This document shows positions 1 to 64,000 of a stretch of DNA of 64,000 nucleotides, one piece after another. The notes under the pieces are model-generated. The model saw only the letters and a list, made by a program, of their open reading frames with translations, was not told where the DNA came from and did no database searches. The DNA is from Nisaea sp. (lineage in GTDB: Bacteria > Pseudomonadota > Alphaproteobacteria > Thalassobaculales > Thalassobaculaceae): positions 144,852 to 208,851 of the forward strand of contig NZ_JAEPQA010000001.1 of NCBI RefSeq assembly GCF_017640745.1, read 5' to 3'. Numbering within the stretch: the first letter of the stretch is position 1; each line of letters begins with the position of its first letter. Position numbers and translations under genes: made by a program.

Positions 1-43
1 CCTTGAGGAAGGTCTCGGGCTGACGCTCGAACGCGCAGCCTGA
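1..43 (+). CDS. C-terminal tail of an unidentified protein (5' end outside window)
   Basis: The frame starting at base 2 is open from the window edge and ends in TGA at 41-43, giving the tail LEEGLGLTLERAA. It is followed 21 bases later by a strong terminator hairpin, which supports a real gene end. Too little is present to assign a family. Confidence 0.55.
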   Translation, partial: LEEGLGLTLERAA

Positions 44-64
44 TCGCAAAGAACAGGAAACAGG

Positions 65-94
65 AAAGCCCCGGCCGATGCCGGGGCTTTTTTT
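65..94 (+). terminator. Rho-independent terminator
   Basis: The stem AAAGCCCCGGC (65-75) pairs with GCCGGGGCTTT (80-90) around a short CGAT loop, and the T run continues to 94. It ends the rightward gene that stops at 43. On the minus strand the same stem could also slow transcription leaving the phosphatase gene at 119, although the T run there is interrupted. Confidence 0.9.
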
Positions 95-118
95 GATTTT
101 CTCCGGATCTCCCGAGCG

Positions 119-943
119 TCAGGGCCAGAGCCTGTCACGCAGATCATCCCAGGCCGCTTCGTCCGGAGCGATCAGCAAACCGCCGTCCAGCTGGTCCGGA
201 AGGTAGGGCATCTTGTTGAAGCGCGCATGGAAGCCGCCCGCTTCCTGATGCAGCAGCGTGCCCGCCACGTGATCCCACGGCATGTTCTTCGGATACATCG
301 CGAAATGCGCCTTGCCGGTCAGCAGGGTCAGATATTCGTGGCCGGCACAGCCATAGCGGAAATGCTCCTCGACCGCGTCCTTGGCCCGCTCCTTCATCTC
401 TTCCTTCAGGGGAGACGGCATGAAACGGAAATTCAGCGCGCCCCGCATTTCCGTGCTGGGACGCCCCGCGAGGACCGAAAGCCGCTCTTCCCGGCCAGTG
501 TAATGGCACATCCAGGCCCCTTCGCCGCGGACAGCCACGGCACAGCGCTCACCCAGCGGGTCGAGAATGAGGCCGAGCACCGACTGGCGCCGGTGCACGA
601 GAGAAACCATCACGCAGAACTTGCTGTCGCCCCGGGCAAAATTCCGGGTTCCGTCGACCGGGTCGACGATCCAGACCGGGGCGTCGCCGGTCAGGGCGTT
701 CAGGATCAGCTTGTCGGCGGAAACGGCCTCCTCTCCGACCACCAAGGAGCCCGGCAGCAAATCCTGGAGAAGCGGCGTCATCCGCCGCTCGGATTCGATA
801 TCGGCAATGGTGACGAGATCGTCCGGGCCGGTCTTTTCCTGGATTTCTCCCCTCTGCAGCGACCTGTAACGCGGCAGGATCACGGAATTCGCGGTTTCCC
901 GCATGATGCCCATGACGGCAGAGGGATCTGGATATCTGTTCAT
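119..943 (-). CDS. Inositol monophosphatase family protein
   Basis: A 274-residue member of the Mg2+-dependent inositol monophosphatase/FIG superfamily, cytoplasmic. All metal and phosphate motifs are visible: DDLVTIADIESE near residue 41, the GEE motif near 70, the signature WIVDPVDGTRNF near 90, and PWDHVAGTLL near 222. The superfamily includes inositol-1-phosphatase, histidinol-phosphatase HisN and 3'(2'),5'-bisphosphate nucleotidase CysQ. Sequence reading alone does not tell which substrate applies, so no symbol is given. The length is normal. The ATG at 943 precedes the conserved part by a sensible N-terminus. It lies about 100 bp downstream of hflX on the same strand and may be read through from it. 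Confidence 0.85.
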   Translation of the reverse strand: MNRYPDPSAVMGIMRETANSVILPRYRSLQRGEIQEKTGPDDLVTIADIESERRMTPLLQDLLPGSLVVGEEAVSADKLILNALTGDAPVWIVDPVDGTRNFARGDSKFCVMVSLVHRRQSVLGLILDPLGERCAVAVRGEGAWMCHYTGREERLSVLAGRPSTEMRGALNFRFMPSPLKEEMKERAKDAVEEHFRYGCAGHEYLTLLTGKAHFAMYPKNMPWDHVAGTLLHQEAGGFHARFNKMPYLPDQLDGGLLIAPDEAAWDDLRDRLWP

Positions 944-1043
944 TCGCGCCAGCAGGTGATTTGCCGGCGGGTGCCGGGCTTCGGAAGATACAATTTAACC
1001 GGAGCAGCCGGTATTGGAAGTGAGCTTCCGCACCCGATTGAAA

Positions 1044-2345
1044 TCACGCGTTAAATCTGGCGTCGAAACGTTCGGCATCGACTGGAGTCATGCGCACTTT
1101 CATGTGGATTTCGGAGTCCCTGTCCTCCCGGTCCACCACCTGTCCGTGCTGGTAGAGCCAGGCGACCGCCGCCCCGTTCGCCGCATCCAGTTCGAAAGTG
1201 CGGGTCACGTCCCCGACTCCAAGCATCTCATCCAGCAATCCAAGAAGGTCCTGGCAGCCTGTCCCGTCGAGCGCCGATACCGCGATCTTCCGGCTCATGC
1301 CCTTTGCGAGGGCTTCCCCGCGCTCCGGCAAACCCAGCAGATCGATCTTGTTGAGGACCTCGACGGTCTGCTCGGTCAGTTTCCGTTCGTCCAGGCCGAG
1401 ATCGCGCAGAACGGCGATGACGTCGTTTCTCTGGGCCTCGGTATCCGGATGGGAGAAGTCCCGCACGTGAAGCAGGATGTCCGCCTCCTTCACCTCCTCT
1501 AGCGTCGCCCGGAAAGCGGCAACAAGGTGAGTCGGCAGATCGGAAATGAACCCGACCGTGTCGGAGAGGATGATGGTCCGGCCCGACGGCAGTTCCAGCC
1601 GGCGCATCGTCGGATCGAGCGTGGCGAAGAGCAGATCCTGCGCAAAGACCGCGGATTCTGTCAGCCGGTTGAACAGGGTCGATTTGCCGGCGTTCGTATA
1701 GCCGACAAGCGCGACGATCGGATAGGGAACCTTGCGCCGGGACTCGCGGTGCAGTTCGCGCGTCCGCTTGACGTCCTCGAGTTCCTTGCGGATCCGGGTG
1801 ATCCGCTCGCCGATCAGCCGTCGGTCGATTTCGAGCTGGCTTTCGCCCGGGCCGCCCACGAAGCCGAGACCGCCGCGCTGGCGTTCAAGGTGCGTCCAGG
1901 AGCGGACGAGACGGCTACGCTGGAAAGTCAGCGCGGCCAGTTCGACCTGAAGCCGGCCTTCATGGGTGCGTGCGCGGGCGCCGAAGATCTCGAGGATAAG
2001 CGCCGTCCTGTCGATAACCTTGCAGTCTAGCGCTTTCTCGAGGTTGCGCTGCTGAACGGGAGAGAGCGACGCGTCGACGATGGCGACCTCGATCTCCATT
2101 GCCTGCACGATCCCGGCCAGACGCTCGACCGCGCCGCCGCCGATATAGGTCGCCGGGCGGACACGGCTGAGCGCCACGACTTCGCTGTGCACGACATCGA
2201 GCTCGATCGCCGCCGTCAGGCCGACGGCTTCCGCCAGACGTGCTTCAGGGTCCCGCGTTCCCGGGGACTCCTGAGACACCGATCTCTTTTCGAAGGGATG
2301 GACAACAAGTGCCCGACCGTTCTTTACGTCCGACGCGCTATCCAT
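1044..2345 (-). CDS. hflX: Ribosome-associated GTPase HflX
   Basis: A 433-residue HflX-family GTPase, which in studied bacteria binds the 50S subunit and splits stalled or heat-stressed ribosomes. The N-terminal HflX domain carries the family glycine-rich motif GPGESQLEIDRR near residues 165-176. It is followed by a G domain with the P-loop GYTNAGKS at 215-222, the G3 motif DTVGF, and the G4 motif NKIDLL. The ATG at 2345 is preceded by AGGG at good spacing. It starts 21 bases after the hfq stop, the common hfq-hflX arrangement, so the two are very likely cotranscribed. Length and motifs are those of an intact protein. Confidence 0.95.
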   Translation of the reverse strand: MDSASDVKNGRALVVHPFEKRSVSQESPGTRDPEARLAEAVGLTAAIELDVVHSEVVALSRVRPATYIGGGAVERLAGIVQAMEIEVAIVDASLSPVQQRNLEKALDCKVIDRTALILEIFGARARTHEGRLQVELAALTFQRSRLVRSWTHLERQRGGLGFVGGPGESQLEIDRRLIGERITRIRKELEDVKRTRELHRESRRKVPYPIVALVGYTNAGKSTLFNRLTESAVFAQDLLFATLDPTMRRLELPSGRTIILSDTVGFISDLPTHLVAAFRATLEEVKEADILLHVRDFSHPDTEAQRNDVIAVLRDLGLDERKLTEQTVEVLNKIDLLGLPERGEALAKGMSRKIAVSALDGTGCQDLLGLLDEMLGVGDVTRTFELDAANGAAVAWLYQHGQVVDREDRDSEIHMKVRMTPVDAERFDARFNA

Positions 2346-2366
2346 GCACGCCCTGCTTTCTCAGGC

Positions 2367-2618
2367 TCAACTGGCCTCTTCTTCCCGCGCCGGCTCAAAC
2401 AGCTGAACGGGCTGGGACGGCATAATGGTAGAGATCGCGTGCTTGTAGACCAACTGCGAGTGTGCATCCCGGCGCAGCAGCAGCGAGAAATTGTCGAACC
2501 AGGTCACGATGCCCTGGAGCTTCACACCGTTGATGAGAAAGATCGTAACCGCAGTCTTGTTCTTCCGGATCGTGTTGAGAAACACTTCCTGAACGTTCTG
2601 ATTCTTATCGGTGGCCAT
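2367..2618 (-). CDS. hfq: RNA chaperone Hfq
   Basis: An 83-residue Hfq, a hexameric Sm-like RNA chaperone that pairs small RNAs with mRNAs. The Sm1 region ([18 protein letters not shown]) and the Sm2 motif YKHAISTI are both present, followed by a short acidic tail. The open frame extends upstream to an ATG at 2654, but I choose the ATG at 2618. The protein then begins [11 protein letters not shown] like other Hfq proteins, and an AAAGG sequence stands about 8 bases before it. The leader between the phosphatase gene and hfq contains a likely promoter and a perfect hairpin, so hfq-hflX probably has its own transcript in addition to read-through from trkA. Confidence 0.96.
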
Positions 2619-2677
2619 TGCACGGACCTTTTGTTCGTTGTGTATCAGGCGCATGCCGGAACAAGCTTGGCACCGCC

Positions 2678-2701
2678 CCCATCTCGCAAATGCGAGATGG
2701 G
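2678..2701 (-). promoter_or_regulatory. Perfect hairpin in the hfq leader
   Basis: CCCATCTCGC (2678-2687) pairs without mismatch with GCGAGATGGG (2692-2701) around AAAT. Neither side has a T run, so it is not an intrinsic terminator. If the promoter at 2711-2738 is real, transcription starts near 2704 and this stem-loop forms the extreme 5' end of hfq mRNA, where it could stabilise the message or affect autoregulation (inference). Confidence 0.7.
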
Positions 2702-2710
2702 TACCTCCTT

Positions 2711-2738
2711 TATATAACTATTTCTCGGCCCGACTCAA
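2711..2738 (-). promoter_or_regulatory. Candidate sigma-70 promoter of hfq-hflX
   Basis: On the minus strand, TTGAGT (2738-2733) and TATATA (2716-2711) are separated by 16 bases. The -35 element overlaps the stop codon of the upstream phosphatase gene. The local drop in GC content fits a promoter. The assignment is by eye only. Confidence 0.45.
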
Positions 2739-3382
2739 TCTGTCAGCGCACGCCGCATTGCATCGCAATCGATGAAATGATGTCTCGGTGTCCATTTTTC
2801 CAGATCGGCCGCCGCAATCGGCTCGTCTCCGATCAGCACCGGAACGCATCCGCTCGCCACTCCGCACTGCAAATCAACCAGTGAATCTCCGACGAACCAG
2901 ACGGCATCCCCGGGGACATGCCCCGAATCCGCAAGCGCCAGATCGACGGGCTCGCGCGACGGCTTGTCCTTCACGGCGTCGGTCGCGCCGACAATCCGGT
3001 GGAAAAAGCCCGTCCAGCCAAGGGTTTCTGCCTCAGCGCGCAGGAAGTTTCCGTTCTTGTTGCTGACCACGCCCATGAGGACCGAGCGCTCCCGCAGCGC
3101 GGAAAGCAGATCCTCGGCCCCTCCCAGGGCGCGCAATGCCGAGAGATGACGTTCTTCGAATGCGGCATAGAAAATGTCGCGCGCGTCTTCCCAGCGCTCT
3201 CCGAAGATCGTCGGAAAATTGTCCCGCATGGAGCGCTTCGCCCGCAGACGCATTTCCTGCTCGGTCCAGTGCGGTAGATCGAACGCGCCAAGGGCGGCGT
3301 TCATGGCTGCGGTGACACCCGGCCAGTTGTCGACGAGGGTACTGTCCCAATCGAACAGGATCGCGCGCGGTTGCTCGACCAT
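2735..3382 (-). CDS. HAD-superfamily hydrolase, phosphoglycolate phosphatase-like
   Basis: A 215-residue haloacid dehalogenase-type phosphatase. Motif I is FDWDSTLVD with the nucleophile Asp11 and general acid Asp13. Motif II is the SNK element in the middle of the protein. The conserved lysine lies in DKPSREP, and motif III is GDSLVDLQCG. A helical cap sits between motifs I and II, as in phosphoglycolate and related sugar-phosphate phosphatases; the true substrate cannot be read from sequence. The ATG at 3382 follows the trkA stop by two bases, so the two genes are translationally close and surely cotranscribed. Confidence 0.85.
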   Translation of the reverse strand: MVEQPRAILFDWDSTLVDNWPGVTAAMNAALGAFDLPHWTEQEMRLRAKRSMRDNFPTIFGERWEDARDIFYAAFEERHLSALRALGGAEDLLSALRERSVLMGVVSNKNGNFLRAEAETLGWTGFFHRIVGATDAVKDKPSREPVDLALADSGHVPGDAVWFVGDSLVDLQCGVASGCVPVLIGDEPIAAADLEKWTPRHHFIDCDAMRRALTD

Positions 3383-3384
3383 GA

Positions 3385-4761
3385 TCAGAAAAAATCGAGC
3401 CGGACGGCAAAGAGTTTCTCGACCTTCTTCACCACCTCGTAGGTGGCGAAGAGAATGACGCGGTCCTGCGCCTGGATGACCGTATCGCCGCGCGGTACGA
3501 GAACCTCGCCGTCACGGTAGATCGCACCGACGATGACGCCGGCCGGCAGCTTGGCGTCGCGCAACGGGCTGCCGACCAGTTGCGAGGTCTCCAGCGCCTC
3601 GGCCTCGATCACCTCACCAAAGTCACCGCGCAGGGAATAGACGCCGCGAATGCGCCCGCGCCGCACATGCTGCAATATGGTGGAGACCGTGATCGCCCGC
3701 GGGTTGACCACGGCGTCGACTCCAAGGGTCGAAATCAGCGAGGCGTAGGTGCCCTTGTTGATCAGCGCGACCGTACGATCCGCGCCGGCGCGTTTGGCCA
3801 GCAGCGAGCCGATGATGTTCACTTCCTCGTCGTTCGACACCGCGACAAAGGTCTCGGTCTGGGCAACGTTTGCTTCCTCGAGGATCTCGACGTCGAGAGC
3901 GTCTCCGTTGAGCACCATCGTATGGTCGAGGGTCTGCGCCACGAGCTTGGCCCGTTCGCGGTCGTACTCGATCACCTTCACACTGACGCCGGAATGCTTC
4001 GACTCGATCTCTTCGGCAAGCATGAGACCGATATTGCCGCCGCCGGCGATGATGACGCTGCGCCCCTCTTCCTCTTCGTGTCCGAAAGCGGCCATGGCAC
4101 GGGTGAGGTGTCCGGTATCGCACACGAAATAGACATCGTCGCCCGGCAGCATGTGATCGTCCGGTTTCGGCACGATGCCGCGGTCGTCGCGAATGATTCC
4201 GACGACGACGATATTGAGATCGGAAAACAGACTGGTGAGCTGGCGCAGCGGCGTGTTGACGATCGGACAGTCCTCGTCACAGCGCACGCCGACCACCCTC
4301 ACCGCGCCGTCCGCCATCGGTACCACGTCGAACGCGCCCGGCACCTGCAGGCGGCGGCCGATCGCCTTCGCCACTTCGCGCTCCGGCGAGATGATGTGGT
4401 CGATCGGCATGTTCTCACGGCTGAACAGGTCAGCCCAGATCGGCTGCAGATAGTCCTGCTGGCGAATACGGGCGATCCGCGACGGCACGTTGAACAGGGA
4501 ATGCGCGATCTGACAGGCCACCATGTTGACCTCGTCCGAATAGGTCACGGCGATCAGCATGTCCGCGTCACGCGTTCCCGCATCCTCGAGGATGGAAGGC
4601 AGAGACGCGAGGCCGTGAACCCCGCGGACGTCGAGCGTCTCGGCGATCTTGCGGACCAGCGCCGCATCCTGGTCGATGACGGTAACGTCGTTGTTCTCGC
4701 CCGCCAGATGCTGCGCAATGCTGGTGCCGACCTGACCGGCGCCGCAAATAACGACTTTCAT
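3385..4761 (-). CDS. trkA: Trk system potassium uptake regulator TrkA
   Basis: A 458-residue peripheral subunit of the Trk K+ uptake channel, binding NAD(H) on the cytoplasmic side. It has the duplicated TrkA architecture. RCK/Rossmann domain 1 has GAGQVG near residues 7-12, followed by a TrkA-C domain. A second Rossmann domain has GGGNIG at about 240-245 with its own TrkA-C domain. The length is normal. The membrane subunit TrkH/TrkG is not in this window. It lies 24 bases after ntrX; ntr-trkA linkage recurs in alphaproteobacteria and suggests coordinated control of nitrogen and potassium status, though the sequence shows only cotranscription. Confidence 0.95.
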   Translation of the reverse strand: MKVVICGAGQVGTSIAQHLAGENNDVTVIDQDAALVRKIAETLDVRGVHGLASLPSILEDAGTRDADMLIAVTYSDEVNMVACQIAHSLFNVPSRIARIRQQDYLQPIWADLFSRENMPIDHIISPEREVAKAIGRRLQVPGAFDVVPMADGAVRVVGVRCDEDCPIVNTPLRQLTSLFSDLNIVVVGIIRDDRGIVPKPDDHMLPGDDVYFVCDTGHLTRAMAAFGHEEEEGRSVIIAGGGNIGLMLAEEIESKHSGVSVKVIEYDRERAKLVAQTLDHTMVLNGDALDVEILEEANVAQTETFVAVSNDEEVNIIGSLLAKRAGADRTVALINKGTYASLISTLGVDAVVNPRAITVSTILQHVRRGRIRGVYSLRGDFGEVIEAEALETSQLVGSPLRDAKLPAGVIVGAIYRDGEVLVPRGDTVIQAQDRVILFATYEVVKKVEKLFAVRLDFF

Positions 4762-4785
4762 TCTGCGATCCTGTTCCCAGAAGGG

Positions 4786-6180
4786 TTAAGCGGAGCGTTC
4801 GGCACTGACCCCGAGAGATTTCAGCTTGCGGTGCAGCGCCGAGCGCTCCATCCCCACAAAGCTGGCCGTCCGGGAGATATTGCCGCCAAAACGGTTCACC
4901 TGGGCAAGCAGATATTCCCGCTCGAACATTTCCCGGGCCTCGCGAAGCGGCATCCCCATGATCTCGACGCCCTTGTCGAAATTGAGGCTGACCGGCGCCG
5001 CGGAACCGATTTCCGGCGGCAGCATGTCGGCCTTGACCGGGTCGTTCGCAGTGCCCGGCGCCATGATCAGCAGCCAGTCGATGACATTCCGGAGCTGGCG
5101 GACATTGCCTGGCCAGTCATAGGACTGGAGTGCGGCGATGGCATCCTCGGCGAGGACACGATGCGGCATGCCGGATGTGCGTGCGGAACGCTCGATAAAA
5201 TGGCGGCTCAGCAGAGGAATATCTTCCCGCCGCTGCGACAGAGCCGGGACCGAAATCGGCACGACATTCAGCCGGTAATAGAGATCCTCGCGGAAACGGC
5301 CGGTCGAGATTTCCTGCTGCAGATCACGGTTCGTCGAGGCGATCACCCTGACATCGACCGAGACCTCCTTCTCGCCGCCGACCCGGCGGAAGCGCTGCTC
5401 CTGCAGGACGCGGACGATCTTGCCCTGGGTTTCCCGCGGCATATCCGCGACCTCGTCGAGGAACAGGGTGCCTTTATGCGCCTGTTCGAGCATTCCGACG
5501 CTGCGCCCGACCTCGTCGCTCTCGCTGTCGCGCCGCTCGGCGCCGAACAGTTCGATCTCGAGACGTTCCGGGCTCAGGGTCGCACAGTTGAGCACGGTGA
5601 AAGGACCGCCCGCCCGGTTCGACTGCGCATGGATCATGCGGGCGACGACTTCCTTACCTGCTCCGGCGGGGCCGGTGATCAGCACGCGGCTGTTCGTCGG
5701 CGCAACCTTCTCGACCGCCTGCGACACCTGCGCGATGCCGGAGGAAATTCCGATCAGACGATCGTCCGTGTCGGTCCGGGCTTTGAGATCCGCAACCTCG
5801 CGACGCAGCCGCGCGGCTTCGAGGGCACGGCCGACCTGCAGCAGCAGGCGTTCGGTCTCGAAAGGTTTCTCGATGAAGTCGTAGGCGCCCATCTTGATCG
5901 CCGAGACCGCGGTTTCGATCGTGCCGTGTCCGCTGATCATGATGACCGGAACATCCGGATGCTCGACACTCAGCCGCTCCAGGATCCGGAGCCCGTCGAG
6001 CGCGCTGTTCTCGAGCCAGATATCCAGCACAACAAGCGCCGGCCGGCGGGTATTTGCCGCATCGAGCGCCTCGTCGCTGTTGCCTGCCTGACGGGTCTCG
6101 AATCCCTCGTCCTCGAGGATCCCGGCGAGCAGGTTACGGATATCGGCTTCGTCATCTACGATCAGAATGTCATGCGCCAT
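4786..6180 (-). CDS. ntrX: Response regulator NtrX
   Basis: A 464-residue response regulator paired with NtrY. The receiver domain has phosphoacceptor Asp53 (VVLDIW) and Lys105. The AAA+ domain has a Walker A motif GPAGAGK at 170-176 and a Walker B region TLFLDEV. A Fis-type helix-turn-helix lies at the C-terminus. The sigma-54 contact loop GAFTGA is absent: where it should stand (residues 213-222) the protein reads GAERRDSESD. This is established for alphaproteobacterial NtrX, which is thought to act on sigma-70 genes rather than as a sigma-54 activator. Its first 11 bases overlap the end of ntrY. Confidence 0.95.
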   Translation of the reverse strand: MAHDILIVDDEADIRNLLAGILEDEGFETRQAGNSDEALDAANTRRPALVVLDIWLENSALDGLRILERLSVEHPDVPVIMISGHGTIETAVSAIKMGAYDFIEKPFETERLLLQVGRALEAARLRREVADLKARTDTDDRLIGISSGIAQVSQAVEKVAPTNSRVLITGPAGAGKEVVARMIHAQSNRAGGPFTVLNCATLSPERLEIELFGAERRDSESDEVGRSVGMLEQAHKGTLFLDEVADMPRETQGKIVRVLQEQRFRRVGGEKEVSVDVRVIASTNRDLQQEISTGRFREDLYYRLNVVPISVPALSQRREDIPLLSRHFIERSARTSGMPHRVLAEDAIAALQSYDWPGNVRQLRNVIDWLLIMAPGTANDPVKADMLPPEIGSAAPVSLNFDKGVEIMGMPLREAREMFEREYLLAQVNRFGGNISRTASFVGMERSALHRKLKSLGVSAERSA

Positions 6181-8497
6181 GAGAACTCAGCCCGGATACG
6201 CTTTGATCTGACTCAGAAAATGCATCTTCACCGCGTGCATCGGCCGGATCGCGGAAGGTAAGACGTACCTTGGTGCCTCCGCCTTCCCGGTCCATAAGCG
6301 TAATAGATCCTGCATGATCTTCCATGATTCTTTTGACAATTGCCAGACCGAGGCCCGTGCCTTTCTCGCGCGTCGTCACGTAAGGTTCCGTCAGCCGGTC
6401 GCGGTCCTTATCCGGCAGTCCGCGCCCGGTATCCTCGACATCGACAATGATCCGCTGATCCTCGCGGCCGACCGTTACCGAGACCCGGTGCGCGGGCGTT
6501 CCGCCCTCTTCGTCGATCCCGGTCGGGCCCGATGCCTGGATTGCGTCGATCGCGTTCTGCAGCAAGTTCGTCAAAACCTGTCTAATCTGCCTTTGGTCAC
6601 ACTCAAACTCGACCGGCTCCTGCCCCTCGTCGAACTCGAAGACGATCCCCGATTGCGCGGACCGCTGGAGCACCACCTGCCCACGGATGAGCTCGATTAG
6701 ATTCTCTTTCCGCATGACCGGCGCCGGCATGCGCGCAAAAGCGGAGAACTCATCGACCATCCGGCCAATATCTCCTACTTGTCTCACGATTGTGTCGGTG
6801 CATTCAACAAAAGTCTCAGGATCGGTCTCTATCTGCTTCAGATATTTACGCTTAAGCCGTTCAGCCGATAGCTGGATCGGGGTCAGAGGGTTCTTGATCT
6901 CATGGGCGATACGGCGCGCAACGTCGGCCCAGGCCGCCATCCGCTGCGCCGACAAGAGCTCAGAAATGTCGTCGAAGGTCAGGACGTATCCCGAGACCTC
7001 GCCTTCGGTGATTTCCGCCTTGATCCGGGCGAGCAGGGTAATCTTTCGGTCTCCGCGATTGAGCTCGATCTGCTTTTCCGACTGCCGGTAGGGATTCCGC
7101 CGTGCCACCTCCAGAAGTTCCGACATTTCCGGAATTTGTTCGGAGAGCGTGCGCCCGACGAGCGAATCGCCGTCAACTCCGAGCAGGCTGGCCGCCGACC
7201 TGTTCGGCAGATTTATCCGCGCCTCCGCATCCAGGCCGATCACGCCTGCAGACACGCCGCCCAGGACCGCTTCGGTGAAGCGCCGGCGCGCGTCGATCTG
7301 CCGGTTCGCGCTCATCAGCTCGCCGCGTTGCATTTCGAGTTGCCGCGTCATCCTGTTGAAGGCCCGGGCGAGCAGTCCCATTTCGTCCGCTTCGACCGGA
7401 CCCGCGACCCGTGCGGAGAGGTCTCCCGCGCTGATCCGTTCGGCCGCACCGATCAGGTCGCTGATCGGATGCACCATTCGGGTGGCGAGATTGAGACCGA
7501 TCCAGACCGCCGCCAGGAGAAGCAGCAACGCCACCATGGCGAAGATCATGATAAACGAGACCTGGATGTCGAAACGCCTGCCCTCAAGCTCGGTGAACTG
7601 GTTCACCGCCTCTTTCGTACGCTCGATGTAGCTGAGAATTTCCGCATCGACGAAGCGGCCGACGAAAAGATAGGCATCGACGAAGCGGTCGAGCCTGACG
7701 ACCGCACGCAGCCTGTCTTCCGCATCCGTGGTGAGCACGACGACATCGCCGAGCTGGGCCTTCGCCATCGCCGCTTCCGGCAGTGGCTCATAATCGAACG
7801 ACAGCGCCAGACTGGTGCGTGCCAGAACCCGGCCCGTATTGTCGAAAACGACCGCCTCCGTCAGGTTTCTGAGAGCAGCCTGGGCCCGCAGTACCTGGGA
7901 GAAGCGCGCCGGATTGTTCACCAGGAAAGGCGCCTCCCGGTTGATGTCGTTGGCCATCGCCAGCACGTCGCCGCGGATCACCTGACGGTGCTCTTCCAGA
8001 TAGCGTTCGGCGACGGCCACAGACCCGGTGACCGCCGTCGAAACCCGTTCGCTGAACCAGGACCGTATCCCGAAATCGAACATCACCAGGGAAAAGACCG
8101 AGACCAGGATCGTCGGCGCGACGGTCAGCACCGAGAACATCACCACAAGGCGCACATGCAGCCGTGAACCGGCGAGCCCCTGCCTCCGTTCGACCCAGAG
8201 CCTGGCCATCCGCCAGGCCACAAGGACACCGAGCAGAAGCAGCAGGGAGAAATCAAGATAGAGGATGCCGAGCACCACATCCGGGTTAGGCCCGGCAGGT
8301 CCGGCGCGCGTGAAAACCGCGTAGGTGCCGAGACCGGCGAGAATCGCGGCCGCGGCAAGCACATAAGCCGCCCTGCGCTCGAAACCGACACGCTGGGCCC
8401 AAAGGCGGAACCGGCGGGTATAGTTCGCGAAACGGCGCGCTGACCCCGACGGGGTGGTTTCAGGAGTATGGGCGTCGGTACTTGCTTCCGCCGGCAT
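6170..8497 (-). CDS. ntrY: Membrane sensor histidine kinase NtrY
   Basis: A 775-residue sensor kinase. Four hydrophobic segments are visible: two near residues 43-63 and 75-95, one near 117-140, and one near 312-335 after a periplasmic-type region of about 170 residues. A HAMP domain follows (about 335-390), then a PAS domain (about 405-510). The kinase core has the phosphorylated His532 in AHEIKNPLTP, an N box around LLQNAIDAIQ and G boxes DTGRGLP and GTGLGLA. Partner of NtrX, linked to nitrogen metabolism and, in some alphaproteobacteria, to oxygen or envelope signals. It lies 80 bases after ntrC and overlaps ntrX by 11 bases. Confidence 0.94.
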   Translation of the reverse strand: MPAEASTDAHTPETTPSGSARRFANYTRRFRLWAQRVGFERRAAYVLAAAAILAGLGTYAVFTRAGPAGPNPDVVLGILYLDFSLLLLLGVLVAWRMARLWVERRQGLAGSRLHVRLVVMFSVLTVAPTILVSVFSLVMFDFGIRSWFSERVSTAVTGSVAVAERYLEEHRQVIRGDVLAMANDINREAPFLVNNPARFSQVLRAQAALRNLTEAVVFDNTGRVLARTSLALSFDYEPLPEAAMAKAQLGDVVVLTTDAEDRLRAVVRLDRFVDAYLFVGRFVDAEILSYIERTKEAVNQFTELEGRRFDIQVSFIMIFAMVALLLLLAAVWIGLNLATRMVHPISDLIGAAERISAGDLSARVAGPVEADEMGLLARAFNRMTRQLEMQRGELMSANRQIDARRRFTEAVLGGVSAGVIGLDAEARINLPNRSAASLLGVDGDSLVGRTLSEQIPEMSELLEVARRNPYRQSEKQIELNRGDRKITLLARIKAEITEGEVSGYVLTFDDISELLSAQRMAAWADVARRIAHEIKNPLTPIQLSAERLKRKYLKQIETDPETFVECTDTIVRQVGDIGRMVDEFSAFARMPAPVMRKENLIELIRGQVVLQRSAQSGIVFEFDEGQEPVEFECDQRQIRQVLTNLLQNAIDAIQASGPTGIDEEGGTPAHRVSVTVGREDQRIIVDVEDTGRGLPDKDRDRLTEPYVTTREKGTGLGLAIVKRIMEDHAGSITLMDREGGGTKVRLTFRDPADARGEDAFSESDQSVSGLSSHGA

Positions 8498-8577
8498 GCC
8501 TCACCTGCTGGGACTCGATTGGAGGATCAATCTAGCGCAATCGCCTATGCGGTGCACGGGGCTCTGCCGCGGGCCGC

Positions 8578-10028
<1,451 letters not shown>

Positions 10029-10032
<4 letters not shown>

Positions 10033-11153
10033 GCCTGTGCAAAGGCCTCGGAAATATCGGCGATCGGCAACGAGAGCCGGAATTCGGTCCGCCGCGGCTG
10101 GGAATCGACCTCGATCACCCCGCCATGATCGGCCACGGCCTTCGCGACGAAGGCGAGACCGAGGCCCGATCCGTTCCTCTTCGAGGTCACGAACGGATCG
10201 AAGATCGTCGCCTTCATGTCGTCCGGAATTCCGGGGCCGTTATCGCGAATGGTGACCTGGAGCGGCAGGTTGACCCGGCGCGCAGAGCCCGGAACGGAAA
10301 CCCGCATGCCGTGCCGGTAGGCGGTCGACATGTGGATCTCGCCGTCCTCGTCGCCGATGGCCTCGGCCGCGTTCTTGAGCAGGTTCAGAAAGATCTGCAC
10401 CAGGATGTCCCGGTTGCCGAGCACCGGCGGCAGGGACGGGTCATAGCGCTCGAAATACTTGATCCGGCTGCCAAAACCGGATTCCGCGATCTTCTGGCAA
10501 TGGTCGAGAACCTCATGGATATTGACCGGGCTGCGCTCGATCGGACGGTCATCCGAAAACACTTCCATGCGATCGACCAGGCTGCAGATCCGGTCGGTCT
10601 CGTCGCAGATCAGCTTGGTCAGCGGTCTGTCCGCCTCAATCGCGTTCTGCTCGAGGAGCTGTGCCGCTCCCTTGATGCCCGAGAGAGGGTTCTTCACCTC
10701 GTGCGCGAGCATCGCCGCCATCGCGGTGACGGACCGGGCGGCGCCCTTGAAGTTGAACTGCCGGTAGAGCTGGTTTGCGATGGAGCGCATCTGCAGAGTC
10801 AGCACGACTGCGCCCGGCCTTTCGGTCAGGGGCGACACCTGGACACTGACGATATGCGAGCCGATGCGTGGCCCCTCGAGAATGAGGTCGTAGTCGAAGA
10901 GAACAGAAGACTGACGCCGGCTCTGCTCGATCATGTTGAGGACGGGGCTGTCTGCCGGGATCAGATCGGCGAGCTCGCACCCTTCGAGGATCGCGGCACT
11001 TCCCTGAAGAAAATGTTCCGCTGCCATGTTCACGTAGACGATCCGGTTTTTCTCGTCGAGACCGATGACCGGGGTCGGTACGGCGTGAAGGACGCCTGTC
11101 GGATCGAGTGCGGCTGGCGCCGTGCCCGGCTCCGGATCCATGACCATGCTCAT
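10029..11153 (-). CDS. ntrB: Nitrogen sensor kinase NtrB
   Basis: A 374-residue soluble kinase/phosphatase that phosphorylates NtrC and is controlled by PII. An N-terminal PAS domain (about 20-125) is followed by a dimerisation/phosphoacceptor domain with His151 in [11 protein letters not shown] and an ATPase domain with DNGPGIP and GSGLGLAFV. The open frame runs further upstream to 11438, but that extension is only the dusB gene read in another frame. I place the start at the ATG at 11153, which overlaps the dusB stop as ATGA and begins [10 protein letters not shown]. No transmembrane segment is present, in contrast to NtrY. Confidence 0.95.
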
Positions 11154-12139
11154 GCCGCCTGCCTCTCCAGTGCCATGCCGAAGAACCTCTCGATCGCTTC
11201 CTCGACGACCTGACGATCCATGGTGTTGTTGACGATTTGCCGGAACTCGGCCGAGCCATGAACGCCGGCCGCATACCAGCCGATATGCTTTCGGGCGAGT
11301 TTCAGACCAAGTTCGCTGCCGTAGTGGGACAGCATCTCGGCGACATGGCGCCGCATGATGTCGGCGCGCTCCTGGAACGTCGGGTCGGCCGGTATGGCAC
11401 GCCCTGCCAGATGGGCCGCGACCTGAGCCGGGAACCACGGACGGCCGTAGACACCGCGCCCGATCATCACCCCGTCGGCGCCCGATTGTTCGAGGCAGGT
11501 ATCGACATCTTCAAGGGCCGCGATGTCTCCGTTCGCGACGACCGGAAGCGCGACCGCTTCCTTCACCTTCCGGATGAAGCTCCAGTCGGCTTGCCCCTTG
11601 TACATCTGGCAACGCGTGCGCCCGTGCACCGTCAGGAGCCGGATCCCCGCTTGCTCGGCGATCTTCGCCAGGCGCGGAGCGTTGCGGTCGCTCTGGTCCC
11701 ATCCGGTCCGCATCTTGAGGGTCACCGGAACCGGGACCGCCTCGACGACCGCCTCCATGATCCGCCCCGCCAGGACCTCGTCGCGCATCAGCGCCGAGCC
11801 GGCGAGCTTGTTGACCACCTTCTTCACCGGGCAGCCCATATTGATATCGATGATCTCGGCGCCGCGATCGACATTGAGTTTCGCAGCTTCCGCCATGATC
11901 TCCGGATCCCAGCCGGCGAGCTGGACCGCCATCGGACGTTCGAGATCCATGTCCTGCGGGATCTTGAACATCTCCTCGCGTTCCTCGCGGAGGACGGCGG
12001 CGCTCGCGATCATCTCGGACACGACGAGACCGCATCCGAACTCGCGCACGAGCCGACGGAACGGCCTGTCCGTCACCCCAGACATGGGGGCGAGGAACAC
12101 CGGGCTCTCAAGCGCGATATCGCCGATTCTGATGGTCAT
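11150..12139 (-). CDS. dusB: tRNA-dihydrouridine synthase DusB (NifR3)
   Basis: A 329-residue flavoenzyme that reduces specific uridines in tRNA using NADPH. The TIM-barrel Dus signature is clear: N-terminal [13 protein letters not shown], the catalytic cysteine in [10 protein letters not shown] with the KLAGSALM continuation, TLKMRTGW, and the phosphate-binding VANGDI and GVMIGRG. In alphaproteobacteria this gene heads the ntrBC operon and was historically called nifR3. Here it overlaps ntrB by four bases. A promoter-like sequence lies 32-59 bases upstream of its ATG, so the whole nitrogen operon probably starts here. Confidence 0.96.
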
Positions 12140-12170
12140 TAACTGTGCACCTGTAAAGCGTTGCCCATGA

Positions 12171-12198
12171 ATTAAGCAACTGCTCGCAAAATTGTCAA
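12171..12198 (-). promoter_or_regulatory. Predicted sigma-70 promoter of dusB-ntrBC
   Basis: On the minus strand a perfect TTGACA (12198-12193) is followed after 16 bases by CTTAAT (12176-12171). The expected transcription start is near 12164, giving a leader of about 25 bases before the dusB ATG. The gap (12140-12235) is notably AT-rich for this genome. Confidence 0.65.
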
Positions 12199-12235
12199 AA
12201 TAGGATTTCAGAAGGCAGCCGGGGCACTATGCCGG

Positions 12236-13039
12236 TCAGGCAAGAATTTCGGCGACAAACTTCACGCCCGGATAGGCAAGCGTCAACAAAAGATATGCAA
12301 GAAGCACCAGACGCGAGACCGTCCGGCCGCGTATTCCGAATCGGCTATGCACCAGCCAGAGGCCCGCGAGCACGATGAAGGCGCCTATCGAAAGCACCGT
12401 TTTGTGATCGAATTCAAGGACATGTCCGGATCGGTAGATCTGCAGGGCAATCCCGGTCGCAAGCCCCCCGAGCAGAACGATCACCGCCCCGCCGAGCAGC
12501 TGGTCCTGCAGCTTCTCGCAATCGGCCACGGACGGGAGTACCGCCGCAATCCTGGAGGACATCTGCTTGCGCTTGAGGGCTCGCTCTTTCAGGAAAATCG
12601 CGAGTGCGGTGATTGCCGCCAGAGTGAGAAGCGCGTACGTCGCCAGCGCAATCGCGATATGGGCGGAGAACCAACCGCCCGGAAGGTGTTCTGCAAGCCG
12701 GATCGAGGGCTCGACCGAACCGGCGACGGTGGCGCCGAGCGCCATCAGAAAGAGGTAGGGCACCAGAAGCGCCGTCAATCCACGGGCCGCCGGCCGCAAC
12801 CAGCAGAGCGGCAGGAACACAAGCAGGCTCGCGCAGACCGCCAGCCAGAGCGCCATCGCAAGATCCGACCGCCAGCTCGCTCCAAGCGTCACGACGACAT
12901 AGAGCAGCGGCCCGGCGGTCGCGACCGCGAGCAGCGCCCAGAAGGCTCCGCCCGCGCGCGCCGGCGCGCGGAGCGAGAACAGACCGACCGGGATCAGCGC
13001 CAGAAGAGCCGAGAGGTTCAAGAGCAAAGACATTGGCAT
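12236..13039 (-). CDS. CcsA/YpjD-family cytochrome c assembly-like membrane protein
   Basis: A 267-residue integral membrane protein with about eight hydrophobic segments. The region around residues 118-150 (GGWFSAHIAIALATYALLT) and the histidine-containing segment near 205-225 match the CcsA/CcmC/HemX-type cytochrome c assembly fold, in which conserved histidines handle haem. In many alphaproteobacteria such a YpjD-like protein sits beside ffh; here it lies between dusB and the divergent ispDF gene. It is shorter than plant-type CcsA and lacks an obvious WWD motif, so a direct role in cytochrome c maturation is not shown. Confidence 0.75.
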   Translation of the reverse strand: MPMSLLLNLSALLALIPVGLFSLRAPARAGGAFWALLAVATAGPLLYVVVTLGASWRSDLAMALWLAVCASLLVFLPLCWLRPAARGLTALLVPYLFLMALGATVAGSVEPSIRLAEHLPGGWFSAHIAIALATYALLTLAAITALAIFLKERALKRKQMSSRIAAVLPSVADCEKLQDQLLGGAVIVLLGGLATGIALQIYRSGHVLEFDHKTVLSIGAFIVLAGLWLVHSRFGIRGRTVSRLVLLAYLLLTLAYPGVKFVAEILA

Positions 13040-13095
13040 GGCGCCACTATATCATGCCGCCCGCTCCGAAGTGCCAGAGCAAATTGAGGTGATGT

Positions 13096-14265
13096 GTGCC
13101 CCGGTCAAAGACCGCTCTCCTGATCGTCGCCGCCGGCCGTGGAACCCGGCTCGGCAGCGAGATTCCGAAACAGTATCTGAAGCTTGCGGGCAAACCGGTG
13201 CTGCGGCATGCGCTGGACCGGTTCCTCGCACACCAGGCCGTCGGTCCCGTCCGTATCGTCATCGATCCGGATCATCGGACGCTCTATGAGGAGGCCGTCT
13301 CGGGCCTCGGTCTCCCGCCGCCGGTCTCGGGCGGCGCCGAACGGGGCCAATCGGTACTGAACGGTCTCCGTGCCCTTGCTGAAGAGGCTCCCGATCATGT
13401 GCTGGTGCACGATGCCGCCCGCCCCTTCGTCACGCCGCAGGTCATCGACCGGGTACTGGATGCCCTGGAATACGCGCCCGGGGCCATTCCGGCCCTGCCC
13501 GTCGCGGATACGCTGAAACGCGCGCGCGGGCTCGGGGGTGAAATCACCGGAACGGAGGATCGCAGTACTCTTTTCCGGGCCCAGACGCCCCAGGGATTTC
13601 ACTTCAAGACCCTGCTGGAAGCCCATGAAAAGACTGAAAAGCTGGCGACCGACGACGCCGCGCTTCTGGAAGAACTCGGACTCACGGTGCAGCTTGTCGA
13701 AGGCGCGGACGCGCTCTTCAAGATCACGACGGAGGAAGACTTGATCCGCGCGAGACAGATGACCGAAGGCGCGCTGGAGCCGCGGGTCGGCACGGGTTTC
13801 GACGTGCACCGGCTGGGTCCCGGGGAAAAGATCACCCTCTGCGGCCTGGAGATCGCGCATGACCGCACCCTGATCGGTCATTCCGATGCCGATGTCGGGC
13901 TGCATGCGATCACCGACGCCCTCCTTGGCGCCATTGCCGACGGCGATATCGGAAGCCACTTCCCGCCGAGCGATCCGCAATGGAAGGGCGCCGCCTCAGA
14001 TCAATTCCTCGTTCATGCGGCTGAACTGGTGCGGCAGCGCGGCGGACGCATAACCCATGTCGATCTGACGCTCATCTGCGAGCGCCCGAAGATCGGCCCG
14101 CACCGTCCGGCGATGCGCACGAGGATTGCTGAGATCCTCGATATCTCCGAGAGCCGTGTCAGCGTGAAGGCCACCACTTCGGAAAAACTCGGCTTCACCG
14201 GCCGCGGCGAAGGGATCGCCGCCCAAGCGGCGGCGACCGTCCTGCTGCCGGCGGACGACCTGTGA
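13096..14265 (+). CDS. ispDF: Bifunctional IspD/IspF isoprenoid biosynthesis enzyme
   Basis: A 389-residue fusion of two non-consecutive steps of the MEP pathway. The N-terminal IspD part (about 1-225) has the nucleotide-binding [10 protein letters not shown] and the VHDAARPFV motif, and makes CDP-methylerythritol. The C-terminal IspF part (about 228-389) has the zinc-binding [10 protein letters not shown] and [11 protein letters not shown] and the [11 protein letters not shown] motif, and makes the cyclic diphosphate. The fusion is typical of alphaproteobacteria. I use the GTG at 13096 because an in-frame TGA stands directly upstream at 13090-13092, and AGGTGA gives a ribosome site. The stop overlaps pgpA by four bases. 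Confidence 0.96.
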
Positions 14266-14732
14266 ACGCGCCCCTGCCCCTGTTTCATCCGGCCCGCATC
14301 GCCGCGACTTTTTTCTGGGTCGGCCACGCCCCGAAGGCGCCCGGGACCTGGGGTTCGCTCGCCGCGATACCTTTCGCCTGGCTGATGCTGTCGTTCGGCG
14401 GCTGGCAGTTGCTGGCGATCGCCGCGGTGGTCGCGACGCTCATCGGCTTCTGGGCCTCGGGGCTCTATTCCAGAGCGCTCGGCTGGAAAGATCCAGGTGA
14501 GGTCGTCATCGACGAGGTCGCCGGGCAATGGATCGCCCTCCTGCCCGCCGCACTAGACCCGGTCAGCTTCGCTGTCGGCTTTGCCGCCTTCCGCGTGCTC
14601 GACATCACAAAGCCGTTTCCGGCGGGCTGGGCGGACTCGAATCTCGATGGCGCGGCAGGCATCATGATCGACGATCTGTTCGCCGGGATCTATGCGGCGC
14701 TCGTCGTTCTCGCCTATCAGCATTTCTTCTGA
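14262..14732 (+). CDS. pgpA: Phosphatidylglycerophosphatase A
   Basis: A 156-residue membrane phosphatase that converts phosphatidylglycerol phosphate to phosphatidylglycerol. The family motifs are visible: [10 protein letters not shown] near residue 26, the acidic IDEVAGQW near 83, and [10 protein letters not shown] near 113. Hydrophobic segments lie between them. It starts with GTG at 14262 inside the end of ispDF (GTGA overlap), so translation is coupled. The N-terminus lacks a long leader, and the length is normal for the short PgpA form. Confidence 0.93.
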
Positions 14733-14745
14733 AAGGTCTGAAATC

Positions 14746-15240
14746 ATGGACAATTTCGATGCCGAGATCCGGACCCTCGCGATCGAGGTACTAGAGGCCT
14801 GCCGGAAGCGCGGCTGGCTCGCGGCGACGGCAGAAAGCTGTACCGGCGGCCTCATCGCGGGCGCCCTGACGGAGATCGCCGGATCTTCCGACGTCGTCGA
14901 CCGCGGTTTCGTGACCTATTCCAACGAGGCAAAGATGGAAATGCTCGGTGTCGCGGAGATGACGCTCGCCACGCATGGAGCGGTATCGGAACCGACGGCA
15001 CGCGAGATGGCGGAAGGCGCGCGCGCGAGGTCAGGTGCGGCGGTCAGCGTCGCCGTTACCGGCGTCGCCGGTCCGACTGGTGGCTCGGCAGAGAAACCTG
15101 TCGGCCTGGTCCATTTCGCCGCTGCGACTGCGGAGAAGACAGTCGCGGAGCACAAGATCTTTGACGGAGATCGCGGCAGCGTCCGGCATCAGACGGTGCT
15201 GCACGCGCTCGGAATGCTGCGCGCGCTGGCGAAAGGCTGA
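14746..15240 (+). CDS. CinA C-terminal domain protein (nicotinamide-nucleotide amidohydrolase-like)
   Basis: A 164-residue stand-alone CinA-C/PncC domain, the family that deamidates NMN to nicotinate mononucleotide in NAD recycling. Key elements are AESCTGGLIAGALTEIAG with the catalytic serine near residue 27, the FVTYSNEAK strand, and GVAGPTGGSAEKPVGLV near 105-121. The frame is open from 14692, but the ATG at 14746 is 13 bases after the pgpA stop, follows AAAGG-type sequence, and gives the usual N-terminus. The N-terminal MoCF-like half of full CinA is absent. It converges with metC with only three bases between the stops. Confidence 0.92.
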   Translation: MDNFDAEIRTLAIEVLEACRKRGWLAATAESCTGGLIAGALTEIAGSSDVVDRGFVTYSNEAKMEMLGVAEMTLATHGAVSEPTAREMAEGARARSGAAVSVAVTGVAGPTGGSAEKPVGLVHFAAATAEKTVAEHKIFDGDRGSVRHQTVLHALGMLRALAKG

Positions 15241-15243
15241 GCG

Positions 15244-16404
15244 CTATTTCAGGCGGGCGAGGAAGGCGTCGATATCCGCTTCCAGTTCCTCGATCGCCTC
15301 GAGACCGACGCTGAAGCGGATGAAGAGGTCCTCGCCTTCCACGGCCGTGGCCGAGCGCGCCTTTCCGATCGACATGGGTGCGACGAGACTTCGGGTTCCG
15401 CCCCAGGACGCACCGATGGCAATGGTCTTCAATGCTCCCAACGCTGCGTCCAACCGGGCGGACGCGCCGTCCGAGAGGACCACGGTGAAAACCCCCGCCG
15501 CGCCGGTGAAATCACGCTTCCAGAACGTATGTCCGGGATTGTTCTCCAGCGGAGGCCAGTAGATCTCCCTGACCGCCGGATGGCCCTGCATGCCCTCGAT
15601 CAGCCGGCGGGCGCCGGCCTCGGCATGGGAGAAACGCAGCGCCATGGTTTCCATACCGCGCAGCACCATAGCCGCATCGTCCGGCGAGACGCCGATGCCC
15701 GTCCTCCCCATGAAAGCACGAACCCTGAGCGCCGTCTCTTCATCCGCGAAGGACATGGCGCCCATCAGGATATCGGAATGGCCCGAAGCATATTTCGTCA
15801 GCGCTTCGGAGACGATATCGACCCCGAAGGCATGCGCCTTGAAAGCAAGCGCCGTCGCCCAGGTATTGTCGCAGCCAACCATCGCACCGGCATCATGGGC
15901 GATCGAGACGATGGCGGGGATATCCTGCACTTCCATAGTCGTCGAGCCCGGAGACTCGCACCAGACCAGCTTCGTCTCCGGCCGGATGCGGCGTTTCAGG
16001 TCTTCCAGCGACAGCGGGTCGTAATAATCGACCGAGATCCCGAACCGCTTGAGATCCTCGTCAGCATGCGTGCGCATGGGCGGATAGGAGGTATCGGCGA
16101 TCAGAATATGATCTCCCGCCGAGAGCAACGCCATCGCGGCGACGGCGTTCGAGGCCTGCCCGGACGGCACCAGCAGCGTCCGTTTCGCACCGGACAGCGC
16201 CTGCAGCCTGGCTTCCAACTGACGCGTCGTCGGCGTGCCGTAGAGGCCGTAGGTATAGCCGTCCGGCCCGCGTTCGCCGCGCGTCGCATATTCCTCGGCA
16301 TTGGCGAAGACGATGGTCGATGCGCGATGCACCGATGGCGCCAGGCTCCTGTAGCCGTCTTCCTTCACCTCGGGCGTCACCACGCATTTTGTCTCGTCTC
16401 TCAT
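15244..16404 (-). CDS. metC: Cystathionine beta-lyase (PLP-dependent transsulfuration enzyme)
   Basis: A 386-residue Cys/Met-metabolism PLP enzyme, probably cleaving cystathionine to homocysteine. It shows the N-terminal RASTIVF and the YGLYGTPTTRQLE segment, the PLP phosphate-binding LVPSGQASNAV, the CDNTWAT aspartate, and the Schiff-base lysine in EALTKYASGHSD. The frame is open six bases further to a TTG at 16410, but the ATG at 16404 has GGGGAG at six bases, so it is preferred. Related family members (methionine gamma-lyase, cystathionine gamma-synthase) cannot be wholly excluded; the DTSY and ESPGSTTMEV features favour beta-lyase. The upstream region holds an operator-like palindrome. 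Confidence 0.88.
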   Translation of the reverse strand: MRDETKCVVTPEVKEDGYRSLAPSVHRASTIVFANAEEYATRGERGPDGYTYGLYGTPTTRQLEARLQALSGAKRTLLVPSGQASNAVAAMALLSAGDHILIADTSYPPMRTHADEDLKRFGISVDYYDPLSLEDLKRRIRPETKLVWCESPGSTTMEVQDIPAIVSIAHDAGAMVGCDNTWATALAFKAHAFGVDIVSEALTKYASGHSDILMGAMSFADEETALRVRAFMGRTGIGVSPDDAAMVLRGMETMALRFSHAEAGARRLIEGMQGHPAVREIYWPPLENNPGHTFWKRDFTGAAGVFTVVLSDGASARLDAALGALKTIAIGASWGGTRSLVAPMSIGKARSATAVEGEDLFIRFSVGLEAIEELEADIDAFLARLK

Positions 16405-16456
16405 CACCAACTCCCCGTTCGATCGCGTGACGCTAGTCGGCGCGGTCCTTTGGTGC

Positions 16457-16472
16457 GACGAAATAATTCGTC
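16457..16472. promoter_or_regulatory. Operator-like perfect palindrome upstream of metC
   Basis: GACGAAATAATTCGTC has perfect 6-bp arms around ATAA. It lies 53-68 bases before the metC ATG, where an operator or RNA hairpin could act. There is no T run beside it, so a terminator is unlikely. The cognate regulator is unknown. Confidence 0.5.
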
Positions 16473-16555
16473 TTTGAGCTCAACTTTTTTGTACGAGCCG
16501 TGAGATCGCGGAATCTGGCAATACGGATCCCGATTTCAGATTCGTTGCCGAGTCG

Positions 16556-16626
16556 GAACAAAATTCTTGAACAAAACTGAAAATACAGTTTATCGCCTGC
16601 AAACAGAGTTTATCTATACTGTATAG
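16556..16626. promoter_or_regulatory. Cluster of short repeats and a palindrome between the COQ10-type gene and metC
   Basis: In an AT-rich stretch I see two GAACAAAA copies 13 bases apart (16556-16563, 16569-16576), two AGTTTATC copies 20 bases apart (16587-16594, 16607-16614), and the palindrome CTATACTGTATAG at 16614-16626. It starts right after the stop of the upstream gene. Protein-binding sites controlling metC are the simplest reading, but none matches a motif I can name. Confidence 0.4.
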
Positions 16627-16630
16627 ACGC

Positions 16631-17083
16631 TTAGCTCGGACTCGAACGTCCCGAATCATAGAGCTCGTAGGCACGGCTCTCGAATGCCGAGACCATCCGG
16701 CGAACGGCTTCGTTGAAGAAGACCTCGATGATTTTCTGCAGCACACGGGACTTGAACTCGAAATCGACATAGAAGTCGATCATGCAGCCGCCCTCGTGCT
16801 CCTCGAAGACCCAGTGATTGTTCAGATATTTGAACGGGCCGTCGGCATATTCGACGTCGATCCGGTTCTTCTCGGGGCTGAGCGTGACCCGCGAGGTGAA
16901 GCGCTCCCGGATCATCTTGTAGCCGATGATCAGGTCGGCAATGACGAGGTTGCCCTCGCGCTTGCGGATGCGCGCGCCAACGCACCACGGCAGGAATTCC
17001 GGGTATCGCTGGACGTCAGCAACTAGGTCGAAAAGCTGTTGCGGGCTGAAGGGCACAGCCCGCTTCTCGGCATGGGTCGGCAT
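16631..17083 (-). CDS. COQ10/RatA-type START-domain protein
   Basis: A 150-residue SRPBCC/START-like protein of the COQ10 family, annotated in bacteria both as a ubiquinone-binding protein and as RatA. The N-terminus has the family pattern FSPQQLFDLVADVQRYPEFL followed by the strand with WCVGARI, and the C-terminal amphipathic helix ends the helix-grip fold. In alphaproteobacteria it regularly follows lipA, as here (19-base gap). By analogy with mitochondrial COQ10 it probably chaperones ubiquinone for respiration. The toxin label RatA comes from the E. coli homologue and is not supported by an antitoxin partner here. Confidence 0.88.
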   Translation of the reverse strand: MPTHAEKRAVPFSPQQLFDLVADVQRYPEFLPWCVGARIRKREGNLVIADLIIGYKMIRERFTSRVTLSPEKNRIDVEYADGPFKYLNNHWVFEEHEGGCMIDFYVDFEFKSRVLQKIIEVFFNEAVRRMVSAFESRAYELYDSGRSSPS

Positions 17084-17102
17084 GGATTTGCCTTAGCACA
17101 GG

Positions 17103-18131
17103 TCAGTCGGAAGCCGATACCGCCATTTCCGCCAGATCGGTCAGCGAAAGCTCCTTGCGCACCAGACCGCGCTCGACGCCGAGCCGGCGATCCCTTTCGG
17201 CACGCATGCGGGCGAAATCCTCGTCCGCGTGATAGGAGGAGCGGGTCAGCGGCGAGGACGCCACCATCAGGAAGCCCTTGCCGTAGGCGATCTTCTTGTA
17301 GGCCTCGAACTCGTCCGGCGTGACAAACCGGTCGATCACCGCGTGTTTCGCGGTCGGCTGCAGATACTGCCCGATGGTGATGAAATCGACTTCCGCCGAT
17401 CGCATGTCGTCCATCACCTGATAGATCTCTTCCTTGCTCTCCCCGAGCCCGACCATCAGGCCGGACTTGGTGAAGATCGTCGGATCGAGTTCCTTCGCCC
17501 GGTCGAGGATCTTCAGCGAATGGAAATAGCGCGCGCCCGGGCGGATCCCCGGATAGAGCCGCGGCACGGTTTCCAGATTGTGGTTGAAGACATCCGGACG
17601 GGCATCGATGACGATCTCAAGCGCGCCGTCCTTGCGCATGAAGTCCGGCGTCAGCACCTCGATCGTGGTCTCGGGCGACATCGCGCGGATTTTGGTAATC
17701 ACCTGGGCGAAGTGCCCCGCCCCGCCATCGTCGAGATCGTCCCGGTCGACCGAGGTGATGACCACGTGGCGCAGGCCCATCTTGGCAACCGCTTCCGCGA
17801 CCTCGTCCGGCTCATGCGGATCGAGCTTGTCCGGGCGGCCGGTTGCGACGTTGCAGAAGGCGCAGGCCCGGGTGCAGACGGAGCCGAGGATCATCATCGT
17901 GGCGTGCTTCTTCGACCAGCACTCGCCGATATTCGGACAGGCCGCCTCCTCGCAGACGGTGACCAGCTTGTGGTCGCGCATCAGCTGGCGGGTTTCGAGA
18001 TAGGTCTTGGAGGTCGGCGCCTTGACGCGGATCCAGGCAGGCTTGCGCTTCACCTCGTTGTCGGGGCGATGCGCCTTCTCCGGATGCCGGGCGGCGCCGA
18101 GGCGCGGCGCCTTGGTCTGCTCAGTGCTCAT
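17103..18131 (-). CDS. lipA: Lipoyl synthase
   Basis: A 342-residue radical-SAM enzyme that inserts two sulfurs into octanoyl-bound lipoyl domains. Both iron-sulfur sites are intact: the auxiliary cluster cysteines 60, 65 and 71 in [12 protein letters not shown], and the radical-SAM cysteines 86, 90 and 93 in CTRACAFC. The C-terminal RSSY motif that supplies the serine ligand is also present ([10 protein letters not shown]). It lies directly downstream of the pyruvate dehydrogenase genes whose E2 and E1-beta lipoyl domains it serves. Its ATG overlaps the stop of a small unknown gene by four bases. Confidence 0.97.
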
Positions 18132-18391
18132 TGCAGCTCTCTTTCGCGCGTCCAGAGTACCTGTTCGATGGTGACGCGGTCAAAATAGTCGCTCTCGGAG
18201 ATGATATCCTCCGCCGTCTCGATCACGGCGTCGGCTCTCTTCCGGTGCTTGCCGCCCTCCGGTCCGTCGAGCGGAAAATCCACCTTGATGACGAGTTCCT
18301 GCGCAACGTCGCCTTCCGGCTCCGCGCTGCTCCGGACCAGAACAGCCGTTACGCCATCCAACGCCTTGATCCGTTTGAGATCCAGATCCAT
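18128..18391 (-). CDS. Small unrecognised protein between lpd and lipA
   Basis: An 87-residue soluble, acidic protein with no signal peptide, membrane segment or cysteine. The pattern is alternating strands ([21 protein letters not shown]) followed by a charged helix and a C-terminal helix rich in D/E/R; I do not recognise a family. It starts with ATG at 18391, 44 bases after lpd, and its stop overlaps the lipA ATG by four bases, which argues that it is really translated. The position suggests a link to lipoylation or the dehydrogenase complex, but that is only guilt by association. Confidence 0.7.
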
Positions 18392-18435
18392 TCGCTCATA
18401 CCCGCCATGCGCCGCCGGACACCGGCCGCCGTTCG

Positions 18436-19833
18436 TCAGAAGTGGATCGCGCGCCCGTAAGCGTCAAGCACGGACTCATGCATCATTTCGCTCAATGTCG
18501 GATGCGGGAAGACCGTGTGCATCAACTCGGCCTCCGTCGTCTCCAGCGTCTTGGCGATGCTGTAGCCCTGAATCAGCTCGGTCACTTCGGCGCCGATCAT
18601 GTGCGCGCCGAGAAGTTCGCCGGTCTTGGCGTCGAAAACGGTCTTCACCAGACCTTCCGGCTCGCCGAGCGCGATCGCCTTGCCGTTGCCGATGAAGGGG
18701 AAGCGGCCGACCTTGACCTCGTAACCGGCTTCCTTCGCCTTCGCCTCGGTCAGACCGACGCTGGCGACCTGCGGCTGGCAGTAGGTGCAGCCGGGAATGC
18801 GCTTGGTATCGAGCGGATGCACGTCCTTGAGGCCGGCGATCTTCTCGATGCAGATGATGGCCTCGTGGCTCGCCTTGTGTGCCAGCCACGGCGCGCCCGC
18901 GATATCGCCGATGGCATAGACGCCCGGCTCGCCTGTGCGGCACCATTCGTCGATCTCGATATGGGTGCGGTCGACCTTCACCTTCGTGTTCTCGAGCCCG
19001 AGATCCTCGACATTGCCGACGATGCCGACGGCGGAGATCACGCGGTCGAAGATCATCTCGGAGGACTTGCCGTCCTTCTCGATGGTCGCGGTCACGTCCT
19101 TGGCGCCGCGCTTCAGGGCTTTCACCGTCGCCTTGGACATGATCTTCATGCCCTTCTTGGTGAAGGCCTTCTCGGCGAAGGCGGAGATCTCCGCATCTTC
19201 GACCGGAAGGACGCGGTCCATCACTTCGACCACTGTAACGTCGGACCCGAGGCTATTGAAAAAGCTCGCGAATTCGATCCCGATAGCGCCGGATCCGATG
19301 ACCAGGAGACGCTTCGGCATGGTGTCCGCGACGAGGGCGTGCTTGTAGTTCCAGACCAGCTTGCCGTCGGCCTCGATGCCCGGCAGGTCGCGGGCGCGGG
19401 CGCCGGTCGCGAGAATGATGTGCTTGGCGGCGAGGGTCTGCTTCTTGCCCTTCTCGTCGATCTCCACCTTGCCCTTCCCGGCAAGCTTGGCATGCGCCAT
19501 GAAGACCGTGACCTTGTTCTTCTTCAGCAGATGGCCGACGCCCTGGTTCAGCTGCTTGGCGACGCCGCGGGAGCGCTGCACCACCTTGTCGAGATCGAAG
19601 CCGAACTTTTCGGCGGTGAGGCCGAAGCTCGCGGCATGTTTCATATGGTCGTAGATCTCGGCCGAGCGGAGCAGCGCCTTGGTCGGGATGCAGCCCCAGT
19701 TGAGGCAGATACCGCCCAGATGCTCACGTTCGACGAGCGCGGTCTTCATGCCGAGCTGCGCCGCGCGGATCGCGGCGACATACCCGCCCGGGCCGCCGCC
19801 GATGACAAGGATGTCGAACTGGGTATCAGCCAT
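18436..19833 (-). CDS. lpd: Dihydrolipoyl dehydrogenase (E3)
   Basis: A 465-residue FAD disulfide oxidoreductase that reoxidises dihydrolipoamide. It has the FAD-binding GGGPGGYVAAIRAAQLG at the N-terminus, redox cysteines Cys43 and Cys48 in GICLNWGCIPTK, an NAD-binding GSGAIGIEFASFF near residue 177, and the C-terminal catalytic pair in HPHPTLSEMMHE. The form GGICLNWGCIPTK is the one usually found next to pdhABC in alphaproteobacteria rather than the 2-oxoglutarate dehydrogenase form. A good ribosome site (GAGGAAAAAG) precedes the ATG. There is no lipoyl domain at the N-terminus. Confidence 0.96.
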   Translation of the reverse strand: MADTQFDILVIGGGPGGYVAAIRAAQLGMKTALVEREHLGGICLNWGCIPTKALLRSAEIYDHMKHAASFGLTAEKFGFDLDKVVQRSRGVAKQLNQGVGHLLKKNKVTVFMAHAKLAGKGKVEIDEKGKKQTLAAKHIILATGARARDLPGIEADGKLVWNYKHALVADTMPKRLLVIGSGAIGIEFASFFNSLGSDVTVVEVMDRVLPVEDAEISAFAEKAFTKKGMKIMSKATVKALKRGAKDVTATIEKDGKSSEMIFDRVISAVGIVGNVEDLGLENTKVKVDRTHIEIDEWCRTGEPGVYAIGDIAGAPWLAHKASHEAIICIEKIAGLKDVHPLDTKRIPGCTYCQPQVASVGLTEAKAKEAGYEVKVGRFPFIGNGKAIALGEPEGLVKTVFDAKTGELLGAHMIGAEVTELIQGYSIAKTLETTEAELMHTVFPHPTLSEMMHESVLDAYGRAIHF

Positions 19834-19941
19834 CTTTTTCCTCCGGTGTCGGCGCCCTCACCCGCAGGATTTCGGGGCCGTGCCAGTCAATTCGCGCGAA
19901 CGGGAAACGGGCGGCACCGCCGCCCGCCCCTTAGAGCAGCC

Positions 19942-21276
19942 CTAGAGCAGCATCGTCAGCGGATCTTCGATCAGCTTCTTGAAGGCGGCGAGGAACTCGG
20001 CCCCGACGGCGCCGTCAACCACGCGGTGGTCGACCGAGAGCGTGCAGCTCATCACCGTGGCGACCGCGAGCGCTCCATCCTTCACGACCGGGCGCTGTTC
20101 GCCCGCGCCGACGGCGAGGATCGCGCCCTGCGGCGGATTGATCACCGCAGCGAAATCCTTGATCCCGAACATGCCGAGATTGGAGATCGAGAAGGTGCCG
20201 CCCTGGAACTCCTCAGGCATGAGCTTGCCGGCGCGGGCCCGCGCGGCGAGATCCTTCATCTCCCGGGCAATATCGAGCACGCCCTTGGTCTGCGCGCCTT
20301 TGATCACCGGGGTGATGAGACCGCCCTCGATCGCGACGGCGACCGAAATGTCGACCGACTTGAAGACGCGGATCGCGGCCTCGGTCCAGCTCGCGTTCGC
20401 GGCCGGAACCTTCTTCAGCGCCTGCGCGGCCGCCTTGATGACGAGATCGTTGACCGAGACCTTCTCGCCGTCGAGCTTGCCGTTGAGCTGTTTGCGGACC
20501 TCGAGCAGCGCGTCGATCTCGCAATCCACGGTGAGGTAGAAGTGCGGCGCGAACTGCTTCGACTCCGTCAGGCGCTTGGCGATGACCTTGCGCATCGTGG
20601 AGTTCGGGATCTCCTCGTACTCGGGCAGCCCCGGGACATCGGCGCTCGGCGCGGTGCCGAGGGACGGTGCGGCGGCCGGAGCAGCGGCGGCGGGCGCCGG
20701 GGCCGCAGCGGGCGCCGCCTTGCCGGTTCCGCCCGCAATTGCTTGTTCCACATCGTGTTTCACGATCCGGCCGTTCGGACCCGAACCCTGGATCTGGCCG
20801 AGATCGAGGCCTGCCTGCTCCGCCATGCGGCGGGCGAGCGGGCTCGCGAAGACACGGTCACCGGAGGCAGCAGCCGGAGCCGGAGCCGCCTTCGGTGCGG
20901 GGGCCGGAGCGGGCTCCGCCTTGGCGGGTTCGGCGGCCTTGGCAGGAGCCGGAGCAGCTTCAGGCTTAGGTGCCGGTGCGGCCTTGGGTGCACCGCCGGC
21001 GAGAGCGTCCATATCGACACTGCCGGCATCCTCGCCCTCTTCCAGGATCACGGCGATAGGCCGGTTGACGGCGACGTTCTCGGTTCCCGCGGGGACGATG
21101 ATCTTGCCGAGCACGCCCTCGTCGACGGCCTCGACCTCCATGGTCGCCTTGTCGGTTTCGATTTCGGCGATCACGTCGCCGGCGGAAATGGTATCGCCCT
21201 CGGCAACCAGCCAGGAGGCAAGCTTGCCTTCGGTCATGGTCGGCGACAGGGCCGGCATCAGAACGGGAATGGCCAT
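19942..21276 (-). CDS. pdhC: Pyruvate dehydrogenase E2 (dihydrolipoyl acetyltransferase)
   Basis: A 444-residue E2 core subunit. One N-terminal lipoyl domain has the lipoylated Lys43 in [12 protein letters not shown] long Ala/Pro-rich hinge follows (about 80-140), then the E1/E3-binding domain with [12 protein letters not shown] and [14 protein letters not shown], and a second Ala/Pro linker. The catalytic domain ends with the active-site sequence [10 protein letters not shown]. Only one lipoyl domain is present, the usual alphaproteobacterial form, with a second one supplied on E1-beta. It sits 14 bases after pdhB. Confidence 0.96.
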
Positions 21277-21290
21277 GGCGTCTCTCTCCC

Positions 21291-22670
21291 TCAGGCGCGG
21301 TAGCAGACGGACTTCGCCGCCTCGACGATGTTAGAGGCTTGCGGCAGGGCCATTGCCTCGAGATTGGCCGCATAGGGCATCGGCACATCCGCACCGGCGA
21401 CCCGCGCGACCGGCGCGTCGAGATAGTCGAAGGCCTGCTCCATCATCAGCGCCGCGATCTCGGAGCCGATGCCGCAGGTCGCCCAGCCTTCCTCGCAGGT
21501 GACCAGACGGTTGGTCTTCTTCAGCGAGGTCACGATGGTCTCCGTGTCGAGCGGGCGCAGCGTGCGCAGGTCGATGACCTCGGCGCTGATCCCCTCTTCC
21601 GCCAGCTTCTCGGCCGCCTGCAGCGCCTTTCCGACCATGATCGAGAAAGCGGTGATGGTGACGTCCGTGCCCTCGCGCACGATCTTCGCCTTGCCGATCG
21701 GCACGGTGAAATCCTCGCTCTCGGGCACTTCGAACGACTGGCCGTAGAGCACCTCGTTCTCGAGGAAGATCACTGGGTTCGGATCGCGGATAGCGGATTT
21801 CAGCAGGCCCTTGGCGTCGGAGGCCGAATAGGGCGCGATCACCTTCAGACCGGGGCAGTGCGCGTACCAGCTGGCGAAGCACTGCGAATGCTGCGCGGCC
21901 ACGCGCGCGGCGGCACCGTTCGGTCCGCGGAAGACGATCGGGCAGCCCATCTGGCCGCCGGACATGTAGAGCGTCTTGGCGGCGGAGTTGATGATGTGGT
22001 CGATCGCCTGCATGGCGAAGTTGAAGGTCATGAACTCGACGACCGGCTTCAGACCGCCGAAGGCGGCGCCGACCGCGAGACCGGCGAAGCCGTGCTCGGT
22101 GATCGGCGTGTCGATCACGCGCTTGTCGCCGAATTCCTGCAGCAGGCCCTGGGTCACCTTGTAGGCGCCCTGGTATTCGGCGACTTCCTCGCCCATCACG
22201 AAGACGCGCTCGTCGTTGCGCATTTCCTCGGCCATCGCGTCGCGCAGGGCTTCGCGGATGGTCTGGGTCTGGACCTTGTCGAAATACTTGTCCTCGTCGC
22301 TCGCCGTCGCCTTGGCAGCCGGGGCCGCAGGCGCGGATGCAGGTGCCTCAGCGGCCGGAGCGGGCTCGGGCGCGGGTTCGGCTGCCGGGGCGGCGGCGGG
22401 TGCGGCATCGGCCGCGCTCGCATCCTCGCCCTCTTCCAGCAGCACCGCGATCGGCGTGTTCACCGCGACATTCTCGGTACCCGCCTCGACCAGGATCTTG
22501 CCGATCACGCCCTCGTCGACCGCCTCGACCTCCATGGTCGCCTTGTCGGTCTCGATCTCGGCGATCACGTCCCCGGCGGAAACCGTGTCGCCTTCCTTGA
22601 CCATCCAGGTCGCCAGCTTGCCTTCCGTCATGGTCGGCGACAGCGCCGGCATCAGGATCTGTACGCTCAT
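21291..22670 (-). CDS. pdhB: Pyruvate dehydrogenase E1 beta subunit with N-terminal lipoyl domain
   Basis: A 459-residue E1-beta. Residues 1-80 form a lipoyl domain almost identical in its core to that of pdhC, with Lys43 in [11 protein letters not shown]; an Ala/Pro linker follows to about residue 130. The rest is a normal E1-beta transketolase fold with [19 protein letters not shown], the K+/TPP region near [13 protein letters not shown], and a C-terminal transketolase domain. A lipoyl domain fused to E1-beta is known in alphaproteobacteria. The similarity of the two lipoyl domains at DNA level gives a natural internal repeat in the operon. A GGGAGGGAAAGAG ribosome site precedes the ATG. 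Confidence 0.96.
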
Positions 22671-22724
22671 TCTCTTTCCCTCCCGCGGTCCGCGCCGGGA
22701 ACGGCGCGGCGCCCACGCGCTGAC

Positions 22725-23768
22725 TTATGCTTCGACCAGGATGTCTGTGTAGAGCTCGGACGGATCCGGCTCCGGGCTCGATTGCGCGAAATCGGCGGCG
22801 TCGGTCACGATCGCCTTGATCTCCTTGTCGATGCCCTTGAGCTCATCCTCGTCGAGCCCCATCTCCAGCAGCGTCGCGCGCAGATGGTCGATCGGGTCGT
22901 GCTCCTGCCGCATCTTGTTGACCTCTTCCTTGGTCCGGTATTTCGCCGGATCGGACATGGAATGGCCGCGATAGCGGTAGGTTTTCATCTCGAGAATGTA
23001 GGGGCCCTTGCCGGAGCGACAGTGTTTCACGGCTTTCTCGGCGGCGGCGTGCACGGCCACCACATCCATACCGTCGACCTCCTCGCCCGGAATGCCGTAG
23101 GCGGCCCCGCGCTGGAAGAGCGACGTGCCGGCAGCGGCGCGGGTCACGGACGTGCCCATGGCGTACTTGTTGTTCTCGATGATGTAGATCACCGGAAGCT
23201 TCCAGAGAGAGGCCATGTTGAAGCTCTCATAGACCTGACCCTGGTTCAGCGCGCCGTCGCCGAGATAGGTCAGGCTGACTTCCTGAGAGCCATTGTACTT
23301 ATTCGCGAAGGCGAGACCTGTACCGATCGGAACCTGCGCCGCGACGATTCCGTGGCCGCCGTAGAAATCCTTCTCGCGGCTGAACATGTGCATCGAGCCG
23401 CCCTTGCCTTTGGAGAGGCCTCCGATGCGGCCGGTCAGTTCGGCCATCACGCCCTTCGGGTCCATGCCGCAGGCCAGCATGTGCCCGTGGTCACGATAGC
23501 TGGTGATCACCTTGTCGCCCTTGCCGATCGCCGCCTGCATGCCGACCACGACCGCTTCCTGGCCGATATAGAGATGGCAGAAACCGCCAATCAGCCCCAT
23601 GCCGTACATCTGCCCCGCCTTCTCTTCGAAGCGGCGGATGAGCAGCATGTCGCGATAATACGGAAGAAGCTCCGCAACATTGTTCTTCGGCGGGCTGCTG
23701 GTCCGGGATTTACGAGTCCGTGTGGATGCGCCGCGGCTGCCGCCGGCGGCTGACTTCGCTTGAGCCAT
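22725..23768 (-). CDS. pdhA: Pyruvate dehydrogenase E1 alpha subunit
   Basis: A 347-residue E1-alpha, which decarboxylates pyruvate on thiamine diphosphate. The TPP motif begins GDGALNQGQVYESFN and ends at IIENNKYAMGT. The loop that is phosphorylated in mitochondria is visible as RYRGHSMSDPAKYR. The frame is open to 23825, but the ATG at 23768 follows AAAGGGAGAGAG directly and gives MAQAKSAAGG with a basic, flexible N-terminus typical of the family. First gene of pdhABC; a likely promoter with repeated AATTAACC elements lies upstream. Confidence 0.95.
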   Translation of the reverse strand: MAQAKSAAGGSRGASTRTRKSRTSSPPKNNVAELLPYYRDMLLIRRFEEKAGQMYGMGLIGGFCHLYIGQEAVVVGMQAAIGKGDKVITSYRDHGHMLACGMDPKGVMAELTGRIGGLSKGKGGSMHMFSREKDFYGGHGIVAAQVPIGTGLAFANKYNGSQEVSLTYLGDGALNQGQVYESFNMASLWKLPVIYIIENNKYAMGTSVTRAAAGTSLFQRGAAYGIPGEEVDGMDVVAVHAAAEKAVKHCRSGKGPYILEMKTYRYRGHSMSDPAKYRTKEEVNKMRQEHDPIDHLRATLLEMGLDEDELKGIDKEIKAIVTDAADFAQSSPEPDPSELYTDILVEA

Positions 23769-23839
23769 CTCTCTCCCTTTCGACCGGAACGAGGCGTCGC
23801 TTTTACGAAACGATCTACGCCTCACTTGGTGTCAAAAGA

Positions 23840-23868
23840 GAAATACTTCAAATTAACCTGATTTTCAA
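23840..23868 (-). promoter_or_regulatory. Candidate promoter of pdhA
   Basis: On the minus strand TTGAAA (23868-23863) and TATTTC (23845-23840) are 17 bases apart. One AATTAACC element lies inside the spacer. The predicted start is near 23833, leaving a leader of about 65 bases. The 153-bp gap upstream of pdhA is among the most AT-rich stretches of the window. Confidence 0.4.
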
Positions 23869-23927
23869 CAGAGTTAACTTATTGATAAATAAAGGAATAA
23901 CTATAATTAACCGTATATCGGTTAATT
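23851..23927. promoter_or_regulatory. Repeated AATTAACC elements, probable operator array of pdhA
   Basis: AATTAACC occurs at 23851-23858 and 23905-23912, and inverted at 23920-23927. The last two form a palindrome, AATTAACCG (23905-23913) and CGGTTAATT (23919-23927), around TATAT, and it overlaps the ftsB stop codon. A further palindrome, AGTTAACT, lies at 23872-23879. The arrangement suggests a dimeric repressor or activator of the pdh operon; its identity is unknown. Confidence 0.5.
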
Positions 23928-24317
23928 GATGCGCGAAGCCATTGAAATCGCCTGTGTTTCGACCGGTCCAGAGAGTCCATCGAGCGAAATGGCGTCCTGA
24001 TAACCGGCGAGATCCTGTAGCACGAACTCGTCCCTGCCCTGATAGTTCAGGACGATGCGGGCCTGTTCCGTCAGCAGGTCGCGGTCGATGCTTTCCGGGT
24101 GCAGCATGGCCACTTTCTTCTCGAGTGCCTCGCGGCGCTCCTTCAGAACCGCGAGACGGGCCTCGGCGGCCTCGATCTTGCTGTCGAGCGCACGCCAGGC
24201 ATGAACGCCGCGATCGCCCTCGACGGCATGGAAGACAAAATAACCGAGGAGCAGGCAGCCGATGACCGGCCCTACAACATGCTTTGCGCGACGTTTGATC
24301 TCGAATGCGAGAGTCAT
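23922..24317 (-). CDS. ftsB: FtsB/DivIC-type septum formation initiator protein
   Basis: A 131-residue small bitopic protein of the septum formation initiator family, part of the FtsQLB divisome complex. A short basic cytoplasmic tail is followed by one transmembrane helix (about 13-30) and a coiled coil (about 42-72, rich in E/A/R/L). After it comes the short periplasmic motif region around DRDLLTEQARIVLNYQGRDEFVL. The frame is open to 24347; I use the ATG at 24317 because GGAGGAG precedes it and the N-terminus then matches the family. Its place between eno and pdhA is the standard alphaproteobacterial order. Confidence 0.9.
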   Translation of the reverse strand: MTLAFEIKRRAKHVVGPVIGCLLLGYFVFHAVEGDRGVHAWRALDSKIEAAEARLAVLKERREALEKKVAMLHPESIDRDLLTEQARIVLNYQGRDEFVLQDLAGYQDAISLDGLSGPVETQAISMASRIN

Positions 24318-24337
24318 CAGCTCCTCCGTTACGCAGG

Positions 24338-24366
24338 AGTGAATCACCGGCGAATCGGGCGGTCAA
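24338..24366 (-). promoter_or_regulatory. Candidate promoter of ftsB
   Basis: On the minus strand TTGACC (24366-24361) and TTCACT (24343-24338) are 17 bases apart. The predicted start near 24331 leaves a short leader with the GGAGGAG ribosome site. The -10 element is weak. Confidence 0.35.
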
Positions 24367-24380
24367 CGTGAACGAAATGA

Positions 24381-24400
24381 GAACCTTGAATTTAAGGTTC
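24381..24400. promoter_or_regulatory. 20-bp near-palindrome upstream of ftsB
   Basis: GAACCTTGAATTTAAGGTTC is an inverted repeat with 7-bp perfect arms. It lies about 60 bases upstream of the predicted ftsB start site, a usual place for an activator, and downstream of the eno terminator in the leftward direction. The binding protein is unknown. Confidence 0.4.
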
Positions 24401-24422
24401 CCAATCGGAACAACATGTTGCG

Positions 24423-24465
24423 AAAAAGACTCACCCGGGGGCTTCAGCGAAGCCGCCGGATGGGT
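24423..24465 (-). terminator. Rho-independent terminator of eno
   Basis: Read leftward, a long GC-rich stem runs from about 24465 (CCCATCCGG, then CGGCTTC) through a GCTG loop to GAAGCC and CCCGGGTG, followed by AGTC and TTTTT at 24427-24423. It starts just after the eno stop codon, separating eno from ftsB-pdh transcription. Confidence 0.75.
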
Positions 24466-24482
24466 TTGTCACGTAAAAAGTG

Positions 24483-25892
<1,410 letters not shown>

Positions 25893-25929
25893 TCATATGC
25901 TCCGGACACACGCGACGAGGGAGAGAGCG

Positions 25930-26403
25930 ATGTCGAAACTCACCGGCCCGGCCTTTGATCCGATGGATGTCAAACCGAGGATCGGAAGCGGCTATCCGGA
26001 GGAATTCCAGAAAGGCTGCGAGACGCGCGAGAAACGCCGGCTCGGCGACCATGGCGGCCTCGTCAATTTCGGCGTCAATCTGACCACCCTGCCGCCGGGA
26101 CAGGGCTCTGCGATCAGGCACTGGCACACCATGCAGGACGAGTTCGTCTTCGTCGTCTCCGGCGAACTGACGCTAGTCACCGATGCGGGCGAGCAAATTC
26201 TGACCTCCGGGATGTGCGCCGCCTTCCCGAAGAACATTCCCGACGGCCATTGCCTGGTGAACCGCTCCGATGCCCCGGCGAGCTATCTCGAGATCGGCGA
26301 CCGGACGCCCGGCGATGTGGGGCATTACCCGGATGTGGATCTGGTCGCGGACGGCAAGACAGGTTCCTACGTCTTCACGCGCAAGGACGGCACGCCTTAC
26401 TGA
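25930..26403 (+). CDS. Cupin-domain protein
   Basis: A 157-residue single-domain cupin. The first cupin motif reads HWHTMQDEFVFVVSGELTLV, with two histidines and a glutamate in metal-ligand positions, and the second lies around FPKNIPDGHCLVN with the third histidine. The C-terminal YPDVDLVADGK segment is common in small cupins of alphaproteobacteria with no firm function. The start at 25930 follows GAGGGAGAGAGCG. It is the first of three rightward genes set between leftward eno and the TTC38-like gene; the following gap contains a palindromic repeat, so cotranscription with the aldolase is uncertain. Confidence 0.8.
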   Translation: MSKLTGPAFDPMDVKPRIGSGYPEEFQKGCETREKRRLGDHGGLVNFGVNLTTLPPGQGSAIRHWHTMQDEFVFVVSGELTLVTDAGEQILTSGMCAAFPKNIPDGHCLVNRSDAPASYLEIGDRTPGDVGHYPDVDLVADGKTGSYVFTRKDGTPY

Positions 26404-26416
26404 AGCCCATTGACGT

Positions 26417-26499
26417 CGTCATCCCGGCGCAGGCCGGGACCCAGGGGTAGACGGACACGGCTCTATGATCTCTGGGCCCCGGCCTTCGCTGGGGTGACG
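26417..26499. repeat. Intergenic palindromic repeat
   Basis: Two arms of 29 bases (26417-26445 and 26471-26499) are inverted copies agreeing at about 25 positions. The left arm itself contains a smaller hairpin, ATCCCGGC GCAG GCCGGGA. The form (CGTCATCCCGG.. and ..GGGGTGACG ends) resembles REP-like palindromes common in GC-rich alphaproteobacterial intergenic regions. It lies between the cupin and aldolase genes. A shorter relative occurs at 28422-28451. Confidence 0.8.
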
Positions 26500-26615
26500 A
26501 TCTGTGGAGGCACTCGTTCCCACCTCCTATGTGGTGGCTCCTCACCCCGGACGCTACGGTTCTCCCATGAAACAACAGGCACGCGGATAAGCTGCCGAAA
26601 ACGGAGGAACGCGAC

Positions 26616-27389
26616 TTGGCCGGGATCAGGAAGCGGGTGGTGGCGGGCGAGCCCGTCTACGGCGCCATGGTGTTCGAGTTTTTCAGCTCCGGCGTCCCGG
26701 AGATCTTCGCGCAGGCAGGCTGCGAGTACCTGATCTACGACATGGAGCATAACGGCGCCGGTTTCGAGACGCTCAAAGCCCAGGCCGCGATCTGCAGGGG
26801 CTTGCCGGTCGTGCCGATGGCCCGGGTTCCGGCGAGCGCCTATCACTTCCTCGCCCGCGCCCTCGATATCGGGATGCGGGGCGTCATGGTGCCGATGGTG
26901 GAAAGCGGAGAGCAGGCCCGCGCCATCGCCGAGGCGACGCGCTATCCGCCCGTCGGCCGCCGTGGCGCGGCCTTCGGCTTCGCCCATGACGGATACAGCG
27001 GCGGCGCGCCTGCGGACAAGATCGCGGCCGCGAACGCCGAGATCACTGTGATCGCCCAGATCGAGACAGAGCACGGTCTGGAGAATGTCGAAGAGATCGC
27101 GGCGATCGACGGCATCGACGTGCTCTGGGTCGGCCAGTTCGATCTCACCAACTTCCTCGGCATTGCGGGCGACTTCGAGCATCCTGCCTTTCACGACGCG
27201 GTCGCACGGACAGTCGCCGCGGCGCGGAAGAACGGCAAGGGGCTCGGCTTTCTCGCGACCGACGAAAGCTGGGCCGCACGGGCCCGCAAAATGGGCTTCA
27301 ACATGGTCGCCGTCGGTACCGACCAGGGCCTGCTGATGCGCGGTGTTTCCTCCCTGATCGAGGCTGCGCACCAGGCAGAAAGCAAATAA
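26616..27389 (+). CDS. HpcH/HpaI aldolase family protein
   Basis: A 257-residue class II (metal-dependent) pyruvate-type aldolase of the HpcH/HpaI family, which cleaves or forms 2-keto-acids. The catalytic histidine lies in YDMEHNGAG near residue 45, the substrate arginine in MARVPAS near 70, and the metal glutamate in AQIETEHGLENV near 148, with the aspartate soon after in WVGQFDLTNF. Start: a TTG at 26616 with GGAGGA eight bases before it; no ATG fits. The gene pairs with the downstream dehydrogenase (31-base gap), suggesting a small catabolic route. The substrate cannot be read from the sequence. Confidence 0.85.
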   Translation: MAGIRKRVVAGEPVYGAMVFEFFSSGVPEIFAQAGCEYLIYDMEHNGAGFETLKAQAAICRGLPVVPMARVPASAYHFLARALDIGMRGVMVPMVESGEQARAIAEATRYPPVGRRGAAFGFAHDGYSGGAPADKIAAANAEITVIAQIETEHGLENVEEIAAIDGIDVLWVGQFDLTNFLGIAGDFEHPAFHDAVARTVAAARKNGKGLGFLATDESWAARARKMGFNMVAVGTDQGLLMRGVSSLIEAAHQAESK

Positions 27390-27420
27390 GAACAACGAGA
27401 TAGCCAGGGAGTAAAATGCG

Positions 27421-28398
27421 ATGGCCTTCAAGGTCGCGACCACGCGGGATCTGATGAATGCGGCGGGTGAACCGATTTTCGATCCGGCGCTTTTCGATCT
27501 GCTGAAAGCAAACCCGGAGATCGAGTGGGAATGGCTCCCGGAGGATGTCACGGAGATCACGCCGGACATCGCCGCACGCTACGATGCGATCCACATCAAC
27601 CTGCCGCGCGTTACTGCGGCCTCCGTCAGCCGCGACGATTGCCGGGTGAAGATCTTTGCGCGCAACGGCGTCGGTTTCGATACCGTCGATCTCGACGCCT
27701 GCGCTGCGAAGGGGATCGCCGTCACCAACACGCCGATCGCCATCCGCCGGCCGGTCGCGGTCGCCGCCCTGACCCTGATCTTCGCGCTTTCGGGAAAGCT
27801 CTTCAAAAAGGACGAGATCGTCCGGGCCGGCCGCTGGAACGCGCGTGTCGACCATATGGGGATCGGTCTCACCGGCCGCACCCTCGGGATGATTGGTGCC
27901 GGAGGCATCGGCCAGGAACTGATCCCGCTCGCGCGACCGTTCTTCAAGGAGATCCAGGTCTACGATCCCTATGTCGAAGCTGAGGTCTTCCAGCGCCTCG
28001 GCGCCCGAAAGGTCGGTTTCGGGGAAGTTCTGGCGTCGGCTGACTTCCTGCTGGTCGCGTGCCCGCTGAACGACGAGACCCGGCACATGATCGATGCCGA
28101 CGCCTTCCGGCAGATGAAGCCGACCGCCTGTTTCGTCAATGTCGCCCGTGGGCCGATCCATGACGAGGCCGCGCTCGCGGAAGCGCTTGCCGCGGGAGAG
28201 ATCGCGGCGGCGGGCCTCGACGTCACCGAGCAGGAGCCGATCTCGCCCGACAGCCCGCTGCTCAAGATGGAGAACACGATCATCACCCCGCACGCGCTCT
28301 GCTGGACCGACGAGTGCTTCGACGACATCGCCCGAACGGCGCTGCAGTCGATCCTCGATGTGTCGGAGGGCCGGGAGCCGGTGCACCGGGTAATCTGA
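27421..28398 (+). CDS. D-isomer-specific 2-hydroxyacid dehydrogenase
   Basis: A 325-residue NAD(P)-dependent dehydrogenase. The cofactor motif is GMIGAGGIGQE near residues 157-167 followed by the acidic VYDPY. The catalytic arginine is in NVARGPIHDEAAL, the glutamate in the LDVTEQEPI segment, and the histidine in TPHALCWTDE. These match the hydroxypyruvate/phosphoglycerate dehydrogenase superfamily; the exact hydroxyacid is unknown. AGGGAG precedes the ATG at 27421. Together with the upstream aldolase it could interconvert a hydroxyacid and the 2-keto-acid used by the aldolase (inference). A compact palindrome follows its stop. Confidence 0.88.
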   Translation: MAFKVATTRDLMNAAGEPIFDPALFDLLKANPEIEWEWLPEDVTEITPDIAARYDAIHINLPRVTAASVSRDDCRVKIFARNGVGFDTVDLDACAAKGIAVTNTPIAIRRPVAVAALTLIFALSGKLFKKDEIVRAGRWNARVDHMGIGLTGRTLGMIGAGGIGQELIPLARPFFKEIQVYDPYVEAEVFQRLGARKVGFGEVLASADFLLVACPLNDETRHMIDADAFRQMKPTACFVNVARGPIHDEAALAEALAAGEIAAAGLDVTEQEPISPDSPLLKMENTIITPHALCWTDECFDDIARTALQSILDVSEGREPVHRVI

Positions 28399-28421
28399 GA
28401 GAGTGAGCCCAGCGCTTCACC

Positions 28422-28451
28422 AGTGGATCCCGACGCAGGTCGGGATTCACT
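28422..28451. repeat. Short palindrome related to the repeat at 26417-26499
   Basis: AGTGGATCCCGAC (28422-28434) pairs with GTCGGGATTCACT (28439-28451) around GCAG with one G-T mismatch. Its core ATCCCGAC GCAG GTCGGGA differs from the left arm of the upstream repeat only by a G-C to A-T pair change. It sits between the converging dehydrogenase and TTC38-like genes and may also help terminate both. Confidence 0.75.
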
Positions 28452-28465
28452 AATGGCGATGAAAG

Positions 28466-29872
28466 TCAGTGCGCTGAACGCAATTCCGTCGCTCTCGCGC
28501 TCGCGGCAGACGCATCCAGCCCCGACGCCGTCAGCGCCTCGCCGTATCGCTCCCAGCTCCAGGCGCTGTTCGGCTTCTTCTCCGTCCGCTCCGAGAGCAG
28601 TGCGCGGGCCTTCGCGGTCTCGCCGCCTTTCAGGCTGGCATCCACCAGCATCTCCTCGAAGACATCGCGCTGGGCGTGGCTTCCGCCGATGGACTGAATA
28701 TCGTAGCGCAGCGGCCAGATCAGGCTGACGGCCCGCGCCGGATTGCCGGAGCGGATCGCTGACATCGCCTCGGCGAGCGCCAGACCGACTTTCCGCGTGA
28801 TGCGTGCCTGTGTCTGATCCCGCGTCGCCGCGTCTTCGGCATAGGCCCGCAGCTTCTCGATCATCTCGGCGGCATCCGTCATGCGGCCCGCGCCGAGCAG
28901 TGCCATCAGGTAATGCAGCGAGACAAAAATCAGTTCGTGATCGTCCAGGTGCTTCTTGGCGAGATCGGCAAGCTGGGCCCAGCGTTCCGGGCCCACCTGC
29001 ATACCGTAGAGCTCAAGACGCCAGAGCAGCGCCGCCGCATTTACCACGTCGAGATACTGGTCCGCCTCGAGATCACTCGCGACCTGGGCATCGTAGAGCG
29101 CCATCACCTCGTCCAGCTCGTAGCGCTCGAGATGGAACAGCGCGCGATGCCACCAGACGTGGAAGCGGAAATTGTGCACCGTCGACCAGTGCGGCTCGAG
29201 TCCCTTGATCCAGTCGATCCCCTCGCGGTGGCGGCCTTCCATCTCCATCACATGGGCGACGGCATGGACCGACCAGGCGTCTTTCGGGTCGATCTCGACC
29301 GCCTCGCGAGCATAGCGCTCGCCCTTGCGGTAATCCCCCGCCTCCTCAAGGCCAAATCCGTACATCCCGATCAGATTGCCGTAGAGCGGATGCGAGCGGT
29401 CCCAGGCATGCATGACCCGGGCGACGCTATCCCGCATCCGGGCGCCGCTGCCGGCATAGAAATGGGCGAAATGGGCGAGCCGGAGCGCAAGCATGTCGCG
29501 CGGCGCATCGAGCAGGATGCGCTCCCAAGCCTCGGCGGCGCCTTCGATGTCGCCGGCACACCAGGCGCCGAGCGCGGCGAGATGTCCCTTCTCCCGGTCG
29601 GTCGTGTCGACGCGGGCAAAGAGATCCGTTGCCGTGCCGAGCGCCTTTTCCGCCCGCACGGACATTGCCCCGGTACCGAAGAGCTTCATGAAATAGCCCT
29701 TGGTCACGTGGGCCAGCGGCATGTCGGGGTCGGCGGTCAGCGTGTCTTTCAGACGGTCGCCGACATCGCGGGTGAAGCGGACATAGCCTTCGACGGTCGA
29801 GCCGAAAGCCGATGCCGCCTCCCCGGAGGCCGCCGTGACATCAAGTCCGAGACCGTCCGAGTAAACCGGCAT
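28466..29872 (-). CDS. TTC38-like tetratricopeptide repeat protein
   Basis: A 468-residue cytoplasmic protein made of TPR-like helical pairs, matching the tetratricopeptide repeat protein 38 family. Characteristic stretches are IGMYGFGLEEAGDYRKGE near 175, DAWSVHAVAHVMEMEGRHRE near 205, and FRFHVWWHRALFHLE near 240. No signal peptide or catalytic domain is visible and the biochemical role of the family is unknown. The frame opens at 29923, but the ATG at 29872 gives the family-like N-terminus MPVYSDGLGL and has AGGA upstream. It is 19 bases after kdsA on the same strand. Confidence 0.85.
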   Translation of the reverse strand: MPVYSDGLGLDVTAASGEAASAFGSTVEGYVRFTRDVGDRLKDTLTADPDMPLAHVTKGYFMKLFGTGAMSVRAEKALGTATDLFARVDTTDREKGHLAALGAWCAGDIEGAAEAWERILLDAPRDMLALRLAHFAHFYAGSGARMRDSVARVMHAWDRSHPLYGNLIGMYGFGLEEAGDYRKGERYAREAVEIDPKDAWSVHAVAHVMEMEGRHREGIDWIKGLEPHWSTVHNFRFHVWWHRALFHLERYELDEVMALYDAQVASDLEADQYLDVVNAAALLWRLELYGMQVGPERWAQLADLAKKHLDDHELIFVSLHYLMALLGAGRMTDAAEMIEKLRAYAEDAATRDQTQARITRKVGLALAEAMSAIRSGNPARAVSLIWPLRYDIQSIGGSHAQRDVFEEMLVDASLKGGETAKARALLSERTEKKPNSAWSWERYGEALTASGLDASAASARATELRSAH

Positions 29873-29891
29873 GTTCCTGCTCCTGGGTGCT

Positions 29892-30734
29892 TTATCCGAG
29901 ACTGATCGGGTTCGCCTTGGCAAGACGATCGAAGGCCATCAGAGTTTCGAGCAGCGCGCGCATTTCCGCAAGGGGGACCATGTTCGGCCCGTCGCTCGGC
30001 GCGGTATCCGGATCCTGATGGGTCTCGATGAAGAGCCCCGCCACCCCGACCGACGCGGCCGCGCGCGCCAGCACGGGAACGAACTCCCGCTGTCCGCCGG
30101 AACTGTTGCCCCGTCCGCCCGGCTGCTGGACGGAATGGGTCGCATCGAAGATCACCGGATAGCCGGTCTGCGCCATGGTCGGCAGGCCGCGCATGTCGGT
30201 GACCAGCGTGTTGTAGCCGAAGCTCGTTCCGCGCTCGGTCAGCAGGATGTTCTGGTTCCCCGCACCCGCAACCTTTCCGACGGCAGGCGCCATATCCCAG
30301 GGAGCAAGAAACTGCCCCTTCTTGATGTTCACCGTCTTGCCTGTTTCGGCCGCGGCAAGCAGCAGGTCGGTCTGGCGGCAAAGAAAAGCCGGGATCTGCA
30401 GGATGTCGACATATTCGGCGGCCGGCGCGCATTGCGAGGCATCATGCACGTCGGTCAGGACCGGACAGCCGAAGCGCTCGCGCACCTCGGCGAGTATCGG
30501 CAGCCCCTTCTCCATCCCGATCCCGCGGCCCGCGCTGGCGCTGGTCCGGTTCGCCTTGTCGTAGGAGCTCTTGTAGACGAAGCCGATGCCGAGATCCTTG
30601 GTGATACCGGCAAGCACTTCCGCCATCTCCAGCGTGTGTTCGCGGCTCTCCATGGCACAGGGGCCGGCGATCAGCACGAAGGGCTTCTCGTTGGAGAAGG
30701 AAACGGGTCCGACACTGACGGTCTTCGCGGTCAT
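29892..30734 (-). CDS. kdsA: 2-dehydro-3-deoxyphosphooctonate aldolase (KDO-8-P synthase)
   Basis: A 280-residue enzyme that condenses phosphoenolpyruvate and arabinose-5-phosphate for the KDO of lipopolysaccharide. Visible motifs are [47 protein letters not shown] and [18 protein letters not shown]. The cysteine in AGPCAMES is the metal ligand of the metal-dependent class; metal-independent enzymes such as that of E. coli have asparagine there. A CAGGAG ribosome site precedes the ATG. It lies 21 bases after pyrG, the usual alphaproteobacterial arrangement, but is separated from eno by an insert of four genes. Confidence 0.96.
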
Positions 30735-30755
30735 CTCACGCTGCTCCTGGCAATG

Positions 30756-32390
30756 TTAGACGAGGCGCGACTGGGTGACCGCGGCCTCGATGAAGCTGGT
30801 GAAGAGCGGATGCGGATCGAACGGCTTCGACTTCAGTTCCGGATGGAACTGCACGCCGATGAACCACGGATGGCTCGGCAGCTCGACGATTTCCGGTAGC
30901 TCACCGTCCGGCGAGAGACCGGAGAAATGGAGCCCAGCCGCTTCCAGCGCCGCCTTGTGGTTGATGTTGACCTCGTAGCGGTGCCGGTGGCGTTCGCTGA
31001 TCCGGTCCTTGCCATAGATCTCGCGTACCTTGGAATTCGGAACCAGATCGCAATCATAGGCGCCGAGCCGCATGGTGCCGCCAAGATCGCCGTCCGCAGC
31101 GCGCTTTTCCGTCTCGTTACCGCGGACCCACTCGGTCAGCAGGCCGACAACCGGCAGGTCGCACGGACCGAACTCGGTCGAGCCCGCCCCTTCCATGCCG
31201 GCAAGCGAGCGTGCCGCCTCGATCACCGCCATCTGCATGCCGAAGCAGATTCCGAAATAGGGAATCTTGTGCTCGCGCGCGAAGGTGACGGCCTTGATCT
31301 TTCCTTCCGCCCCGCGCTCGCCGAAGCCGCCCGGTACCAGAATGCCGTGAACGTCCTCAAGCCGATGGATGGTGTCGTCGCGCTCAAAGATCTCGCTGTC
31401 GATCCAGTCGAGCTCGACCTTCACCTTGTTGGCGATACCGCCATGCGCGAGGGACTCCGCAAGCGACTTGTAGCTGTCGAGCAGGCTGGTGTACTTGCCG
31501 ACCACGGCGATCTTCACCGTGCCTTCCGGGTTACGCACCGTGTGGGTGATATCGGTCCAGCGCGAAAGGTCGGGCTCCGGTGTCTTCTCGTCCAGCAGGC
31601 CGAAATGACGGCAGACTTCGACGTCGAAGCCTTCGTTATGATAGGCGACCGGCACGTGGTAGATCGAATCCACGTCCAGTGCCGGGATCACCGCTTCCGG
31701 CCGGATGTTGCAGAACAGGGCGATCTTGCGTTTCTGGTCGGCCGGAATTTCGTGCTCCGAACGGCAGAGCAGGATGTCGGGCTGGATACCGACGCTCTGC
31801 AGTTCCTTTACCGAATGCTGCGTCGGCTTGGTCTTGAGCTCGCCGGCCGAGGCAATCCACGGCACCAGCGTCAGATGCACGAAGAGCGAGCGCTCGCGGC
31901 CGAGCTCGTTGCCGAGCTGGCGGATCGCCTCGAGGAACGGCAGGCTTTCGATGTCGCCTACCGTGCCTCCGATCTCGCACAGCACGAAATCCTCGTCCCC
32001 GAGATTGGAGCGGCAGAATTCCTTGATCGCGTCGGTGACGTGCGGAATGACCTGGATCGTTGCGCCGAGATAGTCGCCACGGCGCTCCCTCGAAATCACG
32101 TCCATATAGATCTGACCGGTGGTCACACTGTCGTTCTTGGTCGCCGAAACGCCCGTGAACCGCTCGTAGTGGCCGAGGTCGAGATCGGTCTCCGCCCCGT
32201 CGTCGGTCACGAAGACCTCGCCGTGCTGATACGGGCTCATGGTGCCCGGATCGACGTTCAGATAGGGGTCGAGTTTACGAAGACGCACCTTGTAGCCACG
32301 CGCCTGAAGCAACGAGCCAAGGGCCGCAGAAGCGAGGCCTTTACCGAGAGATGAAACCACGCCGCCGGTGATGAAAATAAAGCGAGACAT
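30756..32390 (-). CDS. pyrG: CTP synthase
   Basis: A 544-residue enzyme that aminates UTP to CTP with ATP and glutamine. The synthetase domain starts with [17 protein letters not shown] and contains [20 protein letters not shown] and the metal-binding [10 protein letters not shown]. The C-terminal class-I glutamine amidotransferase has its nucleophile in [11 protein letters not shown] and the His-Glu pair in [20 protein letters not shown]. The length is exactly that expected. It is downstream of secG by 103 bases and upstream of kdsA by 21; kdsA-pyrG linkage also makes sense because CMP-KDO needs CTP. Confidence 0.97.
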
Positions 32391-32493
32391 GGACCTGCGT
32401 TATATCCGAATTGATGAAGCTGACCTAATCAAAACGCACCCCTTCGCCCGCCCGATTTCGAGCGGGGCGCGAGGCACGCCGAAAACCTTAGAG

Positions 32494-32811
32494 TTACTGC
32501 GAGAGAGGCGCCTGCGGACCGGTCGGGGCGGCCGGCTCGGAACTCTCCTGAACCTGATCGGCAATCGAGCCGGTCTTGTTCGTCTCGGCGAGAATCGCGA
32601 GCAGGATGCTCGTGGCAAAGAAAGCCGCCGCCAGAATTGCCGTGCTGCGCGTGAGCAGGTTTGCGGTACCGCGAGCCGACATGAAGCCGCCCATTCCGCC
32701 GCCGCCTCCGCCGCCGATGCCAAGCCCGCCGCCCTCGCTCCGCTGCAGCAGAACGACAATGACAAGCGCGAGCGCGATCATCAGGTGAATGGCAAGCAGG
32801 ACTTCGATCAT
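32494..32811 (-). CDS. secG: Preprotein translocase subunit SecG
   Basis: A 105-residue SecG, the small subunit of the SecYEG channel. Two membrane helices (about residues 3-20 and 55-74) flank the conserved glycine-rich loop with QRSEGGGLGIGGGGGGGM, and the cytosolic tail is Pro/Gln rich. The ATG at 32811 begins MIEVLLAIHLMIALALVIVV, as expected. tpiA-secG-pyrG is the normal alphaproteobacterial order. Confidence 0.93.
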   Translation of the reverse strand: MIEVLLAIHLMIALALVIVVLLQRSEGGGLGIGGGGGGGMGGFMSARGTANLLTRSTAILAAAFFATSILLAILAETNKTGSIADQVQESSEPAAPTGPQAPLSQ

Positions 32812-32932
32812 CGGTCTTTCCCGGCTCTCGTCCGGCGCGAAAAAGAAATCGCGCCGAGGACGGTAGAATGAATCTCGCGGGGTTGTAGCTTCCCCGCCGC
32901 CACTTGGCTAGAGCGAATTGATGCCGCAGCCG

Positions 32933-33679
32933 TCAGCCGGCCGCGGCGGCAATGGCGAGGAAATCCTCCGCCTTCAGGCTCGCGCCGCCGACCAGAGCGC
33001 CGTCGACGTCGGCGAGTCCCAGGATCTCGACGGCGTTTCCGGGCTTCACGGAGCCGCCATACAGCAGCCTCAGCGCATCCGCTCCGCCGAGCATCGAGGC
33101 CGCGACCTTGCGCATGTGGGCATGCATGGCGGCGATGTCATCGATTGTCGGCGTGCGGCCGGTTCCGATGGCCCAGACCGGCTCGTATGCGATCACGATC
33201 CCGGTTTCGCTCGCACCGTCCGGAAGCGAGCAGCGAATCTGGGCTTCGACCACGGCTTCCGCCTTGCCCGCATCGCGTTCCGCTTCTGTCTCGCCGACAC
33301 AGACGATCGGCGCCAGGCCGGCGGCGAGGGCCGCTTCCGCCTTCGCCTTTACGGTCGCATCGCTCTCGCCATGGTCCGCACGGCGCTCCGAATGCCCGAC
33401 AATCACGTAGGATCCGCCGAGATCCCTGATCATCGCAGCCGCGACGTCGCCGGTATGCGCGCCGCTCTGCTTCATGTGGCAGTCCTGCCCGCCGACCGAG
33501 ACTGCGCTTCCGGCCAGCACCGCCGCGACGGGAGCGATCAGCGTCGCTGGGGGACAGACCAGCATGTCCGCAACGCCATTTGCGGCAAATTTCTTCGCCA
33601 GTTCAGCCGCCAGAGCCTCGCCCTCGGCGCGCAGCAGGTTCATCTTCCAGTTTCCGGCGATCAGGACGCGGCGTGTCAT
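32933..33679 (-). CDS. tpiA: Triosephosphate isomerase
   Basis: A 248-residue TIM-barrel enzyme interconverting dihydroxyacetone phosphate and glyceraldehyde-3-phosphate. All active-site residues are visible: the lysine in AGNWKMNL, the histidine in YVIVGHSERR, the glutamate in AYEPVWAIGTG, and the phosphate-binding LLYGGSVKPGN. The ATG at 33679 is at the usual distance from the first motif. It is the first gene of a leftward tpiA-secG-pyrG-kdsA series and divergent from ppiD, with 176 bases between them. Confidence 0.97.
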   Translation of the reverse strand: MTRRVLIAGNWKMNLLRAEGEALAAELAKKFAANGVADMLVCPPATLIAPVAAVLAGSAVSVGGQDCHMKQSGAHTGDVAAAMIRDLGGSYVIVGHSERRADHGESDATVKAKAEAALAAGLAPIVCVGETEAERDAGKAEAVVEAQIRCSLPDGASETGIVIAYEPVWAIGTGRTPTIDDIAAMHAHMRKVAASMLGGADALRLLYGGSVKPGNAVEILGLADVDGALVGGASLKAEDFLAIAAAAG

Positions 33680-33774
33680 CTCGGTTCTTCCCTCGGCGCA
33701 GATTGAAAAGGCGGCATCGCCTTAGCACATTGGATCATAAGGTGGGGAGGCTGGATTTCACTCGGAATTGCGAG

Positions 33775-33804
33775 TTGCAGCACGGAACTGCCCGCTTCTA
33801 TTAT
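33775..33804 (+). promoter_or_regulatory. Predicted sigma-70 promoter of ppiD-trpE
   Basis: TTGCAG (33775-33780) and TATTAT (33799-33804) are 18 bases apart. The start site near 33811 leaves a leader of about 45 bases. No leader peptide or attenuator hairpin is visible, so tryptophan control of trpE by attenuation is not supported here. Confidence 0.6.
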
Positions 33805-33855
33805 GCGCCTCCCCGTGAGGGGGCCCCGTAACCCGAGAAAGCCGCGACGTACCCC

Positions 33856-35775
33856 ATGCTTCAAATGATCCGCTCCCGCGTCACCTCGATCTTCGTCAAG
33901 GGACTGTTCGTTCTGCTGATTGCCTCGTTCGCGGTCTGGGGGATCGGCGATATCTTCCTCGGCTCCCCGACAGGCAAGGCCGCCATCGAGGTCGGCGATG
34001 TCGAGATCACGACCGCCGAGGTTCTCGACGAGTTCGAACGCGTCCGCCGCACCATGGGGGCGCAGTTGACTGCGGAGCAGGCCGCCCAATTCGGCGTTCT
34101 CGAGCAGGTCATGAACGATCTCGCCAACCGCGCGCTCTTCGTCGCAGAAGCAGGCGATCTCGGGCTTGCCGTCGGCGAGGATCAGATAAAGCAGCGTATC
34201 GCCGACATGCCGGCCTTCCGCGACCAGACCGGCAAATTCAATCCGGACATGTTCCGCCAGGTCCTGTTCCGCAACCAGTTGAGCGAGGCCGGCTTCGTCA
34301 CGCTGTTGCGCGAGGAAATCCGGCGCGACCAGATCATCAATGCGGTGACCGCCGGGCTCTCGGTCCCGGAAGTTCAGGCGAATGCCTACTACCGCTACCG
34401 CAACGAGGAGCGCGAAGCGAAACTCGTCACGCTCGATGCCGCCACGCTGGCGGAGCCGGCCGCACCGACCGACGGCGAGATCGACGCCTTCTATAACGAC
34501 AACAAGGAACGTTACAGGGCCCAGGAATACCGTTCCGCGACCGTGCTGTCCCTGACCCCGGACGCCCTTGCCGAAGATATCGAGGTTTCGGACTTCAAGC
34601 TCCGCGAAGCCTACGACTCCCGTCTCGGTGAGTTCCAGACCCCCGGGCGCCGCACCGTTGACCAGATCTTCCTCGCCGACAAGGAAACCGCCGACAAGGC
34701 AGCGGCCGCCCTCGGCGAAGGCCAGTCGTTCGAAAAGGTCGCGGGAGAGGTGGCGGAGATGGCGCCGGACGCGCTGTCGCTCGGCTCCGTGACCCGGGCC
34801 GATCTCGAAGGCACCGCCCTCGCCGACGCCGTCTTCAACGCGGAACTGAACGTGCCGACCGCCCCCGTCGAGAGCGACCTCGGCTGGCACATCTTCCGCG
34901 TGACCGAAATCATGCCCGAGAGCACCAAGTCCTTCGACGAGGTGAAGGACATGCTCAAGCGCGACGTTGCCCACAATGATGCGCTCGACCGGATCTTCGA
35001 GATTGCCAACCAGATCGAGGACTCGCTCGCTGCCGGCGACACGATCGAGGAAGCCGCCAAAGCGGTCGAATTGAAAACCGTCGCGCTTCAGGACCTCGAC
35101 CGGCAGGGCAAGGGTATCGATGGCGCGGAAGCGGGCGGCATCGCCGCCGACGCGGGCTTCCGGACGACCCTCTTCTCGACCCCGCTCAAGGAACAGAGCC
35201 AACTCGAAGAGACCCGCGGCGGCGGTTACTACATTCTACGCGTCGACGGCATCACCGAGGCAACCGTTCGCCCGCTGGCCGACGTGAAGGATCAGGTGGT
35301 CGCCGACATGATCGCGGAGCGCCGTGCCGACGCGAACCTGAAGCGCGCGCAGCTTCTCGTGCAGGAGGCCGCCTCCGGGGGGCTTTCCGCCGCGGCGGAA
35401 AAGGCGGGCTATGAGGTCCGGGATCTCGCGCCTTTCACCCGAACCGGTGATGGCCTGCCCGATGGTCTGCCGGCCGACGTCGCCGAAATCGCCTTCGACC
35501 TGAAGATCGGCGACATCGGCATGTCTGAGGATCTGACGCAGATACACATCGCCGAGCTCACCGCAGTCAAGCAGGCCGATCCAGCAGCGGCGAAGGATGC
35601 CGTGGATAGCCTCGCGCGACAGGTTCAGGGCGGAATGGCGGCGGACGCCGTCGAGCTCCTCGTTGCGACCCTCCGCGACAGCCACAGTGTCACGATCAAC
35701 TCGGGCCTGCCGCTCTCGGTCATTCAGGGCGGCAATACCGGCGGCGTTCCGCAGCAGAGCGGCGGTCTGTTCTGA
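33856..35775 (+). CDS. PpiD-type periplasmic peptidyl-prolyl isomerase
   Basis: A 639-residue SurA N-terminal/PpiD-type protein: a membrane-anchored folding factor facing the periplasm. A short basic start is followed by one membrane anchor (about 10-35, VKGLFVLLIASFAVWGIGDI). Next come the SurA_N-like helical domain (about 45-190) and a parvulin rotamase domain (about 230-360, with GWHIFRVTEI near its end). A second parvulin-like region lies toward residues 390-480, and the tail is Gly/Gln-rich. Its TGA stop overlaps the trpE ATG (TGATG), a coupling that recurs in alphaproteobacteria. The closest E. coli counterpart is PpiD, but orthology is not proven. Confidence 0.88.
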   Translation: MLQMIRSRVTSIFVKGLFVLLIASFAVWGIGDIFLGSPTGKAAIEVGDVEITTAEVLDEFERVRRTMGAQLTAEQAAQFGVLEQVMNDLANRALFVAEAGDLGLAVGEDQIKQRIADMPAFRDQTGKFNPDMFRQVLFRNQLSEAGFVTLLREEIRRDQIINAVTAGLSVPEVQANAYYRYRNEEREAKLVTLDAATLAEPAAPTDGEIDAFYNDNKERYRAQEYRSATVLSLTPDALAEDIEVSDFKLREAYDSRLGEFQTPGRRTVDQIFLADKETADKAAAALGEGQSFEKVAGEVAEMAPDALSLGSVTRADLEGTALADAVFNAELNVPTAPVESDLGWHIFRVTEIMPESTKSFDEVKDMLKRDVAHNDALDRIFEIANQIEDSLAAGDTIEEAAKAVELKTVALQDLDRQGKGIDGAEAGGIAADAGFRTTLFSTPLKEQSQLEETRGGGYYILRVDGITEATVRPLADVKDQVVADMIAERRADANLKRAQLLVQEAASGGLSAAAEKAGYEVRDLAPFTRTGDGLPDGLPADVAEIAFDLKIGDIGMSEDLTQIHIAELTAVKQADPAAAKDAVDSLARQVQGGMAADAVELLVATLRDSHSVTINSGLPLSVIQGGNTGGVPQQSGGLF

Positions 35776-37283
35776 TGCAGGTCTCTCCCGAACGTGCCCC
35801 GTTTGCATCAACCTATGCCGACGGGAAGGCGCAGGTCGTCTGGACCACGCTGGTCGCCGATCTGGAGACGCCTGTCTCCGCGATGATGAAACTGGCCGAG
35901 CGCAAGGCGAACGCCTTCCTGCTCGAATCCGTCGAGGGCGGCAGCGTGCGCGGCCGCTTCTCGATCATCGGCCTTCGCCCCGACGTGATCTGGCGCTTCA
36001 AGAAGGAACAGGCGGAGATCAACCGGCAGGCGCGGATCGACCCGCATGCCTTCGAGCCGTGCCCGGAAGCCCCCCTCGCCTCGTTCCGCAGCCTGCTGGC
36101 GGAGTCCGAGATTGAGCTGCCGGAGGGTCTGCCGCCGATGGCTTCGGGCCTCTTCGGCTACATGGGTTACGATGCGGTCCGGCTGGCCGAGAAGATCCCC
36201 GACACCAATCCGGACGACCTGCAAATCCCGGACGGCCTTTTCCTGCGTCCGACGGTGATCTGTATCTTCGACCGGCTGGAAGACGTCGTCACCATTGTCA
36301 CGCCCGTCCGGCCGGATCCCGGCATGTCCGCCGACGCCGCCTACGACGCCGCGCGGGCCCTGCTGTCGGACGTGCTGCAGGATTTCGACCGCAACCTGCC
36401 GCTGACCCGACAGGGCGTCGGCGAGCCGACCAAGCTGCCGGATCCAAGCTCCAACACCACGCGCGAAGAGTTCCACCGGATGGTGGAGAAGGCAAAGGAC
36501 TATATCGCCGCCGGCGACGCCTTCCAGGTCGTCCCGTCGCAGCGCTTCTCAGTCCCTTTCAAGCTGCCGCCGCTCGCGCTCTACCGCTCGCTGCGCCGGC
36601 TCAACCCCTCGCCGTTCCTGTTCTATTTCGACTTCGGCGATTTCTCGATCGTCGGCTCCAGCCCGGAAATCCTGGTGCGCGTGCGCGACGGCGACGTTAC
36701 GCTCCGCCCCCTTGCCGGCACCCGCAAGCGCGGCGCCAATGCCGAAGAGGACAAGGCCCTCGCCGAGGACCTGCTGTCCGATCCGAAGGAGCGCGCCGAG
36801 CACCTGATGCTGCTCGATCTTGGCCGGAACGATGTCGGGCGGGTGGCGAAGATCGGCACCGTGAAGGTGATCGAGCAGTTCGTGATCGAGTATTACTCTC
36901 ACGTCATGCACATCGCCTCCCATGTCGAAGGCAAGCTGCGCGACGAACTGGACGCCCTCGACGCACTCTGGGGCGGTTTCCCGGCTGGAACCGTTTCCGG
37001 TGCGCCGAAGGTCCGGGCGATGGAGATCATCGACGAGCTGGAGAAGTCACGACGCGGCGTCTATGCCGGCGCGGTCGGCTATTTCAGCGCCAACGGCTCG
37101 ATGGATACCTGTATCGCGCTACGCACCGCCGTGGTGAAGGACGGAACAATGTATGTCCAGGCCGGCGGCGGCGTCGTCGCGGACAGCGATCCTGAAGGCG
37201 AATACCAGGAGTCGGTCAACAAGGCCCGCGCCCTCTTCCGGGCGGCCGAGGAAGCGGTCAAATTCTCCGCGCGGAGCGGCTGA
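35775..37283 (+). CDS. trpE: Anthranilate synthase component I
   Basis: A 502-residue chorismate-using enzyme, the first step to tryptophan. The N-terminal regulatory region has the feedback-site element LLESVEGG. The catalytic half has QVVPSQRF, the PLAGTRKRGANAEED motif, ERAEHLMLLDLGRNDVGRV, and FPAGTVSGAPKVRAMEII. Residues for chorismate binding (GTRKRG and the AEH histidine) are intact, and the LDLGRND form points to TrpE rather than PabB. It starts inside the ppiD stop. A strong terminator follows at once, so the glutaminase partner trpG and the remaining trp genes are elsewhere. Confidence 0.95.
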   Translation: MQVSPERAPFASTYADGKAQVVWTTLVADLETPVSAMMKLAERKANAFLLESVEGGSVRGRFSIIGLRPDVIWRFKKEQAEINRQARIDPHAFEPCPEAPLASFRSLLAESEIELPEGLPPMASGLFGYMGYDAVRLAEKIPDTNPDDLQIPDGLFLRPTVICIFDRLEDVVTIVTPVRPDPGMSADAAYDAARALLSDVLQDFDRNLPLTRQGVGEPTKLPDPSSNTTREEFHRMVEKAKDYIAAGDAFQVVPSQRFSVPFKLPPLALYRSLRRLNPSPFLFYFDFGDFSIVGSSPEILVRVRDGDVTLRPLAGTRKRGANAEEDKALAEDLLSDPKERAEHLMLLDLGRNDVGRVAKIGTVKVIEQFVIEYYSHVMHIASHVEGKLRDELDALDALWGGFPAGTVSGAPKVRAMEIIDELEKSRRGVYAGAVGYFSANGSMDTCIALRTAVVKDGTMYVQAGGGVVADSDPEGEYQESVNKARALFRAAEEAVKFSARSG

Positions 37284-37336
37284 CCGGCCCGACCTCCGGC
37301 CGTGAAACACAGAAAATAGATACGTGAAACAAGTCA

Positions 37337-37369
37337 GTGCGCGATCCTCACACGATCGCGCACTTTTTT
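37337..37369 (+). terminator. Rho-independent terminator of trpE
   Basis: GTGCGCGATC (37337-37346) pairs perfectly with GATCGCGCAC (37354-37363) around CTCACAC, followed by TTTTTT at 37364-37369. The last T residues also form the stop codon of the converging MFS gene. Confidence 0.93.
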
Positions 37370-38573
37370 ATTCGGCAGGCTCCGGCGCGAGTTCCGGTAC
37401 CGGTTCCCCCTCTCCCGCCGGCAACAGCAGAGCGGCGGCGAATGCCGTTGCGGCGAGCCCTCCGAGGATCAGGAACAGCCAGGTGAAGTCCCCCGTCGCG
37501 CTGTAGACCCAGGCGAGCAGAGGAACCGCGCCGGCAGAGACACCGAGCGTCAGAAGGAACTTCACCCCGAAGGCCGTCCCACGCCACGCCGGGGGCGTAA
37601 AGCGGGCAAACAGCGCGTTCTCGGTCGGCACCGCGATGGTGTTCGAGAGCACCATCACGACCGAGACAGGAAACAGCAGCCAGCTGTCGATCGAGGCGAC
37701 GATGATCAGGAACGGGATCTGGATAATCCAGGCGGTCACGTAGACCCGCTTCTTGTTGAACCGGTCGGCCAGCCATCCGCCGGCGATCTGCGCGCCGCCG
37801 GAGCAGAAATAGATCGCCGAGACCAGGAGGCCGATGCCAAACAGCGCATCGCCGCTGCCGAGCCGGTTCTCGAAGAGCTTCGGCAAGGCGAAGGAAGTCG
37901 CCTGATAGATCAGCCCGGAACAGCATACTGTAATCGCAAGCGCCAGAGCACCGCGCTGCATATCCTTGCGCGTGGTCTCTGCCGGTGCCCGTGCCGCCTT
38001 CTTCGTATCATTCTCGATCCAGCCCCGCCAGACGCCGAAAGCAAGCAGGAGACCCGTCGCGACGCAGACGATACCGGGAAGGATGAAGGCCAGGCGCCAG
38101 GAGCCGAGATCGGCCAGCAGCGCCGCGACCAGCGGTGCCGAGCCGACACCGAGGCTGCCGAACACACCGTTGATGCCGAGCGCCTTGCCCCGGTTCGCCA
38201 CATGCCGCACCACCCAGGCGATACCGACCGGATGATAGATCGCGGCGAAGAAGCCGATTGCAGTCAGGCCGGCCGCGATCTGGAACAGCGAATTCGCGAA
38301 GCCGGTGAGGATCGACATCGCACCGGTCCCGAGAAAGAACACCACCATCATGCCTGTGGCGCTCCAGCGGTCGCCGAGATAGCCCGCCGGAATGGCGCAA
38401 AGCCCGAACATCAGGTTGCCGAGGAACATCAGCCCGATCAGTTCGTGATAGGGCGCGGAGAAGACGGATTCGAGCGCAATCACCGCCGTCGGATAGAGCA
38501 GCATGAAGAAATGCGAATAGAAATGCCCGATGCTTGAAAAACCGAGCGAAAGGCGGTCGGACAAAGGATTCAT
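37368..38573 (-). CDS. Major facilitator superfamily transporter
   Basis: A 401-residue, roughly 12-helix MFS permease of the inner membrane. The first helix begins near GHFYSHFFMLLYPTAV, and an MFS loop motif is recognisable in GYLGDRWSATG between helices 2 and 3, with a weaker counterpart GGWLADRFNKKR in the second half. The cargo is unknown. The frame is open to 38657. I prefer the ATG at 38573 because the extra 28 residues are hydrophilic and unlike an MFS N-terminus, though the ribosome site is weak for either start. It converges with trpE. Confidence 0.8.
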   Translation of the reverse strand: MNPLSDRLSLGFSSIGHFYSHFFMLLYPTAVIALESVFSAPYHELIGLMFLGNLMFGLCAIPAGYLGDRWSATGMMVVFFLGTGAMSILTGFANSLFQIAAGLTAIGFFAAIYHPVGIAWVVRHVANRGKALGINGVFGSLGVGSAPLVAALLADLGSWRLAFILPGIVCVATGLLLAFGVWRGWIENDTKKAARAPAETTRKDMQRGALALAITVCCSGLIYQATSFALPKLFENRLGSGDALFGIGLLVSAIYFCSGGAQIAGGWLADRFNKKRVYVTAWIIQIPFLIIVASIDSWLLFPVSVVMVLSNTIAVPTENALFARFTPPAWRGTAFGVKFLLTLGVSAGAVPLLAWVYSATGDFTWLFLILGGLAATAFAAALLLPAGEGEPVPELAPEPAE

Positions 38574-38720
38574 TGCCGAATTTCCGTCAGAAGAGGTTCC
38601 AGCAATCGTCGCAGCACTTAGGTCAGCGCACAACTCTCCTATGTGCATTTGACTCATTCCGGCGCGCCATTACCATATCTTACGATCAATTCTTCGCCAC
38701 GGGGCGCCGGGAAAGCCAGG

Positions 38721-38984
38721 ATGTCCGAAACGCCTGCAAGCGACAGCAAAACCGCCAAGCGCCCGACAAAGACGCAAGTCGCGTGGCTACGGCGCGGCCT
38801 AGGTGAGCCAGGCGGCAAGCTTCCGCTGTTCAACGATCAGGGGCAGCGGGTAAACGACCGCATGGTCCAATCCTGCCTCGACCATGGCTGGGCAGAACCC
38901 TGGTTCGAAAACCCGCTGAAACCGAACTGGCTGGTCTGCAAGCTCACGGATCTCGGCCGCGCGGCCATAGACGGCTCGCGGTAA
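38721..38984 (+). CDS. Small unrecognised protein with winged-helix-like C-terminus
   Basis: An 87-residue basic, soluble protein. The N-terminus (about 1-18) is Lys/Thr-rich and probably disordered. The rest reads like a single small winged helix, ending in VCKLTDLGRAAIDG, a pattern often seen in the last helix and wing of winged-helix regulators. The frame opens at 38643, but the ATG at 38721 follows CCAGG. Divergent from the MFS gene and 43 bases before another unknown gene on the same strand. I do not recognise the family, and DNA binding is only suggested. Confidence 0.6.
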   Translation: MSETPASDSKTAKRPTKTQVAWLRRGLGEPGGKLPLFNDQGQRVNDRMVQSCLDHGWAEPWFENPLKPNWLVCKLTDLGRAAIDGSR

Positions 38985-39027
38985 TGCATGACCAGCCTCA
39001 ATCACTTCATCGCAATGGAAACGTTGA

Positions 39028-39516
39028 ATGACTCTTGAAGAGTATCTGAGCGTCATCGTCGACAGCAAAGCCGACGACTGGCGCACCTCCAACGTTCCCA
39101 CCTTCATGCACAGGATCGTCCCGTCACGCACGCCCGGCTCGGATTTCGAGCTGCAGGAGCACAATGTCCTGATGAACTATATGCCGGACATCCGCTTCTC
39201 GATGGCCTGGGGCCTCGTCGCCGACCGGAACTATGCCGAACCCTGGCTGGAGAAGCTGCCGAACAAGCGCGGCGACGCCGTGATCCTCGATTTCCTGTTC
39301 AACGGCGCCCTCGTCTACCGGGACGTGCTCATCGCCGTGGACAACTGGCGCTGCATCCTGCCTCAGCCGATGAATACCGAAAGCGCCCCCTTCCGGGTGC
39401 AGGAACGGCGCATGCAGATCGCGCGCCTCGTGCACGGGCTGGTCGGCCCGGATTCCAGCTTCGGCGCCTATTTCAAGCGCCTGGGCATGGTCCCGGCGAA
39501 GGTGCCGTGGCCATAA
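39028..39516 (+). CDS. Unrecognised soluble protein
   Basis: A 162-residue protein without signal peptide or membrane helix. It has several aromatic stretches (NYMPDIRFSMAWGLV, AVDNWRCILPQ) and a helical C-terminal third (RRMQIARLVHGL). I recognise no family or catalytic motif. The ribosome site before the ATG at 39028 is weak, but base composition and codon use match neighbours and the frame is uninterrupted. It could form a two-gene unit with the 38721 gene. The stop lies shortly before tRNA-Pro on the other strand. Confidence 0.6.
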   Translation: MTLEEYLSVIVDSKADDWRTSNVPTFMHRIVPSRTPGSDFELQEHNVLMNYMPDIRFSMAWGLVADRNYAEPWLEKLPNKRGDAVILDFLFNGALVYRDVLIAVDNWRCILPQPMNTESAPFRVQERRMQIARLVHGLVGPDSSFGAYFKRLGMVPAKVPWP

Positions 39517-39544
39517 CAAACTTGAACATTTACGGGGAAATCAA

Positions 39545-39621
39545 TGGTCGGAGCGGCGGGATTCGAACCCACGACCCCTTCACCCCCAGTGAAGTGCGCT
39601 ACCAGGCTGCGCTACGCTCCG
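39545..39621 (-). tRNA. tRNA-Pro (anticodon GGG)
   Basis: Read leftward from 39621, a 77-base cloverleaf can be drawn. The acceptor arm CGGAGCG pairs with CGCTCCG, and the anticodon arm CTTCA/TGAAG encloses the loop CTGGGGG, giving anticodon GGG. The T arm contains GTTCGAATC, and the 3' CCA is encoded in the DNA. It reads proline codons CCC/CCU. Transcription continues leftward in the same sense as merR and ihfA, which is a conserved neighbourhood in this group. Confidence 0.96.
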
Positions 39622-39719
39622 ACCGATTGAGACGGTCTCTCTAGCCCGTCACCAAAGCGGAAGCAAGCGCCTTGAAGCGCCTGCATCGTTCATTGACCTG
39701 AATGTATTTGGAAATCGGC

Positions 39720-40238
39720 TCAGCGCCGGACCCGGTCCAGCGCCTTTTTCAGGGATTCCAGCTCGCCGAGCGCGGTCCGGACCTCTTCCATCGCATCCGT
39801 GGCGAGACCGTCCTGGCCATTGCCGTCGACCGATGCCTGTGTCCCGTCAGCCTCGAAAGGCAGACCCGGCTGCGCATCGTCAGCTTTCGCGGCGCTGTTC
39901 GGCCCCGGAATTTCCGGATCGTACTCGCCGCCGTCATTGCGCATGGCGGCGCGCGCGCCGCCGTCTTTCAACAGCTTCTGCACGCCCTTGATGGTGTAGC
40001 CATCCTGATAGAGCAACGTCCGGATACGGCGCAGAAGCGCGACGTCTTCGGGACGGTAATAACGCCGTCCGCCGCCGCGTTTCAGCGGCCGCACCTGAGA
40101 GAACTTGGTTTCCCAGAAACGGAGAACGTGCGGCGGAACCTCAAGATCGTCTGCAACTTCGCTGATCGTGCGGAAAGCCGACGCGGACTTGCCGTTCCTA
40201 CGCGTCCCAGTGCTCTGATGGTCGGTTTGCATAGCCAT
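39720..40238 (-). CDS. MerR-family transcriptional regulator
   Basis: A 172-residue regulator with a MerR-type winged helix at about residues 21-90 ([22 protein letters not shown], then a wing with [13 protein letters not shown]). A short helical extension ([20 protein letters not shown]) follows, and the remaining tail is acidic and low in complexity. No effector-binding cysteines are present, so it is not a metal sensor of the classical type. The gene lies 20 bases after ihfA on the same strand, an arrangement conserved across alphaproteobacteria, but its targets are not known to me. The second in-frame ATG at 40232 is an alternative start. Confidence 0.9.
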
Positions 40239-40258
40239 TAGGCGTCATGCCTCCGTAC

Positions 40259-40570
40259 TCACCCGGCGTCGCCGCCAAGCCCTTCGTTGATCCGGTTCTT
40301 GAGGACATGGGAAGGCCTGAAGACCAGCACTTTACGCGGCAAAATCGGAACTTCCTCGCCGGTCTTGGGATTGCGTCCGATGCGCTCCCCCTTCTGGCGT
40401 ACCAGGAAACTTCCGAACGAAGAGATCTTGACCACCTCGTCGCGAGACAAGGATTGCGCAATTTCTTCGAGAACAGCTTCAACCAATTCGGCGGACTCGT
40501 TACGAGAAAGACCGACTTCTTGGTACACTGCCTCGCTCAATTGAGCCCGTGTAACCGTCTTACCAGTCAT
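40259..40570 (-). CDS. ihfA: Integration host factor alpha subunit
   Basis: A 103-residue DNA-bending protein of the HU/IHF family. The alpha-subunit pattern is clear: [41 protein letters not shown] and the arm [18 protein letters not shown]. The frame has ATGs at 40582 and 40570. I choose 40570 because the predicted transcription start (about 40588) would leave almost no leader for the first one, and GGGGGTGG stands before the second. The beta subunit is not in this window. Confidence 0.94.
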
Positions 40571-40594
40571 AGCCACCCCCATCCTTAGCAGCCT

Positions 40595-40623
40595 AAAGTA
40601 TCGCGGAAAATCGGCACCGTCAA
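40595..40623 (-). promoter_or_regulatory. Predicted sigma-70 promoter of ihfA
   Basis: On the minus strand TTGACG (40623-40618) and TACTTT (40600-40595) are separated by exactly 17 bases. The start site near 40588 gives a leader of about 18 bases. The 243-bp gap up to fabH contains no other recognisable element apart from a T run just after the fabH stop. Confidence 0.65.
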
Positions 40624-40813
40624 TTAATCGACTTATTACAGGAATTTGGAGGCGTTTTCTGACCTAATTTCAGACCGCCCGGCGCCAATTGACGGGAGAT
40701 TTCTGCGGCTTTCGAGCACAGTACCTAACCTACTGAAACAGAGAGAAATTAGCGCGATTGCGCTGGAAATTGCGCCGCAATATGGCGGAAAAAAGGCACG
40801 CGCCAGATCCTAT

Positions 40814-41800
40814 TCAGGGAGCGCCGATTCGGACCAGACCCGCACCCCAGACGAGACCGCCGCCGATCGCTTCGAAGAGCACCAGATCGCCTTTCTTGAC
40901 CCGGCCGTCCGCCATCGCCTCGGAGAGCGCGAGCGGCACCGAGGCGGCCGACGTGTTGGCGTGCCGGGCAATGGTCGAGACCACCTTCTCGTCCGGCAGT
41001 TTCATCTTCTGCGCCATGCTCTTGATGATCCGGGCGTTCGCCTGGTGCGGGATCAGCCAGTCGATGGCGGTGGATTCAAGCCCGTTGGCGGCAAGCGCCT
41101 CGTCGATCACGCCGGAAAGCTTGGAGACGGCGTGGCGGAACACCTCCTGCCCCGCCATGCGGACATGACCGACGGTCTTGGTCGAGGACGGGCCGCCGTC
41201 GACATAAAGGATATCCCTGTGCCGGCCGTCGGAATGCAGATGGGTCGAGAGCACACCGAAATCGTCCACGTCCTCATCGTCGCGGGCGGCACGCAGCACG
41301 ACCGCACCGGCGCCGTCGCCGAAGAGAACGCAGGTCGAGCGGTCTTCCCAGTCGAGGATGCGGCTGAAGGTTTCGGCACCAATGACCAGCGCCGCGCGCG
41401 CCTGCCCGGCCTTGATGAAATTGTCGGCCGTCGCCAGCGCGTAGATAAACCCGGCGCAGACCGCCTGGATATCGAAGGCGGCGCCGTGATCCATGGCGAG
41501 CTTCGCCTGCACCTTGGTCGCAGTGGAGGGAAAGGTGTCGTCCGGCGTCGTGGTGGCAACGACGATGAGATCGATATCGGCGATCTCCATGCCTGCATTC
41601 TCGAGCGCGGCACGGGCCGCGGCGACGGCGAGGTCCGACGTCATCTCGCCGTTCGCGGCGACATGGCGCTGCCGGATACCGGTCCGCTTCGAGATCCATT
41701 CGTCCGACGTGTCGACCTTTTTTGCCAACTCGTCATTCGTGACGATCCGCTGCGGCAAGTAGGAGCCGCAGCCGACCAACAGAGACTTCTTCAGGGTCAT
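40814..41800 (-). CDS. fabH: Beta-ketoacyl-ACP synthase III
   Basis: A 328-residue condensing enzyme that starts fatty acid synthesis from acetyl-CoA and malonyl-ACP. The catalytic triad is visible as Cys115 in [12 protein letters not shown], the histidine in [11 protein letters not shown], and the asparagine in [10 protein letters not shown]. The glycine-rich [14 protein letters not shown] closes the fold. Its ATG overlaps the plsX stop by four bases, the standard plsX-fabH coupling. The length is normal. Confidence 0.96.
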
Positions 41801-42861
41801 GAAGCTACCGATGTCTGGCGTGTCAGGGCCGCACCCTCGTAATCACCGTAGAGTGCGATCTCTTCTTTGACTTTATTGAGGAAACCGTAACGGCACATAT
41901 CGGCGGCGACGCAAACAGCATTGGCGAACCCGAGCGCGTCGGTTCCACCATGGCTCTTCACGCTGATACCGTTGAGGCCGAGGAAGACGGCGCCATTGTA
42001 ACGCCGCGGATCGAGACGCTTGCGCATCTGTTCTAGCGCACCGCGGCACAGAAGATAACCGATGCGGGCGGCCCAGGACGACTTGAAGGCGTCGCGCAGG
42101 AACTGGGTGATCATCCGCGAGGTGCCTTCGGCGGTCTTGAGCGCGATATTGCCGGAGAATCCGTCGGTCACGATCACGTCGACTGTGCCGGCGGTGATGT
42201 CGTCACCCTCGACGAAGCCGATATATTCAAAACTCTCGGACTTGATCTCGCGCAGTATGGCTGCGGCGCCACGGACCGCGTCGCTTCCCTTCTGCTCCTC
42301 GCTGCCGACATTCAGCAGACCGACGGTCGGCCGGCTGAGGCCGAGTACCAGGCGAGAGAAAATTTCCCCCATCAGCGCGAACTGGACGAGGTTCTGGGAG
42401 TCGCAGTCGACATTGGCCCCGAGATCCAGCATGCATGTCTCGCCACGACGGGTCGGGAAGAAACTCGCGATCGCCGGTCGTTCGATGCCCGGGCACATCC
42501 GCAGGACGAATTTCGACATCGCCATCAGGGCACCGGTATTGCCGGCCGAAACGACGCCGTCCGCGGCGCCTTCCGCCACCTGATTGATCGCAAGACGCAT
42601 GCTTGAATTGCGCCCGGAACGCAGCGCAACGGACGGCTTCTCCGCCGCCCCGACCGCCTTGTCGGTGTGGATCAGCGTGAAGTTGCTGTTCGCCAGCCTT
42701 TTCGTCTTTTCGATCAGCGGGCGCAGCTGCGCCTCGTCACCGACCAAAATCAGCTTGAGATCGGGCATCCGCGCAAGCGCGATATCCGCTCCGCGAATCA
42801 CGATATCGGGCGCGTGATCGCCGCCCATAGCGTCCAGGGCCAGTGTTGGACCGTCTACCAT
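41797..42861 (-). CDS. plsX: Phosphate acyltransferase PlsX
   Basis: A 354-residue enzyme that makes acyl-phosphate from acyl-ACP for the PlsXY route to lysophosphatidic acid. The N-terminus [13 protein letters not shown] and the internal [25 protein letters not shown] and [18 protein letters not shown] are all family hallmarks. It is 142 bases downstream of the DUF177 gene. The ribosomal protein gene rpmF, which often lies between these two in other bacteria, cannot fit there and is absent. Confidence 0.96.
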
Positions 42862-43003
42862 GTGTTCGACATCATCCAGGTTGAAGACGCGGCCACAGCG
42901 GCGCGTTTCGAAACCCCTCGACAGTTAACCTTCCACAGATACGGAGTGCAGGAAGGAGGATGCACGAGGGTCATAGGCAAAGCTTCACAAAAGTTCAATA
43001 AAT

Positions 43004-43561
43004 TTAGTCCCCATTTCGAAGCCGGTCCCGCATCTCTGCCAGCACCGAAAACGGGTTCTCGTCTTCGTCTTCTGCGTCACTGTCCGTCCAGACGATGCCG
43101 TCCGGAGCTTCCTCTTCTCCCGGCTTGCGCGGATGCTCGTCGAGCAACAGCGACAGATTCTGGGATATGACCTCGCCGAGGTCAAACCCGCCGTCCTCTA
43201 TCCGCCCCATATTTTCATCATCCGGCGGCAGGTCCACCTCCGCCACAGGGCCGCTTTCCGTCTCGCTTGTCAGAACCTCGCTGAATTCCTCCGAGATATC
43301 CGCCTCGAACGGTTCGAGCGAAACCACGGAGAGATAGGTCAGGTGCGCCGAGACCGTCCCGGTAATCCGCACCGCCCTGTCTTTGGCAAGGCGCTCGATC
43401 GAAACAACCGCCCGAAGCGAGGTCAGAGCCGGAAGCCCGAAGCGCTCGGCAAGCGCACGGCACTCCCCGGGCGTGGCCTCAACGTCCAGATGGGTCACCC
43501 GTTTCTTCAGATCCTTGATCCGTACGGGGCGCGAAAGTTCTGTCTTGGCTGTCGTTTCCAT
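43004..43561 (-). CDS. DUF177 (YceD) family protein
   Basis: A 185-residue protein of the YceD/DUF177 family, implicated in other organisms in 23S rRNA accumulation and ribosome assembly. The family pattern is seen in LPALTSLRAVVSIERLAKDRAVRI and the acidic C-terminal segment with FDLGEVISQNLSLLLDEHPR, where the canonical motif is followed by a negatively charged tail. I use the ATG at 43561; an upstream TTG at 43606 would extend it into the intergenic region. Neither has a good ribosome site. It is followed by plsX, as is common for this family. Confidence 0.85.
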   Translation of the reverse strand: METTAKTELSRPVRIKDLKKRVTHLDVEATPGECRALAERFGLPALTSLRAVVSIERLAKDRAVRITGTVSAHLTYLSVVSLEPFEADISEEFSEVLTSETESGPVAEVDLPPDDENMGRIEDGGFDLGEVISQNLSLLLDEHPRKPGEEEAPDGIVWTDSDAEDEDENPFSVLAEMRDRLRNGD

Positions 43562-43621
43562 GGGAAGCGCACAATATGCGCAGCGTGCCCCGCCCTCAAG
43601 CGGCAAGCGCCTGCAACGACC

Positions 43622-44161
43622 TCAAGGGGCGCGGAAACCGATATCGCCGGCAGTGATCCGTTCCTGCGGCTGCTCGCCAAGATGGGCGAATTGGGCGATG
43701 ACATATTCTGCCATCTCTCCGGAAATTGCCTCAGCCTCGGCTTCTCCACGATAGAGATTGCGCATCAACGCCCCGCTTATCAGGTCGCCGCGCTGTTCAT
43801 CCGAAGCCAGCAGAGCGCCTTCGTAGGCGTCGAGGCGACCGTAGAAGGCCCGCCCCATCTCCTTGACTTTCTTTCCGATGGAGATGTCGCTGACGCCGAT
43901 TTCCCGGAGCGACTGGTCCATATCGGTGAAAAGCGTATCGAAAAGAGCCTGCGAGAACGCTTCCGATTCGCCTTTCTTTCCCTTCAACCGGATCAATACC
44001 AGAGCTGAGTGCAGCACCAGCAGATCGAAGCGGCCATCGAGCGTGTCCGGCACCCCGAAGCGCGTATAGAAAACAGGGAGGCGGGATTGCCGGACGATCT
44101 CCTGATAGGCTTTGGCCGCCGCATCGGCGGATGCGTTGCGCTTGAAGAATTTGCTGAACAC
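43622..44161 (-). CDS. CBP3-type ubiquinol-cytochrome c chaperone
   Basis: A 179-residue protein of the ubiquinol-cytochrome c chaperone (CBP3/UQCC1) family, which in mitochondria helps cytochrome b maturation. It begins with a basic helix (FSKFFKRN) and continues YQEIVRQSRLPVFYTRFGVP, FDLLVLHSALVLIRLK, and a helix-rich C-terminal domain. The frame is open far upstream, but the extension reads through the region before bamE and is not protein-like. The GTG at 44161 gives the family-standard start. It is divergent from bamE and 60 bases upstream of the DUF177 gene. Confidence 0.88.
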   Translation of the reverse strand: MFSKFFKRNASADAAAKAYQEIVRQSRLPVFYTRFGVPDTLDGRFDLLVLHSALVLIRLKGKKGESEAFSQALFDTLFTDMDQSLREIGVSDISIGKKVKEMGRAFYGRLDAYEGALLASDEQRGDLISGALMRNLYRGEAEAEAISGEMAEYVIAQFAHLGEQPQERITAGDIGFRAP

Positions 44162-44339
44162 CGCGCGATCCCGCTTCCGGTTTGAGTTGCGCGCAAAATG
44201 GCGTCGGGGCCGCCCCGCGTCAACGACCGGCAACAGGATTGTTGACCTCGGGCCGGTCGGTCCCCAAATTGGCGGCAACCCGCCTGCCCCAGGACCCTGG
44301 CGGATTTCAGTCACGGACAAGATGTCACGGAGAGAACGA

Positions 44340-44801
44340 GTGAGCCGCAAACGGTTCCAGCGCACCGGCTTCGCCATTGCGATCATCGCCCTCGGACTGG
44401 TTGCCTGCTCACCGCGGGTCGCGATCCATGGCAACATGGTCGATATCGAGACCCTCGCGGCGATCGAGCCGGGCGAGAGCGACAAGGGCCGGGTCCTCGC
44501 CCTGCTCGGTTCGCCGTCGACGGAAAGCCAGTTCGGCCAGGAAACCTGGATGTATATCGCGCGCCGGACCGAACAGACCGCCTTCTTCGCGGAGGATGTG
44601 CTCGATCAGCGCGTGATCTACATCGCCTTCGACCAGAACGGGATCGTCGACAGCATCGGCCGCCTGAACAAGGAAGACGGCAAGCGGATCGAGTATGTCG
44701 GCCGCGAGACGCAGACCGCGGGCCAGCGGATTTCGTTCCTGCAGCAGCTGTTCGGAAATATCGGCCGGTTCAATCAGGATGGCGCCTTCAGCAGCCAGTA
44801 A
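44340..44801 (+). CDS. bamE: Outer membrane assembly lipoprotein BamE
   Basis: A 153-residue SmpA/OmlA-domain lipoprotein of the BAM complex. The signal peptide has a basic start, a hydrophobic core (FAIAIIALG) and the lipobox LVAC with the lipidated cysteine near residue 23. The folded domain follows, with KGRVLALLGSPST and DQRVIYIAFDQNGIVDSI. I use the GTG at 44340 because GGAGAG lies five bases before it; the ATG at 44322 would add six residues. A strong terminator follows 18 bases after the stop. Confidence 0.9.
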   Translation: MSRKRFQRTGFAIAIIALGLVACSPRVAIHGNMVDIETLAAIEPGESDKGRVLALLGSPSTESQFGQETWMYIARRTEQTAFFAEDVLDQRVIYIAFDQNGIVDSIGRLNKEDGKRIEYVGRETQTAGQRISFLQQLFGNIGRFNQDGAFSSQ

Positions 44802-44819
44802 ACCCTTTGGCTGAAAAGA

Positions 44820-44850
44820 AAAGGCCCCGCATGCGCGGGGCCTTTCCTGT
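44820..44850. terminator. Bidirectional Rho-independent terminator between bamE and hppA
   Basis: AAAGGCCCCGC (44820-44830) pairs with GCGGGGCCTTT (44835-44845) around ATGC, with pyrimidine-rich sequence on the right and an A-rich tract (AAAAGAAAA) on the left. It can therefore end both rightward bamE and leftward hppA transcripts. Confidence 0.9.
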
Positions 44851-44867
44851 TTGATTGATGTGCCCGA

Positions 44868-46964
44868 TCAGGCGGCGAGCGCCGCCAGCAGCAGGAGCGC
44901 CACGATGTTGGCGATCTTGATCATCGGGTTCACCGCCGGACCGGCCGTATCCTTGTAGGGATCGCCGACCGTATCGCCGGTAACTGCGGCCTTGTGGGCT
45001 TCGGAGCCCTTGCCGCCGTGGTTGCCGTCCTCGATGTACTTCTTCGCGTTGTCCCATGCGCCGCCGCCGGCGGTCATGGAAATCGCGACGAAGATCCCGG
45101 TCACGATCGTGCCCAGCAGCATCGCACCGAGCGCGGTGAAGCCCGCACCCTGCCCGCCGATCAGACTGATCACGAAATAAACCACGATCGGCGCCAGCAC
45201 CGGCAGCATCGACGGGACGATCATTTCCTTGATCGCCGCCTTGGTCAGCATGTCGACCGCACGGCCGTATTCCGGCTTCTCGGTCCCCTGCATGATGCCC
45301 GGATGCTCGCGGAACTGCCTCCGGACCTCCTCGACGACCGCGCCGCCGGCACGGCCCACGGCCTGCATGCCGAGAGCGCCGAAGAGATAGGGCAGAAGGC
45401 CGCCGATGAAGAGACCGACCACGACATACGGGTTCTGCAGCTCGAACTTGACGTTCAGCTCCGGGAAGTAGTGGTTGAGGTCCTCGGTGAAGGCCGCGAA
45501 CAGCACCAGCGCCGCGAGGCCGGCGGAGCCGATGGCATAGCCCTTGGTCACCGCCTTTGTGGTGTTGCCGACCGCGTCCAGCGCATCGGTGGTCTCACGC
45601 ACGGATTCCGGCAGTTCCGCCATCTCCGCGATGCCGCCAGCATTGTCCGTGACCGGTCCGTAGGCGTCGAGCGCCACGACCATGCCGGCAAGCGCCAGCA
45701 TCGTGGTTGCCGCAATGCCGATGCCGAACACACCCGCGAGCAGGTAGGCGCCGATAATGCCGCCGGAGATGATCAGCGCCGGGAGCGCCGTCGCCTCCAT
45801 GGAGACCGCGAGACCCTGGATCACGTTGGTGCCGTGGCCGGTCTCGGAGGACTTGGCGATGGAGCGCACCGGACGGTACTCCGTCGAGGTGTAATATTCC
45901 GTCACCCAGACGATGAGCCCGGTCACCACCAGACCGACAAGGGCGCAGCCAAAGAGCGTCATGCCGGTCACTTCACGGCCGCTGTTCATGGCCATGACCG
46001 TATCCCAGCCGAGCACAGTGCTGATCACGCCGCCGATCAGGACAGCCGAAAGCACCGCGCTGACGATGAAGCCCTTGTAGAGCGCTTTCATGATCTTCTT
46101 GTCCGGACCGAGCCGCACGAAGAAGGCACCGACGACGGAGGCGAGAATGCAGACCGCGCCGATCAGCAGCGGGAAGGTCAGCATAAGGGCCGCGGCCTCA
46201 CCGCTGAAGAAGATCGCCGCCAGCAGCATGGTTGCGACCACGGTCACCGCGTAGGTCTCGAAGAGATCCGCTGCCATGCCCGCACAGTCGCCGACATTGT
46301 CGCCGACATTGTCCGCGATCACGGCCGGGTTGCGGGGATCGTCCTCGGGGATGCCGGCCTCGACCTTGCCGACCAGGTCGGCGCCGACGTCAGCGCCCTT
46401 GGTGAAAATGCCGCCACCAAGACGCGCGAAGATCGAGATCAGCGACGCGCCGAAGCTGAGGGCGACCAGCGCCTCGAGAATGTGGCGCAGGCCCGCGTCC
46501 GTGGAGGCGTCATACATGCCGAGCAGGATGCCGTAGTACCCGGCCACCCCAAGCAGGCCGAGACCGACAACCAGCATGCCGGTGATCGCACCGGACTTGA
46601 AGGCGATGTCCAGCGCCGGGACCATGCCGACCGTCGCCGCCTGGGTCGTGCGGACGTTGGCCCGCACGGACACGTGCATGCCGATATAGCCCGCAGCGCC
46701 CGAGAGCACGGCACCGATCACGAAGCCGATGGCAACCGTCAGGCCCAAAGAGACCGCGAGAATGATCGCGACCACGACTCCGACGATACCGATCGTTGTG
46801 TATTGGCGATTGAGATACGCCGCCGCGCCTTCCTGGACCGCGCCGGCGATTTCCTGCATCCGTGCGGACCCGGCGTCGGCGGCAAGCACCGACCGGATCG
46901 CCCATAGTCCGTAGAGCAAGGCCGCCACTCCGCACAGGAGGACGAAAGCCAAAGTTCCGCTCAT
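44868..46964 (-). CDS. hppA: Membrane-bound proton-pumping pyrophosphatase
   Basis: A 698-residue membrane pyrophosphatase with about 16 transmembrane segments. It couples pyrophosphate hydrolysis to proton export, saving energy under stress. The substrate site is visible as [37 protein letters not shown] and the later [16 protein letters not shown] and [11 protein letters not shown]. The specificity motif reads [10 protein letters not shown]: lysine at that position marks the K+-independent class, where K+-dependent enzymes have alanine. Transcribed alone, with a terminator just after the stop. Confidence 0.96.
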
Positions 46965-47117
46965 ATCCGAAACCCTTCTATCTTCTTGAACACGTTTCCT
47001 CGCCGCCGGGTCCGGTCTTGGCGCCGGACTCCGACTGGCATTTCAAATCGAAGGGTGAAATTAGCAGACAGCGAAAAGAATTTGCCGGTCTCCGCCCCAC
47101 CACTCCAAGTGGGGAAA

Positions 47118-47145
47118 AACCTAGCAAAAATTTGGGTCCTGTAAA
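47118..47145 (-). promoter_or_regulatory. Candidate promoter of hppA
   Basis: On the minus strand TTTACA (47145-47140) and TAGGTT (47123-47118) are 16 bases apart. A hairpin, CCCCAC/GTGGGG (47114-47109 with 47100-47095), follows directly, so the transcript would begin at or inside a stem-loop. The leader up to the hppA ATG is about 145 bases. Confidence 0.45.
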
Positions 47146-47182
47146 GCGTATCTAACTGAATCCGCAATTACATTTACGGTCT

Positions 47183-48382
47183 TTATACCGGTGAACGCTG
47201 GCGCCACAAAGCGACGGCGATGACTGAACCGGCAATGGCAAGGAGCGGTAAAACTCCATAATTGACCGCGTTCCAGCCGAAGGCGTTGAGCAGCGCGCCG
47301 GAGGCGAAGGAAGAGACCGTAACCGTTCCAAAGACTAGGAAATCGTTCAGGCCCTGCACCTTCGCGCGCTCTTCCGGAGAGTGGCATTCGGCGAGCAGAG
47401 AGGTTCCGCCCACGAACATGAAATTCCAGCCGACCCCGAGCATGACGAGACCGAGCCAGAAGCGTTCGATTTCGAGCCCACTGATATTAACCAATGCCGC
47501 GCCGACGAGGATCACCGCACCGGTCATCATGACCTGCCGGACCCCGAATCGCTGGATCAGAGAGCCGGTGAAGAAGGACGGCGCATACATCGCCAGCACG
47601 TGCCACTGGATCACGAAGGCGGCATCCCGGAACTCGTAGCCGCACCCGACGATTGCCAGAGGCGTCGCGGTCATCACGAAGCTCATGACCCCGTATCCGA
47701 TCATCGCCCCGACCGCCGCGACGATGAAGGTCGGCTGCCGCACGATCACCGACAGCGGGCGGATGTTGGGGCTGTCCGGAGCGTGGCGCGCCGGCGGAAT
47801 ATGGACGAAGTAGAGGAACGCGAAGGAAAGCGCCTGGACACAGGCCACCACGATGAAGCAGCCGGCATAGAGCACAGGCGTGAAGAGATCGTAAGACCAT
47901 TTCGAGAGTTCCGGTCCGACGATCGCGGCGAAGACACCGCCAGCGAGCACCAGGGAGATCGCCTTGCTGCGGAAGGCCGCACTGGCCGTATCCGCCGCCG
48001 CGTGGCGGTAGAAGACGGCGAAGCCCTGGAAACAGCCGATCATCATCGAGCCCGCGGCAAAGATCGCGAAGCTGCGTTCGAAGATACCGTGATAGGCCAG
48101 CAATGCGCCGAAGATACCGATCGTGATACCGACGGCGAACCCGCCGCGTCTTCCGATTTTCCGCATCAGGAAAGACGCCGGCAGGGTCGTCGCCATCGTC
48201 GCGGTGAACTGAAGCGCGAGCGGGACCGTCGACCAGGCCGGATCCGAGGCGAGCTGCTGGCCGACCAGCGCAGTCACGGTCATGTTGACCGACATGCCGG
48301 TCATAGCGAGCGCCTGACAGATCGCCAGAAGAACGACATTGCGAACCGTCGGATCGCGGCCTTCGATCGTGGAAGTGGTCAT
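47183..48382 (-). CDS. Major facilitator superfamily transporter
   Basis: A 399-residue MFS permease with about 12 hydrophobic helices. The N-terminal helix contains VVLLAICQALAMTGMSVNMT, and the first cytoplasmic loop has SFLMRKIGRRGGF, an MFS A-like motif. The protein resembles the uncharacterised YfkF-like MFS group; the substrate is unknown. The frame opens at 48469, but I choose the ATG at 48382, which starts a short polar tail before helix 1. Downstream of the FliL-like gene on the same strand. Confidence 0.82.
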   Translation of the reverse strand: MTTSTIEGRDPTVRNVVLLAICQALAMTGMSVNMTVTALVGQQLASDPAWSTVPLALQFTATMATTLPASFLMRKIGRRGGFAVGITIGIFGALLAYHGIFERSFAIFAAGSMMIGCFQGFAVFYRHAAADTASAAFRSKAISLVLAGGVFAAIVGPELSKWSYDLFTPVLYAGCFIVVACVQALSFAFLYFVHIPPARHAPDSPNIRPLSVIVRQPTFIVAAVGAMIGYGVMSFVMTATPLAIVGCGYEFRDAAFVIQWHVLAMYAPSFFTGSLIQRFGVRQVMMTGAVILVGAALVNISGLEIERFWLGLVMLGVGWNFMFVGGTSLLAECHSPEERAKVQGLNDFLVFGTVTVSSFASGALLNAFGWNAVNYGVLPLLAIAGSVIAVALWRQRSPV

Positions 48383-48469
48383 GGGTAATCGCGGATCAGT
48401 CGAAAAGAGGTCCGTCTGGTAGCACGGCTGCCGTGAACCTGCCAGTTCCACGAACCTCCGCGTGCGCAA

Positions 48470-48952
48470 CTAGCCTTGCAGAGGGCGTTCGAAAACGTTC
48501 TGGAACAGAAGATCGACGACGACACCCTTGCCGACGATTTCCTCGGTTTTCGCCATCAGGCGCTCTTTCAGAAAGGCTCGGTCATTGATCCCCGGTTTGA
48601 TATCGAGCGAGGAAAGCGCATGCACATACGCGAGATAGGCATCAATGATGCGGACCTTCTCCCGGTTGATGAGTTCGAAATTCGGGCCGGGCTCGACCTC
48701 GATGAAGATGTGAAGGACCAGAAAGCGGTCGACCTGGCCGTCGCGGAAAATCGGGATGCTGAGCGGCTCCAGATCGACGAGTTGGGTGACTTTAGGCCTT
48801 TCCGGGGCCTTGTTCTCGTCTTCCGGCGGCACCTCCTGACCGAGCATGGCAAGCACCTGCGGCGGGAGCAGCCCCGGCGCGAACATCGAGACGCCATAGA
48901 CGCCTCCGCCGGCGAGCGCGAGCAGGACGACGAGGATGACAATAATCTTCAT
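48470..48952 (-). CDS. FliL-like small membrane protein
   Basis: A 160-residue protein with one N-terminal membrane anchor (residues 3-24), a Pro/Glu/Lys-rich linker (about 35-55), and a C-terminal domain. The sequence LVDLEPLSIPIFRDGQVDRFL and the later helix with EKVRIIDAYLAYVHAL resemble the flagellar FliL periplasmic fold. It is not in a flagellar cluster but behind thiL, so a role as a FliL paralogue or a stomatin-like accessory is possible; the flagellar label is tentative. It follows thiL by 20 bases and is probably the last gene of the rib-nusB-thiL series. Confidence 0.65.
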   Translation of the reverse strand: MKIIVILVVLLALAGGGVYGVSMFAPGLLPPQVLAMLGQEVPPEDENKAPERPKVTQLVDLEPLSIPIFRDGQVDRFLVLHIFIEVEPGPNFELINREKVRIIDAYLAYVHALSSLDIKPGINDRAFLKERLMAKTEEIVGKGVVVDLLFQNVFERPLQG

Positions 48953-48972
48953 GCGCTTATTTAACTCACGCG

Positions 48973-49962
48973 CTAGGCGTGGGTATAGCCCCGGCGCTCA
49001 AGTATGAGCGGCTTTCCGTCGGCATCGAGCAGGTCTACGCCGGAACCGGCGCGGATCGTGCCGATCCGCGTCACCGGCACACTCGCCTCTTCGGCCCGCA
49101 ACATGACCTCTTCCCGGGCCTCCTTCGGGGCGGTGAAGAGCAGTTCGTAATCGTCACCGGACGAAACCAGATCGCCGGGTTTGGCCTGGCCGTTCCGCAT
49201 CGCGGCCGCGGCTGCCTGAGACACCGGAATGGCGAACAAGGAGACTTCTGCGGCGACGGAGGAACATTCGGTGATGTGTCCGAGATCCTGCGCCAGACCG
49301 TCCGAAATATCGAGTGCCGAGCTTGCCACCCGCAGCAGAGCCCGCCCCAGCATCGGACGCGGCTCCGGAACCTGATAGCGGTCGATCAGGAATTGCTCCG
49401 CATCCTCATCGAGACCAGAGATCCGGCCCATGAGCACGGCAAGCCCCAGTCCCGAATCCCCGATTGTTCCCGAGACGTAGATATCGTCCCCGGGACGGGC
49501 ACCGCTGCGCAGCAGGGCCCTGTCTTCGGGCAGCCAGCCAAACGCCGTTACGGAGATGGTGAGCGGTCCGGGTGTGGATACGGTATCGCCGCCGAGCAGC
49601 TTCAGTCCGAAGGTAATGTGATCGCTGCGCTGTCCGGTCACGAACCGTTCCAGCCATCCTTCGGGATCCGACATTCCAGACGGCAGAGCGAGCGTGACCG
49701 TATAGCCGTAGGGTTCGGCGCCCATCGCCGCGAGATCGGAAATGTTGACGCGGAGCGCCTTGCGCGCGATCCGGTCCGGCGGATCGCTCTCGAGGAAATG
49801 CACGCCGGCGACCAGGGCATCAGCGGTCACCGCCATCCGCATTCCTGCCGGTGGCGAGACGATCGCCGCGTCGTCGGCAAGTCCGAGGGCCTCACTCTGC
49901 CCTTTCACAAGCGGCGCGAAATAGCGCGCAATCCGTTCGAACTCGCCGAGGCGTTTCACCAC
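48973..49962 (-). CDS. thiL: Thiamine-monophosphate kinase
   Basis: A 329-residue PurM/ThiL-type kinase that makes thiamine diphosphate. It has the N-terminal GEFERIARYFAPL, the metal/ATP-binding AVTADALVAGVHF, IARKALRVNISDLAAMGA, and the C-terminal GDDYELLFTAP. The start codon is GTG at 49962, immediately after the nusB stop (TGAGTG), with a second GTG next to it. Its product feeds pyruvate dehydrogenase in the same window. nusB-thiL adjacency is widespread. Confidence 0.95.
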   Translation of the reverse strand: MVKRLGEFERIARYFAPLVKGQSEALGLADDAAIVSPPAGMRMAVTADALVAGVHFLESDPPDRIARKALRVNISDLAAMGAEPYGYTVTLALPSGMSDPEGWLERFVTGQRSDHITFGLKLLGGDTVSTPGPLTISVTAFGWLPEDRALLRSGARPGDDIYVSGTIGDSGLGLAVLMGRISGLDEDAEQFLIDRYQVPEPRPMLGRALLRVASSALDISDGLAQDLGHITECSSVAAEVSLFAIPVSQAAAAAMRNGQAKPGDLVSSGDDYELLFTAPKEAREEVMLRAEEASVPVTRIGTIRAGSGVDLLDADGKPLILERRGYTHA

Positions 49963-50466
49963 TCAGGCGCTTTCGGAACCGGGAGCAGCAGCGCCGGTCT
50001 CATCTTCACGTACGGTGCGTGCGATACGATCGAGGACGCCGTTGATGAACCCCGGCTCCTTCTCCGCGAAGAAGGCGTGGGCCACATCGACATATTCCGA
50101 AATCACGACCGGCGCCGGGATGTCGCCATGGGCAAGCAATTCGTGCGCGCCGCATTGCAGGATGTTGCGGACGATGGTCTCAAGGCGGTCGAGCGCCCAA
50201 TCCTCGGCAAGTGCCCCGGCGATGAGCTGGTCGACCGCTTCGAGGTTGGCGGTCACGCCGGCCGCGAGCTTCTCGTAGAACGCCGGATCCGCCGGGCCGA
50301 AGCTCTCGTCATCGGCGCCGCCGTCAAGGCGCAGCTCCTTGAATTCCGCAATGACGCGCGGCGCCGGCGTTCCCGTGATCGCCATCTGGTAGAGCGTCTG
50401 CACCGCGGCAAGCCGCGCCGCGGTGCGGCGCTTTCGGTCCGTTGCCTTCTGGCTCGATTTACTCAT
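49963..50466 (-). CDS. nusB: Transcription antitermination factor NusB
   Basis: A 167-residue, all-helical NusB that binds NusE and boxA RNA in ribosomal RNA antitermination. After a basic start (SQKATDRKRRTAARLAAVQTL) come the helical repeats and the C-terminal sequence APVVISEYVDVAHAFF. The frame is open to 50514, overlapping ribH; the ATG at 50466 with CCGAGG before it gives the normal protein. It lies seven bases after ribH. ribH-nusB is one of the most conserved bacterial gene pairs. Confidence 0.94.
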   Translation of the reverse strand: MSKSSQKATDRKRRTAARLAAVQTLYQMAITGTPAPRVIAEFKELRLDGGADDESFGPADPAFYEKLAAGVTANLEAVDQLIAGALAEDWALDRLETIVRNILQCGAHELLAHGDIPAPVVISEYVDVAHAFFAEKEPGFINGVLDRIARTVREDETGAAAPGSESA

Positions 50467-50473
50467 CCTCGGC

Positions 50474-50911
50474 TCACTCAATTCCGAAACGGCGCTTGAT
50501 GGCAGCCATCGCAAGAGCCGCCTCCGCGGCGTCCCGCCCCTTGTTCTTCTGCCCGACCGAGGCCCGCGCCCATGCCTGCTCGCGGTTCTCGACCGTCAGG
50601 ATGCCGTTGCCGATCGCCAGCCCTTCCCAGAGGGCGAGATCCTGCAGGCCACGGGCGCTCTCGCCGCACACATAGTCATAATGCGTGGTCTCGCCCCGGA
50701 TGACGCAACCGAGGGCGACATAACCGTCAAAGGCCGGCCCGTCTGTGCGCTGCGCGGCGAAGGAGATCGCCGCCGGGATTTCCAGCGCGCCCGGCACCTC
50801 GAGACGTTCGAATTCCGCGCCGGCGGCCTCAAGCGCCGCCGAGGCGCCCTTCACCAGCTCGTCCGCGATGTCCTCGTAGAAGCGTGCCTCGACGATCAGA
50901 ATGCGGCTCAT
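50474..50911 (-). CDS. ribH: 6,7-dimethyl-8-ribityllumazine synthase
   Basis: A 145-residue lumazine synthase, penultimate enzyme of riboflavin synthesis. The strand-loop with RFYEDIADELVKGA, the substrate loop VPGALEIPAAI, GCVIRGETTHYDYVCGESARGL with the catalytic histidine, and GNGILTVENREQAWAR are all present. It is slightly shorter than average but complete. Its ATG overlaps the ribBX stop by four bases, and nusB follows after seven bases. Confidence 0.95.
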   Translation of the reverse strand: MSRILIVEARFYEDIADELVKGASAALEAAGAEFERLEVPGALEIPAAISFAAQRTDGPAFDGYVALGCVIRGETTHYDYVCGESARGLQDLALWEGLAIGNGILTVENREQAWARASVGQKNKGRDAAEAALAMAAIKRRFGIE

Positions 50912-52077
50912 CGGCCCGCTCCTTCGGTTCCTGTCTTTACGCCGCGCCGCTCTACTACGGTCAGTCCGTAGCCTTCCAGCCCGACAATGTTCCTGTCGTG
51001 ATTGCTCAGGAGAATCATGTCGCTGATCCCGAGATCGACCAAAATCTGGGCGCCGACACCGTAATCCCTGAGTTCATTCTCGCTGCCCTTGCCTTCGGCC
51101 TCGGCGCGCAACTTCCGGCGCACCCGGTCCGAGAGCGCGGTCGCGGAAGGCTCGCGGATCAGAACGACGACGCCGCGCCCCTCCTCACCGATCTGGCGCA
51201 TGGCGTTCTGCAGCTCGCCGCCGGCGCGGGCGCCGGTCCGGTCACCGAGAACGTCTTCCATGATGCTGAGCGCATGCATGCGCACCAGAACCGGGTCCGC
51301 CGTCGTGATGTCGCCCTTCACCAGAGCGACATGCTCGGCATAGGTGACCTTGTTGACATATACGATCATCCGCCAGTCGCCGCCATGTGCGCTGTCGAGC
51401 GTCGTCTCGACAGAGCGCTGAACAACCGATTCCGTGCGCCGGCGGTATTCGATCAGGTCCGCGATGGTCGCGACCTTGAGGCCGTGAAACTGCGCGAACT
51501 GCACCAGATCAGGCAGGCGCGCCATGGTGCCGTCGTCGTTCATGATCTCGCAGATCACGCCCGACGGGTTGAGCCCCGCCATGCGGGCGATATCGACGAC
51601 CGCTTCGGTATGTCCGGCACGGACCAATGTGCCGCCATCGCGCGCCATCAGCGGGAAGACGTGGCCCGGCGTCACGATGTCGTCGCGCGCCGCGCGCGGG
51701 TCTATGGCGACCTGGATCGTGCGCGCCCGGTCATGTGCCGAGATCCCGGTCGTGACCCCTTCCCGCGCTTCGATCGAGACCGTGAAGGCGGTTTCATGCC
51801 GGGTGCCGTTATTGGCCGACATCAGCGGCAGGCCGAGCTTCTCGATCCGCTCCCGCTCCATCGAGAGGCAGATCAGCCCGCGGCCGTGCTTGGCCATGAA
51901 GTTGATCACTTCGGGCGTCGCCATCTGCGCCGGGATGCAGAGGTCGCCCTCGTTCTCACGGTCCTCGTCGTCGACGAGGATGAACATGCGGCCCTGGCGC
52001 GCCTCCTCGACCACCTCCTCGATGGAGGAGAGAGCGGTGCGAAAGACTTCGCCGAGCGATTCAGCGGTTTCAGACAT
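50908..52077 (-). CDS. ribB: RibBX: DHBP synthase with degenerate GTP cyclohydrolase II-like domain
   Basis: A 389-residue two-domain protein. The N-terminal DHBP synthase (about 1-200) is intact, with [29 protein letters not shown] and [10 protein letters not shown], and makes the four-carbon precursor of lumazine. The C-terminal half aligns with GTP cyclohydrolase II, but the zinc site is lost: the segment that should contain three cysteines reads [21 protein letters not shown] (around 51220-51276), with none. GTP hydrolysis is therefore unlikely, and a separate ribA must exist elsewhere. Such RibBX hybrids are known in proteobacteria. The start at 52077 gives an 8-base overlap with ribE; starts up to 52098 are possible. 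Confidence 0.92.
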
Positions 52078-52672
52078 TCCGTAGATCCCGGACATCAATC
52101 AGGCGCGCAACATAGCGGGCAAGCATGTCGACTTCCATGTTCAATTGGTCGCCGGGCCCGCGGTCGCTGAGAGTGGTCTCTTTCCAGGTATGATCGATGA
52201 TGTTGATGCCGAAGGTCTCGGCCGAAACCTCGTTTACCGTCAAAGAGATACCGTCGAGCGCAACGGATCCTTTCTGGGCGACGAAAGCGACGAGCTCCGG
52301 CGACGGACGAAGGGTCAGACGGTGGCTGTCGCCTTCTGGGGCGATCGAAACGAGCTCGGCGAGGCCATCGACATGCCCGCTGACGATGTGTCCGCCAAGC
52401 TCGTCCCCGACCTTCAGGGCCCTCTCGAGATTGATCCGCGTCCCCTCTTTCCAGGACGAAAGATTGGTCTTCGAGAGGGTCTCGGCCGAAACATCGGCGG
52501 CAAACCACCCAGGGCCCTTGTCGACCACGGTGAGGCAGCATCCGGAACAGGCGATCGAAGCGCCGATCGCGACGCTGTCCATATCGAAGCCGGCCGATAC
52601 CGTCATGCGCGTATCGCCGGTCTTCTCGATACGGGTGACCGTACCGATATGCGTGATTATTCCTGTGAACAT
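52070..52672 (-). CDS. ribE: Riboflavin synthase alpha chain
   Basis: A 200-residue enzyme that dismutates two lumazines to riboflavin. It starts with the invariant MFTGI and consists of two homologous lumazine-binding barrels, marked by ACSGCCLTV with [20 protein letters not shown] in the first and [14 protein letters not shown] in the second. Ten bases follow the ribD stop, and its own stop overlaps ribBX. Confidence 0.95.
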
Positions 52673-52681
52673 GGCCGTAAC

Positions 52682-53788
52682 CTAGTTTCGTGGGCGGTAG
52701 GTTTCCACCAGATCTTCGCCCACGCTTCTGACATCACGCCGTTCGAAACGCGGCATGAATTCAAGCAGTTCAAGACCGAGGTCGCGCACTGCGCCGATCC
52801 CGTCCCCTCCGATGATCGCCGGTGCCCGGAACCAGACAAGTTCATCGACGAGATCCCGGCGCAGAAAAGCCGTCGCAAGTTCGCCTCCGGATTCGACCAT
52901 CAGCCGGGTGATCCCGCGTTCAGCGAGCAGCGCGAGCACCGCCTCGAGGTCCAGCCGTCCGTCAACGAGCGGCATGTCTCCGGCGACCTCGACCCCGACG
53001 GCCTTCAGGGCTGCCGCTCGAGGATCGCTTTCCGAGATCGCCGTGATTGCCAGGGTAGGCACCTCATTCGCGGTTTCCGCGACCTCGCGGTCCGGTGTCA
53101 GCCTTAATCCGCCATCGAGCACCACCCGCAGCGGTGAGCGTACGGTCAGTCCCGGCAGCCGGCAGGTCAGCGCCGGATCGTCCGCGAGGACCGTGCCGAT
53201 ACCGGTGACGATCGCATCGTGCGTCGCCCGGATCTGGTGTGAAACGGCGCGCGCGCCGGTCCCTGTGATCCACTGGCTGCGTCCGTTCGCGAGCGCGACC
53301 TTGCCGTCGAGGGATGTCGCCAGTTTCAGGGTCACGGCGGGGCGGTTTTTCCGGATCCGGGTGAGGAAACCGATATTGAGTTCCTCCGCTTCCTTCTCCA
53401 GCACGCCGGCGACGATCTCAATGCCGGCTGCTGCGAGCTTTCCATGGCCCGCGCCGTCGACGCGCGGGTCGGGATCCCTCAGCGCATATACGACGCGCGC
53501 GACGCCGGCGGCGATGAGCGCATCACTGCAGGGGGGAGAGGCGCCATGATGCGCGCAGGGCTCAAGCGAAACATAGACCGTCGCGCCCGCCGCGGCGGCA
53601 CCGGCGTCTTCAAGCGCGACCGCTTCGGCGTGGGGACGTCCGCCCGCCTGCGTCCAGCCGCGCCCGACAATCTCGCCGTTCTTGACGATGACGCAGCCGA
53701 CCGACGGGTTCGGAGAGACCCTTCCGAGGCCCCTGCGCGCGAGCGCGAGAGCGTGCCGCATGAATGAAACATCAGACTGCATTGGCAT
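52682..53788 (-). CDS. ribD: Bifunctional riboflavin deaminase/reductase RibD
   Basis: A 368-residue enzyme for the second and third steps of riboflavin synthesis. The N-terminal deaminase has the zinc motif PHAEAVAL and EPCAHHGASPPCSDAL with the two cysteines. The C-terminal DHFR-like reductase starts near residue 145 and includes VTLKLATSLDGKVA, SQWITG, and VESGGELATAFL. It is the first rib gene in the series, 80 bases after nrdR. No FMN riboswitch-like conserved structure is apparent upstream of it. Confidence 0.95.
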   Translation of the reverse strand: MPMQSDVSFMRHALALARRGLGRVSPNPSVGCVIVKNGEIVGRGWTQAGGRPHAEAVALEDAGAAAAGATVYVSLEPCAHHGASPPCSDALIAAGVARVVYALRDPDPRVDGAGHGKLAAAGIEIVAGVLEKEAEELNIGFLTRIRKNRPAVTLKLATSLDGKVALANGRSQWITGTGARAVSHQIRATHDAIVTGIGTVLADDPALTCRLPGLTVRSPLRVVLDGGLRLTPDREVAETANEVPTLAITAISESDPRAAALKAVGVEVAGDMPLVDGRLDLEAVLALLAERGITRLMVESGGELATAFLRRDLVDELVWFRAPAIIGGDGIGAVRDLGLELLEFMPRFERRDVRSVGEDLVETYRPRN

Positions 53789-53868
53789 CCGTACCCGCCC
53801 TGCAACGTCCCCGCGCGGGACACCGCCTCAGTTTGCCGCCGGCCGCGGACCTCTGACGCAAGGATCGC

Positions 53869-54330
53869 TCAATCGTCTCCGTCGTGGCTGATTTCCTCGA
53901 CGAATTCCTCGAAATCCTTGGCTTCGCGGAAGTTCTTGTAGACCGAGGCAAAGCGGACATAGGCGACCTGATCGAGGTTAGCCAGCGATTCCATGACCAT
54001 CTGCCCGATCACCTCCGACGGGATCTCCGCCTCGCCCATGCTTTCGAGGCGACGGACGATACTGGTCACCATCCGCTCCACGCGCTCCGGATCGACCGGG
54101 CGCTTGCGCATTGCAATCTGGATCGAACGCACCAGCTTGTCGCGATCGAAGGGGGCACGCTTGCCGGTCTTCTTCACCACGGTCAGTTCGCGGAGCTGAA
54201 CCCGCTCGAACGTCGTGAACCGGGCACCGCATGCCGGGCAGAACCGGCGCCGCCGGATGGCGGCACTATCTTCGGTCGGACGGGAGTCCTTCACCTGGGT
54301 ATCCGTGTGACCGCAGAACGGACAGCGCAT
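53869..54330 (-). CDS. nrdR: Transcriptional repressor NrdR
   Basis: A 153-residue repressor of ribonucleotide reductase genes. The N-terminal zinc ribbon is complete with CPFCGH and [14 protein letters not shown], followed by an ATP-cone domain starting [19 protein letters not shown]. It is placed between glyA and ribD, a recurrent alphaproteobacterial order. Ribonucleotide reductase itself is not in this window. Confidence 0.96.
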
Positions 54331-54385
54331 CTCTTTCCCCCTTCAATCGATCCTGTAAGGCGGCCTCCCCGGACCGCCGTCCTGC

Positions 54386-55678
54386 TCAGTAGATCGGGAA
54401 CCGTTCGCAAAGCGCGCCGACCTGCGCACGCACCTTGTCTTCCGTCAGTGAACTTGAGCCGGGATTCTGTGCGACGGCGTCGAGGACGTCACCGATCAGA
54501 TTTCCGATCTGCTTGAATTCGGCGACCCCGAAACCGCGGGTCGTGCCGGCCGGCGTGCCGAGGCGGACCCCGGAGGTCACCATCGGCTTTTCCGGATCGA
54601 ACGGCACACCGTTCTTGTTACAGGTAATGCCGGCGCGTTCGAGCGCCTGTTCCGCGACATTGCCCGTCAGCCCTTTCGGCCGGAGATCGACGAGCACGAC
54701 ATGCGTATCGGTTCCGCCGGAAACGATATCCAGACCACGCTCCTTCAGCACGTCGCAGAGCGCGCGCGCATTCTCCACCACACGTCGGGAATAGGTCTTG
54801 AAATCAGGTGTCAGCGCCTCGCCGAACGAGACTGCCTTGGCGGCGATCACATGCATCAGCGGACCGCCCTGCAAGCCCGGAAAGACGGCCGAATTGATCT
54901 TCTTGCCGAGTTCCGGATCGTTCGAGAGGATCATGCCGCCGCGCGGACCACGCAGCGTCTTGTGCGTCGTCGTGGTGACCACATGCGCATGCGGCAGCGG
55001 GCTCGGATGCGCGCCGCCGGCGACCAGACCGGCGAAATGCGCCATATCGACATGGAAATAGGCGCCGACGGAATCTGCGATCTCGCGGAATTTCGCAAAA
55101 TCGATCTCACGCGGATAGGCGGAACCGCCCGCGATGATCAGCTTCGGCTTATGTTCTTCGGCCAGCGACCGGACCTGATCGAAATCGATCCGCGCATCGT
55201 CTTTGCGCACGCCGTACTGCACCGCCTTGAACCACTTGCCGGAAAGGTTCGGCGGCGCGCCGTGGGTCAGGTGACCGCCGGCCGCGAGCGACATTCCCAT
55301 CACGGTGTCGCCCGGCTGCACCAGCGCCAGCATCACCGCCTGGTTGGCCTGAGCGCCCGAATGCGGCTGAACGTTGGCAAAGGCACAATCGAAGAGCTTG
55401 CAGGCCCGCTCGATCGCCAGGGCTTCCGCCTTGTCGACGAATTCGCAGCCGCCATAATAGCGGCGCCCCGGATACCCCTCGGCGTATTTGTTTGTCAGAA
55501 CAGAGCCCTGCGCCTCGAGAACGGCGCGTGAGACGATGTTTTCCGAAGCGATCAGTTCGATCTGATCCTTCTGGCGATGCAGTTCCTCGGCGATCGCGCC
55601 GAACAGGTCCGGGTCGCTCTCGGCGAGCGGCGTGGCGAAGAACGGATTGTCGGTCGTGGTGGTCTCAAAAGCGGACAT
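54386..55678 (-). CDS. glyA: Serine hydroxymethyltransferase
   Basis: A 430-residue PLP enzyme converting serine and tetrahydrofolate to glycine and methylene-tetrahydrofolate. It shows [39 protein letters not shown], the active lysine in [15 protein letters not shown], and [14 protein letters not shown] with the PLP aspartate. The length is normal. It lies between rpiB and nrdR on the same strand and supplies one-carbon units near the riboflavin genes. Confidence 0.97.
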
Positions 55679-55748
55679 GTCAGCTCCAGTTCGGGTCCGG
55701 CGGTGCGATGGGCCTACTCGGTCCTCCGCCGCGGCGCAAGCTCAAGGG

Positions 55749-56198
55749 TTACGTGCTCTCGGTAAAACCGAGTTTGTCTACGCGACGCTGATGCCTGCCG
55801 CCTGCAAATTCTGTGTCGAGAAAGACGTCTACGCAGTCTTTTGCGACTTCTTCCCCGATCAGCCGGGCACCGAGCGCGAGAACATTCGCATCGTTATGCT
55901 CCCGGCAAAGTCGGGCTGAGGTGATGTCGTGACAAAGCGCCGCACGCACCCAGGCGTGACGGTTGGCGGCGATGCTGATGCCGATCCCGGTACCGCAAAC
56001 CACGATGCCGCGTTCGCCCTTGCCGTCTTTCAAGGCCTTCGCCACGGCGCCGCCGAAATCGGGATAATCGACGGAGTCCAGACCGTGCGTGCCGACATCG
56101 ACGACGTCCCACCCCTTATCTTTGAGATGAGCAATCAATACTTGCTTCAAAGAAAATCCGGCGTGATCCGATCCGATCACGATTGCGTTATCTGCCAT
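55749..56198 (-). CDS. rpiB: Ribose 5-phosphate isomerase B
   Basis: A 149-residue RpiB/LacAB-type isomerase producing ribulose-5-phosphate, which DHBP synthase downstream can use. It has GSDHAGFSLKQ, YPDFGGAVAK, the active cysteine in VCGTGIGISIAANR, and HDITSARLCREHNDANVLALG. The frame extends to 56213; the ATG at 56198 gives the usual MADNAIVIGSD start with ACGGAAA upstream. It heads the leftward rpiB-glyA-nrdR-rib series. Confidence 0.95.
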   Translation of the reverse strand: MADNAIVIGSDHAGFSLKQVLIAHLKDKGWDVVDVGTHGLDSVDYPDFGGAVAKALKDGKGERGIVVCGTGIGISIAANRHAWVRAALCHDITSARLCREHNDANVLALGARLIGEEVAKDCVDVFLDTEFAGGRHQRRVDKLGFTEST

Positions 56199-56513
56199 TT
56201 TCCGTCCGACCAAACGCTCCTCGTTGCGGCGAGCCCACTATATACGCCACCCGGACTCCTGCGCACCACTATTTCCGCGCCTAAGTCCTCTGCATCGCAC
56301 GCATAGACTGACATTCGCGCCATAATATATTCGCGGCCGTATTTTGACCGTAAATTCCAGATAATGATGCCTCCCAGAAATCAGCCGGAAATATGAGATT
56401 CAAGTTCAACATATGGAAAACGGAATGAAGTTTATTTCTTGACAACTACTTCGCTCGGGACAATGTTCCGCACTCGAGATCATCACTTTAAAGTTCATTA
56501 TCGGATCGCAAAA
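56199..56513. promoter_or_regulatory. Divergent control region between rpiB and mucR
   Basis: This 315-bp gap holds no credible gene. It is clearly richer in A/T than its surroundings, especially 56320-56440. A perfect -35 hexamer TTGACA at 56439-56444 with a weak AATGTT at 56462-56467 (17-base spacer) could drive mucR. On the minus strand a TATAGT box near 56237-56242 may serve rpiB. MucR proteins bind AT/T-rich sites and often repress themselves, so autoregulation here is a fair guess. Confidence 0.5.
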
Positions 56514-56966
56514 ATGACCGAAGAATCCCGCGAAGAAAATCTGGGCTCCTCTGAACTACTGCGCATGACGACGGACGTCGTGTCGGCCTATCTCGGAAAT
56601 AACACCGTGGCCGCTTCGCAGATTTCAGAGATCATCAGCACCGTTCATGAGGCCTTGTCGCGTCTCAATACTGAAGTAAGCGAACCGGAAGCGGAGCCGG
56701 CGAAACCGGCTGTCCCGGTCCGGCGTTCGATTACGCCCGAATACATTATATGTCTCGAAGACGGTAAGCGCCTGAAAATGCTCAAGCGTCACCTTCGGAC
56801 TACCTACAACATGACTCCGGAAGAGTACCGTGCGAAATGGGGCCTGCCGGCCGACTATCCGATGGTCGCCCCGAACTATGCCGCGCAGCGTTCGGAATTC
56901 GCGAAGAAGATCGGCCTGGGCCGCAATGCAGTGAAGCGCGGCGGGCGCAAGCGTAAAGCCGGTTAA
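56514..56966 (+). CDS. MucR/Ros-family transcriptional regulator
   Basis: A 150-residue regulator of the Ros/MucR family, which controls exopolysaccharide, motility and cell-cycle genes in alphaproteobacteria. The N-terminal oligomerising part has LRMTTDVVSAYLGNNTV. The DNA-binding part has the zinc-finger-like YIICLEDGKRLKMLKRHLRT followed by TPEEYRAKWGLPADYPMVAP and a basic tail (NAVKRGGRKRKAG). Only one cysteine stands at the start of the finger, a variation common in MucR. The frame opens earlier, but the ATG at 56514 gives the typical MTEES start; the ribosome site is weak. A strong terminator follows. Confidence 0.93.
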   Translation: MTEESREENLGSSELLRMTTDVVSAYLGNNTVAASQISEIISTVHEALSRLNTEVSEPEAEPAKPAVPVRRSITPEYIICLEDGKRLKMLKRHLRTTYNMTPEEYRAKWGLPADYPMVAPNYAAQRSEFAKKIGLGRNAVKRGGRKRKAG

Positions 56967-56986
56967 TCCGCCAGATAACAAGAAGA

Positions 56987-57019
56987 ACGCCGGGATGGAA
57001 CTCTGTCCCGGCGTTTTTT
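56987..57019 (+). terminator. Rho-independent terminator of mucR
   Basis: ACGCCGGGA (56987-56995) pairs perfectly with TCCCGGCGT (57006-57014) and is followed by a T run to 57019. It lies 21 bases after the mucR stop. Confidence 0.93.
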
Positions 57020-57027
57020 ATTGCCGA

Positions 57028-57255
57028 TCAAACCAGTTTTCCGCGCCCGGCCGCCGGTCTGGACGGACTGTTCTTTTCGAGCACGTACTTGAGCTTGCGC
57101 ATTACATTATGCCGGAGCACGGCCTCACCGCTCGCCGGGTTGCCGACGATCGAGACCTCCGTCATCGTGACCGGATCGAAGGCGCTGACTTTCACGTAGC
57201 TGCCCGAGGGCAGAAACTCGATTATCACGCCGCGTTCGTCTAGTTTGCGCGCCAT
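57028..57255 (-). CDS. Small conserved-looking protein of unknown function
   Basis: A 75-residue basic protein. It starts [20 protein letters not shown] and continues with strands ([18 protein letters not shown]) and a C-terminal helix ([16 protein letters not shown]). This looks like a single small beta-rich domain with a basic tail; I recall similar uncharacterised short proteins in alphaproteobacteria but cannot name a family safely. The frame is open to 57390; the ATG at 57255 gives the compact form. It is divergent from the acyl-CoA dehydrogenase gene and converges on mucR. Confidence 0.65.
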
Positions 57256-57389
57256 CGTCAGGATCCCGCCGTTCGCCTGTCCGGAGAGACAGGGCAGAAC
57301 GGCATCAATGCTCCAACGGAAATTTGAAGCTATATTGCTTCGGCGTATATACCTCATCCATCGAATACAGCAACTTCGGGAGCCACCCA

Positions 57390-58613
57390 ATGTCTGTCCA
57401 ACCCGCCGTCAGTTCCGCCAAAGCGGCAAGCTCGTCGCGGCCTCAATTCGACTGGGAGGATCCCCTTCTGATCGAACAGGAACTGACAGAGGAAGAGCGC
57501 ATGATCCGCGATGCGGCGCGCGCCTATTGTCAGGACAAACTGATGCCGCGGGTGCAGGAAGCCTTCCGTGACGAAGTCTTCCATCGCGAGATCATGAACG
57601 AGATGGGCGAGCTCGGCTTCCTCGGCTGCACCATCGATGGCTATGGATGCGCCGGCGTGAACCACGTCTGCTACGGCCTGATCGCCCGCGAGGTCGAGCG
57701 CGTGGACAGCGGCTACCGGTCCGCCATGAGCGTGCAGTCCAGCCTGGTGATGCATCCGATCTATGCCTATGGCAGCGAAGAGCAGAAGCAGAAGTATTTG
57801 CCCAAGCTCGCGACCGGCGAATGGGTCGGCTGCTTCGGCCTGACCGAACCGGACCACGGCTCCGATCCGGGAAGCATGGTCACCCGCGCGAAGAGCGTGC
57901 AGGGCGGCTACCTGCTCAAGGGCGCGAAGATGTGGATCACCAACTCGCCGATCGCCGATGTCTTTGTCGTCTGGGCGAAGACCGATGACGGCCAGATCCG
58001 CGGCTTCATCCTCGAGAAAGGCATGAAGGGTCTGAGCGCGCCGAAGATCGAGGGCAAGTTCTCGCTCCGGGCCTCGATCACAGGCGAAATCGTCATGGAC
58101 GATGTCGAGATCCCGGAAGAGAACATGCTGCCGAACGTTGCCGGCCTGAAGGGTCCCTTCGGCTGCCTCAACAAGGCCCGCTACGGAATTTCCTGGGGCG
58201 CCATCGGCGCTGCCGAATTCTGCTGGCACCAGGCGCGCCAGTACACGCTCGACCGCAAGCAGTTCGGACGGCCCCTCGCCGCCAACCAGCTGATCCAGAA
58301 AAAGCTGGCGGACATGCAGACCGAGATCACCCTCGGCCTGCATGGCAGCCTGCGCCTCGGCCGGATGATGGATGAAGGCACCTGTGCGCCGGAATCCATT
58401 TCGCTGATGAAGCGGAACAATTGTGGCAAGTCGCTCGACATCGCTCGTGTCGCCCGCGACATGCATGGCGGCAACGGTGTCTCGGACGAGTACCACGTCA
58501 TCCGTCACGTGGTGAATCTGGAGGCGGTGAACACCTATGAAGGCACGCACGATGTGCATGCCCTGATCCTCGGCCGCGCCCAGACCGGTCTGCAGGCCTT
58601 TACCGGCGCCTGA
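57390..58613 (+). CDS. gcdH: Glutaryl-CoA dehydrogenase (acyl-CoA dehydrogenase family)
   Basis: A 407-residue FAD-dependent enzyme that oxidises and decarboxylates glutaryl-CoA to crotonyl-CoA in lysine and tryptophan breakdown. It has the flavin motif [17 protein letters not shown] and [18 protein letters not shown], the GCDH-type ILPN-like segment [16 protein letters not shown], and the C-terminal signature [20 protein letters not shown] that carries the catalytic glutamate. I use the ATG at 57390, which yields MSVQPAV and has CGGGAG upstream. It is a single-gene unit between a divergent small gene and a terminator. Confidence 0.9.
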
Positions 58614-58640
58614 TCGACGGCACCATACGACGAACACTGA

Positions 58641-58670
58641 AAACGGCGGCGCCTCCCGGTGCCGCCGTTT
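58641..58670 (+). terminator. Terminator of the glutaryl-CoA dehydrogenase gene
   Basis: AAACGGCGGC (58641-58650) pairs with GCCGCCGTTT (58661-58670), with the stem extended by GCC/GGT around a TCCC loop. It is followed by a T-rich stretch (CTATTTCTTC) that overlaps the end of the converging gene. Confidence 0.85.
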
Positions 58671-59114
58671 CTATTTCTTCATCTTGGCGCAGGCCGCAGC
58701 GATGGCCGCCATTTGCGGATCGGTCAGCGGCTGGCCGTTATACTCAAGCCGCCCAGAGCCGATATCGTATGTCACGGTGCCAATTCCGGCCTCCGCGGAG
58801 GTCCCGCCCGGCAGCGTGAACAATTCCGCCAGCTCGAGGGTCAGCGGAATGGTGATCGATTTCGGTGCCTCGATGATGACCGAACCCGGCAGGTCGGCGC
58901 CAGCAACCGCGTTACCGCGGGCATCGACACCCGGTTTATACTCGACGTCGGCAGAGGGCTGATAGGCGATGACGCGCTGACAGTCTCGTTTGGATACGGT
59001 GATCCCGGCCGGGCTGTCCTCCGCAGCGGTCGCGAGTCCGGGCCACGAGAGCAGGAGAACAGCGAGCGCTGAGCGGCCTGCCAACTTCATTTTGCTCGAA
59101 ATATTCATTTTCAT
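58671..59114 (-). CDS. Predicted exported protein of unknown function, Fur-like box upstream
   Basis: A 147-residue protein with a signal peptide: a basic start (SSKMKLAGRS), a hydrophobic core (ALAVLLLSWPG) and a likely cleavage site near LATAAED, giving a periplasmic domain of about 115 residues. The domain is rich in strands, contains one early and one late cysteine (DCQRVIAY and AACAKMKK) that could form a disulfide, and belongs to no family I recognise. ATGs at 59114 and 59108 both have GGGAG nearby; the latter has better spacing. A Fur-like box lies about 45 bases upstream, which suggests iron-dependent control. Monocistronic. Confidence 0.7.
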   Translation of the reverse strand: MKMNISSKMKLAGRSALAVLLLSWPGLATAAEDSPAGITVSKRDCQRVIAYQPSADVEYKPGVDARGNAVAGADLPGSVIIEAPKSITIPLTLELAELFTLPGGTSAEAGIGTVTYDIGSGRLEYNGQPLTDPQMAAIAAACAKMKK

Positions 59115-59158
59115 GTCTCCCGAAGCCCCGGAGCGGACTTTTGATAACAAAATCCGCA

Positions 59159-59175
59159 TGAGAATCGTTATCATT
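59159..59175 (-). promoter_or_regulatory. Fur-box-like sequence
   Basis: The minus strand reads AATGATAACGATTCTCA, which differs at two positions from the typical Fur-box sequence AATGATAATCATTCTCA. It lies 45-61 bases upstream of the ATG at 59114, where it would overlap the promoter. A second GATAAC is seen nearby on the plus strand (59143-59148). Confidence 0.55.
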
Positions 59176-59335
59176 TAACCTAACTGCAAAAAAATGGATG
59201 ACGCCCCGGACAACATGTCATATGGTCGCATCCTAATAATTAAAAATAAGTCCGAGCCGCGAATTTGGCCCGAGTTTAGGGAGGAAGCGAACCCTGACGA
59301 TCCGTCGCCAGGGTCGAACCATAAAAAAAATTCGC

Positions 59336-59366
59336 CGGCAAGATCCCTCTGGATCTTGCCGTTTTT
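59336..59366. terminator. Strong bidirectional terminator after the DUF1467 gene
   Basis: CGGCAAGATCC (59336-59346) pairs perfectly with GGATCTTGCCG (59351-59361) around CTCT. A T run follows on the right (59362-59366) and a run of eight A residues lies on the left (59323-59330). Leftward it ends the nuo-birA-coaX-rnj-mce-DUF1467 series. Rightward no annotated gene precedes it. Confidence 0.85.
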
Positions 59367-59385
59367 CTTGGTTCAGTCGCTTCCG

Positions 59386-59637
59386 CTACCAGTTCTTGAT
59401 CGCATCGCGAAACGAGAACAGATCAGCTCCGATGAGATAATCGACAAGAAACGTGCCGAGGATCGCCGCGACGGTGGCTCCGGCTGCTTTCTTCCAGAGA
59501 TGCGGACGCCGGGGCGCACTCGCCGCATGCCCTTCTTCGGGAGTTTCAGCGACGCGCACACCGATCGGCAGGGCCATCAGGAAAAACCACCACCAGAGCA
59601 GCAGAAAGACGACAACGACGGAAACCGGGTCTTGCAT
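59386..59637 (-). CDS. DUF1467 family membrane protein
   Basis: An 83-residue protein with two transmembrane helices (about 5-24 and 55-75), joined by a polar loop with RVAETPEEGHAASAPRRPHLW. It fits the DUF1467 family, which in alphaproteobacteria regularly follows mce; the function is unknown. The frame opens at 59718 inside mce; the ATG at 59637 gives MQDPVSVVVVFLLLWWWFF. It is ten bases after the mce stop and followed by a strong terminator. Confidence 0.85.
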   Translation of the reverse strand: MQDPVSVVVVFLLLWWWFFLMALPIGVRVAETPEEGHAASAPRRPHLWKKAAGATVAAILGTFLVDYLIGADLFSFRDAIKNW

Positions 59638-59647
59638 GCGTCTGTAC

Positions 59648-60052
59648 TCAGGCCTGCTCGAGTTCGACGAGTGTGCCGGCGAAATCCTTCGGATGCAGGA
59701 ACAGCACCGGCTTTCCATGGGCGCCGATCTTCGGCTCCCCGTCTCCGAGCACCCGCGCGCCTTCCGACTTCAAGCGGTCTCGCGCCGCGAGGATGTCGTC
59801 GACCTCGTAGCAGACATGGTGCATGCCGCCGGACGGGTTCTTTTCCAGGAAAGCCGCGATCGGCGACGCGTCCCCGAACGGATGCAAAAGCTCTATCTTG
59901 GTGTTCGGAAGCTCCACGAAGACGACCGTGACACCATGCTCCGGCAGATCCTCCGGTGCGCTGACATTGGCACCAAGGGCGCCCCGATAGGTCGCGCAGG
60001 CAGCATCCAGATCCGGTACCGCAATAGCGACGTGATTCAAACGGCCGATCAT
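59648..60052 (-). CDS. mce: Methylmalonyl-CoA epimerase
   Basis: A 134-residue vicinal oxygen chelate enzyme that racemises methylmalonyl-CoA in propionate metabolism. Metal ligands are visible as the histidine in LNHVAIAVPDL, the glutamate in FVELPNTKIELL, the histidine in GGMHHVCYEVDDI, and the glutamate in TLVELEQ. The length is typical. It is placed between rnj and DUF1467, the common alphaproteobacterial order; the mutase genes are not in this window. Confidence 0.93.
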   Translation of the reverse strand: MIGRLNHVAIAVPDLDAACATYRGALGANVSAPEDLPEHGVTVVFVELPNTKIELLHPFGDASPIAAFLEKNPSGGMHHVCYEVDDILAARDRLKSEGARVLGDGEPKIGAHGKPVLFLHPKDFAGTLVELEQA

Positions 60053-60074
60053 CGCACCCTTCCCTTCAGTATCC

Positions 60075-61757
60075 TCAGACCCTCAGCACATGCACCGTAG
60101 TCACCGGGCGCTTGCCGTATTCCGCTTTCACGACCCGGCGGACGGCCCGGCGCACCGCCTCACCGACCTCGTCGTCATTGCCCCGCGCTTTTTTGCCGAG
60201 TGCCTCGACCGCTTCCCATATGAGGTCCTTCGCGGTCTCGCTCAATGCGGCAATTTCGCCCTCGTCCGCGATCCCGTTGAAACTCACGACCGGATCGCCG
60301 TGCAGATGTCCCTTGCCGCCGAGCAGCACGGTCACCGAAACGGCGCCGTTATAGAGCATTTTCTTGCGGTCACCGAGCACGCTCGACTCAAGCGGTCTCA
60401 ACCGCCCGCCATCCATGGTGAAAGCGCCCGTCGGCACCCAGCCGACGATTTCCGCCGCACCTTCCTTCAGGCGGATCATGCTTCCGTTCCCGGGAACGAC
60501 CGCCTCCGGAACCTGACAGTCCCGGGCAAGCCGCGCATGGGCCTCGAGGTGACGCGGGGTCCCGTGAACCGGAACGGCGATCTTGGGCCGGATGTACTGG
60601 TACATCTCGACCAGTTCCTCCCGCGCCGGATGGCCGGAAACATGGACGTGATGCTCGCGTTCCGTCACCACCTCGATGCCGCGGGAGACGAGCTTGCTCT
60701 GGATCCGGCCGATCGCAGTCTCGTTGCCCGGTATCTCGCGGGATGAAAAGATCACCACGTCGCCGCGCTCCAGAACGATCTCCTGATGCGCATTGTCCGC
60801 AATCCGTGCCAGCGCGGCGCGCGGCTCTCCCTGCGAGCCGGTGCAGATCAGCACCAGCTTGTCGCGCGGGATGAAGCCAGCGTCCTTTTCCGAGACGAAC
60901 TCGGGGATGTCCCTCAGATATCCGTTCTGCAGCGCCGCCTCATACATCTTCCAGAGAGAACGCCCGACCAGCGCGACGTGACGGCCCGCGGCCTCAGCCG
61001 CCGCCGAGATCGTCGCGAGACGGCCGACATTGGAGGCGAAGCAGGTAATCGCGATCCGGTGCGTGTCGTATTTCCGGAACAACTCGGCGAGCGAGTCCGT
61101 CAGGCTCGCCTCGGAGCCGGAGCGCCCCGGATCGAGGACATTGGTCGAGTCCCCGATCATCGCCAGCACGCCCTCGTCGCCGATCGCACGCAGCGCGTCT
61201 ATGTCGCTGACCTCACCGATGACCGGTTCCGGATCGAACTTCCAGTCGCCGGAATGCATCACAGTACCGCCGCCGCAGCGGATCACCAGAGCATTCGGCT
61301 CCGGGATCGAGTGGGTCAGGGTGATGAGCTCGATCTCGAACGGACCAATGACGAAATTCGCCGAGAGATCGATCTCGATCAGCTCGACCTGCTCGAGGAT
61401 CCCCTCATCCGCCAGCTTCCGCCGCACCAGCGTGGCGGTGAAGGGGGTCGCATAGATCGGGCAACGCAGCTTCGGCCAGAGATAGGGAATGGCGCCGATA
61501 TGATCCTCGTGCCCGTGCGTCACCACAAGCCCGACGAGATCGTGCCGCCGCTGCTCGATGAATTCCGGGTCCGGGAGGATGATGTCGATCCCCGGCATGG
61601 TGTCGTCGCCGAAGGAGATCCCGAGGTCGACCATCAGCCACTTGCCACCATAGTGGTAGAGGTTGAGGTTCATGCCGATCTCGTCGCTGCCGCCGAGCGG
61701 CAGGAAGATGAAATCGTCCTCGTCTATGTTCAGCTCGGCCTTCTTCCTGGCGCTCAT
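60075..61757 (-). CDS. rnj: Ribonuclease J
   Basis: A 560-residue metallo-beta-lactamase/beta-CASP RNase with 5'-3' exonuclease and endonuclease activity. The metal motif reads VTHGHEDHIGAIPYL, further ligands lie in MHSGDWKFDPEPV and GDSTNVL, and the beta-CASP region has HHVHVSGHPAREELVEMYQ and VPVHGTPRHLEAH. The C-terminal RNase J domain follows from about residue 450. In alphaproteobacteria RNase J matures 23S rRNA and coexists with RNase E. The ATG at 61757 overlaps the coaX stop by four bases. Confidence 0.94.
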   Translation of the reverse strand: MSARKKAELNIDEDDFIFLPLGGSDEIGMNLNLYHYGGKWLMVDLGISFGDDTMPGIDIILPDPEFIEQRRHDLVGLVVTHGHEDHIGAIPYLWPKLRCPIYATPFTATLVRRKLADEGILEQVELIEIDLSANFVIGPFEIELITLTHSIPEPNALVIRCGGGTVMHSGDWKFDPEPVIGEVSDIDALRAIGDEGVLAMIGDSTNVLDPGRSGSEASLTDSLAELFRKYDTHRIAITCFASNVGRLATISAAAEAAGRHVALVGRSLWKMYEAALQNGYLRDIPEFVSEKDAGFIPRDKLVLICTGSQGEPRAALARIADNAHQEIVLERGDVVIFSSREIPGNETAIGRIQSKLVSRGIEVVTEREHHVHVSGHPAREELVEMYQYIRPKIAVPVHGTPRHLEAHARLARDCQVPEAVVPGNGSMIRLKEGAAEIVGWVPTGAFTMDGGRLRPLESSVLGDRKKMLYNGAVSVTVLLGGKGHLHGDPVVSFNGIADEGEIAALSETAKDLIWEAVEALGKKARGNDDEVGEAVRRAVRRVVKAEYGKRPVTTVHVLRV

Positions 61758-62557
61758 CGCGCTTTGTTCCGTTCGTGTATCAGAAGCAGGCCGCGCAATG
61801 TAATCTCCTCGTCCACATGTTCAATGGCGGGCGTGCAATTGGCGAAGATCGCCGCCAGGCCGCCGGTGCCGATAACCGTCATGTCGGTTCCGTATTCCTG
61901 CTTGATGCGGGAAACGAGTCCCTCGATCAACCCGATATAGCCCCAGAAAATCCCGGAATGCATGGCGCTGACGGTTGACTTTCCAATGACCTTGACCGGG
62001 CTGTTTGTCCCCTCTTCCGGCAGCTCCGGCGGCCGGATTGCGATCCGCGGCAATTGTGCCGCCGCACGGTAGAGCGCATCGAGCGAGAGATTGATGCCCG
62101 GCGCGATGATGCCGCCGGCATAGCCGCCGTCCGGTTCCACCACGTCGAAGGTCGTCGCGGTACCAAAATCGATCACGATGAGCGCGCCATCATAGACCGC
62201 GTGCGCCGCGACGGCGTTCACCAGCCGGTCCGCCCCGACCTGTTCCGGACGGTCGATCCGGATGTCGAGGCCGAGGTCGACGCCCTTCTTGCCGACCACC
62301 ATCGGCTCGATCTTGAAATATTTCCGGCAAAGCGTCTCGAGATTGAACATGACCTCCGGGACAACGGTCGCGATGATCACGTCCGTCACGTCGCTCAGGG
62401 TCATGCTCTCGAGCGCCATCAGCTGCGTCAGCCAGACAGCATACTCGTCCGCGGTCCGCGCCACGTTCGTCGAGGTCCGCCACGAACCACGCTTTCCCTT
62501 GCCGGCAAAGACGGCGAAGACCGTGTTGGTGTTGCCGCAATCGATCGTCAGAAGCAT
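61754..62557 (-). CDS. coaX: Type III pantothenate kinase
   Basis: A 267-residue CoaX, the first enzyme of coenzyme A synthesis in bacteria lacking type I kinase. It has the ASKHA-fold N-terminus LLTIDCGNTNTVFAVF, the GADRLVNAVAAH motif with the catalytic aspartate, and IVIDFGTATTFDVV. The C-terminal GGLAAIFANC is also typical. Its ATG shares one base with the birA stop (TGATG), so translation is coupled to birA. Confidence 0.95.
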   Translation of the reverse strand: MLLTIDCGNTNTVFAVFAGKGKRGSWRTSTNVARTADEYAVWLTQLMALESMTLSDVTDVIIATVVPEVMFNLETLCRKYFKIEPMVVGKKGVDLGLDIRIDRPEQVGADRLVNAVAAHAVYDGALIVIDFGTATTFDVVEPDGGYAGGIIAPGINLSLDALYRAAAQLPRIAIRPPELPEEGTNSPVKVIGKSTVSAMHSGIFWGYIGLIEGLVSRIKQEYGTDMTVIGTGGLAAIFANCTPAIEHVDEEITLRGLLLIHERNKAR

Positions 62558-63309
62558 CAGCTGTCCTCCGCCAGACGCACATCGCCCGCCGCGATTTTCT
62601 CCTGCCGACCGTCGTCGAGACGCAGGATCATGGTTCCGTCGGCATCGATCCCTTCATAGCACCCGGATTTGCGTTCGGGGCCGTTTTCGACGATCACCCG
62701 CTGGCCGATCCATCGCGCCCGCGCGATCCAGGCCTCCCGAATGGCCTCGAAACCGTCCTGCCGCCATTGCCCGTAGCGAGCAGACAGGGCCGCCAGGTAG
62801 CATTCCAGAAAATTTTCGACTGTCGGAGGTTCGGCAAGATGCTCCCGGATCGACGTCGCCGGATAGCGCGTTTCAGCCGGAGCGTGTCCGAGATTGATCC
62901 CGACGCCGAGCAGCGCGACATACCGCCCGTCCCGCGGCAGTGTCTCCGTCAGGATGCCCGAAAGTTTCGCCCCTTCGAGAAGGACGTCGTTCGGCCATTT
63001 CAGTTTGAGATCGGCCCCGGGCAACAATCCGGCGACGGCATCATGCACGGCGAGCGACGCGACGAAGGAGAGTTCCTGAAGACGGCCGAGGGGCAGATCC
63101 GGATCAAGGATCGCCGTGGTGTAGAGATTGCCTTCCGGAGAGGACCAGGGCCGGCCGAGCCGGCCGCGCCCGGCCGTCTGGCTCCGCGCCCGGACCAGCG
63201 AGCGGTCCGGCGCGCCCTCCCGGGCGAGCCGTTCCGCTTCGTCGCTGGTGCTGGCGACGGCGTCGAAGCTGTGGATCGTGAAGCCGTGACTCTGGCGGTT
63301 CTGGTCCAA
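62557..63309 (-). CDS. birA: Biotin--[acetyl-CoA-carboxylase] ligase
   Basis: A 250-residue biotin protein ligase. The catalytic domain begins directly (SFDAVASTSDEAERLARE), with the biotinyl-AMP loop QTAGRGRLGRPWSSPEGNLY and LKWPNDVLLEGAKLSGILTE. The N-terminal DNA-binding helix-turn-helix of E. coli BirA is absent, so it cannot act as the biotin repressor. It appears to start at TTG (63309), with AGGA about ten bases upstream. It lies 46 bases after nuoN, the standard alphaproteobacterial order. Confidence 0.92.
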   Translation of the reverse strand: MDQNRQSHGFTIHSFDAVASTSDEAERLAREGAPDRSLVRARSQTAGRGRLGRPWSSPEGNLYTTAILDPDLPLGRLQELSFVASLAVHDAVAGLLPGADLKLKWPNDVLLEGAKLSGILTETLPRDGRYVALLGVGINLGHAPAETRYPATSIREHLAEPPTVENFLECYLAALSARYGQWRQDGFEAIREAWIARARWIGQRVIVENGPERKSGCYEGIDADGTMILRLDDGRQEKIAAGDVRLAEDS

Positions 63310-63355
63310 TTGACCCGATCCTTCCGGGGTCAGAGCGTCCGGTCAGACGTCCGGA

Positions 63356-64000
63356 TTATCCGGCGAACAGAGCAGAAGCGGCAGCCTTGGCGCTGCTGAC
63401 GAGCGGTGCCGGGACGATGAAGAACAGCAGCGTCACAGCGGCCATGACCGTCATGACGATCTTCAGATCGCCCGGAACGGCACTGTCGAGCGGCTCCTCC
63501 GCCTCGTCGAAATACATGATCTTGACGATGCGCAGGTAATAGAAGGCGCCAATCACGCTGGCGAGCACGCCAAGCACGGCGAGGGTGATCAGGCCGGACT
63601 CGACCGCAGCCATGAAGACGAACCATTTGCCGAAGAAGCCCGCGAGCGGCGGAATGCCGGCCATCGAGAACATGAAGATCAGGATCATCGCCGCCATGCC
63701 CGGATGGGTCTTGGAGAGCCCGGCAAGGTCGTTGATGCCTTCGACCGCCCGGCCCTGCCGGCGCATCGCGAGGATGCAGGCGAAGGTCCCGACATTCATG
63801 AAGAGATAGATCGCGAGATAGACCAGGATTCCGGCAACCCCCGCCTCGTTCGCGGCGGCGAGACCGACCAGCGCGTAGCCCATATGGCCGATCGAGCTGT
63901 AGGCCATCAGACGCTTGATGTTGGTCTGGACCAGCGCACCGACCGCGCCAAGCGCCATGGAGAGCACCGCTATCAGCGAAATGATCTGCTGCCATTCGCC
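63356..64000 (-). CDS. nuoN: NADH-quinone oxidoreductase subunit N (5' part outside window)
   Basis: The last 214 codons of NuoN, a proton-pumping membrane subunit of complex I. The frame remains open to the window edge, reading GEWQQIISLIAVLSMALG before the recognisable helix with NIKRLMAYSSIGHMGYALVG, which contains the conserved lysine of the antiporter-like fold. FKTHPGMAA-like and FSMAGIPPLAGFFGKWFVF elements follow. The C-terminus is complete. The full gene would be about 480 codons; the upstream nuo genes should lie beyond 64000. Confidence 0.94.
   Translation of the reverse strand, partial: GEWQQIISLIAVLSMALGAVGALVQTNIKRLMAYSSIGHMGYALVGLAAANEAGVAGILVYLAIYLFMNVGTFACILAMRRQGRAVEGINDLAGLSKTHPGMAAMILIFMFSMAGIPPLAGFFGKWFVFMAAVESGLITLAVLGVLASVIGAFYYLRIVKIMYFDEAEEPLDSAVPGDLKIVMTVMAAVTLLFFIVPAPLVSSAKAAASALFAG

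Follow-up and report, generated by a model that had tools for sequence, protein, structure and literature searches.

A conserved palindrome upstream of pdhA as a putative operator of a pyruvate dehydrogenase regulator in Alphaproteobacteria

The window (the whole 64-kb stretch of DNA that was analysed) carries on its minus strand the pyruvate dehydrogenase gene pdhA, followed downstream by pdhB and then pdhC, and preceded by an ftsB-like gene. The octamer AATTAACC occurs exactly three times in the window, as exact matches at 23851-23858 (plus strand), 23905-23912 (plus strand) and 23920-23927 (minus strand), all of them in the ftsB–pdhA gap. The features of this region are the following:

22725-23768, minus strand: pdhA, pyruvate dehydrogenase E1 alpha (Pfam E1_dh), with its ATG at 23768-23766
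23845-23840, minus strand: predicted -10 box TATTTC, 17-bp spacer
23851-23858, plus strand: third copy of AATTAACC, in the promoter spacer; non-conserved and judged incidental
23868-23863, minus strand: predicted -35 box TTGAAA, 38 bp after the dyad
23860-23889, minus strand: AT-rich stretch TTTATCAATAAGTTAACTCTGTTGAAAATC, overlapping the -35 box and kept in the genus
23905-23927, no strand assigned: dyad AATTAACC-N7-GGTTAATT, putative operator of a dimeric regulator
23907-23925, centre 23916: conserved 19-bp core of the dyad, TTAACC-N7-GGTTAA
23922-23924, minus strand: ftsB stop codon TAA, within the dyad
23922-24347, minus strand: ftsB-like gene (Pfam DivIC), upstream of pdhA

The original prediction had noticed three copies of AATTAACC in the gap, two of them forming a palindrome over the ftsB stop codon and the third lying between the -35 and -10 boxes of the best promoter candidate. 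These three statements were confirmed: shuffled windows contained 0.32 copies on average and never three or more in 100 shuffles, the palindrome at 23905-23927 covers the stop codon at 23922-23924, and the position of the third copy was recovered with our own promoter scorer (model TTGNNN/TANNNT). The idea that the three repeats work together as one unit was dropped, because the inverted pair alone is conserved: at the place of the third copy, two of the five genus genomes carry GGTTAATT and the other three AGTTAATT, GGTAAATT and GGTAAATT. The 8-mer itself did not hold as the unit either, the conserved half-site being TTAACY and the outer AA of AATTAACC only a weak preference among 55 distinct sites. 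The inverted pair, searched as TTAACC-N3..11-GGTTAA, occurs a single time in the 4.5-Mb genome (97% complete).

Upstream of pdhA, an exact TTAACC-N7-GGTTAA was found in all five genomes of the genus with five different middles (GATATAC, GTAATAA, TAAAAGC, GTAAACA and ACAAACT, read towards pdhA), and fixed arms around a drifting middle are the pattern of a dimer-binding site. With one mismatch allowed, the other matches in the genus genomes were a tRNA-Ser gene, common to two of them, and three one-off sites, each of which overlaps an open reading frame. A set of 110 pdhA loci (80 named loci and 30 from the family of the window organism) was then compared; 109 have at least 300 bp of upstream DNA, and the named locus L013, with 25 bp upstream, was left out, leaving 79 named loci. 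Within 400 bp of pdhA, TTAACYRNNNNNYRGTTAA was present with at most one mismatch in 20 of the 30 family loci and 30 of the 79 named ones, these counts being slightly inflated by duplicate loci from two collections (e.g. L002/L136, L004/L140, L007/L139, L022/L175 and L023/L172) and the start codons, assigned by script, being uncertain in some loci. The corresponding means in shuffled upstream DNA were 0 and 0.05, and the reversed TTAACYRNNNNNYRGTTAA pattern was found in no family and no named locus. Nine of the 30 family loci and 42 of the 79 named loci have no site at up to two mismatches.

The dyad is carried by, among others, Azospirillum, Belnapia, Tistrella, Ferrovibrio, Parvibaculum, Bosea and one Methylobacterium, with one mismatch by Magnetospirillum, and in a weaker form by Thalassospira. 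Among the pdhA loci without it (at least three mismatches) are the nine of the family, two other Methylobacterium loci, those of Hyphomonas, Maricaulis, Reyranella and Caenispirillum, and loci of Rhodobacterales (Cereibacter, Paracoccus and Aliiroseovarius, for example). The consensus, in which each of the 55 distinct sites counts once, is TTAACYgaaattcRGTTAA, with an almost invariant AAC/GTT core. The 82 dyad loci represent 77 distinct sequences, and 24 of the 82 entered the set because of a match to the strict pattern. At three loci (L006, L018 and L023) the dyad is kept where ftsB is not adjacent. The metagenome-assembled genome G053 has two pdhA-type genes, each with a dyad (L166, position 4065, and L062), as a result of either a duplication or a mixed bin. 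The view that the palindrome is a real, conserved site linked to pdhA thus withstood the comparison of relatives.

A 19-bp site that persists in many distantly related alphaproteobacteria, although the DNA around it varies, very probably serves to bind a regulator. We therefore read the dyad at 23905-23927 as the putative conserved operator of a pdhA regulator, with a probability of roughly 0.8. The arms are conserved across species, the middle drifts and the site lies upstream of the same gene; this reading further draws on the pdhA position in many lineages, the near-single occurrence per genome and the recurrence before maeB elsewhere. We infer that a protein binds at the dyad; it would be a sequence-specific dimeric transcription factor controlling transcription of the pdhA-B-C operon.

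The predicted promoter gives the dyad a defined geometry. Transcription is predicted to start at about 23833, which would place the dyad centre near -83. A stricter sigma-70 scan of 23700-24100 returned no promoter, so that the window promoter is weak by consensus and is argued for by its conservation. The AT-rich stretch at 23860-23889 is near-palindromic in two sister species (TTTTCAATA-N9-TATTGAAAA) and occupies the position that a PhaR-type core has in some other genera. Of the 21 own-family loci having the site, 19 have 37-39 bp between dyad and -35 box, the exceptions being L125 and L129, where the top promoter of the scorer lies elsewhere. This distance is 28-29 bp in Azospirillum canadense and in genomes of the A. 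cavernae type, 46-48 bp in several other lineages, and 59 bp, with a weak -35 box, in Bosea and Methylobacterium. Among 79 scored loci, 55 were kept (promoter score of at least 13, spacing 20-70) and 24 excluded for a weak or out-of-range promoter; the 55 form 37 sequence clusters, 17 with a spacing of 37-40, six of 46-48, two of 28-29, three of 43-44 and nine elsewhere. These changes by steps of about 10 bp are suggestive of helix phasing, with off-phase exceptions including 43-44, in an exploratory test dominated by the 37-40 cluster, whose p-values assume independent lineages while relatedness inflates the statistic. The dyad centre would accordingly lie near -83 from the predicted start in the window, whereas other lineages would have it near -73 or -92, about one helical turn apart. 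Class I activator dyads of CRP are located at about -62, -72, -83 and -93; the helix-phased upstream positions are alike, but the half-site spacing and sequence differ, and the phasing of the present dyad is suggestive only.

From this position and spacing, we somewhat favour a regulator that mainly activates pdhA, the dimer on the dyad helping RNA polymerase from upstream in a class I-like manner. The dyad could instead be the operator of a repressor, acting from a distance with looping or with a second weak site. Such a role would suit the sites found before maeB, where only 33-62 bp separate the beginning of the dyad from the start codon, a position for a repressor or roadblock. In 28 of the 37 clusters at pdhA, however, the dyad precedes the predicted -35 box by 28-48 bp, which is poor for simple repression, and the spacing tends to shift, with exceptions, in steps of about 10 bp; repression of pdhA is consequently considered rather unlikely.

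The maeB sites were found in five genomes (L165, L167, L168, L213, and L226 with one mismatch). One came from the class draw described below; searches of named genomes gave those of Azospirillum oleiclasticum, A. canadense and Thalassospira and the one-mismatch site, which is in a genome from the same family as A. cavernae. The maeB product has malic enzyme domains and a phosphotransacetylase-type domain. Because the site stands just upstream of the start codon, repression is more natural there, and from this position the same protein may repress or roadblock maeB in Azospirillum-type genomes and Thalassospira. In lineages with both sites, activation of pdhA and repression of maeB would direct pyruvate towards acetyl-CoA with less supply from malate. 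None of the 30 own-family maeB loci has a site with at most one mismatch, and the site of L250 (two mismatches, 222 bp upstream) was judged to be due to chance; control of maeB in the own family was dropped, and the wider regulon is thus not the window organism's own.

The size of the regulon was estimated from a class draw of 387 genomes searched with the strict pattern, which gave 61 sites in 55 genomes and no match in the other 332. Twenty-five of the 61 sites lie before pdhA (24 loci and the window) and one before maeB; another 25 are not near any of five reference genes, the surroundings having been examined for 51 of the 61 and the AT-rich matches compared against these five genes only. 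Ten of these 25 sites were inspected in detail, nine being inside an open reading frame and one intergenic (L212). With the 1-mismatch pattern, 30 genomes picked for having a pdhA site contained 49 sites, 31 of them at pdhA, versus 64 for the reversed control. The motif is thus not generally enriched and any regulon would be tiny. Beyond pdhA, the sites that seem to recur or to fit are those of maeB and of one DUF485-symporter operon: in A. canadense a perfect dyad precedes a DUF485-sodium:solute symporter pair (actP-like; L164, around 3586-4048). A very small, pyruvate-node regulon is the best reading, and a regulator that senses the status of pyruvate or acetyl-CoA would be in keeping with it.

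That one of the known regulators PdhR, CceR, CrbR, CtrA, FNR/FixK, PhaR or PcaQ binds the dyad is very unlikely, as no tested consensus (PdhR, CceR, CrbR, CtrA, FNR, PhaR, PcaQ) matches in 23830-23940. The E. coli regulator PdhR (GntR family) recognizes a dyad of the GGT-N3-ACC / TGGT-N3-ACCA type, the latter having no match in this interval. Both systems place a short dyad, with a dimer expected, upstream of the pyruvate dehydrogenase operon, but in the present one, TTAAC-N9-GTTAA, the half-sites are in opposite order and wider apart. The CtrA site, TTAA-N7-TTAA, likewise has no match in 23830-23940.

Two of these regulators have a known or predicted connection to pdh genes in alphaproteobacteria. 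The predicted targets of the LacI-family regulator CceR in Rhodobacter sphaeroides are pdhAB and malic enzyme (PMC4344238), the same gene pair as in our analysis, and in Paracoccus denitrificans the malic enzyme falls when CceR is lacking (PMC11323563). However, the predicted CceR motif, [AGT]GTT-N6-8-AAC[ACT] (DGTT-N6-8-AACH; PMC4344238), was not found in 23830-23940; its order is GTT then AAC whereas that of the dyad is AAC then GTT, the predicted control extends to many genes whereas the dyad is nearly restricted to pdhA, and the Rhodobacterales loci of our set (for example Cereibacter and Paracoccus) are devoid of the dyad. The ACTU motif of Pseudomonas CrbR, located at -52 to -36 of acs, is also an inverted repeat, with actP among the targets, but the sequences listed for it, such as TACTACCATCGTCGAAT, are unlike the dyad (PMC5715377); the pattern TANNACYNNNGTC, which we derived from them, had no match in 23830-23940.

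PhaR (AniA) shares with the putative regulator the same promoter or operon and a positive regulation of pdh, but reads another motif, absent from the window pdhA. For Bradyrhizobium diazoefficiens, a shift of pdhA promoter DNA was obtained at the highest of the PhaR levels used, pdhA is down 2.25-fold without PhaR, and the authors consider that direct positive regulation may occur (PMC6201568). PhaR of Sinorhizobium meliloti has a positive effect on PdhB/PdhC and a slight one on the malic enzyme Tme, and the table of promoters bearing its motif does not list pdhA (PMC12542648). Around the dyad, a PhaR-type core TGCRNYGCR is centred 23-24 bp from the dyad centre in 19 of the 82 loci (18 of 77 distinct sequences), versus 0.0002 per locus in shuffles, and at +53 in two Bosea loci and one Methylobacterium locus; PhaR perhaps acts together with the regulator at pdhA in the genera where the core is 23-24 bp away. 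A PhaR-type protein is encoded by 21 of 36 family genomes, including that of the window. Yet the window pdhA region (23761-24400; 23830-23940) has no PhaR core despite this gene, and seven of the eight family loci with a core at +24 belong to genomes that have a PhaR match, the eighth to a genome without one (G025). PhaR does not, therefore, explain the dyad. Two further candidates were set aside: RpuR of Sinorhizobium fredii binds a direct repeat and not a dyad (PMC9100948), and the pdh effects of RedB and FnrL in Rhodobacter capsulatus are called indirect (PMC9603517).

The dyad might also be an RNA element, either the intrinsic terminator of ftsB or a leader hairpin, as its RNA is able to fold into a stem of nine pairs and a lax scan flagged 23927-23905 as terminator-like (9 pairs), 0.5 being expected from shuffled sequence. 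This interpretation is highly improbable and was dropped. Only three of the nine pairs are GC and the tail reads ATAGTTATTC, which is not the GC-rich stem followed by a T-run of a terminator; the z-score of the fold is only -1.39 and no Rfam match was obtained for the dyad region. Among the relatives' sites, 10 of 55 have a C/A mismatch at positions 6/14, where matched pairs are commoner than under independence, as in any dyad. Many relatives have no T-run behind the dyad, the dyad persists away from ftsB, and the pdhA mRNA need not contain it because the predicted promoter lies downstream. As for a chance palindrome, which the AT-rich ftsB–pdhA gap and the self-complementary TTAA could favour, its probability is negligible and it appears refuted, as far as sequence can show, by the cross-species conservation against shuffles and reversed pattern and by the single occurrence in the genome.

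The gene of the putative pdhA regulator was searched for in the neighbourhood. No Pfam match to a GntR/PdhR-type regulator was found among the 34 proteins scanned out of the 63 predicted in the window, which include most genes within 13 kb of pdhA; five of the 34 had no Pfam match of any kind. Two other regulator genes are present:

39723-40582, minus strand: MerR-type regulator gene beside an IHF/HU-type gene, about 16 kb away
56439-56963, plus strand: ROS/MucR-type regulator gene, about 32 kb away

The MerR-type gene is a lead only by its location in the window, proximity alone being no evidence, and nothing was found on this neighbour in a literature search. Some MerR operators have a 6-7-6 layout resembling the dyad but are located between the -35 and -10 boxes. 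Between ftsB and pdhA, no recurring regulator gene was seen in 16 loci that carry the dyad and either lack an ftsB match or show a gap of at least 330 bp, the genes being judged by reading; the only one, a LysR-type gene in the same direction in Tistrella (L045), was taken as local. A regulator gene preceded by its own dyad was not noticed among the sites whose surroundings were read in detail.

Carbon from sugars and lactate reaches acetyl-CoA mainly through pyruvate dehydrogenase. In open-licence literature (subscription papers being outside the scope), no direct pdh regulator besides PhaR was found for alphaproteobacteria outside Rhodobacterales, and the motif strings of the dyad had no text match, logos in figures not being covered. 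The dyad would then be ordinary in kind, as a transcription factor site, and its identity appears new as far as the searched literature shows. Its class-wide breadth and near-single target make it a good lead for the missing pdh regulator, and a defined 19-bp operator together with species having and lacking it offers a direct route to the identity of this protein. We tentatively propose, as a possibility, that many Alphaproteobacteria share an ancient dedicated pyruvate dehydrogenase regulator, a functional counterpart of PdhR from another protein family. It would read TTAACYgaaattcRGTTAA, have between one and three target promoters (that of pdhA and in some cases those of maeB and actP) and act on RNA polymerase from upstream in a helix-phased manner; part of the class would combine it with PhaR in a rigid composite element that links polyhydroxybutyrate status to the entry of pyruvate. 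The fixed neighbourhood with PhaR-type sites suggests that one promoter could read both storage polymer status and pyruvate entry.

Further PhaR-like sequences were observed. Upstream of the dyad in two sister species (L086 and L087, 1250-1520), the PhaR consensus TGCRNYGCASMA matches TGCAATGCAGCA and TGCAGCGCAGCA, both inside the 3' end of ftsB, and a PhaR-like TGCATTGCG lies downstream of the symporter dyad of A. canadense (L164).
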